From positions 1 through 34,569 of the forward strand of contig JAKYXN010000056.1 of the NCBI GenBank assembly GCA_022538095.1: a stretch of DNA of 34,569 nt, written 5' to 3'. Below the pieces are notes generated by a model. The model ran no database searches. It saw only the letters and a program-made list of their open reading frames with translations, and had not been told where the DNA came from. A program made the position numbers and the translations under genes. Shown one piece after another: positions 1 through 34,569 of this stretch (within the stretch, counting starts at the first letter, position 1; each line of letters opens with the position of its first letter). The stretch is from Puniceicoccaceae bacterium K14 (GTDB lineage Bacteria > Verrucomicrobiota > Verrucomicrobiia > Opitutales > Opitutaceae).

Positions 1-91
1 CCATCCGACACTCGTGTCGCAAGGCTTTGGCAGCCTTGCGCTGCTTCGATTTGCGCTCGAACCAGCAAAGAGTTTATTCACGAACACGCCC
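1..91 (-). repeat. Truncated copy of an inverted-repeat (MITE-like) element
   Basis: Read on the minus strand from 91 down to 1, this matches the first 91 bases of the complete element at 29018-29182, with three mismatches by eye. The outer 18 bases (74-91) are the terminal inverted repeat, one base different from the other copy. A TA dinucleotide follows at 92-93, as beside the complete copy. The inner stem-loop (arms CGACAC/GTGTCG) is present. The other end lies outside the window. The element sits 53 bp beyond the stop codon of the minus-strand nuclease gene, so both copies lie just 3' of a minus-strand gene. Confidence 0.85.
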
Positions 92-143
92 TAATTCGCT
101 TCATTTTCGAAGCTTATTTAAGAGCACCCTAAGGGCGATAAGG

Positions 144-935
144 TCACACTGCTACTAAGCTAGATCCGCCACCGGCTTCGATTGTATGGATATCGAAAGA
201 GCAGCGTTCGCGGAGGGCTGAAAAAGTTTTTTCAACGGCTTGGAGGCTGTTACAGTCGCTGCTTAGGTGGGCAAGGAAGACTTTTTTCCAATTGGGATTG
301 GGGACTGAATCAAGAAATTCGCAGGCGGCGGTGTTCGAAAGGTGGCCGTGCCGTCCGCTGATGCGTTGCTTCAGAGACCAGGGTCGTCTCGGGTCGTTTT
401 CCAGCATTTGATTGTCGTAATTGGCTTCGACGACGAGCACGTCTACATTTTGGACGTGCTGAGCCATAATTCGTGGAGCGAAACCGAGATCAGTCATCCA
501 GGCGACGCTTCGGATGGGGGAAAATAGATCTTCGCCGGTACCGCTAGTGAATTTGTAGCAGACTGGGTCGTGTGCGTCGTGAGGGATGGAGAAGGTTTCG
601 ACCTTTATATCGGAAAATTCGAAAGACGCTCCGCTGTTGAAGAAATGCCAATCGGGCTTGTTCTTAAGCTTCGGCTGCAATGCCTTTGCAGTTAGAATAT
701 TGGCGAAAACCTTGGGGTTAAACTTCTTAGCGAAGGTAGAAAGTCCGCTGGTGTGGTCGCTATGTTCATGAGTGATGAAGATTGCGTCGATTTCTTGAGG
801 ATCGATTCCGCGTTCTTCCAATTTGATGCAGAGCTGCTTGCAGCTGAAACCGGCATCGATAAGGACTTTGCATTTCTCTGTGATCAATACGGCACTATTG
901 CCCGAACTGCTACTGCCCAAAATTGAAAATTGCAT
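144..935 (-). CDS. MBL-fold metallohydrolase, YycJ/WalJ-like exonuclease
   Basis: This is a cytoplasmic metallo-beta-lactamase-fold hydrolase of the YycJ/WalJ type. Members of that family are DNA exonucleases linked to repair. The N-terminus MQFSILGSSSSGNS is typical of the family and is followed by the metal motif THEHSDH (HxHxDH). Further on come a second metal-ligand histidine in FSIPHDAHD, the family segment VVEANYDNQML and the C-terminal GRHGHLSN. The start at 935 gives 263 residues and matches the usual family N-terminus; in-frame ATGs at 941 and 953 would add two or six residues. No signal peptide or membrane segment is visible. It is divergent from the Lhr helicase gene, so the two may share a promoter region. 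The family is confident; the nuclease activity is inferred from it. Confidence 0.88.
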   Translation of the reverse strand: MQFSILGSSSSGNSAVLITEKCKVLIDAGFSCKQLCIKLEERGIDPQEIDAIFITHEHSDHTSGLSTFAKKFNPKVFANILTAKALQPKLKNKPDWHFFNSGASFEFSDIKVETFSIPHDAHDPVCYKFTSGTGEDLFSPIRSVAWMTDLGFAPRIMAQHVQNVDVLVVEANYDNQMLENDPRRPWSLKQRISGRHGHLSNTAACEFLDSVPNPNWKKVFLAHLSSDCNSLQAVEKTFSALRERCSFDIHTIEAGGGSSLVAV

Positions 936-1103
936 CGTCATTTTGACGATCATGGAACGGCATGGAGGGATTATTCAAATACGATTTTCTCCCAAGATCA
1001 TTTTTATTTCCGTAGCCCCCGGAGGACTCGGAATCAGTTCTCACTTGAGCATCGAAATCCTCGTGGCAAAGATGTGTGTTTATCCCCTGAAAGAGAACTG
1101 CGA

Positions 1104-4100
1104 ATGCCGCCATCCAATACTTTAGACCGATTTCATCCGATCGTTTCCGATTGGTTCACCAATAAATTTGGCAGACCGACTGAGATTCAGGAGTTGGCTT
1201 GGGAGCTAATTGCGCAGGATGAAAATGCGCTGATCTCTGCAGCAACGGGAAGTGGTAAGACCTTGGCGGCTTTTCTATGGGCGCTGAACCAATTGATTAA
1301 TGGAAAATGGGAGCTTGGGCTGACTCGAGTGGTATACATTTCGCCGCTCAAAGCGTTGAACAATGATATCCAGCGCAATGTATTGAGTCCACTAAAAGAA
1401 TTGCAGCAATTGTTCGCCGAAAAGGGAGAGGGTTGGCCAGACATTCGCGTGCAGACGCGTAGCGGTGATACGAGTCAATCGGATCGAAAGAAAATGCTAC
1501 GGAACCCTCCGGAGATTCTAATTGTGACGCCGGAAAGTTTGAACTTGATGCTCACCAATAAGGATGGCCAACGTTCATTGCTAGGTGTCAAGTCGCTGAT
1601 ATTGGATGAGATACACTCGGTGGTTGGTAGCAAGCGAGGTGTGTATTTGATGTCTGGAGTTGAACGATTGGCAAATCTAGCAGGTGAATTTCAACGGGTG
1701 GCTCTATCTGCTACAGTGCGGCCAATGGATAAGGTAGCCCGTTTTGTAGGTGGCTTTCGCTGGGATGCAGATAAACTCGTTTCGCGTGAGGTTAAATTGG
1801 CTCAGTCAAGTAGCGTGAAGGAATACGCAATCCAAGTGCGTTTCCCTGATGAAGCTAATGAAGACGCAGACGAGGATGATTTTTGGCATCCAATCATCAT
1901 GGATATCAAAGAGATTGTGGCAAAAAACCAATCCACTTTGATTTTTGTTAATAGTCGTCGATTGTGTGAATCGATCACTTACAAAATTAACCGGAATGAA
2001 CCTATCCCGATCGCGTATTCGCATCATGGATCACTTTCAAAAGATATCCGAGCTGCAGTAGAGCAACGGATGAAATCAGGAGAGCTGAAGGCTATTGTAG
2101 CGACGAACTCATTAGAAATGGGAATCGATATTGGAGCCTTGGATTGTGTTATTATGGTCCAGTGTCCTGGGCTTGTTTCGTCAGCCATCCAAAAAGTTGG
2201 ACGTGCGGGTCACCAAGTTGGAGCGGTGAGTAAAGCATCGCTGTTTCCTTCTCACTCACGCGATTTTTTGGAGGCGGCAGTTCTTTCTAAAGCTATTAAG
2301 GAAAGGGCAATTGAACCCGTTCGCCCGATTGAATGCCCATTGGATGTCTTGGCACAAATAATTGTATCCACCCTTGGCGTTGGATCCATGGAAATTGATA
2401 CGCTATATAAAGAACTTATTTGTAGCTTTTCTTATCGGAACCTTAATCGTGATCACTTTGATCTTGTGCTAGAGATGCTCGCTGGCCGTTACGCGAGCAG
2501 TCGTTTGCGTGAGCTCAAGCCAAGGGTCGCAATCAATCGTAGCGAAAATACGGTGACGTTGCGAAAAGGGGCTTTGTTGACTTTCTATTTCTCTGGTGGA
2601 GTTATCGTGGATAGGGGCTATTTTCACCTTCGTTTAGAAGAGAGTGGGGCTCGAATTGGCGAACTGGATGAAGAGTTCGTTTGGGAGAGGTCGATAGGGG
2701 ATGTCTTTACTTTGGGGACGCAAAGTTGGAAAGTAACAAAAATTACATACAATGACGTCTTTGTTGTTCCGAGCAAAGCGCAAGGCCCAATGCCTCCGTT
2801 CTGGCGAGCAGAGGAATTTAATCGTGATTTTTATTATTCTGAGCGAATTGGAGACTTTTTGGAATGGGCGAACGATTGCGTTGTAGAGGACGATTTCGAA
2901 GAAATCTTACAAGATGATCATGATTTTGACGGGACGACAGCGAAGGCTTTGAAAAGCTTCTTAGGGAGTCAGAAAAAAGTCTGCCGCGACGGATTGCCGC
3001 ATCGTCACCGCATCTTGGCTGAAAAAATTAATGCCGGCCCAACGGGCGCTCCTGGGAAACAGTTAGTGCTGCATACTCATTGGGGTGGGCGAGTGAACCG
3101 GCCTTATGCCCTTGCTTTGGATACGGCTTGGGAGGAGCGTTTTGGCTTACGCACTGAGATTTATGTTAATAACGATTGCGTTGTTGTCACAATTCCAGAG
3201 GAGGCTGATATCGATGAAATTTGTTCTTTGGTACGTGCGTCCAACGTGGAAATTTTACTGCGCAAGCGGTTAGACGCATCTGGTTTCTTTGGAGCCCGTT
3301 TCCGGGAATCGGCTGGTTTGGCGTTACTCATTACGCGACAAAAGGCCGGACAACGTCTGCCGCTTTGGATGAGCCGTTTACGAGCGAAGAAATTACTGGA
3401 ATCGGTGCAATCGTATGAGGATTTCCCAATTTTGTTGGAAGCGTGGCGAACCTGTCTTAGAGACGAGTTTGATATGGATTCCTTGCAAAAGGTGTTATTG
3501 GAATTCGAGTCGGGTGAGATGGAATTATCAAAGATCTACAGCGAGGTTGCGAGCCCGTTTGCCAAATCTGTAGCTTGGCGTCAGATCAATGACAAATACA
3601 TGTATGCCAATGACGATCCTTTGGGAACAAAGCAGTCGAATCTACGAGAAGATTTAATTCGTTCTGTCAGCCAAGACAGTCGCTTGCGTCCTGCGATTCT
3701 AGAGGAAGTTATCTTAGACTTTGAAAAAAGGCGACAGCGCTTGATTGATGGATACGCGCCCAGCGATGCGTTGGAATTGAAGGAGTGGTTACGGGACCGA
3801 ATAGCAATTCCGCTAGAAGAATGGGGAATGCTCCTGAGTGAGTGCTCTAGTTGGTTGGATGGAGAAACGGCACTTCCGTTTGAAGTTGAAGTAATTGATA
3901 GCAAGCTAATCGTATTGAGCGAAGAGCTTGAAAAAGCGAAGAAACTTCAAGGGAAAGGGTGTGATGCTTCGGTTTTGTTGGAGTGGCTTTCATTTTATGG
4001 CCCAAAATCTCAAGAGGAGATTTGTGGGTTATTTGGAATCTCAAAAGACCAATTGGATTTGACTACTCAGTCTTGGCTAGAGGAGGGGGTCGTGGTATCG

Positions 4101-5441
4101 GGAGAAATCGTTCAAGGCGATTCGAGTTTCTTCATCTGTGAGTCAGAAAATTTCCAGATCCTCCTTCGCATGCAACGTCTGCGAAATCGGCCAGAGTTTT
4201 CCGCTTTGCCTCTTTCTCAACTCGTTCCTTTTCTCGCACAGCGTCAGGGCTTGTTGCGTCGGGATGCCGATGAGTCTCATATTTTGGATACGCTTGAAAA
4301 TCTGAGTGGTTTTTTTGCCAGTGCGAACTCTTGGGAAGAGAGTATTCTCGCATCGCGAATTCCTAATTACAGAAGTTCGTGGTTGGATAGTGGCTTGTTG
4401 GAAGAGTCGATTTTATGGATCGGCACAGAAAAAGAAAAGGTGGGCTTTGCCTATGAGGATGAGTTGGACTTAGTTTTAGAACGTGGTTCGGTATCACTTT
4501 CGGAGAACGCATTGGAGCTTCTTGAAAAAATTGATGGGAGCGAAGGGGGATCGTATTCATTTTCATCATTGTCCACTCAAACGGGCATGTCTCCGGGGCG
4601 GCTTGAGAAGGCTTTGTGGGAGCTGATTTGGAGTGGAAAAATTGGTAACGATACATTTGCTGCTCTTCGTCGTGGAATTTTGAATAAATTTGGCGGTAAT
4701 CGGGAGGAAAGTCTTGCGGCTGTGAAGCCGGTGAAGGGAAGGCGAATGAGAGGGATGCGCTCCGGATTATCGAAAGCTCCGGTGTATCCCGGGCATTGGT
4801 TTGCTTTGCCGAATTCGGAGGATGAGAATGATCCTATCTTTGAGCTTGAGGAATCGAAGGCGCGTGTCCGCTTATTGCTGGAGAGATACGGAGTCTTGTT
4901 CAAGGAGTTGTTACAGCGAGAAAGTAGTCTATTTCAGTGGCGAAATGTATTCAAAGCTTTGAGGATAATGGAGTTGAGTGGTGAAATCGTCAGTGGCCAG
5001 TTCTTTCAAGGGGTACCTGGTTTGCAATTTGCCAGCAACGAGGCGGTGAGGTCTTTGCGAAAAGGGACGAATAGCAAGGGCATCTATTGGATGGTCGCGA
5101 ATGACCCCGCATCTCTATGTGGACTAGGAGTAGAGGCATTGAAAGGGAATTTGCCGCGACGAGTCGCATCGACGTTATTGAGTTACCGAGGAGACGAGCT
5201 GGCTTTGGAGATTCACAAAAATGGCAAGGAGTTGGTATTTCATATTTCTCCAGATGATGAGGATATAGTTCAAATTTTGGAACCGTTGAGGCATTTATTG
5301 GGGCGCTCGTTTCAGGCCCGAAATCGGATAGAATTGGAAACGATCAATGGAGAAAACGCGGCGACTAGCATTTTCCTAAATGTATTCGAAGCAAATTTTC
5401 GAATACATATGACCCATAAAGGTTTGGTTTTGGAAAAATGA
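1104..5441 (+). CDS. lhr: Lhr-family ATP-dependent helicase (full length)
   Basis: This is a large superfamily 2 helicase of the Lhr type, which translocates on single-stranded DNA and unwinds DNA or RNA-DNA hybrids, with a role in DNA repair. Counting from the ATG at 1104 (1445 residues), motif I ATGSGKT is at 47-53, DEIH at 168-171 and SAT at 202-204. Motif V (ATNSLEMGIDIGALD) and motif VI (QKVGRAGHQVG) follow. Downstream are the winged-helix and Lhr-core regions. A long C-terminal half has winged-helix character (YGPKSQEEICGLFGIS; later RYGVLFKELLQRES and WRNVFKALRIMELSGEI), as in E. coli-type long Lhr rather than Lhr-core. The frame is open back to 930, but the upstream 58 codons read as noise and overlap the divergent gene. 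At 1104 the FHPIVSDWF entry follows immediately and a weak GAGAA lies upstream. Confidence 0.93.
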   Translation: MPPSNTLDRFHPIVSDWFTNKFGRPTEIQELAWELIAQDENALISAATGSGKTLAAFLWALNQLINGKWELGLTRVVYISPLKALNNDIQRNVLSPLKELQQLFAEKGEGWPDIRVQTRSGDTSQSDRKKMLRNPPEILIVTPESLNLMLTNKDGQRSLLGVKSLILDEIHSVVGSKRGVYLMSGVERLANLAGEFQRVALSATVRPMDKVARFVGGFRWDADKLVSREVKLAQSSSVKEYAIQVRFPDEANEDADEDDFWHPIIMDIKEIVAKNQSTLIFVNSRRLCESITYKINRNEPIPIAYSHHGSLSKDIRAAVEQRMKSGELKAIVATNSLEMGIDIGALDCVIMVQCPGLVSSAIQKVGRAGHQVGAVSKASLFPSHSRDFLEAAVLSKAIKERAIEPVRPIECPLDVLAQIIVSTLGVGSMEIDTLYKELICSFSYRNLNRDHFDLVLEMLAGRYASSRLRELKPRVAINRSENTVTLRKGALLTFYFSGGVIVDRGYFHLRLEESGARIGELDEEFVWERSIGDVFTLGTQSWKVTKITYNDVFVVPSKAQGPMPPFWRAEEFNRDFYYSERIGDFLEWANDCVVEDDFEEILQDDHDFDGTTAKALKSFLGSQKKVCRDGLPHRHRILAEKINAGPTGAPGKQLVLHTHWGGRVNRPYALALDTAWEERFGLRTEIYVNNDCVVVTIPEEADIDEICSLVRASNVEILLRKRLDASGFFGARFRESAGLALLITRQKAGQRLPLWMSRLRAKKLLESVQSYEDFPILLEAWRTCLRDEFDMDSLQKVLLEFESGEMELSKIYSEVASPFAKSVAWRQINDKYMYANDDPLGTKQSNLREDLIRSVSQDSRLRPAILEEVILDFEKRRQRLIDGYAPSDALELKEWLRDRIAIPLEEWGMLLSECSSWLDGETALPFEVEVIDSKLIVLSEELEKAKKLQGKGCDASVLLEWLSFYGPKSQEEICGLFGISKDQLDLTTQSWLEEGVVVSGEIVQGDSSFFICESENFQILLRMQRLRNRPEFSALPLSQLVPFLAQRQGLLRRDADESHILDTLENLSGFFASANSWEESILASRIPNYRSSWLDSGLLEESILWIGTEKEKVGFAYEDELDLVLERGSVSLSENALELLEKIDGSEGGSYSFSSLSTQTGMSPGRLEKALWELIWSGKIGNDTFAALRRGILNKFGGNREESLAAVKPVKGRRMRGMRSGLSKAPVYPGHWFALPNSEDENDPIFELEESKARVRLLLERYGVLFKELLQRESSLFQWRNVFKALRIMELSGEIVSGQFFQGVPGLQFASNEAVRSLRKGTNSKGIYWMVANDPASLCGLGVEALKGNLPRRVASTLLSYRGDELALEIHKNGKELVFHISPDDEDIVQILEPLRHLLGRSFQARNRIELETINGENAATSIFLNVFEANFRIHMTHKGLVLEK
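5380..5408 (+). repeat. 11-bp perfect inverted repeat inside the end of lhr
   Basis: The arms ATGTATTCGAA (5380-5390) and TTCGAATACAT (5398-5408) are perfect complements around a 7-base loop. They lie within the last 20 codons of lhr. No T-run follows. It could be an RNA 3'-end structure or an operator-like palindrome, or chance. Confidence 0.6.
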
Positions 5442-5445
5442 GTGA

Positions 5446-5461
5446 ATGCGCTTTAGCGCAT
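5446..5461. terminator. Possible short hairpin between convergent genes
   Basis: The perfect 6-bp stem ATGCGC-TTTA-GCGCAT fills the 21-bp gap between the stop codons of lhr (plus) and the M48 peptidase (minus). A second small palindrome, TATCACGGTGATA, abuts it at 5461-5473. There is no proper U-tract on either side, so intrinsic termination is uncertain. Confidence 0.3.
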
Positions 5462-5462
5462 A

Positions 5463-6509
5463 TCACGGTGATACCTTAAGAGTGTTTTCCTTTATATTCT
5501 CTAGACGTTGTTTTAAAGAGGGGTGAGTCGAAACAAGATCTTCGAACGGCATGTCAGGAGTGCCGGTGTGGAGGATTTGTAGAGCGTCCGCTAGGTCATC
5601 TGGATTATATCCCTGTTGTTGTAAGTGTTTGCAGGAAAATGTATCAGATTCGATTTCGAATTTTTGGGAGTAATGAGATTCAGCTAATAGGGCGGGGAGC
5701 GCGCTTACTATTGACGAGACGCCATTCGCATCGCCAATGGCTAAGGAAATAATTATCAAGATACCGGTGTCTTGAATTACAGATCGGATACCATGTTGTA
5801 GTTCGACATGGCCGATCTCGTGAAGCAAAATGGCTCGCAGTTGATCATCGGAGCACACTTCCACGAGAGCATCGGTGACTACGATTTCTCCGGACGGCAG
5901 TGCAAACGCGTTTTTCCCGATCGCCGGTGCATCTTTGAATGTGAGCTTATATTCATACCCTTCGTCTTTGGGGAGATTGGTTCGGGAAATCGCGTCGAAG
6001 AAAATTTCTTCCAATTCGGCTCTGCGCTCGTCGTCGATGTTGGTCTCACGAAGTATCGTAATCTTCTGCATCAATGCCATAGTGTCTTCTGACATCTTAG
6101 CCCGCATCGACTGTGGTACCGTTTCGGCGATTTTCGAGGCTGCTAGTGGAATACCATAAAGATAGAAAAGTATGCAAAAAACAATGACTGCGAAGACTGA
6201 GAGAATTGCTGACCGCCATCGCTCTTCTAGCTTTTTAATTAGTGAAGCGGTGAATGAGGTCGTGCCTAATTGCTTTTCGAGTGCGTTGAATTTTTCGAAT
6301 TCCGATGTCTCGAACATCGATCCATCGTGGAAGCGAATGATTCTGGGAGTTGAACCGAGTGCCGGTTCAACACGAAAAGAAGGCTCTCGAAATTCGAGTA
6401 CCTCTTCGAAGGCAGTTATCTCAACCCCAGAATCCTGGCTCAGGCTCAAAAGAGCGGGACAAGCATCTGACGAGCCAGCCAAGTAATATTTGCCATTGAT
6501 CGTCGTCAA
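5463..6509 (-). CDS. M48-family zinc metalloprotease, membrane-anchored
   Basis: This is a 348-residue zinc metallopeptidase of family M48. The active site HEIGH lies at 230-234 inside RAILLHEIGHVELQHG, and the third zinc ligand is probably Glu287 in FEIESDTF. An N-terminal domain of about 95 residues with beta-strand character precedes a transmembrane helix at about 101-120. A second hydrophobic stretch lies at 248-275. Translation appears to start at TTG (6507-6509), which overlaps the TGA stop of the upstream DUF898 gene. No ATG occurs before residue 65, so the coupled TTG is the best choice. Pairing of an M48 protease with a YjgN-like membrane protein recurs in other Gram-negative bacteria; the substrate is unknown. 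Family M48 is sure, the physiological role is not. Confidence 0.9.
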   Translation of the reverse strand: MTTINGKYYLAGSSDACPALLSLSQDSGVEITAFEEVLEFREPSFRVEPALGSTPRIIRFHDGSMFETSEFEKFNALEKQLGTTSFTASLIKKLEERWRSAILSVFAVIVFCILFYLYGIPLAASKIAETVPQSMRAKMSEDTMALMQKITILRETNIDDERRAELEEIFFDAISRTNLPKDEGYEYKLTFKDAPAIGKNAFALPSGEIVVTDALVEVCSDDQLRAILLHEIGHVELQHGIRSVIQDTGILIIISLAIGDANGVSSIVSALPALLAESHYSQKFEIESDTFSCKHLQQQGYNPDDLADALQILHTGTPDMPFEDLVSTHPSLKQRLENIKENTLKVSP

Positions 6510-7597
6510 AATCCTACATCAAAGTCCATTGCATCAACGGCTGCTTCGCCCGTTGCGCTTTGGTCGGTTTCGTTTACGCTTTCGTGACTTCCTAGGTCGC
6601 CCTGTTGGCTTACGACGGATATGCTAGAGAGTACCATTTTGGTAGCTCTCACTTTGGCCCAAGCTGAAAGCAGGCCGAGCGAGAAAAATGTGGCAAATAT
6701 GTTTGTGAAATTGAGCCAAACGAATTTCCACACGTTCAAATCGGATTTGAATGAAACATCTTTTTCGTAGCCTAGGGTGAGAACAGACAGATTGTAACGT
6801 AGTGTTTTTGCCCTTATAAATCCAGAAATGAAAGCGAAGCCAATAAAATAGACTAGGTATATTGATCCCATAATCAGAAAAAACATTGGGTCTGTCGCTG
6901 CTGCTCCTTCTTCAACATTTCCAGACTGAAAAATTCCAAATACGATGATAGGCGTCATAAATATAGCCGCAATTGCTATCATTAAGCCCAAAGCGGAGAG
7001 AAAGATTGTATACATTGGGCCGCCTTCTCCCTTGTAACTAAACGGCGTTTTTCCCAATGAAGAATTGTCGAATATGTATTCATATATCTTGAGGCGAAAT
7101 ATAGGAAACATTATGCCGAGCGTGATGTAGGTCAAAAGTGCATAGCCCCAATAAACGGCATACGCATCGCTTGTTCTGCCTAAAAACTTAAAGCGTACAT
7201 TGCGGTAGCTTGTGTTGTGATGTCGAAACCTCAAAGAGGCTGCCATTAGAAAAGGCCCCAGAGCGATCAGTGCCATGATAACAATAAATCCAATGAAAGG
7301 ACTTATAATGTTATTCATTCCAAGAACATAGAGGATGATCGCCGTATAAATCAGCAGATAGCCTTTTAGCATTTTTTTCGGGTCGGCCAAGTAGTCGAAG
7401 CGATGACTATCCAATTCAGTATTCGCGTAGAAGTAGCGGCGTGTTCGTACCATCGCCCATGGGTAGTATATTCCGAGGGTTAGGACGGTTAGTGCGAGAT
7501 TGACTATCCAGATTTTAAAGTACTCCGAAGCGGAGCCATGAAATTGCATGGGAAAGTCTTTCGGACTTGGGGGAGGCGTTGGTGAGGAATCTTCCAT
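6506..7597 (-). CDS. YjgN-like DUF898 multi-pass membrane protein
   Basis: This 363-residue inner-membrane protein belongs to the YjgN/DUF898 family. It opens with the family pattern FHGSASEYFKIW, then LTLGIYYPWAMVRTRRYFYANT. It contains about eight hydrophobic segments, and a second internal copy of the pattern is visible near 288-320 (FVWLNFTNIFATFFSLGLLSAWAKVRATK). The short N-terminal tail is proline-rich (SPTPPPSPKDFP) and the C-terminal tail is acidic. It is the first gene of a two-gene minus-strand unit with the M48 protease, whose start overlaps its stop. The family has no firmly established function. No clear Shine-Dalgarno sequence precedes the ATG. Confidence 0.9.
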   Translation of the reverse strand: MEDSSPTPPPSPKDFPMQFHGSASEYFKIWIVNLALTVLTLGIYYPWAMVRTRRYFYANTELDSHRFDYLADPKKMLKGYLLIYTAIILYVLGMNNIISPFIGFIVIMALIALGPFLMAASLRFRHHNTSYRNVRFKFLGRTSDAYAVYWGYALLTYITLGIMFPIFRLKIYEYIFDNSSLGKTPFSYKGEGGPMYTIFLSALGLMIAIAAIFMTPIIVFGIFQSGNVEEGAAATDPMFFLIMGSIYLVYFIGFAFISGFIRAKTLRYNLSVLTLGYEKDVSFKSDLNVWKFVWLNFTNIFATFFSLGLLSAWAKVRATKMVLSSISVVSQQGDLGSHESVNETDQSATGEAAVDAMDFDVGF

Positions 7598-7656
7598 AGG
7601 AATAATAGGGTGGTAGCTAATTTATATAAAGTACCTTAGAGGAAGGCGAAAACTTA

Positions 7657-7694
7657 TCACAAGGTTTTTGTCGTGGGGGAAAACCTTATTGTGA
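7657..7694. repeat. Interrupted inverted repeat in a divergent promoter region
   Basis: The left arm TCACAAGGTTTT (7657-7668) is complementary to AAAACCTT...GTGA (7680-7694), with three extra bases in the right arm. It lies between the divergent yjgN-like and lpxR-like genes, where a terminator would make little sense, so an operator is one possibility. The right arm runs into the first of the TTGYGA motifs. Confidence 0.4.
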
Positions 7695-7730
7695 CCTTTT
7701 GCGACTTGCCTGATTGCGACTAAGTTGTGA
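7689..7730 (+). promoter_or_regulatory. Row of four TTGYGA motifs upstream of lpxR-like gene
   Basis: TTGTGA (7689), TTGCGA (7699), TTGCGA (7714) and TTGTGA (7725) occur on the same strand, with start-to-start spacings of 10, 15 and 11 bases. The middle two are identical over eight bases (TTGCGACT). The row ends 23 bases before the ATG of the deacylase gene. The near-helical spacing suggests a regulator-binding array, but no cognate regulator is known from this window. Confidence 0.35.
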
Positions 7731-7753
7731 GGTTTGATCGAGTATAAGTTAAT

Positions 7754-8818
7754 ATGGAATTCCGCTATAAAATAATTTTGGGGATTGCAGGCCTCCTTGT
7801 TTGTAATGCTTTTGGAAAAAGTATGTTACCTGATAGGGGAGATGGTTTTTTGACATTCCATTTGGATAATGATCTTTTCGCTAAAACAGATCAGAACTAC
7901 ACTAACGGCGCTCGTTTAACGTGGATATCGGGTGATCGAAATAGGAAGGACTTCAATGATTTTCAGCGTATCCTTACATCAGGTACAGGAGATCAAAATA
8001 GCCTTGGTTTTTTTAAGTTTATTTCTGGTTATGAGGATCAATCAAAGCTTGAATACAACTATGGGTTTTCGCTGACACAGTTAATGTTCACGCCTGAAGA
8101 CCTTGAGGCTGAAGTAGCACCTGCGGGGGAGCGCCCTTACGCGGGTTGGTCTTCTTTGGGGTTTTCGGTCCATGCGAAAGATGAGGGAGCATTGAATTCT
8201 GTTGAGCTCAGCTTTGGTGTTGTTGGCCCTGCAGCTGAGGCTGAGGCTACTCAAGACTTTGTTCATGACTTGAGAAATATTGATAAATTTAACGGCTGGG
8301 ATAGTCAGGTGCCGCACGAAGTAACTGTTAATTTATTTTTGACGCAGAAACGGAAAATTCGATTAGGTAGCGAGACCTCAAGTGGATTCTCCATTGATGG
8401 TTTTACTGAATACGGTTTAGCTTTGGGGAACTTTCGAACGAATGGGCATTTGGGAGCTTTGGTTCGAGTAGGTTGGAATTTGCCAGCAGATTTCTCGGAT
8501 CCGCGGTTGTCTGAGCGGGCATACAGCCATCAGCTTTTTCGACGAGAAGACGAATCTGCATCCAAATGGTCTCTATATTTACTAGGCGGGGTGAGGGGGA
8601 CAGCGGTTGCACACGACATTACCTTAGACGGTTCTTTGTTTGATGATTTCGATACCGGGGTGAAAAGCGAATCGTTTGTTGGTGAAACCTATTGGGGCTT
8701 TGGACTCCGCTTTGGTATCCATGAAGTTAGTTACTCACATACGTTTAGAAGCAAAGAATTTGAGGAGCAATCAGGAGGGCAGCAATTTGGGTCTATTGCG
8801 TATCGCTTGAGTTTGTGA
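7754..8818 (+). CDS. LpxR-like outer-membrane lipid A deacylase
   Basis: The 354-residue protein resembles LpxR, the outer-membrane beta-barrel that removes the 3'-acyloxyacyl chain of lipid A. A signal peptide is visible (residues 1 to about 21). The family signature follows: HLDNDLFAKTDQNYTNGARLTW (Asn39, Asp40, Thr50), then GERPYAGW near 125-132. The segment GVVGPAAEAEATQDFVHDL carries His171, and GWDSQVPHE carries Glu189. Asn-Asp and His at equivalent places belong to the LpxR active site. The C-terminus alternates in barrel fashion and ends in YRLSL, with a hydrophobic last residue. It stands alone, divergent from yjgN-like and convergent with dtd. No Shine-Dalgarno sequence is seen. Specificity for the 3' position is inferred from the family only. 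Confidence 0.87.
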   Translation: MEFRYKIILGIAGLLVCNAFGKSMLPDRGDGFLTFHLDNDLFAKTDQNYTNGARLTWISGDRNRKDFNDFQRILTSGTGDQNSLGFFKFISGYEDQSKLEYNYGFSLTQLMFTPEDLEAEVAPAGERPYAGWSSLGFSVHAKDEGALNSVELSFGVVGPAAEAEATQDFVHDLRNIDKFNGWDSQVPHEVTVNLFLTQKRKIRLGSETSSGFSIDGFTEYGLALGNFRTNGHLGALVRVGWNLPADFSDPRLSERAYSHQLFRREDESASKWSLYLLGGVRGTAVAHDITLDGSLFDDFDTGVKSESFVGETYWGFGLRFGIHEVSYSHTFRSKEFEEQSGGQQFGSIAYRLSL

Positions 8819-8839
8819 GGCTGAATTTGTAGCGTTTGC

Positions 8840-9292
8840 CTATTCTTTATTCCGTGTATCCAGGGTTATCGTAACTGGGCCGTCGTTTATAAGGGAGACT
8901 TTCATATCAGCAGCAAATATGCCGGTGGCGACTTCTTTGCCGGTTGCTCGCGTCAGAGCGGAAACTGTTTCCAGATATAGCTTCTTGCCAAGCTCGGGTG
9001 GGGCGGCTTCGTTGAAGGAAGGGCGATTGCCTTTGCGATTGCTTGCGATCAGAGTGAATTGACTGACAACAAGAATGTCTCCATCGACATCTGCGAGTGT
9101 TGTATTCATTTGCCCTTTATCGTCTTCGAAGACTCGCATTCCTATTATCTTTCGTGTGATCCACACGACATCCTCGGGAGTGTCTTCTCTGTGGACGCCT
9201 AACAAAACGAGGAACCCCTTCTTTATAGAAGAATAAAGCGTGCCGTCGATGGTGACACTGGCTTCTGTAACTCTTTGGACGATTGCTTTCAT
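8840..9292 (-). CDS. dtd: D-aminoacyl-tRNA deacylase (DTD)
   Basis: This 150-residue protein hydrolyses D-amino acids, and mischarged glycine on tRNA-Ala, from tRNA as a cytoplasmic proofreading homodimer. The start MKAIVQRVTEASV is canonical. The catalytic motif SQFTL is at 77-81 with Thr80, and the chirality-checking Gly-Pro is in NDGPVT at 136-141. Length and motifs are complete. The purine-rich AAAGGA abuts the ATG with no spacer. It lies downstream of fabV on the same strand, but a strong terminator between them suggests its own promoter. Its 3' end is only 21 bp from the convergent lpxR-like gene. Confidence 0.97.
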   Translation of the reverse strand: MKAIVQRVTEASVTIDGTLYSSIKKGFLVLLGVHREDTPEDVVWITRKIIGMRVFEDDKGQMNTTLADVDGDILVVSQFTLIASNRKGNRPSFNEAAPPELGKKLYLETVSALTRATGKEVATGIFAADMKVSLINDGPVTITLDTRNKE

Positions 9293-9404
9293 TCCTTTTA
9301 GGTTCTAGTGTGTAACTGCACAGTTGCTTAGTGTTTGTTGAGTCGAGCGTGGCTCAGGCAATTCTCTGAAGAGTTTCTTTGACTGCAGCGAAGCTTTCAA
9401 CTGG

Positions 9405-9437
9405 ACAAAATAAAACCCACGAAACTTTCGTGGGTTT
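9405..9437 (-). terminator. Rho-independent terminator of fabV
   Basis: A perfect inverted repeat AAACCCACGAAA / TTTCGTGGGTTT (9413-9424 and 9426-9437) lies 25 bp beyond the fabV stop. On the minus strand the hairpin is followed by TTTTATTTTG, a good U-rich tail. Confidence 0.85.
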
Positions 9438-9461
9438 GTGAATGTTTAAAATGGGTGCTAT

Positions 9462-10646
9462 TTAGTCAAAAACGACTTCTGGTTCTACTTCTGCGTTGTA
9501 ATCGACGCTATCAAAGCCGAATCCGAAGAGTTTGAGGAAGTCTTCTTGGTAGCCAGGGAAGTCGCAGTATTCATCGATTGTATCTGTGATGATCTTTGGC
9601 CAAATCTCGGAAACGAGATCTTGGATTTTTGGTTCCATTTCCCAGTCATCCATGCGGATGAGCCCTTGTTCGTCCACCGGCGTTTCGCCGTTGTTGTATA
9701 GGCGGTCGGTCATCAGGCGGCAGATTTGTTCGATGCAGCCTTCGTGTCCTCCGAGTTCTTTCATGATTTTGAAGAGAACCGTAATATAAAGATTTACACC
9801 CGGAATAGCTGAACTTGCTTGGGTAACGACAGCTTTGTTTACGGAAACAAATGAGGTACCGTTTATTGCAGAAAGTCGTTCGTTGTTTGCTTTGCAGGCA
9901 CGGCGAAGGTCGAGTTTTCCTTGTCCGATTGTTCCGTCTTTGTAGATGGGCCAAGTGACCTTTGGGCCGATGTAGTCATAGGCGACGGTTTTGCAGCCTT
10001 CGGCGAGGAGATCCGCATCTACAAGCGCTTGTATCCAAAGTTCCCAATCTTCGCCGCCCATCACCTTTACGGTGTTGAGGATATCCTCTTCAGCTGCAGC
10101 TTCGAGAGTGGCGTCTTGGATTGTCTTCTTATCGGTGTCCAGATACTTGTTCGTATAAGCGTTTCCGATTGGCTTGAGAGCGGATTTGTGAGTGATGCCT
10201 GTTGCTGGATCGGTGCGTCGAGGAGATGCTAAGGAATAAACGACGAGGTCGATTTTTCCCATATCGGCTTTAATGCGTTCGATTGCTTGCTCTTTTACCT
10301 CGTTTGAAAAGGCGTCACCGTTTATGCTGCTTGCATAAAGACCAGCGGCTTTCGCTTCTTTTTCGAATGCAACAGAATTATACCAACCTGCGGTGGCGGT
10401 GCGTCCACGTTCTGATGCTCGTTCGAAGAAAACGCCCAATGTGTTGGCCCCGCTGCTAAATGCAGCTGAAATTCGTGAAGCGAGGCCGTACCCTGTTGAA
10501 GCTCCTATAATTAGTACATTCTTAGGACCTGCTTCGATCTTTGGCTGATTTTTCGTATAGTCTATCCATTCCTTAACATGAGCAGCGCACCCGGTCGGGT
10601 GGGCTGTGACGCAAACGAAACCTCTTACTTTGGGCTTAATTATCAT
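9462..10646 (-). CDS. fabV: FabV-type NADH-dependent enoyl-ACP/CoA reductase
   Basis: This enzyme catalyses the last, NADH-dependent reduction of each fatty-acid elongation cycle (trans-2-enoyl-ACP to acyl-ACP). The 394 residues match FabV length. The N-terminus MIIKPKVRGFVCVTAHPTGC is characteristic, the nucleotide-binding loop IGASTGYGLASR is at 47-58 and YSLASPRR is at 137-144. The catalytic pair Tyr235-x8-Lys244 (YKDGTIGQGK) is intact. FabV enzymes are often insensitive to triclosan; that is family knowledge and cannot be read from this sequence. It is monocistronic: a terminator follows it, and the divergent dsbD-like gene lies about 290 bp away, with a possible miniprotein gene between. 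Confidence 0.96.
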   Translation of the reverse strand: MIIKPKVRGFVCVTAHPTGCAAHVKEWIDYTKNQPKIEAGPKNVLIIGASTGYGLASRISAAFSSGANTLGVFFERASERGRTATAGWYNSVAFEKEAKAAGLYASSINGDAFSNEVKEQAIERIKADMGKIDLVVYSLASPRRTDPATGITHKSALKPIGNAYTNKYLDTDKKTIQDATLEAAAEEDILNTVKVMGGEDWELWIQALVDADLLAEGCKTVAYDYIGPKVTWPIYKDGTIGQGKLDLRRACKANNERLSAINGTSFVSVNKAVVTQASSAIPGVNLYITVLFKIMKELGGHEGCIEQICRLMTDRLYNNGETPVDEQGLIRMDDWEMEPKIQDLVSEIWPKIITDTIDEYCDFPGYQEDFLKLFGFGFDSVDYNAEVEPEVVFD

Positions 10647-10783
10647 AAAATCTTCAGGATTGGTCAGGTGCAGTCGTCAAATGATGACTATTTGTTTCTG
10701 CGCAGTGTTGTGAAGAAAGTCTAAGGATGAATCCAGTCAATTCCTTTTCCCTTCGCAATCACCTATTCGGAGCGAACGTTTGC

Positions 10784-10879
10784 CTAACCAATTAAAATCA
10801 ATCCTAAGACTCCAATGAGAATCAGTAGACTGACGGTTGATATTATTACTCTTTCCTGTTTGGTTGTCTTAAATACCAT
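10784..10879 (-). CDS. Possible 31-residue membrane miniprotein
   Basis: A short frame in the fabV-dsbD intergenic region encodes 31 residues. It begins MVFKTTKQERVIISTV and continues with a single hydrophobic helix (SLLILIGVLGLILIG), then TAG. The layout is a short basic/polar N-terminus and one transmembrane helix. An AGGAG lies immediately before the ATG with no spacer, which is tight, and an in-frame TAG precedes it, so no other start is available. It would be transcribed towards fabV, whose start is 138 bp downstream. The charged-then-helical pattern looks protein-like, but at this length chance is possible. No function can be assigned. Confidence 0.42.
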   Translation of the reverse strand: MVFKTTKQERVIISTVSLLILIGVLGLILIG

Positions 10880-10939
10880 CTCCTAAAAAATCTCAACGTA
10901 GACAGATCCAATTCGGTCTCTACAGCGTAAACGTACTAT

Positions 10940-13105
10940 ATGTTATCTATGATCAGATTCTTCAAGCTAGCGGCAGTTTTTTTAATTAGCAGTGCATCCA
11001 CTTTGTTTGCCCAGGAATTTGAGACCGGTGAAGTGGATCGGGAGCACGCTCGGGTGGAATTGGTTTCGGAAATCGACCAAGTGGCTACAGGCGATACGTT
11101 CGACGTAGCATTGCGTTTTGATATGATCGACCACTGGCATTTGTATTGGACAAATCCAGGCGACACCGGAATGCCTCCTTCCGTAGAGTGGATTGTACCC
11201 GAGGGAGTGACGGTTGGGGAATTGGAATTTCCGACGCCAGAGAGGATTTTAACAGAGCCCTTTGTTTCTTACGCTTATGAGGGCGAGGTATTCTTTTTGT
11301 CTAAGGTATCGGTTGGTGAGGATGTGGATGTCAGCAATGGGCTTCGTATCCAGGTAGTCGCGAATTGGTTGGCTTGCGCGGATATTTGCGTTCCTGGAGA
11401 TGCGAATCTTCAGTTGGATATTACAGGCGGTGAGAATTCGAGCGAATCGAAGTGGTCGGATGTAATTTCTGAAACGCGTGCGTCGCAGGCACAGCCGATT
11501 GCTGCCGGTATGCAGTTCGAAGTGTTAGAAAATTCCATTTCACTATCCATCAATTGGGCGGGACTCGAGGGGGAATCATTTGAAGACCTTTATTTCTATG
11601 CGGAGCAAGAAGGGGTTGTGGATTCTGCAAAAAAACAGACCTATTCTCAAAATGGGAGCACCGTGATCATCTCTCTTCCAAAGTCTGAGTACTTTAGCGG
11701 TAGCGTGGAGAAGCTTTCTGGAATTCTCTACAACAAAAGCGGTTTTTCAGCGGTAGGGGGATCTCAGGCAATTTTTGTCGATTCCGAAATGGAAGCGGGC
11801 TCTATCGTTGAAGCTACCAGTTCAATCGAAGCCACATCAGCGAGCCCTGAAAACGAATCGGATTTGACGCTCGGCAAGGCCTTAGTTTTTGCGTTTCTGG
11901 GAGGTCTGATATTGAATTTGATGCCCTGTGTTTTTCCGATTCTTTCGATTAAGATCATGGGATTTGTCCAGCAGTCGGGTGAAGATAAGAAAAAAGTATT
12001 TTCCCACGGCTTGGCATTTACGGTAGGCGTGCTCGTTTCGTTTTGGGCGCTTGCTGGGACTTTGATTGCTTTGCGTTCCACCGGGGATCGATTGGGTTGG
12101 GGCTTTCAGCTACAATCGCCCGAATTCGTGGCAGTGCTCCTTGTGATCATGTTTGTTTTTGGCCTGAGTTTAATGGGCGTTTTCGAATTTGGTACTTCGG
12201 CAATAGGACTCGCTAGCAAGGTTAAAGGCAGCGGATATGGGAGTTCGTTTTTCTCAGGTGTACTAGCCACCGCGGTGGCGACTCCGTGTACTGGACCTTT
12301 TATGGGACCAGCGCTAGCCTTCGCCTTGAGTTTGTCCGCTCTTCAGTCGCTGACTGTATTTAGCGTCCTCGCACTCGGGATGGCTGCTCCGTATTTGATA
12401 TTATCGGCTAATCCGAAATTAGTCGAAGCCTTGCCCCGACCAGGTGCATGGATGGAGACATTCAAGCAGGCAATGGCATTCCCAATGTTCGCTACCTGTG
12501 TTTGGTTAGTTTGGTTGATGGGGGCTCACGTTGGGGTCGACGGCTTGGCGGGAGTGCTTGGCGGGTTGCTTATCCTTTCGATCGCTGCTTGGGCGTATGG
12601 TAAATGGTCAGCGCCTCACAGAAAGCCGACGACACGAAGGGTTTCTATGATTGTTTCGTTGGTTATCGCGGTGGCGGGATTGTGGATGCTTTATCCAAAG
12701 TCAAGTGATACTGAAGGTACGGTAGCAACGAGTGGGGCGAAATCTGCTGATAAGTATGGCCTTGTTTGGGAAACGTTTTCTCCGGAGCTCGTTGCGAGTT
12801 TGAGGGCAGAAGGGAAGCCGGTGTATATCGATTTCACGGCTAAATGGTGCCTTACCTGTAAGGCCAACAAAACTGTGGTTTTTAATTCCGAGGAAGTGAA
12901 AGATCGCTTCGAAGAGCTTGGGGTTGTTTTGGTAAAAGCGGATTGGACGAAAAGAGATCCTGTCATAACGGACGCTTTAGAGTCGTTTAAACGCTCGGGA
13001 GTCCCTTTGAATGTGTTGTATACCGGCACGGAAAATGGAGAACCTCTATTATTGCCTGAACTTTTGAAGCCGAGTATTGTCTTAGACGCCCTCGACAAAA
13101 TCTAG
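10940..13105 (+). CDS. DsbD-family thiol:disulfide interchange protein (ScsB-like layout)
   Basis: The 721-residue protein carries electrons from cytoplasmic thioredoxin across the inner membrane to periplasmic thiol proteins. A signal peptide (residues 1 to about 24, ending LFAQ) precedes a periplasmic N-domain with HWHLYWTNPGDTG and the Cys146/Cys150 pair in ACADIC. About eight transmembrane helices span 311-585 and hold the expected cysteines Cys330 (NLMPCVFPI) and Cys450 (TPCTGP). The C-terminal thioredoxin-like domain has WCLTCK (Cys637/Cys640). All three redox pairs are present. The enlarged N-domain (about 290 residues) is closer to ScsB than to E. coli DsbD. In-frame ATGs at 10940 and 10949 are both possible starts. 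The next gene, a secreted peroxiredoxin-like protein, is a likely electron acceptor. Confidence 0.93.
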   Translation: MLSMIRFFKLAAVFLISSASTLFAQEFETGEVDREHARVELVSEIDQVATGDTFDVALRFDMIDHWHLYWTNPGDTGMPPSVEWIVPEGVTVGELEFPTPERILTEPFVSYAYEGEVFFLSKVSVGEDVDVSNGLRIQVVANWLACADICVPGDANLQLDITGGENSSESKWSDVISETRASQAQPIAAGMQFEVLENSISLSINWAGLEGESFEDLYFYAEQEGVVDSAKKQTYSQNGSTVIISLPKSEYFSGSVEKLSGILYNKSGFSAVGGSQAIFVDSEMEAGSIVEATSSIEATSASPENESDLTLGKALVFAFLGGLILNLMPCVFPILSIKIMGFVQQSGEDKKKVFSHGLAFTVGVLVSFWALAGTLIALRSTGDRLGWGFQLQSPEFVAVLLVIMFVFGLSLMGVFEFGTSAIGLASKVKGSGYGSSFFSGVLATAVATPCTGPFMGPALAFALSLSALQSLTVFSVLALGMAAPYLILSANPKLVEALPRPGAWMETFKQAMAFPMFATCVWLVWLMGAHVGVDGLAGVLGGLLILSIAAWAYGKWSAPHRKPTTRRVSMIVSLVIAVAGLWMLYPKSSDTEGTVATSGAKSADKYGLVWETFSPELVASLRAEGKPVYIDFTAKWCLTCKANKTVVFNSEEVKDRFEELGVVLVKADWTKRDPVITDALESFKRSGVPLNVLYTGTENGEPLLLPELLKPSIVLDALDKI

Positions 13106-13138
13106 TGTCTTGGAAACCAATCACCAATCAACGCAACT

Positions 13139-13741
13139 ATGAGAATAACAAAACTATTAGGAATTCTAGTCGCCGCTGCGGCTATGTTTGTCAGTGCTGC
13201 TCAGGCAGCAAAAATTGGAGAAACTGCCCCTGACTTTAAGCTCTTGGATATTAAGGGTAAGGAGGTTTCATTGGGTGACTTCCCTGATCAAGTCGTAGTA
13301 CTGGAATGGGTTAATTACGGTTGCCCGTTTGTTAAGAAATTCTACAACGAAGGCCACATGCAAGCGATGCAAGAGGCGGCCAAAGAAAAAGGCGTCGTTT
13401 GGTTGAGCATTTGTTCTTCCGCGCCAGGCAATCAAGGCCATATGACAGCGGATGAATGGGTAGATGCTGCGAAAGGCAAAGGAGTAAACGCAAACGTGCT
13501 TATCGATGAAAAGGGTGAAGTAGGTAAGCTTTATGGAGCTGTTACGACACCTCATATGTTTGTTATCGATGAAAAGGGCGTTCTTGCTTACAATGGAGCG
13601 ATCGACAGCGTTAAATCTACGAAAACAGCAGACATCGCGACAGCTAAAAACTATGTGGTCGCTGCCTATGAATCCGTTTTGGATGGAGGCTCGGTAGAAT
13701 CTGCGATCACCAAGCCTTACGGTTGTAGCGTAAAGTACTAG
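13139..13741 (+). CDS. Secreted peroxiredoxin/redoxin-like thiol protein
   Basis: This 200-residue protein has a signal peptide (to about AQAA at 21-24) and a thioredoxin-fold redoxin domain beginning GETAPDFKLLDIKGKEVSL. The active cysteine is Cys62 in NYGCPFVKKFY, a CxxF rather than CxxC site, as in AhpC/TSA-type redoxins. Cys92 (SICSS) and Cys196 in the C-terminal GCSVKY are possible resolving partners. The cis-Pro loop is TTPHMFVID. It begins 33 bp after the DsbD-like gene and ends at a strong terminator, so the two probably form one operon in which the DsbD-like protein reduces it in the periplasm. Whether it acts as a peroxidase or a disulfide reductase cannot be told. Confidence 0.88.
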   Translation: MRITKLLGILVAAAAMFVSAAQAAKIGETAPDFKLLDIKGKEVSLGDFPDQVVVLEWVNYGCPFVKKFYNEGHMQAMQEAAKEKGVVWLSICSSAPGNQGHMTADEWVDAAKGKGVNANVLIDEKGEVGKLYGAVTTPHMFVIDEKGVLAYNGAIDSVKSTKTADIATAKNYVVAAYESVLDGGSVESAITKPYGCSVKY

Positions 13742-13770
13742 TTGTAAAACTACGCGGCAAATTTGATTGA

Positions 13771-13802
13771 AAACGCTCCTTCGAAAGTTGGAGCGTTTTT
13801 TT
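13771..13802 (+). terminator. Rho-independent terminator of the dsbD-redoxin operon
   Basis: A 9-bp perfect stem AAACGCTCC / GGAGCGTTT around a 10-base loop is followed by a T-run (TTTTA). It lies 29 bp after the redoxin stop. The A-rich left side could also serve the convergent nudC gene. Confidence 0.88.
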
Positions 13803-13819
13803 ATTCGGGCGAGCCTTTC

Positions 13820-14626
13820 TCAATGCTGAGAATGTGTTTCAAATTTTTCCACAAACGCTCGAATCAATTTGCCTGAAATCGATTCTATCGAAGGGGTTTT
13901 CGGCAGTTCAGAATAATGAAACCACTGAGCATCAGTGATTTCCACGCCATCCACTTGAATTTCTCCGCTGCCGTATTCCGCAGTATAGGCAATCATGAGT
14001 TGAGAGGGGAAGGGCCATGGCTGGCTGCCAAAATATTGAATATTCTTAACCTTGAGGTTCACTTCTTCAATCACTTCACGGTGAAGTGTTTGTTCGATGG
14101 CCTCACCCGGTTCGATGTAGCCTGCGATGGCACTGTACATTCCTTCTCTAAATGCCGCATTGTGAGCAAGTAGGCAATGATCTCCGCGTGTGATTAAAAC
14201 CATGACGCATGGATTCAACCGCGGGTAATAGATCGCTTCGCAATTTGGACATTCTAGAGCAATTTCAGTCGCATGGGAGACGGTGGGGCTTCCACAGTTA
14301 CCGCAAAATCTATGGTTGTCCCGCCAAAAGGCGTACTGGAGAGCTTTGCCGGCTAAACTAGTATGGTAGCTATCAAGTGTTTGCAATTGATCTCGCAGAC
14401 CTACGAGTTCGAAACCTGTATGGCGTGGCTCCTCTTTGATTACGACGAGTGTGTGCTCCGATCCTTCGATGCATATCAACGTTTGAGAATAACTTATCTC
14501 GATTTCCAGTTGTTCCCAATCACTGTACGAGAATGGACGCCAATCTTGGGCAGCTCTGACAAGTAACTGCTTTTCGAATACTGGAATTATCGAGTTTGAA
14601 GTGACATTCATCGTAGGAACACTCAT
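13820..14626 (-). CDS. nudC: NADH pyrophosphatase, NudC-like Nudix hydrolase
   Basis: The 268-residue protein hydrolyses NADH to NMNH and AMP; NudC enzymes also remove NAD caps from RNA 5' ends. It has a zinc ribbon with Cys108/Cys111 and Cys126/Cys129 (FCGNCGSP, LECPNCEA) and the NudC linker YYPRLNPCVMVLI. The Nudix box starts at Gly169 (GYIEPGE, REVIEE at 183-188), and the NudC-specific SQPWPFPS is at 201-208. One departure is Asn190 where the Nudix consensus has Gly; the catalytic glutamates are intact. It is single-gene and divergent from the M3 peptidase operon. In-frame ATGs six and ten codons apart leave the start slightly uncertain. Confidence 0.93.
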   Translation of the reverse strand: MSVPTMNVTSNSIIPVFEKQLLVRAAQDWRPFSYSDWEQLEIEISYSQTLICIEGSEHTLVVIKEEPRHTGFELVGLRDQLQTLDSYHTSLAGKALQYAFWRDNHRFCGNCGSPTVSHATEIALECPNCEAIYYPRLNPCVMVLITRGDHCLLAHNAAFREGMYSAIAGYIEPGEAIEQTLHREVIEEVNLKVKNIQYFGSQPWPFPSQLMIAYTAEYGSGEIQVDGVEITDAQWFHYSELPKTPSIESISGKLIRAFVEKFETHSQH

Positions 14627-14764
14627 TCAGGCCGAGAATTGAGGCAATATAAAACCTAGCGATAGAGACAGTCCTCTAGAGGGTGGTTACAGTTTCTAAT
14701 TTAGAACTTGTTTGCTATTGGCATGTCGGATGACTGAGCTTTAACTCAGCCCAATTTTTAGATT

Positions 14765-16825
14765 ATGCCTGATACTTACGCTTTCTTAGATGAATCGAAA
14801 CTTATCGATTGGTCGTCGCTTACGACTGATCTGATTGAATCCGAAATTTCGCATGCCTTAGAGGTTGCCAATGCCGAAATCGAGGAAATCTGCGGGATTA
14901 CGTCCGAGGAGGCGACGTTTGAAAATACGTTTCTTGCTCTCGAAAATGCAGGCAAGAGTCTAGGACTAGGTTGGGGACGGATCGATCATTTGACCTCAGT
15001 GTGTGATTCGAAGGAGTTGCGAGATAGCTATAATGCAATGCTACCAAAGGTGACCGAATTTCATTCGCGCATTCCGCTCAACTCGAAATTGTGGAAAGCG
15101 TTAAAAGCCTTTGCCGAAAAGCCTGAGGCCAAGAAACTAGAGGGCGTAGAAAAGCGATATTTCGATGAAACGATTGCCGATTTTCAGCAAGCCGGAGCGG
15201 ATTTGGAAGCCGATTCCAAGTCTCGCTTGGAGGCGATAAACAAAGAATTAGCTCAGAAGACTCAGAAATATTCAGAGAATGTTTTGGATTCCACCAACGC
15301 CTATGAACTGCTCATCGATGACGAATCGAAACTGGCTGGCTTGCCAGAGTCCGCTAAGGCTGCGGCGTTACAAAACGCTAAGTTAAAAGAAAAGGGAACA
15401 GACGAGGCTCCCGTGTGGCGTTTTACGCTTAACGGTCCATCTGTAATGCCAGTGCTGAAGTACTTGGATGATGAATCGATTCGAAAAGAATTATGGACGG
15501 CGTCTTCCAATATTGCGAAGACGGGTGAACACGATAACACGCAGTTAATTCGTGATACCTTGAAGCTTCGCCAAGAAAAGGCAGAGCTTCTCGGGCAGAA
15601 AAATTTTGCTGACCAGGTCTTGCAACGTCGCATGGCAAAGAGTGGCTCAGCTGCTTGGGATTTTTCCGAAGATATCCAAAGTAAGGCGTCGGCAGCTTTC
15701 AAAACGGAGATTGAAGATCTTCGATCTTACGTATCAGAAAAAACAGGTAAGAACATTGAAACCTTCAATCCATGGTCGCTTTCGTATTGGTCTGAAAAAC
15801 TTCGCGTTGAAAAATATGATTTCGACGAAGAAGAACTTCGCCCTTATTTTGCCATAGATAAAGTGCTTTCGGGGATGTTCCGAATTGCGGAAAATCTATT
15901 CGGTCTGCGTATCCAAAATCATGATGGTCCCGAAAGAGGATGGCATAAAGAGGTGAAGGTCTACGATCTATTTGACGAATCCGGAGAACTACTTGGCTAT
16001 TTTTATGCTGATTGGCACCCACGCGAAGAGAAACGTAGCGGAGCGTGGATGAATTACCTCTACACGGGTGGACCATTGGCGGGAGGTGGCCGCGATGCGC
16101 ACGTCGGCTTGATTTGCGGTAACATGACAGCTCCAGTGGGTGACAAACCAGCGCTTTTGACGCACAACGAAGTGGAAACAGTTTTTCACGAGTTTGGGCA
16201 CTTGTTACACCACTTGCTTGGGAAGGTAGACATAAAATCTCTGAACGGAGTAAACGTGGCTTGGGATTTCGTAGAGTTGCCTTCGCAGATAATGGAAAAC
16301 TGGTGTTGGAATCGAGATAGTCTCGATCAATTTGCTCGCCATCATGAAACGGGAGAACGGATACCGGATGCTTTGTTTGATAAGATGGTGGCTGCTCGCA
16401 ATTTCGAATCGGCGATGATGACGATGCGTCAGATTTCGTTTGGGAAAATGGATTTAGCGATGCATATTGAGCCGGAAAAGTATATTGAAGGCGATTTGCA
16501 TGAAACGCTGCGTGAGACTATCAAGGAGTGTCTTATTCCGACGAGCGTTCCTTCTGGTGTAATCGTAAACCGTTTCACTCATCTGTTCTCGAGCCCTGTA
16601 GGCTATGCGGCGGGCTACTATAGTTACAAATGGGCGGAGGTGCTCGATGCCGATGCCTTTACTCGATTTGAAAAAGAAGGAGTGAGCAATCCAGAAACTG
16701 GAAGAGCGTTCCGCGAGTGTGTTCTTTCCAAAGGGAATTCGGAGGATCCAATGGATCTCTTTGTGAGCTTTATGGGAAGAAAACCAAACCCGATCGCATT
16801 ACTCAAAAGAAGTGGTTTAGCGTGA
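14765..16825 (+). CDS. M3-family oligopeptidase (PrlC/oligopeptidase A-like)
   Basis: This is a 686-residue zinc metallopeptidase of family M3, which degrades short peptides such as cleaved signal peptides. The site HEFGH lies at 475-479 (VFHEFGHLLHH), with the third zinc ligand Glu504 in WDFVELPSQIMENW at the expected distance. The C-terminal FSSPVGYAAGYYSYKWAEVLDAD is characteristic of the oligopeptidase A group. Length and domains are complete, and no signal peptide is seen, so it should act in the cytoplasm. It is the first gene of an operon: its stop overlaps the GTG start of the tamB-like gene, implying coupled translation. No Shine-Dalgarno sequence is visible before the ATG. A small CTGAG/CTCAG palindrome lies at 14734-14749. 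Confidence 0.94.
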   Translation: MPDTYAFLDESKLIDWSSLTTDLIESEISHALEVANAEIEEICGITSEEATFENTFLALENAGKSLGLGWGRIDHLTSVCDSKELRDSYNAMLPKVTEFHSRIPLNSKLWKALKAFAEKPEAKKLEGVEKRYFDETIADFQQAGADLEADSKSRLEAINKELAQKTQKYSENVLDSTNAYELLIDDESKLAGLPESAKAAALQNAKLKEKGTDEAPVWRFTLNGPSVMPVLKYLDDESIRKELWTASSNIAKTGEHDNTQLIRDTLKLRQEKAELLGQKNFADQVLQRRMAKSGSAAWDFSEDIQSKASAAFKTEIEDLRSYVSEKTGKNIETFNPWSLSYWSEKLRVEKYDFDEEELRPYFAIDKVLSGMFRIAENLFGLRIQNHDGPERGWHKEVKVYDLFDESGELLGYFYADWHPREEKRSGAWMNYLYTGGPLAGGGRDAHVGLICGNMTAPVGDKPALLTHNEVETVFHEFGHLLHHLLGKVDIKSLNGVNVAWDFVELPSQIMENWCWNRDSLDQFARHHETGERIPDALFDKMVAARNFESAMMTMRQISFGKMDLAMHIEPEKYIEGDLHETLRETIKECLIPTSVPSGVIVNRFTHLFSSPVGYAAGYYSYKWAEVLDADAFTRFEKEGVSNPETGRAFRECVLSKGNSEDPMDLFVSFMGRKPNPIALLKRSGLA

Positions 16826-19800
16826 CTTCATTTATAAAGCGAATTAGTATCCGCAAAATCCTTAAGTGGGTTTTGTTGGCTTTAGCGGCGATCCTTGCCT
16901 TAATACTGGTGCTTGCTTTGTTGATGCCATTCTGGTTTGGCTCAGCCTTGAAGGTAGCACTTCCGGAGGGCACTAGTTATTCCAAGTACGAACGTCAGGG
17001 TATGACGCGTTTTGTGATCCATGACTTTGCATCCGAGTTCGGGGAATCTTCTGTTCAAGCCGATAGGGTAGCTATTTTGTATCCTGGGGCTTGGCTCTGG
17101 AGGGGGACGGCAGGTAATCAGGAGGAACCGTTTGTCGAAGTTGGGCAGGTAGTGCTGAATTTGAAACCTGCCGAAACTGAAGAGGAGTCAGAAGAGACTG
17201 CGGAGCCAATCTCGCTCGTCGAAGCATTGCAACTGCTAGATGATAATTTGGATACAGTAGACAAATGGCTGCCATACCTTTCCGTGGATCAGGTAAAGGC
17301 TTTGGTTGGCGAAGAGATTTTTCTGATCGACGATGTTTTGTGGAAAGGCAAAGTGTTGTCTACGCGATTGCAGGCAGAATCTATCGCAGGCAGTGAGACT
17401 GAGGTCGAACTCAACGTGTCAGAAAAGCCATGGAAACTCTCAGTAGACAACAACGCGAAGGAGGCTAGCCTAGGGTTAATCATAGGCTTAGAGAAAGAAG
17501 TCGCGTCCCTCTCGGGAACAATTGAATTCCTTGATAATTTGCTGAGTTTCGAGAGCTCATTTGAAGAAGAATCTCTGTATCCGGTGGACGCTAACTGGGC
17601 AGCGGAGTCTTGGCAGTTGGAGAAGAGCGATTTTCAGATAGAGAAATCGGCTTACGATACCTTGGATTTTAACCTGAAAGGATCTTGGGACGGCACGAAT
17701 TATGAAAACGCGATTGAAGGAAAGCTGTTTGCGAGCGAACTCACTGAAGAATGGCCAGCAATCGATTTTAATGCTAGATTGGATGGGAATTTGGAAAGCG
17801 TGGCTCTCGAAGCCTTGAAGCTTGTCGGACCGGGCGTGAATGTTCAATTGAATGAAGCCGTGCATTACGACTTTGCGTCTAAGGAATTGTTGGGCGATGT
17901 ATTTTTGGCCCTCGACCTTGAGCTAGAGCAGCTGAACGTCGAGGAGCTTGCAGGGCGTATTTCAGGAGAGGCTCGTTTTGCGGCAAACGAAGAGCTGGAT
18001 CCGAGTGGGTCGTTCTCGCTTAAAGGCGAGGAGTTGAAGTGGGAGGAAATCGAAATCAAGGAAGCGGATCTAATGGGCAACTTAGACTGGCCGATTCTTG
18101 AGATCACGGATGGGATGGTTCATTGGACTGACTCGGTGTTTGCTGAGATTGGGGGGCGGTTTGATTTGGAGAACAAGGTTATCGAAAAATCCGGCATCGC
18201 TTTTGATTTGAACTCTGAAGCGTTGGCGGGGGTTGTGCCAGAGGAAATAACATTTGATTCCTTGAAAGGAAACATTTCGGCGGAGGGAGATGTCGCGTCT
18301 CCATTGTATTCAGGGACTCTTGATTTTGCGAATTTGCAGCAAGGCCCGCTCAAACCACTGCAAGGCAATGTATCGTTTAAAGGTTCGGGTACGGAATTAG
18401 ATAACTTGACCGTTGCAGTTGGGTCCGGAGAAAATGTCTTGAAGTTGATTAGCTCGGGATCTTGGGAAGAGGGAGTGGCGGCTTTTTCTCTGACAGAGTT
18501 CGAATTAGAGTCTGAGGGAGCGGGTGTTCTGACGCTGCTTGAGGCGATGCAGTTTTCGGCAGAGCCGGAAAATGGATACGTCGATCTTAAAGGCTTGGAT
18601 TTGCGTTCGGATGACAGTTCATTGTCTTTGACTGCCAAGGGCGTTTGGCCGGGCTCGATGGAGGCAAATGTCACGGTGAGCGAATTTGATTTGAATGCTT
18701 GGATAAACCCTTGGGTGCAGGAGGGCGAAGGTGTTCCGGCTGTGAAGGTGAGCGATATCGAAACGTACGTTGTTTGGAAAGATGGGCCTGCCGAGATTAA
18801 TTCTGATCTCGATGTAGAAATGACAGTGGAAGAACGTTTGTATCGATTCGTGGGGAAAGTGAATACGAATGCTTCCAGCGTGAACCTTGAACAGGTGGAA
18901 GTGTTTGTTGATGGCGAATCGATTGCGACTCTAAGTGGTGGAGCGGATGCCTCCTTGGATTTGAATCGTTCACCGGCCCTTGAGTTGGATCCTAGCTCAA
19001 ATTTTCAGTTGTCTGGAAAGTCCAATGACAGTCCGCTGTTGGCGGAAACGCTTTCTAATTACCTTCCGTTTGAGGTGGAGGATGTAGAGTTCTTGATCGA
19101 CTTCGAAGGCCAAATCGAGAGTCCGGAGGGTGAGCTTTCCCTCATTATTGATATTCCTGAAGAAGAAGGCGAGCACGGTTTGCCAGCGGCATCTATTGCG
19201 TTTAAATCTCAGGTAGCAGGAGAAGAAATCACCCTCGAGCAAATCACTTTTTCTACGGATGGGAGTCGATTCGATGGATCAGGTGGCTTGTCGTTGCCAG
19301 ACGGGGCGATTCGAAAGCTCTTGGAAGGAGCAGAGGTGGCTTGGCAAGAGACAAGTTATCGGATGAATCTACCAGAATCGGATTTAACGCCAATTAGCCG
19401 ATTGGTCCCCCATCTAATAGCTCCGGGAGGTTCTATGGAGGCAAACCTGACAGGCCAGGGTGCGGATATGATAGACGGCTACTTGAGAGTCGACGGAGTG
19501 AATACGCGTTCACTATTTCCGTTTGGGTCGCTTAGAGATATCAATACGCGGTTGGACTTTGATAAGAGCGTGGCGAAGTTGACCTCTTTTGAGGGAAAGA
19601 TCGGGCGAGAATCAATTAACATGATGGGGCAGTATGACCTGCACGCTCATAGTTTCGATTTTGCTGTGGATGCGGAAAACGTCGCGCTGCTGAGGCAATC
19701 CGGCCTTTTACTCCGTTCGGATCTCGATATTGATATCAAGCAAAAGGAAGGAGAGTCCGCCAGTGTTTCAGGAATCATAAACTTGAGAGAAGGTCTATTT

Positions 19801-20571
19801 ATGATGGATACATCGGCTCTTGTAGGAGGCTCGGGAGGAGGGCGTTCTGTTGAGTCTAGACCTCCTTACTTTGCGGTAGATGTGCCTCCTTTGAAGGATT
19901 GGTCATTAAACTTGGATATTGTGGGAGATCGCTTCATGCGGCTACAGACGCCTGCAGCAACGGGTGTCTTATCAATGGAAATGGAGCTCAAAGGAAAACT
20001 AGAAGAACCTTGGTTGGAGAGGAGGGTTACCTTTGATGAGGGTGACCTCGTTTTCCCTTTCGCAGCTTTTGGAATTTCGGATGGAACGATCGAGTTTCCA
20101 ATCTCGGATCCTTATACACCGACTATCGCTCTCTTGGGTGAGACCAAGCGATTTGGATACGACGTGAGCGTTGATATTACAGGAGAAGCCTTTGATCCCA
20201 AAGTTACGTTTACTTCTAGCCCACCCCTTTCTTCCGAGCAAATATTGTTGATGGTGATGGCAGGAGAGAATCCAGAAGGCGTTGGGAGCTACGGCAATAG
20301 TAAGAAGGCGTCTAAAATCGGAAGCTACTTAGCGAAAGGCCTGTTCTCTTCGGGGAAGGAATCGAAGGGAATTGGCAGTCGCTTGAGTATAGATTCGGGC
20401 GAGAATCTTTCACGGCAAGGCAAAGAAACCTTGAATGTGGAATTTTTGCTAACGGATCGAACGCAGTTGGTGGGTGAATACGATGAGTATGATGCATGGA
20501 ACGCCGGTTTGCGTTTTAAGATTTTGCGACAGATGAACAAAGATGAAAAGGGAGAGGAGGCCTCCGAATGA
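16822..20571 (+). CDS. tamB: TamB-like translocation/assembly module protein
   Basis: This is a 1249-residue inner-membrane-anchored periplasmic protein of the TamB/AsmA-like class. It is thought to form a long beta-groove bridging to the outer membrane for barrel assembly or lipid transport. A basic start (VTSFIKRISIRKILKW) leads into one transmembrane helix at about 15-36. A long acidic, beta-rich body follows, and then a C-terminal TamB (DUF490) domain from roughly 1000 to 1220 (INLREGLFMMDTSAL, EEPWLERRVTFDEGD, SSPPLSSEQILLMVMAGE). The start is taken as GTG at 16822, overlapping the peptidase stop as GTGA. The frame stays open further upstream, but those codons lie inside the peptidase gene. 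The stop overlaps the tamA-like ATG. The gene order is the reverse of E. coli tamA-tamB. Confidence 0.9.
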   Translation: MTSFIKRISIRKILKWVLLALAAILALILVLALLMPFWFGSALKVALPEGTSYSKYERQGMTRFVIHDFASEFGESSVQADRVAILYPGAWLWRGTAGNQEEPFVEVGQVVLNLKPAETEEESEETAEPISLVEALQLLDDNLDTVDKWLPYLSVDQVKALVGEEIFLIDDVLWKGKVLSTRLQAESIAGSETEVELNVSEKPWKLSVDNNAKEASLGLIIGLEKEVASLSGTIEFLDNLLSFESSFEEESLYPVDANWAAESWQLEKSDFQIEKSAYDTLDFNLKGSWDGTNYENAIEGKLFASELTEEWPAIDFNARLDGNLESVALEALKLVGPGVNVQLNEAVHYDFASKELLGDVFLALDLELEQLNVEELAGRISGEARFAANEELDPSGSFSLKGEELKWEEIEIKEADLMGNLDWPILEITDGMVHWTDSVFAEIGGRFDLENKVIEKSGIAFDLNSEALAGVVPEEITFDSLKGNISAEGDVASPLYSGTLDFANLQQGPLKPLQGNVSFKGSGTELDNLTVAVGSGENVLKLISSGSWEEGVAAFSLTEFELESEGAGVLTLLEAMQFSAEPENGYVDLKGLDLRSDDSSLSLTAKGVWPGSMEANVTVSEFDLNAWINPWVQEGEGVPAVKVSDIETYVVWKDGPAEINSDLDVEMTVEERLYRFVGKVNTNASSVNLEQVEVFVDGESIATLSGGADASLDLNRSPALELDPSSNFQLSGKSNDSPLLAETLSNYLPFEVEDVEFLIDFEGQIESPEGELSLIIDIPEEEGEHGLPAASIAFKSQVAGEEITLEQITFSTDGSRFDGSGGLSLPDGAIRKLLEGAEVAWQETSYRMNLPESDLTPISRLVPHLIAPGGSMEANLTGQGADMIDGYLRVDGVNTRSLFPFGSLRDINTRLDFDKSVAKLTSFEGKIGRESINMMGQYDLHAHSFDFAVDAENVALLRQSGLLLRSDLDIDIKQKEGESASVSGIINLREGLFMMDTSALVGGSGGGRSVESRPPYFAVDVPPLKDWSLNLDIVGDRFMRLQTPAATGVLSMEMELKGKLEEPWLERRVTFDEGDLVFPFAAFGISDGTIEFPISDPYTPTIALLGETKRFGYDVSVDITGEAFDPKVTFTSSPPLSSEQILLMVMAGENPEGVGSYGNSKKASKIGSYLAKGLFSSGKESKGIGSRLSIDSGENLSRQGKETLNVEFLLTDRTQLVGEYDEYDAWNAGLRFKILRQMNKDEKGEEASE

Positions 20572-22649
20572 AACTGCTAAGTATTATAGCGATAAGCTTG
20601 GCCGTTGCTGCGGGAGGAGCATCTCAAGCTATAGCCGAGCAAAATGTTAAGCCAGCGGCTTGGAAGGTGAAAGGGCAGGGCCTGATCAAGAATTTTGCGT
20701 TGAAGCGCCAGTTGAACAATGTGTTCAATGAAGAGAAGGAATTTTTTGAGGCGGTGGACATTGAAGATGCGGCGTTGATTTTGCTGTCTAATTTGCAGGC
20801 CCAAGGTTTTCTGGATGCCGAAGCAGAGGCAACGATAGAGCGTGTGGATGGGACCGTTGAGACCGTTGTTTGGGACAAGAGTTTCTCTGTTGTTTTACCA
20901 CGTGATACGAAGGCGCAAAAAGTGAGTTTTAAGCTGATGCCAGGTAAAATCTCCTACTTTAAAGAAATTGTCGTTGTATCCAATAATTCGCGACTAGAGC
21001 AGGAAGATATTGAAGCCTTTTTCTATTCGGAGGGATTGTTGTTGCAGGGCGATGATTCGCAAACCTTTACCAATAGTTTGATGACAACTGGCGCCTCGAA
21101 TATCGCAGCCCTGTTAAAGCAGGAGGGATATCAAGACGCGGTTGTCGAAGCTAAACTAACTCCAGAGTCTGAGGGTGAACTGGCTAAACACGTTTCTCTG
21201 AGTATAGATAAGGGGCCGTTGTACGTTGTTCGTGAGGTCCTCCTAAATGTGACCTCTGAGAGTTTTGAACCTGAATTGGAGTTAGATGATGTTTTAGACA
21301 AGCCGTATTCGCGATTCGTGTCTCAAGACATTATGAAGTCTTTGCGTAATCAGTTCTATGCTAAAGGGTATCCAGATGTCGAGGTAAGCGCGACACGTTC
21401 AGAAGGAGTCGATGTTTCACTTGTGTTTGAAGTCGTGCCTGGCGAGCCTAGAGTTGTCGGTGAGATTTCGTTTGCGGGAGCAAAGGAAACCAAACAAAGG
21501 CTTTTGCGATCTCGTTTGGAATTGGAAGAGGGAGACCCGTATAACCCGATTTTACTCGAATCTTCGCGTTTAAAGGTCTCGAGAATTGGAGTTTTTGGTC
21601 GAGTCGATTATGAGACGGAAGAAGTCTCTGAAAGCGAGAGTAATATTGAGTTTCAATTACAGGAGAAAACACCTTGGAAATTGGATGTGCTGGCAGGCTG
21701 GGGAAGCTATGAGTTATTGCGTGCTGGGCTGACGGCAGAGCGAATGAACGTTTGGGGCTTGGGCCACAGTTTGCGTTTTCGGAGTGTGGTTTCATTGAAA
21801 AGCGCCTTGGGCGAATGGCGTTATTTATATCCGGATGTTTTTAATAGCAATGCGTCCTTATCTGCTACCGCGTTTGCGTTGGAGCGTGATGAGAATGTTT
21901 ATACACTCGAGCAGATCGGTTTCGATCTGGGACTTTCGAAACGATTGGAGTTCTTGGACGTTGATACTGATTTAGTCTATACGTTCGAGTCGGTTAAAAC
22001 GTTAGAGAGCGAGCTTGGTTCCGAGATTGAGTCAGAAGATGACTCGCTGGTTGGAAGTGTCGGCTTGCGTGTGGGCCGAGATCGAAGAGACAATCCGATT
22101 AATCCGCGAAGCGGATACCGTGCGACAAGTTCGTTTGAGTGGGCAGCAGAGGCTTTGGGTGGGGAAGCAGATTACCAACTTGCGGAGTTAGCATATTCCC
22201 AGCATGGCGATGTAGGACGGGGGCTTTATTGGCATGGTGGAATTTCAGTGGGTGTTATCGGGACTCTTTCTGAAAGTGAATCACAGGTGCCGACAGGAAA
22301 GCTTTTCTATCAGGGAGGGGAGAACTCCATTCGCGGCTACAAGCGGGGTGATGCATCTCCTATCAACAATGAAGGCTTGTTTGAGGGGGCCCGTTCCTAC
22401 ACTCTGGTGAATGTAGAGTTGGAACAATTACTGACGGAATCGCTTTCGGTTGTCTTGTTCTACGATGGTCTTGCTCAGACTCAAGAAGCGGGAGCTTCGC
22501 CTTTCGATGAATACCTTTCAAGCGTCGGGCTTGGCTTGCGTTTTAAGACTTTTATGGGACCCGTGCGTTTCGAATATGGGCATAACTTGAATCGCAGAGA
22601 AGTGGACTCTCCGGGAACATTTCATTTCTCGATCGGCTATCCGTTTTAG
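20568..22649 (+). CDS. tamA: TamA-like Omp85-family outer membrane protein
   Basis: This is a 693-residue outer-membrane protein of the BamA/TamA family. The signal peptide ends near SQAIAEQ (about 23). Several POTRA-type modules follow (for example YFKEIVVVSNN near 130 and VGEISFAGAKETKQRLLRSRL near 295). The C-terminal half is a 16-strand type barrel with the Omp85 landmarks RDRRDNPINPRSGY and GGENSIRGYKRGD, ending FSIGYPF with a terminal Phe. The ATG overlaps the tamB stop (ATGA), and a strong GAGGAGG Shine-Dalgarno lies inside the end of tamB. Coupling to tamB favours TamA over BamA. No terminator was recognised after it. Confidence 0.92.
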   Translation: MKLLSIIAISLAVAAGGASQAIAEQNVKPAAWKVKGQGLIKNFALKRQLNNVFNEEKEFFEAVDIEDAALILLSNLQAQGFLDAEAEATIERVDGTVETVVWDKSFSVVLPRDTKAQKVSFKLMPGKISYFKEIVVVSNNSRLEQEDIEAFFYSEGLLLQGDDSQTFTNSLMTTGASNIAALLKQEGYQDAVVEAKLTPESEGELAKHVSLSIDKGPLYVVREVLLNVTSESFEPELELDDVLDKPYSRFVSQDIMKSLRNQFYAKGYPDVEVSATRSEGVDVSLVFEVVPGEPRVVGEISFAGAKETKQRLLRSRLELEEGDPYNPILLESSRLKVSRIGVFGRVDYETEEVSESESNIEFQLQEKTPWKLDVLAGWGSYELLRAGLTAERMNVWGLGHSLRFRSVVSLKSALGEWRYLYPDVFNSNASLSATAFALERDENVYTLEQIGFDLGLSKRLEFLDVDTDLVYTFESVKTLESELGSEIESEDDSLVGSVGLRVGRDRRDNPINPRSGYRATSSFEWAAEALGGEADYQLAELAYSQHGDVGRGLYWHGGISVGVIGTLSESESQVPTGKLFYQGGENSIRGYKRGDASPINNEGLFEGARSYTLVNVELEQLLTESLSVVLFYDGLAQTQEAGASPFDEYLSSVGLGLRFKTFMGPVRFEYGHNLNRREVDSPGTFHFSIGYPF

Positions 22650-22917
22650 CAATGAGGGTAGAGGGTGAACTCGCCTAGGGGCTCGCGTGGGAATCTCTCT
22701 CCTTTCGAGCAGAGTAGATTTTGACTTTGTGTGTAGCTTACGGTGACTAGAGGTTCGTTCAGCTATACTATTGAGAAATAGGCATCCAGGACATAATAAT
22801 GATTGATGTCGTCTAAATTGTGTTTCGGTGGAAAGCGGATTGGAAGTGACTGCTCTCTTTTTTTAAAGACAACCTGTATTTATACTGGTGTTGGTTGGAC
22901 GGTAGGGTATTCGTTCT

Positions 22918-25239
22918 ATGAATTTCAGGATGAAAATAATCTTAATAGTGGCTCTTTTGATTCATCGTTCGTTTGTTTTTGCGGATGTAAGAGTGATGTA
23001 TACCGGAGACGAAGAGGCGTTGGAGCTTGTTAGGATTACGGGAGTTGCTGCTGTTGTACGAGACGCCGATGGAGAGGCGAAAAAGGATTTGGGGTATGGA
23101 TTTCCTTTTGAATTGGAGGGGGAGTTGCCTCTCGATCCAGAATTCGCGTGGGCACTAAACGATTATGAATTCGAAATGGTTTCTAGACCTTATTATGAGT
23201 CGGAGAAATTGGGTGAGCGTATTAAGCCAAAGTACTTTTTTCATGGCTCAGATAATGAGATGCCTTGGAGTCAGTCTGATGTGGAAGAGGGAATTCTTGT
23301 ATACGCATGGGTGAATTCGGACGGGTATGAATTTTTCTTACTTAGGTGTAAGGACAAGGAACGAGAGGGATTAATTGGTAATATATCTAAATTCGATTTT
23401 GATGCTCAGGAGTTGAGGGAATCCTATCTAGTTTGTTGGTTGATTAGAGACGGTGAGTTAGTGAAGAAAGAAAAAATGGGTACGCTAGATGTGTGTGCGT
23501 TAAGGAATCTGTCCGAGCAGGATTTTGCTGATTTGAAACCACATATCCGTGATGAACTTGGAAATACAGCGTTACATGTTGCCGCAATGAATGGTGACGT
23601 TGATCTAGCATTACGTTTAAGTAAAAATTGGAGGAAAAAGGCGTTTGTTCAGAATAATATTGGCAACACGCCTTTGATGTTAGCTGCGAAATTGGGGCGC
23701 ACTAAAGTTGTGGAAGCTTTACTCGAATCTGGTTGGCCAGTTGAAGCGAGAAATGATTTTTCGCAAACTGCTTTGATATTGGCTGCTCAAGGAGGGCATT
23801 ATGAGATCGTTGAGATACTCTTCGCAGCAGGGGCTTCATTTAACTTAGACGCGTTGACTATAGTTGGTTCGGCAGTATTTGTTGATACCATTGATAGACA
23901 TTTCGAAGATGTTGCTATTGCTTTGATGAAGAAAGGAGCAAGCGTTTATTATAGAACAGCCAAAAGAAAATTAGAGGCTATTCATCATCAATTGGCAGAG
24001 GGTTATCCGCGGTTGGGAATGGCATTGGTAGAAGAATTTAGTTTGAAGACTCTCGAGAATGAGTTGGGCCTTACTCCAATGCATTTGGTGGCTGGCTATG
24101 CTGATGTAGAATTATTGGAGAGAGTTTCTGAGTTAAATCTTAATAGTGATCATGTGTCTCGAGGAGGGCTGCGCCCATTGGATTTCGCAATAGCTTCTGG
24201 GAATACTGCTGCGATATGTTGGTTTGTCGAAAATTCTAAGGATGAACAGTTTGGCGCGGTTAAGAACGATGCTATAACCGCCGCGGTATCCAAAGGACAG
24301 TTGGAATCTGTTCAATGTTTGCTGAGTTATGGTTATGATGCGAACGTCGAAAGTGAAAAGGGGGGCACTCCTATGATGTTGGCAGTCAGGTTGGGATACC
24401 GAGAAATTGCTGAGGCTTTGTTGAACGCAGGCGGAAGTTGGAATCTATCGAATTCCTCTATTGTGGAGGAGTGTCTTGTTCGTATTATTGAAATGGATTC
24501 TATAACCCTTTTAGAGTCTGTGCTTGAGCAAGGAATTGATGTGAAACTTCCGCTTTATAGAGAGTGGAGTCCCGGGGAACTGGCGTGGTTTTATGGAGCT
24601 CAGTCGATTTTGAATTCGATGGACGATCTTGAAACTATCGATCGAGATTTCCTCGTTTCTACAGACCAGCTGGATGAGGGAATTGAGTTTATCGAGAAAG
24701 GTGAGTTTGATTATACTGATGAGCTTGCAGACAAGTTTGGAGAACTTTTGGTGAAGGTGAGTGTTGGCGTGGATCGAATTGGAAATTGTCGAATTTTTGA
24801 TTTTGATAACACGACTCCTAAAGAAGTTAAAGATGGGATTGAGGCGGTGATGAAGGACTGGAAAATTAAAACTCCTAAGAAGGGAGGCGTGCCAGTTGGA
24901 GTTCGTTTGGAAATTGAGTTGTCTTTAAGGGTACGTAGCTTGGCTGAAAGGTCTTACGAGATGAAGGAACTTTCAATCCCTCCTCGGCCTGAGCATCAAG
25001 TGTCGCCGAGTATGCTAATGGGCAAGAAGACTAAGAAAAAAAAGGGAACGGTGGATATGGAATGGATTATAGATAATGAAGGTAATTGCGTCGCTCCGAG
25101 AGTGTTGAATTCGAGTGATTCTAGCCTCGTTTATCCTGCGGTGCAGTCGATCTTGATATCAAAATTCTATCCGGGAGAGATTGATGGAAAGGCGGTGTCA
25201 ACGCGCGTTAGACAGAGGATTGTTTTTTTAGGGCGTTAG
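22918..25239 (+). CDS. Secreted ankyrin-repeat protein with two TonB-C-like domains
   Basis: The 773-residue protein starts with a signal peptide (about 1-22, LIHRSFVFA). A domain I do not recognise (about 25-205) follows. Ankyrin repeats come next: clear ones at about 213-310 (GNTALHVAAMNGDVDLAL, GNTPLMLAAKLGRTKVVEALL, SQTALILAAQGGHYEIVEILF) and weaker ones at about 383-510. The tail looks like two tandem TonB C-terminal modules: 606-672 (VKVSVGVDRIGNC...MKDWKIKTPKKGGVPVGVR) and 708-771 (VDMEWIIDNEGNCVAPRVL...SKFYPGEIDGKAVSTRV). A PP-rich lead-in (SIPPRPEHQVSP) precedes the second. There is no membrane helix apart from the signal and no long Pro-rich spanner, so it should be periplasmic and not a classical TonB. 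It stands alone. An alternative start lies four codons in. Confidence 0.8.
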   Translation: MNFRMKIILIVALLIHRSFVFADVRVMYTGDEEALELVRITGVAAVVRDADGEAKKDLGYGFPFELEGELPLDPEFAWALNDYEFEMVSRPYYESEKLGERIKPKYFFHGSDNEMPWSQSDVEEGILVYAWVNSDGYEFFLLRCKDKEREGLIGNISKFDFDAQELRESYLVCWLIRDGELVKKEKMGTLDVCALRNLSEQDFADLKPHIRDELGNTALHVAAMNGDVDLALRLSKNWRKKAFVQNNIGNTPLMLAAKLGRTKVVEALLESGWPVEARNDFSQTALILAAQGGHYEIVEILFAAGASFNLDALTIVGSAVFVDTIDRHFEDVAIALMKKGASVYYRTAKRKLEAIHHQLAEGYPRLGMALVEEFSLKTLENELGLTPMHLVAGYADVELLERVSELNLNSDHVSRGGLRPLDFAIASGNTAAICWFVENSKDEQFGAVKNDAITAAVSKGQLESVQCLLSYGYDANVESEKGGTPMMLAVRLGYREIAEALLNAGGSWNLSNSSIVEECLVRIIEMDSITLLESVLEQGIDVKLPLYREWSPGELAWFYGAQSILNSMDDLETIDRDFLVSTDQLDEGIEFIEKGEFDYTDELADKFGELLVKVSVGVDRIGNCRIFDFDNTTPKEVKDGIEAVMKDWKIKTPKKGGVPVGVRLEIELSLRVRSLAERSYEMKELSIPPRPEHQVSPSMLMGKKTKKKKGTVDMEWIIDNEGNCVAPRVLNSSDSSLVYPAVQSILISKFYPGEIDGKAVSTRVRQRIVFLGR

Positions 25240-25557
25240 CTGTGCACCTCAAGTGGTTTAGTTTTTTGGGCTGGTGAGTTGCTCAATTACGAAAAACCGG
25301 CCGACCTATTGACCGTAAATCGAATATACTGACCTGCTAGCCTTAAAAAAAGGCCGCCTCCTGATAGGAAGCGGCAAATGGGTACGAGCTATGTCCGTTA
25401 TATTTAGTTTCTAAATAAACTTACAGCAGCAAGTGCTGTTAAATATGGACCTAAATATGTCCCTTTTTGGCTGAAAGGGTGTCTTTTTCGTACGAATGGT
25501 AATTTGGGGACCGTGAATAGCCAATTGGGCTAATGAATGGTTTTGTATCGAAGCACG
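25240..25557. other. Intergenic region between convergent genes
   Basis: This 318-bp stretch lies between the 3' ends of the ankyrin gene (plus) and the response regulator (minus). It holds the minus-strand terminator at 25345-25375 and a small hairpin near 25422-25438 (ACAGCA/TGCTGT). No gene with a usable start was found on either strand. Confidence 0.7.
25345..25375 (-). terminator. Rho-independent terminator of the kinase-regulator operon
   Basis: On the minus strand a GC-rich hairpin (GCCGCTTCC/GGAGGCGGC, one mismatch, 5-base loop) is followed by seven T residues. It lies about 180 bp beyond the stop of the LytTR regulator. Confidence 0.87.
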
Positions 25558-26298
25558 TTACAGAGACGTAATTTCTCTCAAGCTCTTGGCAGCTGATCGG
25601 GAGAGTTGGATTTCGCTTCCGTCTTTCATTTTGAGGAGAAATTTGCCATCGAACCAAACGTTTATGTCCTGTAGCCACGCTAAATTGATGAGAGTTTGGC
25701 GGTTGGCTCGAAAGAAGTGTTTGCTCGGAAGCTTGGCCTCTATTTGCACGAGAGAACGGTGAATCTTGGTTTCTTTGCTATTGTGGTAAATACGACAAAA
25801 GGAACCTTCGCTCTCAATTCTTTGGATTTCATCATAGCCAATGAACCACGCGTTATCGCCATCTTTCAGAAATATTCTGTTGAATGGGTTTCCTTCGTCT
25901 TCTTCGATTGGTTGATGGGCAGTTTTATCAAACTCTTTGATGAATCGTTGAAGGATTTTGTTAAGTCGAGCCGAGTCTATGGGTTTTAAAATGTAGTCGA
26001 AGGCTTGTACCTGAAAGGCCTTAAGGGCGTGCTCCTCGTGGGCAGTTGAGAAGATAATTGGAGGGGCGTCTTCCAGAGATTCGAGTAGTTCGAAGCCTGT
26101 CTTTTCTTGGATGTTGATGTCGAGGAAGATGACATCGGGTTTACTCGTATTGTATTTGCTGAGAGCTTCGTCTAGACTACTAGCGGTTTCGACTTTATCG
26201 AATCGGGGAAAATTGCGGAGAAGGTATTTTATTTGCAGCTGAGCGAGTTCCTCGTCGTCAACGATTAGAGCGTGAATAGGTTTCAAGGCTGTGGTCAT
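25558..26298 (-). CDS. LytTR-family response regulator
   Basis: The 246-residue protein has a receiver domain (about 7-120) with Asp14/Asp15, the phospho-acceptor Asp60 (VIFLDINIQ), Thr85 (IIFSTAHEE) and Lys105 (YILKPID). A LytTR DNA-binding domain follows from about 148 to the end (FIGYDEIQRIESEGSFCRIY, FFRANRQTLINLAWLQDI). It should bind DNA direct repeats and control transcription on phosphorylation. Its ATG overlaps the stop of the histidine kinase by four bases, so the kinase is almost certainly its partner. No Shine-Dalgarno sequence is seen, consistent with translational coupling. Target genes are unknown. Confidence 0.95.
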   Translation of the reverse strand: MTTALKPIHALIVDDEELAQLQIKYLLRNFPRFDKVETASSLDEALSKYNTSKPDVIFLDINIQEKTGFELLESLEDAPPIIFSTAHEEHALKAFQVQAFDYILKPIDSARLNKILQRFIKEFDKTAHQPIEEDEGNPFNRIFLKDGDNAWFIGYDEIQRIESEGSFCRIYHNSKETKIHRSLVQIEAKLPSKHFFRANRQTLINLAWLQDINVWFDGKFLLKMKDGSEIQLSRSAAKSLREITSL

Positions 26299-28865
26299 TG
26301 AGTAAAAACAGAATTTGAAGCGATGGAAATTTCGGTTAAGTGTGTTGATTGCAAGGGGATTGTAAACGAAACAGTGGTACCTCCTGAATCGTTGTTAGCG
26401 AAGTAAAGTTCTTCCGTCGAAAGTTTCAATAGCCAATTGCAAACGGCGATTCCGATACCTGATCCTACTTCTCCTTCGGTTCCACTGCCGTGCACAAATT
26501 TTTTAGAATCGGCGATTTTCGATTGAAAACCTGTAGGTAAGCCGACGCCTTCGTCTCGCACACTCAGCAGAAAAGAGCCATCACTTGGTTCTCCTGAAAT
26601 CGTAATGATCCCTCCTCGATTGCTAAACTTGATGGCGTTGTGCAGGAGATTTCTTAGAATTGTTTTTAAGATGTTTTCGTCAGTTTCGACGACAATCTTT
26701 TTGTCGATATCAACAACTAGTTTGAGTTCTTTGTTAAGTAATGAATTTGAGAATACTTCGGAGGTCGCTTCGATTACTTCGATCAGGACTATAGGTTGTT
26801 CTCTGAGTTCGATGCGAGACATTTGCATTTTTGCCCATTGAAGTAGATTAAGAAGGAGTTGATGCGATTCTGTTGCTGAGCGACGAAGGGAGTTTAATAG
26901 TTTTTTTGCATCGGCATCTTTGGGGATGAAATTTTCCGTATTCACAAACTGCATGCAAAAGGTAAGATTGCCGATAGAGTTTTTGAGATCGTGAGCGATC
27001 ATCGTGAAAAACTGGTCCTTACTCTGATTTACTTCTTGGAGTTGGTCGTTTGAGCGTTTTATAGCGTCATTCTTTTCCTGTAGAGTTTGTCTGATTTTTT
27101 GTAGGTATCGGTAGCGAACGATCGTTAGCAAGAGAATCGCGGCGATTAGGAGGATGGAAATCACCAATATCAAGCGGGTGGATTTTGACTCGCTCAGTTG
27201 CATTCGTTGTAGCTCTTGGTTTCGGTTCAAGAGTTCGATTTGTTGAGCGTTACTTTCCAATTCTAACTCATTAATAATGCGTTCGGATTGTAGTTTGTTG
27301 ATTTCCTTTTGCTTCTGATCGATCTTAGAGATGAATTGCATATTGGATAGGCGAGAAAGGGCTTCTTTACTGAGTATGCTATCTTGTAGTTCGATGTATT
27401 TCTCAGCCGATATCGCTGCGGATTTATCTTCGTTATTTTCTCTTTGTAGTGTGAAAAGCATACGATAACCATCGAGAAGTAAGGTGCTAGCCGCAATTTC
27501 TTCTGCTTCTTTGATTCCTTGCTTAATCAGGTCTATTCCGTACTTCTTTGACCCCTTTTCGAAGTAGAGAGGGCCAAGCTGGATTAGGCTATTGCTTTTG
27601 CCATAGCGGTCGGAAGATTGTTCGTAATATTTTAAGGAGGAGTCGAATTGCGTAATGGCGGATTCGATATTCCCCATATTGCGGTATATTTCTGCCAAAT
27701 TGAATAATGAACCGGCGATACCAATTTCGTCGTGAATAATAGAATACTTATCGAGTGCCTGCCCTGCTGCAAATAAAGCCTTGTCGAAATTTGAATTTTG
27801 AGAATGAACCTGGCTGAGTGTCTTTAGGGCCGATGCAATGTATTTTTGCTTAATATTCTTTTCCTCCAGTTCGAATACGCGGTCCAAGTAAATTTTTGTT
27901 TCGTCGGGATTGCCTGTTGTTTGGTGGATAACAGCGAGTTGCAAAGCGGCGGTCGCGATGTTATCAGCTGTGCCCGTTTCTTCGGCGATGTTTAGCGCAT
28001 CGAGTCCGTGTTTGAGGGCTTGGTCATAGAATCCAATTTTTCGGTAAATGGTAGTGAGGTAGCCTAACAATATTATCTCGTCTCCCTCTCTTTTAGATTT
28101 TGCTGCTGCGTCTAGACCCAAAGTTGCTGCTTCCAGAGCTTTGTCGTAGTCTCCGAGTTTGATTTGGCAGTAGCTTATTAACTCGTAACTCTGTCTTAGA
28201 TCTAAGGGGCGGCCAAAGGTCGGAAGATAATCAGAGGAAAGTAGAGCGTGACTGGCAGCTTCTTTGAATTTGCCTGAGCTTTTTAAAATTTGTGAGAGGT
28301 AAAGGTGGGCTTTGCCGATATGCTTGGGCGGATCGCTTTTAACAGCGGTAGCAATGGCTTGGGAGTAGGAATGTGCAGCTTTCCACTCCATGTCCATTTT
28401 TTCAAAAGTCTTTCCGATACTGAAATGTATCTCCGACACTAGATTTTTATTTTTAGACCTACGACTGTTCTTGAGAGCTTTTAATCCATATTCAAGGGCT
28501 TGATCATAGTCTAGTTTCCAACGTCCGAGATCGGCTAGATTTTCGTACGAATCCGTGATCCAATCAACTGCGTCCACTTTGCTTGCAGATTCGATGAGGC
28601 GTTCGAAACACTTTTGAGAATTTTCATAATCCTCATTGTGTTTGTAGGTTATGCCGAGTTCGAGAAGAGGGCGCCAGTTTTTTGGTGTGTCTCCATTTCT
28701 GAAAAGGGTTACTTGAATGCTTTGTAGCTCGCGTGCAGCTTCTACGGAAGTGTTTGCTCTTAGGCTATGAATCGTTTCGAGGAAGTCGTTTTGAGGCTGA
28801 CCTTGGGATCTACCAAAAACAAGAGCTGGAGCGAACAAAAGAAATATAAAGATGTAGACTCTCAT
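26295..28865 (-). CDS. TPR-containing membrane histidine kinase
   Basis: The 856-residue sensor kinase has a signal peptide (about 1-19, LFAPALVFG). A large periplasmic region of TPR repeats runs from about 40 to 510; repeated patterns include DQALEYGLKAL, DKALEAATLGLDAA and ESAITQFDSSLKYYEQ. A coiled-coil stretch follows at about 515-560, with one transmembrane helix at 565-583. The cytoplasmic H-box FFTMIAHDLKNSIGNL has His625. The HATPase domain shows the N-box (ILRNLLHNAIKFSN), G1 (DEGVGLPTG) and G2 (GSGIGIAVCNWLL). The H-box is of the HisKA type rather than the LytS type usually paired with LytTR regulators. Its stop overlaps the regulator start. The signal sensed is unknown; the TPR array suggests a protein or peptide ligand. 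Confidence 0.93.
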   Translation of the reverse strand: MRVYIFIFLLFAPALVFGRSQGQPQNDFLETIHSLRANTSVEAARELQSIQVTLFRNGDTPKNWRPLLELGITYKHNEDYENSQKCFERLIESASKVDAVDWITDSYENLADLGRWKLDYDQALEYGLKALKNSRRSKNKNLVSEIHFSIGKTFEKMDMEWKAAHSYSQAIATAVKSDPPKHIGKAHLYLSQILKSSGKFKEAASHALLSSDYLPTFGRPLDLRQSYELISYCQIKLGDYDKALEAATLGLDAAAKSKREGDEIILLGYLTTIYRKIGFYDQALKHGLDALNIAEETGTADNIATAALQLAVIHQTTGNPDETKIYLDRVFELEEKNIKQKYIASALKTLSQVHSQNSNFDKALFAAGQALDKYSIIHDEIGIAGSLFNLAEIYRNMGNIESAITQFDSSLKYYEQSSDRYGKSNSLIQLGPLYFEKGSKKYGIDLIKQGIKEAEEIAASTLLLDGYRMLFTLQRENNEDKSAAISAEKYIELQDSILSKEALSRLSNMQFISKIDQKQKEINKLQSERIINELELESNAQQIELLNRNQELQRMQLSESKSTRLILVISILLIAAILLLTIVRYRYLQKIRQTLQEKNDAIKRSNDQLQEVNQSKDQFFTMIAHDLKNSIGNLTFCMQFVNTENFIPKDADAKKLLNSLRRSATESHQLLLNLLQWAKMQMSRIELREQPIVLIEVIEATSEVFSNSLLNKELKLVVDIDKKIVVETDENILKTILRNLLHNAIKFSNRGGIITISGEPSDGSFLLSVRDEGVGLPTGFQSKIADSKKFVHGSGTEGEVGSGIGIAVCNWLLKLSTEELYFANNDSGGTTVSFTIPLQSTHLTEISIASNSVFTQ

Positions 28866-29186
28866 TTTTCTGATAATTAATGAGTTATAAAGACTAGCTG
28901 TGGGGAAGCTTACAATTCGCTAGTCGGCTTGCGGTGTGCCTATCCGCATGCTGGATCAAATGCGGAATTTGTCAATGAAGGCCAACAAACCGCCTTAAAA
29001 TTGGAATTGTGAAGCTAGGGCGTGTTGGTGAATAAACTCTTTGCTGGTTCGAGCCCAAATCGAAGCAGCGCAAGGCTGCCAAAGCCTCGCGACACGAGTG
29101 TCGGATGGCTTTGGCGTATTCGGTTTGAGCTGAATAGCTTCGCGACAGGGCCCATTTTCGAGTGTTATTCACCAACACGCCCTAAG
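28866..29186. other. Intergenic region holding the complete MITE-like element
   Basis: The region runs from the kinase start to the helicase stop. About half is the 165-bp inverted-repeat element at 29018-29182. The remaining 28866-29017 must carry the promoter of the kinase operon; no convincing -35/-10 pair was identified. No gene is seen; the short frames that cross the element do not look coding. Confidence 0.7.
29018..29182 (+). mobile_element. MITE-like element, 165 bp, perfect 18-bp terminal inverted repeats
   Basis: The ends GGGCGTGTTGGTGAATAA (29018-29035) and TTATTCACCAACACGCCC (29165-29182) are perfect inverted complements. The element is flanked on both sides by TA (29016-29017 and 29183-29184), the duplication expected of IS630/Tc1-mariner-type and some IS5-type elements. 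It encodes nothing. Internally it can fold strongly: GCAGC/GCTGC at 29056-29079, GCCAAAGCC/GGCTTTGGC at 29078-29115 and, nested within that, CGACAC/GTGTCG at 29090-29103. A 91-base truncated copy in the opposite orientation begins the window. The right end is two bases from the SNF2 helicase stop, so it could form that mRNA's 3' hairpin. Confidence 0.87.
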
Positions 29187-31667
29187 CTAGAAAAGATTTT
29201 TCATGTCTTCTAAGCTGATTCTCGAATTGGCGGCTTCGCTGGCTTCGAAGATGTTTTCGAGCAATTTCTTTTTCTCACCTTGCATCTGTAGTACCTTTTC
29301 TTCGACGCTGCCGGAAACGATAAGTTTGTAGCTGGTGACAATCTTGTCCTGTCCAATTCTATGAGCACGATCGGTTGCTTGGGCTTCCACAGCCGGATTC
29401 CACCATGGATCGAAGTGAATGACGGTATCGGCTGCAGTGAGATTGAGACCTGTGCCCCCCGCTTTGAGTGATATCAAGAAGAGTGGAATATCGTCCTCGT
29501 CGTTGAAACGATCGACTTCTGCCATGCGATCTTTTGTTTTACCATCGATGTAGCAGTATGGGATCTGTTGGCTGTCCAATTCTTTTTTAAGTAACGAAAG
29601 AATAGATACAAATTGGGAAAATACGAGTATGCGGTGGCCTCCGTCGATGGCTTCTTCGAGTAATTCAAGGAAGCTAGACAGTTTGGGGGAAGCGTCAGCA
29701 GGCAGTTTGTCGTCCAATATTCGCGGATCGCAGCAGACCTGTCGCAGGCGCAAAAGTTGGGTGAGCGTTTTCATGCGAACTGCGCCTTCGCTGGCTCCAC
29801 TCGACTCCAACGCGGATATTTCTTCTGAAGCAGATCGACGTGCGTTATCGTAGGTTGCTTTTTGATCTTTAGTCATATCGACAAAGATGACTTGCTCGAT
29901 CTTTTCCGGAAGTTCGGGTGCAACTTTCAATTTCGAGCGGCGTAGAATGTAAGGGGCCGCTTGATCTTGAATACGTTGCTCGTGCCACTTGCGCTCACCT
30001 CCACGAGCCCCCGAAGGAATGCCTTTCCAGCTTCCTGGCATGATAAAGTCTAAGAGAGAAATGAGATCTTGGATACTGTTTTCAATTGGCGTGCCTGTGA
30101 GCAAAAATCTGCCCTGAGTGTGTAGGGAGGAGATCGCCTTAGCGTTTCGCGTTCGCTTGTTTTTTATGTGCTGAGCTTCATCTCCGATCACACAAAGGAA
30201 GTCTGTGTCTGCGAGCTTCTTTTGGTCGCGAATCAAAGTGCCGTAGGACGTAATGACTAAATCGTACCCGTTAAGATCTTCAGCTTTCTTGATTCGTTGA
30301 GAGCCATGGTTGACAATTACCCGTAATTTGGGAGCAAACTTAACGCTTTCGCGTCGCCAATTTTCAACCAGCGATGCAGGGCAGATGACTAAGCTAGTGC
30401 CTTGTTTTCCTGACTCCTTAAGGGAGGCCAAAAGGGATATCGCTTGGATGGTTTTTCCGAGACCCATTTCGTCGGCTAGGATGCCTCCCAGTTTGTTTTT
30501 GAATAAATGGTGTAGCCAAGAAACTCCAATTTTTTGATACGGGCGAAGCGTTTCTACGAGTCCTTTTGGTATTCGGGGAGTTGCTAGGGAACTCAAATCC
30601 TTAAGAGCAACACTACGTTCTCGCCATGTTTTGGGTGGATTGAAATTAGGGTTGAGTTCGGCTAGATTCTCTTCGATTTGTGGTGTCCGTACGTGAGGAA
30701 TTTGATAGCGACCATGATGGAGGAGAGGTGCGTCGGGTGACTCTGCTAGGACCTGTTGGAGACCGTGGAGTTTTTCCAAGTTTTGTTTTTTAACGAGATA
30801 GACCTTGTCCCCATCTTCGACGTAGTGCCTACCGGTGTTGAAGCTTTGGCTGATTTGTTGCTCGGAAGCTTGGCCGGCTATCACCGATACTGCAACTGTG
30901 TATCCATTTCTTTCTTCGGTCACTTCGGTCCGAATATCGGCGTCTTTCAGTGATTCGGTTCTGGATAGAAAATTCTCGGTGAAGTCGACCCCATAGCGGT
31001 TTTCCAAGTCACCCCAGTGTTCACCTAGAAAATTCAATGTTTGGTGGCGATCGCGTAGCCACCATTTCCGATTTGCCGGTTCTAGTTTGAAACGGTACCC
31101 CTGTAGGAGTTCTCGAAACTCATCATAGTAAGGGTGCTCGCGCGAGGGGAGCTTTATCGCGAGATAGTGAGAGGATCCATCGACGACTGGAGGAGTTCCA
31201 TCAAAAGACTCTTCGAGCGAGGGCTTAGGTGTGGATACAGGTTCGCGGATGCCAGCTGCTTCGCGAAGCGATGGTCCGGAGTCTTCGCCTTTGCTTTCAG
31301 CGGTTTTTTCTTCCTCTTCTTGGGCTACGAACTCACTGACGCCTACCAATTCGCTAAAAACCCAATCGATTGGTTGCTTCGGTTTGTTAGCCCAAAAGAA
31401 CGACGCTTCGCCTGAAAGAGCATCTATCAGTTGCGATAGTTTTTCGCGGTCCAACTGTAAAAAGGACCCTAGTTTGCCTCCACACCACTGGAGTAGGCTA
31501 AAGGCGGCGACTCGTTCTGATTCGCTTAAGGAACCGAGGGCGTCCATCGGTATTTTCTCCGGCTGGCTAATTTTGCCATTGTCCGACTCGACCTCCAATT
31601 TCGTAGGGATGGCATCGCGTGGAGCGCAGGATTCTAGATTCGGTGGAAGTATGATTCTTAGACGCAT
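29187..31667 (-). CDS. SNF2-family DEAD-box-like ATPase/helicase
   Basis: This is an 826-residue SWI2/SNF2-family double-stranded-DNA translocase. An N-terminal region of about 370 residues, not recognised in detail, precedes the ATPase core. Motif I is LADEMGLGKT with Lys405, motif II is DEAQH, and motif III is LLTGTPIEN. The C-terminal helicase lobe has VFSQFVSILSLL, SLKAGGTGLNLTAAD and the SNF2 hallmark HRIGQ. Bacterial members such as RapA remodel protein-DNA or polymerase complexes; the role here is unknown. The ATG at 31667 is the most upstream in-frame start, since a stop lies about 14 codons before it. The stop codon is two bases from the MITE end, so the last codons are intact and not made by the insertion. 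Confidence 0.93.
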   Translation of the reverse strand: MRLRIILPPNLESCAPRDAIPTKLEVESDNGKISQPEKIPMDALGSLSESERVAAFSLLQWCGGKLGSFLQLDREKLSQLIDALSGEASFFWANKPKQPIDWVFSELVGVSEFVAQEEEEKTAESKGEDSGPSLREAAGIREPVSTPKPSLEESFDGTPPVVDGSSHYLAIKLPSREHPYYDEFRELLQGYRFKLEPANRKWWLRDRHQTLNFLGEHWGDLENRYGVDFTENFLSRTESLKDADIRTEVTEERNGYTVAVSVIAGQASEQQISQSFNTGRHYVEDGDKVYLVKKQNLEKLHGLQQVLAESPDAPLLHHGRYQIPHVRTPQIEENLAELNPNFNPPKTWRERSVALKDLSSLATPRIPKGLVETLRPYQKIGVSWLHHLFKNKLGGILADEMGLGKTIQAISLLASLKESGKQGTSLVICPASLVENWRRESVKFAPKLRVIVNHGSQRIKKAEDLNGYDLVITSYGTLIRDQKKLADTDFLCVIGDEAQHIKNKRTRNAKAISSLHTQGRFLLTGTPIENSIQDLISLLDFIMPGSWKGIPSGARGGERKWHEQRIQDQAAPYILRRSKLKVAPELPEKIEQVIFVDMTKDQKATYDNARRSASEEISALESSGASEGAVRMKTLTQLLRLRQVCCDPRILDDKLPADASPKLSSFLELLEEAIDGGHRILVFSQFVSILSLLKKELDSQQIPYCYIDGKTKDRMAEVDRFNDEDDIPLFLISLKAGGTGLNLTAADTVIHFDPWWNPAVEAQATDRAHRIGQDKIVTSYKLIVSGSVEEKVLQMQGEKKKLLENIFEASEAANSRISLEDMKNLF

Positions 31668-32402
31668 GAATATGGAAAACCGATACCAAGGAAGGAATTG
31701 GAAAGAGATTCAACCGATAAATGCGCGATATCTGAGTCTCAGGGTAGACTTTGAAGTGTCGGGTGGTGGCGATTGGATAAGTTTGACTGGGATTCCCAAG
31801 ATGTCCATCGGGTTTGCCGAGAATAGAGCTTTGTGCGACCTATTGCCTACGAACTCATGAGCGTTTTGTTCATGTGGATTTGAGAGATCGAATTATTTTT
31901 CTGACCAGGCTGTTTACAATCTTGAGCCGTGTTGTTTGTGCTCAAGAGGGGGCGAGATTTTCAGCCTGCTACGCTTAGAGCGTAGTCGGTCCCTCACCGA
32001 TCTGATTTCAAAATCCCTGCGTAGACAGGGGGGGGACGATTCAAATGATGAGAGGTTGGGAGCTTTTCCCATTCACGGAAACCAAGAGTATCGACCGTGC
32101 TCTAGCATTTCCTGGTATTGGTGGAGTAGGCTCTTCGGTGGAGCTAGAAGGCGATCGTTCTATATTTCGAAGAAGGTAGCATGGAAAAGAACGAGCTTGG
32201 GTTTGAATTCCGTGTAGACTGTAAGGAACTTGCAAACACTTCGATTTGATCTTCCTAAGTGAATGAAGCCTTTAAGGTGGAAATACAAAGGCTTTAGGTT
32301 GAGCCAGGCTCGGAAGTGGGGTCCATAAATTATAAGGGGTGGGTCTCGTTGCTGAGACCCACCCCCGTGTTGTTTTCTTTATTATGTTTAAGGTATCGCT
32401 AT
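31668..32402. other. Gene-poor region with clustered stem-loops
   Basis: These 735 bp carry no convincing gene. A 64-codon plus-strand frame (31666-31860, MNMENRYQGRNWKEIQ...) overlaps the helicase start codon and lacks a Shine-Dalgarno sequence; it could be a remnant. Frames of 44-45 and 22 codons at 32045-32182 and 32181-32249 are equally doubtful. Stem-loops cluster at 31921-31946 (CTTGAGC/GCTCAAG), 31969-31985 (CTACGCT/AGCGTAG), 31986-32000 (TCGGT/ACCGA) and 32015-32030 (CCCTG/CAGGG), with an eight-G run after the last. A further one is at 32266-32294 (AAGCCTTT/AAAGGCTT). Decayed genes, a structured RNA or a repeat remnant are all possible. Confidence 0.55.
32336..32365 (-). terminator. 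Strong GC-rich hairpin, probable terminator
   Basis: A perfect 12-bp stem GGGGTGGGTCTC / GAGACCCACCCC with a 6-base loop lies 37 bp beyond the stop of the minus-strand TonB-C-like gene. On the minus strand it is followed by TTATAATTTA. On the plus strand it is followed a few bases later by TGTTTTCTTTATT, so it may act in both directions. Confidence 0.75.
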
Positions 32403-32786
32403 TTATCTCATTGCTAGTTCAGCGTCTGTATTCCTTACCACGATGGGTACGATTACCTTGGATTTAACAGCCACGCCATTTTTGATGGATGGTTGAAACT
32501 TCCAGCGCTTCACTGTGTTTGTTACGCCCGTGTTGTAGCGATCATCTGTAGATTCGACGACATCGGCGGATACCACCTTGCCATATGCATCTACAGTGAG
32601 CAACACGTTCATGTGTAGTCCTGCAGGGGCTGTGTCCAAATCAGGTGTTTCCACGTTGATTGGCTTGGGAGCCTCCGCTGAACCTTGGTTCATCTTAACA
32701 TACGCCTGCTCGTATTTATCATTTGAATATAGATTCAAAGAACAAATGACCATAAGCAGACAAGCCAGTGTTAGTTGTCTTTTCAT
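32403..32786 (-). CDS. Small secreted TonB-C-like protein
   Basis: The 127-residue protein has a signal peptide (about 1-21, ending NLYSND) and one TonB C-terminal-like module at about 55-118. The module runs MNVLLTVDAYGKVVSADVVESTDD, then TNTVKRWKFQPSIKNGVAVKSKVIVPIVV, and has the VD-x-G, W-x-F-x-P and G-x-x-V landmarks of the family. It lacks the transmembrane anchor and Pro-rich spanner of true TonB, so energy transduction with ExbBD is unlikely. It is preceded by its own upstream region and followed by a strong hairpin, so it is monocistronic. The same module occurs twice at the end of the ankyrin protein at 22918-25239. Function unknown. Confidence 0.82.
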   Translation of the reverse strand: MKRQLTLACLLMVICSLNLYSNDKYEQAYVKMNQGSAEAPKPINVETPDLDTAPAGLHMNVLLTVDAYGKVVSADVVESTDDRYNTGVTNTVKRWKFQPSIKNGVAVKSKVIVPIVVRNTDAELAMR

Positions 32787-33346
32787 GTTCCTTACAGATT
32801 TGACAAAATGCCCAACCTGCGTGCCTCGACCGGTGAGACATCACAGATCAGACAGTGGCGACTATGCTTGTAGTCGGATTGACCGTCAAGAACGCATGAA
32901 TGGGATATGTCGTCTACACGGTCGATTGATATTATTTTCACATTCCTTAAGCAGCGTTAATATATGTGTTACTATTTGTAAGTCGTTTTGAGCATGGTGA
33001 ATACAAGTGGCGGCATACTTTGCTAAATTTGACCAATATAAATTTTGATAGATACTGTATTAACTATAATTAGGGTAAGAATTGGCTTTTGTTGCGATTT
33101 TGTGACGAGATTTCTTGGAGCTTATAAGATTCGTACATCCTTTATAGGGGAAAACATTATATCTCTAATATCTAGTTAATAATACTTGCAATTTAGGGTG
33201 ATTTACTCAGAGAAGTTTGGCCTGTTATAAGAATCCACTTTTATTCCTTTAAGGCTTCTTGAGATTGTAGTTATTAAATGATTACGATTTGTGAGGAGTT
33301 TTTCTAAGGAATATTTGCCCCTAGAAAAATAGATAGTCTCAGCTTT
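32787..33346. other. AT-rich divergent intergenic region
   Basis: This 560-bp region lies between the TonB-C-like gene (minus) and the secreted protein (plus). It becomes clearly AT-rich from about 32930 on. It holds a stem-loop at 32859-32876 (CGACTA/TAGTCG) whose sequence resembles the one at 31969-31999. No gene was found. Promoters for both flanking genes must lie here but were not resolved. Confidence 0.65.
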
Positions 33347-34569
33347 ATGTTTAATAAGCCACTCTTGAAAAATGCTCTCAGCTTAACTGGGTTCGCATGC
33401 GTTTTGTTGATAGCTGTTTTGAGTCGTCTAGGACTTGCCGAAAGTTTGGATAACGCTCCTGTAGAGGTGTTTAAGGAAATCTCTATCGGCGACTCTGTTG
33501 ATGGTGATTCGATCTATCGTGCAGAGAGCGATTCCTTCGAGAGTACGGTCAATGGAGTGAATTTGGATCCAACGAAAGACAACTTGCAGTACATATATTA
33601 TAGGGTTGTCGGTGACTCTTCGATTGAAGCGCAGGTATCGAGCCTGATCAATGAGAATGAAGCCTCCTTTGCAGGTGTTATGTACCGTGAAAGTCTCGCT
33701 CCCGGTTCGGTGATGGTATCAAGTTTGACTTCCCGCAGTATGGGGTCTACATCAATTTTTAGAAAAATAGTAGGGGAAGCTAGACAGACTAAAGCCCTTA
33801 GTGGATACAATGCCCCCGCGTATGTCCGTCTCGTGAGGAAAGGCGATATTTTTAGCTCCTATGTATCTCTCGATGGGATGGGGTGGAAGCTTATTGCGAC
33901 CGAAAAAATCCCAATGTCAGAGAACGTATACATCGGGTTAGCCCTTTCGGCGGACGTGGAATCTCTTGCCAGCTATGACGATGTTCAGATTTTTCCTCTG
34001 GATTTTGGAAAGTCAGATACGGAAGGGCTCGATGCAGGCTTCCAAGAACAAAGTGTGCCAAGCTTTATGCTTTCTTCTGGAGTGGAAAACGTGCGTATTA
34101 CAATGAAAAATACAGGAGAGGAGCCTTGGAGTAATCTTGAGGGATATAGCCTTACGTACATAGGAGATAATCCAAACCCATGGTCTGTTGACGAAGTTTC
34201 CCTTTCCCCTCTTTCAATATTAGAAAAGGGAGATACTTATACGTTTGATTTCGATCTCAAAGCCCCTGCGGAAGCAGGTAGTTATCCGGTGGAGTTTAGA
34301 ATGTCCGATGGTGAGGCGTTTTTTGGCCAAGCAAGTGAGCGGAAATATGTAAATATTGTTGATATCGAATCAGTTGCAGCTTCATTGCACTCATCAGAAT
34401 TTTTATCGTCAAGCTCTTCACGCTTTGAGTCCTTAGTTCTTTCACGTCAGGACAAAGGCGCTCAATCCAACGGCGCTACTACTTGGCACACCGAGGACAA
34501 GGTTCGCGTTGGCGGCTCCGGCAATGGCGTGGATGCGGCGATGGTTATACCGTTCGCTCTTCCCGCTTT
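33347..34569 (+). CDS. Large secreted protein with DUF1349-like and NBR1-Ig-like domains (3' end outside window)
   Basis: The frame runs open from the ATG at 33347 to the window end: 407 codons without a stop. It starts with a signal peptide (about 1-31, FACVLLIAVLSRLGLAES). Residues about 43-216 resemble DUF1349/concanavalin-like lectin modules: FAGVMYRESLAPGSVMVSS, AYVRLVRKGDIFSSYVSLDG and VYIGLALSADVESLASYDDV. Residues about 235-336 resemble the NBR1-like Ig domain (ITMKNTGEEPWS, then APAEAGSYPVEFRMSDGEAFFG). The visible tail (TEDKVRVGGSGNGVDAAMVIPF) probably begins another beta-rich domain. Such proteins are usually extracellular and may bind carbohydrate. An in-frame TAA at 33305 and no other start codon fix the ATG. 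No Shine-Dalgarno sequence is seen. Confidence 0.85.
   Translation, partial: MFNKPLLKNALSLTGFACVLLIAVLSRLGLAESLDNAPVEVFKEISIGDSVDGDSIYRAESDSFESTVNGVNLDPTKDNLQYIYYRVVGDSSIEAQVSSLINENEASFAGVMYRESLAPGSVMVSSLTSRSMGSTSIFRKIVGEARQTKALSGYNAPAYVRLVRKGDIFSSYVSLDGMGWKLIATEKIPMSENVYIGLALSADVESLASYDDVQIFPLDFGKSDTEGLDAGFQEQSVPSFMLSSGVENVRITMKNTGEEPWSNLEGYSLTYIGDNPNPWSVDEVSLSPLSILEKGDTYTFDFDLKAPAEAGSYPVEFRMSDGEAFFGQASERKYVNIVDIESVAASLHSSEFLSSSSSRFESLVLSRQDKGAQSNGATTWHTEDKVRVGGSGNGVDAAMVIPFALPA

Follow-up and report, generated by a model that had tools for sequence, protein, structure and literature searches.

A shortened member of a folded MITE family beside a helicase gene of Puniceicoccaceae bacterium K14, probably moved by an IS5-family transposase

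The window, by which we mean the whole stretch of 34,569 bp analysed here, is contig C310 of the draft genome of Puniceicoccaceae bacterium K14 (G000; 5.72 Mb, 358 contigs). Genes for a TPR-histidine kinase and a SNF2-type helicase flank a short element, and the end of a second copy lies at the start of the contig (Table 1). The original prediction described a complete, non-autonomous MITE-like element of 165 bp at 29018-29182, whose 18-bp inverted ends are perfect and flanked by TA. The position, the ends and the flanks were borne out, since 29016-29035 and 29165-29184 are 100% complementary over 20 nt with the flanking TA and over 18 bp without it. The element is short, carries terminal inverted repeats and has no coding capacity, as is typical of a MITE. 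Its strand folds far better than shuffled sequences, with a z-score of -9.02 as DNA and of -9.13 as RNA, and in both cases 0 of 200 shuffles were as good. Neither a tRNA nor a tmRNA was found in the window.

Table 1. Positions of the genes and element parts in the window (R1, covariance model of arm 2; C4, long copy on another contig).
Feature	Position	Strand	Basis or remark
End of second copy, cut at contig end	1..93	-	R1 match 1-62 (+), 60.7 bits, 5' cut
TPR-histidine kinase, downstream of element	26295..28865	-	reading frame, domains
Short MITE including both flanking TAs	29016..29184	.	165 bp without the TAs
Left 18-bp terminal inverted repeat	29018..29035	+	equals the C110 IS ends except for one base
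Arm 2 remnant of the full-length folded core, with 10-nt deletion	29047..29134	-	R1, 78.1 bits; alignment with C4
Small hairpin remnant and short piece of arm 1, remaining arm 1 absent	29135..29163	-	alignment with C4
Right 18-bp terminal inverted repeat	29165..29182	-	sequence
SNF2-type helicase, stop codon beside element	29187..31667	-	reading frame, domains

In a BLAST search of the whole genome at E<=0.001 the 169-bp element matched 18 times, counting itself, and the 18-nt end pattern was found at 29 sites with at most three mismatches, compared to one site for the control pattern. A restriction to two places is thereby refuted, and the element is indeed a multi-copy one with TA at its ends. 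The exact end pattern gave 0 matches in genome_contigs. However, the prediction that the window copy is complete did not hold. A copy on contig C4, 264 bp long with a damaged right end, contains the parts that the window copy is missing, namely most of arm 1 and 10 nt of arm 2, and the alignment with this copy and with full-length relatives identifies the window copy as a shortened deletion derivative. One half of the long form is found at four contig ends (C355, C350, C310 and C87) and the other half at four further ones (C33, C299, C306 and C232), which fits at least four full-length copies in this genome that would have been broken by the assembly. The copy at the start of the window is probably half of such a full-length copy. 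Even shorter derivatives of the family, with ends that match wholly or partly, are present on C121 (G000:C121:12316-12412, about 97 bp) and on C336 (near 6467-6529, about 63 bp).

The original prediction further held that the family appears not to encode a transposase of its own. The genome does not support this view, since two matching ends on contig C110 (97789-98731) enclose a transposase gene and delimit an insertion sequence of 943 bp, whose ends are identical to those of the element at 19 of 20 positions. The transposase carries the domains DDE_Tnp_1 and DUF4096 (PF01609 and PF13340), both above their cut-offs, and reaches 243.5 bits with the NCBIfam IS5 model NF033580, where the cut-off is 110; it is thus a DDE transposase of the IS5 type. 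Among the sites of the end pattern in this genome, the only element seen with matching ends belongs to the IS5 family. Of the two helpers that had been proposed, an IS5-like element is therefore present, while one of the IS630/Tc1-mariner kind is not needed. A run of six A splits the transposase reading frame on C110, and a relative with 69% identity (L089) shares both the run and the kind of split, which suggests programmed frameshifting. Additional ends of the IS are located at contig ends and a broken copy on C323. The three closest named relatives of the transposase come from Verrucomicrobia, Geminisphaera and Puniceicoccaceae, the latter two of which we take to be groups of Verrucomicrobia. 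In six other genomes we found no IS with matching ends; PF01609 was detected in three of the six, at five loci. Beyond the ends, the element and the C110 IS share only matches of 9-16 nt (E 0.27 or worse), and judged by this comparison the interior of the element appears not to be derived from the IS.

The IS5 family uses targets of the YTAR kind. Both the window copy and the C110 IS are flanked by TA on both sides, and a pyrimidine precedes the TA at all 26 TA-starting ends counted in the genome, a count made without the sites on C187, C254, C294 and C314 (three mismatches each, no TA start), with one C292 end of more mismatches added and one C121 end without TA start skipped. The background frequency is 0.494 of 4085 TA sites in the fetched loci. 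Hence, the DDE transposase of the C110 IS most likely acts on the ends of the element and would insert it at YTA sites so that TA flanks it left and right. From these sequence features we infer that the element is transposed by a transposase of the C110 type.

The window copy is a shortened one; in their full form, members of its family are folded units of about 265-270 bp. Full-length relatives, 263-290 bp in size, are found in further genera and also in two other families of the order, and their core consists of a terminal closing stem and two long hairpin arms, with a small hairpin lying between these. A search of 252 genomes of the family with the C4 copy gave matches at E<=0.01 in 18 of them, its own genome included; several of these are short and probably due to chance, and near full-length copies with 81-90% identity to the query were found in G212, G217, G223 and G225. 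The covariance model of arm 2 (R1), built from 12 copies, matched 15 of the 252 family genomes (6 of 49 genera) and 7 of 387 genomes drawn from the phylum, the own genome being included each time and both searches being run with stricter filters that lose weak matches. The phylum matches comprised G218 and G219 again, strong ones in G458 and G609 from other families of the order, and weak ones in G056 and G413. The weak match in G413, a genome from a distant family of the phylum, lies in a long inverted repeat (L304) that contains a small hairpin and one resembling the module, and may be a remote relative. Plasmids and phages gave no match with one element as query each. In viral contigs a 16-nt pattern was found in at least 120 stretches; among the 80 loci listed there was one weak R1 match of 31 bits, which by eye looks like GC-rich coding sequence and was judged to be a chance match.

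In different lineages the same core is bounded by different terminal repeats, of which there are at least four kinds. Type I ends read TAGGGCGTG or similar, type II ends TACCA and type III ends GAGAC, and a single copy has type IV ends (GAAGCACTCCC). Copies of type I and type II occur together in G212. Identical 3-bp flanks, all TTA or TAA, border 11 of 18 type II and III copies, while in the other 7 the flanks differ; for one copy (L289) the anchors gave no location. At five loci (L281, L290, L262, L257 and L296) a further match to the arm 2 model, inverted, falls where arm 1 lies, so the two arms probably represent a single module in opposite orientations.

Several copies deviate from this plan. 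In G221 a longer palindrome takes the place of the arm 2 tip (L258, L261, L262 and L263), and the replaced tip is nearly identical in L261, L262 and L263, as if hairpin tips were exchangeable. Three type I copies of G212 (L284, L285 and L287) contain an unrelated palindromic insert around GTCGAACGTTCGAC in or near arm 1. G458, from another family, has ten arm 2 model matches in one genome. The six copies looked at there (L303, L306, L308, L310, L312 and L314) are mostly near-alike, suggesting recent movement, and in L303 and L312 another palindrome replaces part of arm 1.

The fold is retained despite extensive sequence change. For the alignment of 12 arms (A1) we used 11 of 16 trimmed arms together with L209, omitting L190 and L212 (near copies of L205), L213, L207 and L197 as well as L206, L194, L226 and L056, which the trimming had missed. 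In this alignment, 20 of 27 pairs show changes on both sides, and the covariation score is 0.466; shuffles give 0.161 and slid pairs no more than 0.096. With 30 arms the score is 0.518 (shuffles 0.207, slid pairs at most 0.142). A further alignment (A2) included reverse-strand matches and was used for no count. The full-element set started from 46 sequences, 16 of them without recognised ends. From the other 30 we used 18, leaving out 12 that were cut, short, rearranged or had doubtful ends, with L264 kept for the comparison of shared insertions; adding L296, L289 and L290 gave 21 full elements. These are 47-89% identical to the reference member, from which alone the fold was predicted, and were aligned by sequence only. 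Nevertheless, 88.1% of the cells pair and 88 of 109 pairs have two-sided changes, the two-sided cells numbering 526 versus at most 165 for slid pairs and at most 214 in 300 shuffles. In the 11 type II copies, both bases of 46-52 pairs differ from the reference, and 41-49 of these still pair. Conserved columns cluster in short blocks in many copies. The idea that loops are more conserved than stems was unsupported, as conservation of unpaired core columns was not significantly higher than that of paired ones (p 0.21-0.31).

A comparison of copies that stayed in place with copies that arose by separate insertion bears on what maintains this fold. G218 and G219 have two orthologous insertions in common (L264/L275 and L266/L276), which are 90% and 87% identical over element and flanks. 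At the first, 1 of 96 pairs changed on both sides and 21 on one side only, and 9 pairs were lost; at the second, where the comparison covered arm 2, there were 2 two-sided and 5 one-sided changes. In contrast, three comparisons between separate type I insertions of similar identity (86-89%), which have one member in common, gave 34 two-sided and 16 one-sided changes. The contrast of 34:16 with 1:21 corresponds to a Fisher p of 3e-7, calculated on changes that are not independent. Two further type I comparisons gave 13:8 and 16:9. For five comparisons of type II and III the ratios were 5:16, 0:17, 9:10, 3:7 and 5:11, so the contrast is not general: type I shows it clearly, the other types weakly or not at all. 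Many type II and III copies may have decayed since their insertion, which would fit the weak contrast. Since pairing was restored across several separate insertions and not at the shared one, the fold appears to be tied to movement. In our reading the moving lineage preserves the fold, which decays once a copy has inserted, so that it would most likely be required for movement of the DNA or restored in its course, and would not be maintained by the host.

Overall, we consider it probable that the window element is a MITE moved by an IS5-family transposase, that it was shortened from a member of a folded family whose fold serves movement, and that its site beside the helicase gene is incidental. 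A more far-reaching reading, which we offer only tentatively, is that of a DNA-level cassette of about 265-270 nt, composed of two inverted hairpin modules, which is recognised by its shape in transposition and swaps its ends between kinds of IS. If this were true, the cassette would have exploited several transposases across an order of bacteria.

The pairing could also have arisen from a mutational process, in which a DNA hairpin or cruciform lets one arm serve as template for the other and the fold is not under selection. We regard this as unlikely, but several observations agree with it. G-U and A-C cells are symmetric, with 100 and 81 in the 21 full elements, 39 and 45 in the 30 arms, and 13 and 16 in the 15 well-paired arms (15 of 38, chosen as 98-nt arms in which 19 or more of the 27 pairs form). 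Mismatches between arms are fewer within one element than between copies, with means of 2.6 versus 8.6 of 28 in G221, 1.5 versus 4.2 in G458 and 6.0 versus 9.2 in G031. Moreover, both ends of the window copy have G as their tenth base, which is found at no other of the 26 genome ends (C at 22, T at 2). Copying in place, however, predicts two-sided changes at the shared insertion, where a single one stands against the 21 one-sided changes. A variant in which the arms are copied during transposition is compatible with these counts.

It is still more improbable that the core is a structured non-coding RNA gene which travels inside MITEs and works after transcription. The two-sided changes are as strong as a structured RNA would give, and the short conserved blocks would also suit such a gene. 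A selected RNA strand should, however, favour G-U over A-C. This expectation is general knowledge, and as the two kinds of cells are about equal in all three sets, the balance does not favour an RNA strand. Searches of 18 sources or stretches against Rfam 15 gave no match at the gathering score; below it, only microRNA hairpins matched, and HEARO/OMEGA RNA was not found within these searches. The decay in place of one shared insertion likewise speaks against an RNA gene. Integron attC sites were weighed as well and dropped on visual inspection.

Regarding the neighbouring genes, it had been predicted that the element ends two bases from the helicase stop codon, and this is the case, with AG between the right TA and the stop (29187-29189, minus strand). 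Most of the helicase homologues listed align through residue 825/826, which, together with the stop lying 2 bp outside the TA, argues that the stop was not created by the insertion. A terminator scan of 28600-29500 found no site within the element; the sole terminator-like site, at 29234-29250, is on the other strand, and 1.2 such sites are expected by chance. The suggestion that the element supplies the 3' hairpin of the transcript is thus not supported by the scan. Neither is a conserved operon of helicase and downstream kinase, as a kinase adjoins the helicase homologue in 0 of 19 related loci, of which at least four have less than 600 bp beyond the helicase end. That the element acts on either gene through such a hairpin is therefore very improbable, even though a very stable hairpin lies 2 bp past the stop codon, and the decay of a shared insertion elsewhere points the same way; most likely, the insertion just past the helicase stop is incidental.

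MITEs are commonly regarded as remnants of insertion sequences. In the family described here a large fold persists, with most of its pairs changed on both sides, the core is carried inside several kinds of terminal repeat, and the fold was lost in a copy that stayed put. This raises the question of whether a transposase, or a step of transposition, reads or restores DNA secondary structure in a non-autonomous element. In the open-access literature, covered by titles and the starts of abstracts, we found no description of this family.

With IS5-family MITEs the element shares its short length, the lack of coding capacity, several copies, TA on both sides and ends as in an IS5-family element of the same genome; it differs in an interior not derived from the IS and in a folded core that occurs under several kinds of ends. 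Passages of a review (PMC2229807) describe the ERIC or IRU sequences of enterobacteria as palindromic, with TA ends and target duplication, and present in several genera, ERIC being 127 bp long with 7-bp end repeats. The palindromic structure, the TA at the ends and the spread over several genera are similar here, but the ends are 18 bp, the window copy is 165 bp and full copies, with two arms and a small hairpin, are 263-290 bp, so that the element does not qualify as an ERIC. According to the same passages, CIR of Caulobacter and Brucella has a conserved two-arm fold, unlike the other bacterial repeats of the review, and is tabulated without a terminal inverted repeat (PMC2229807). Our family has such a two-arm fold as well, but here a terminal stem closes the two arms. 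REPINs, in the part of the work consulted (PMC3116915), are mobile palindromic DNA with compensatory changes in the hairpin, and in both respects the REPIN/RAYT system resembles the present one. REPINs combine conserved ends with a variable spacer, whereas here blocks of the core are conserved and the ends differ between lineages.
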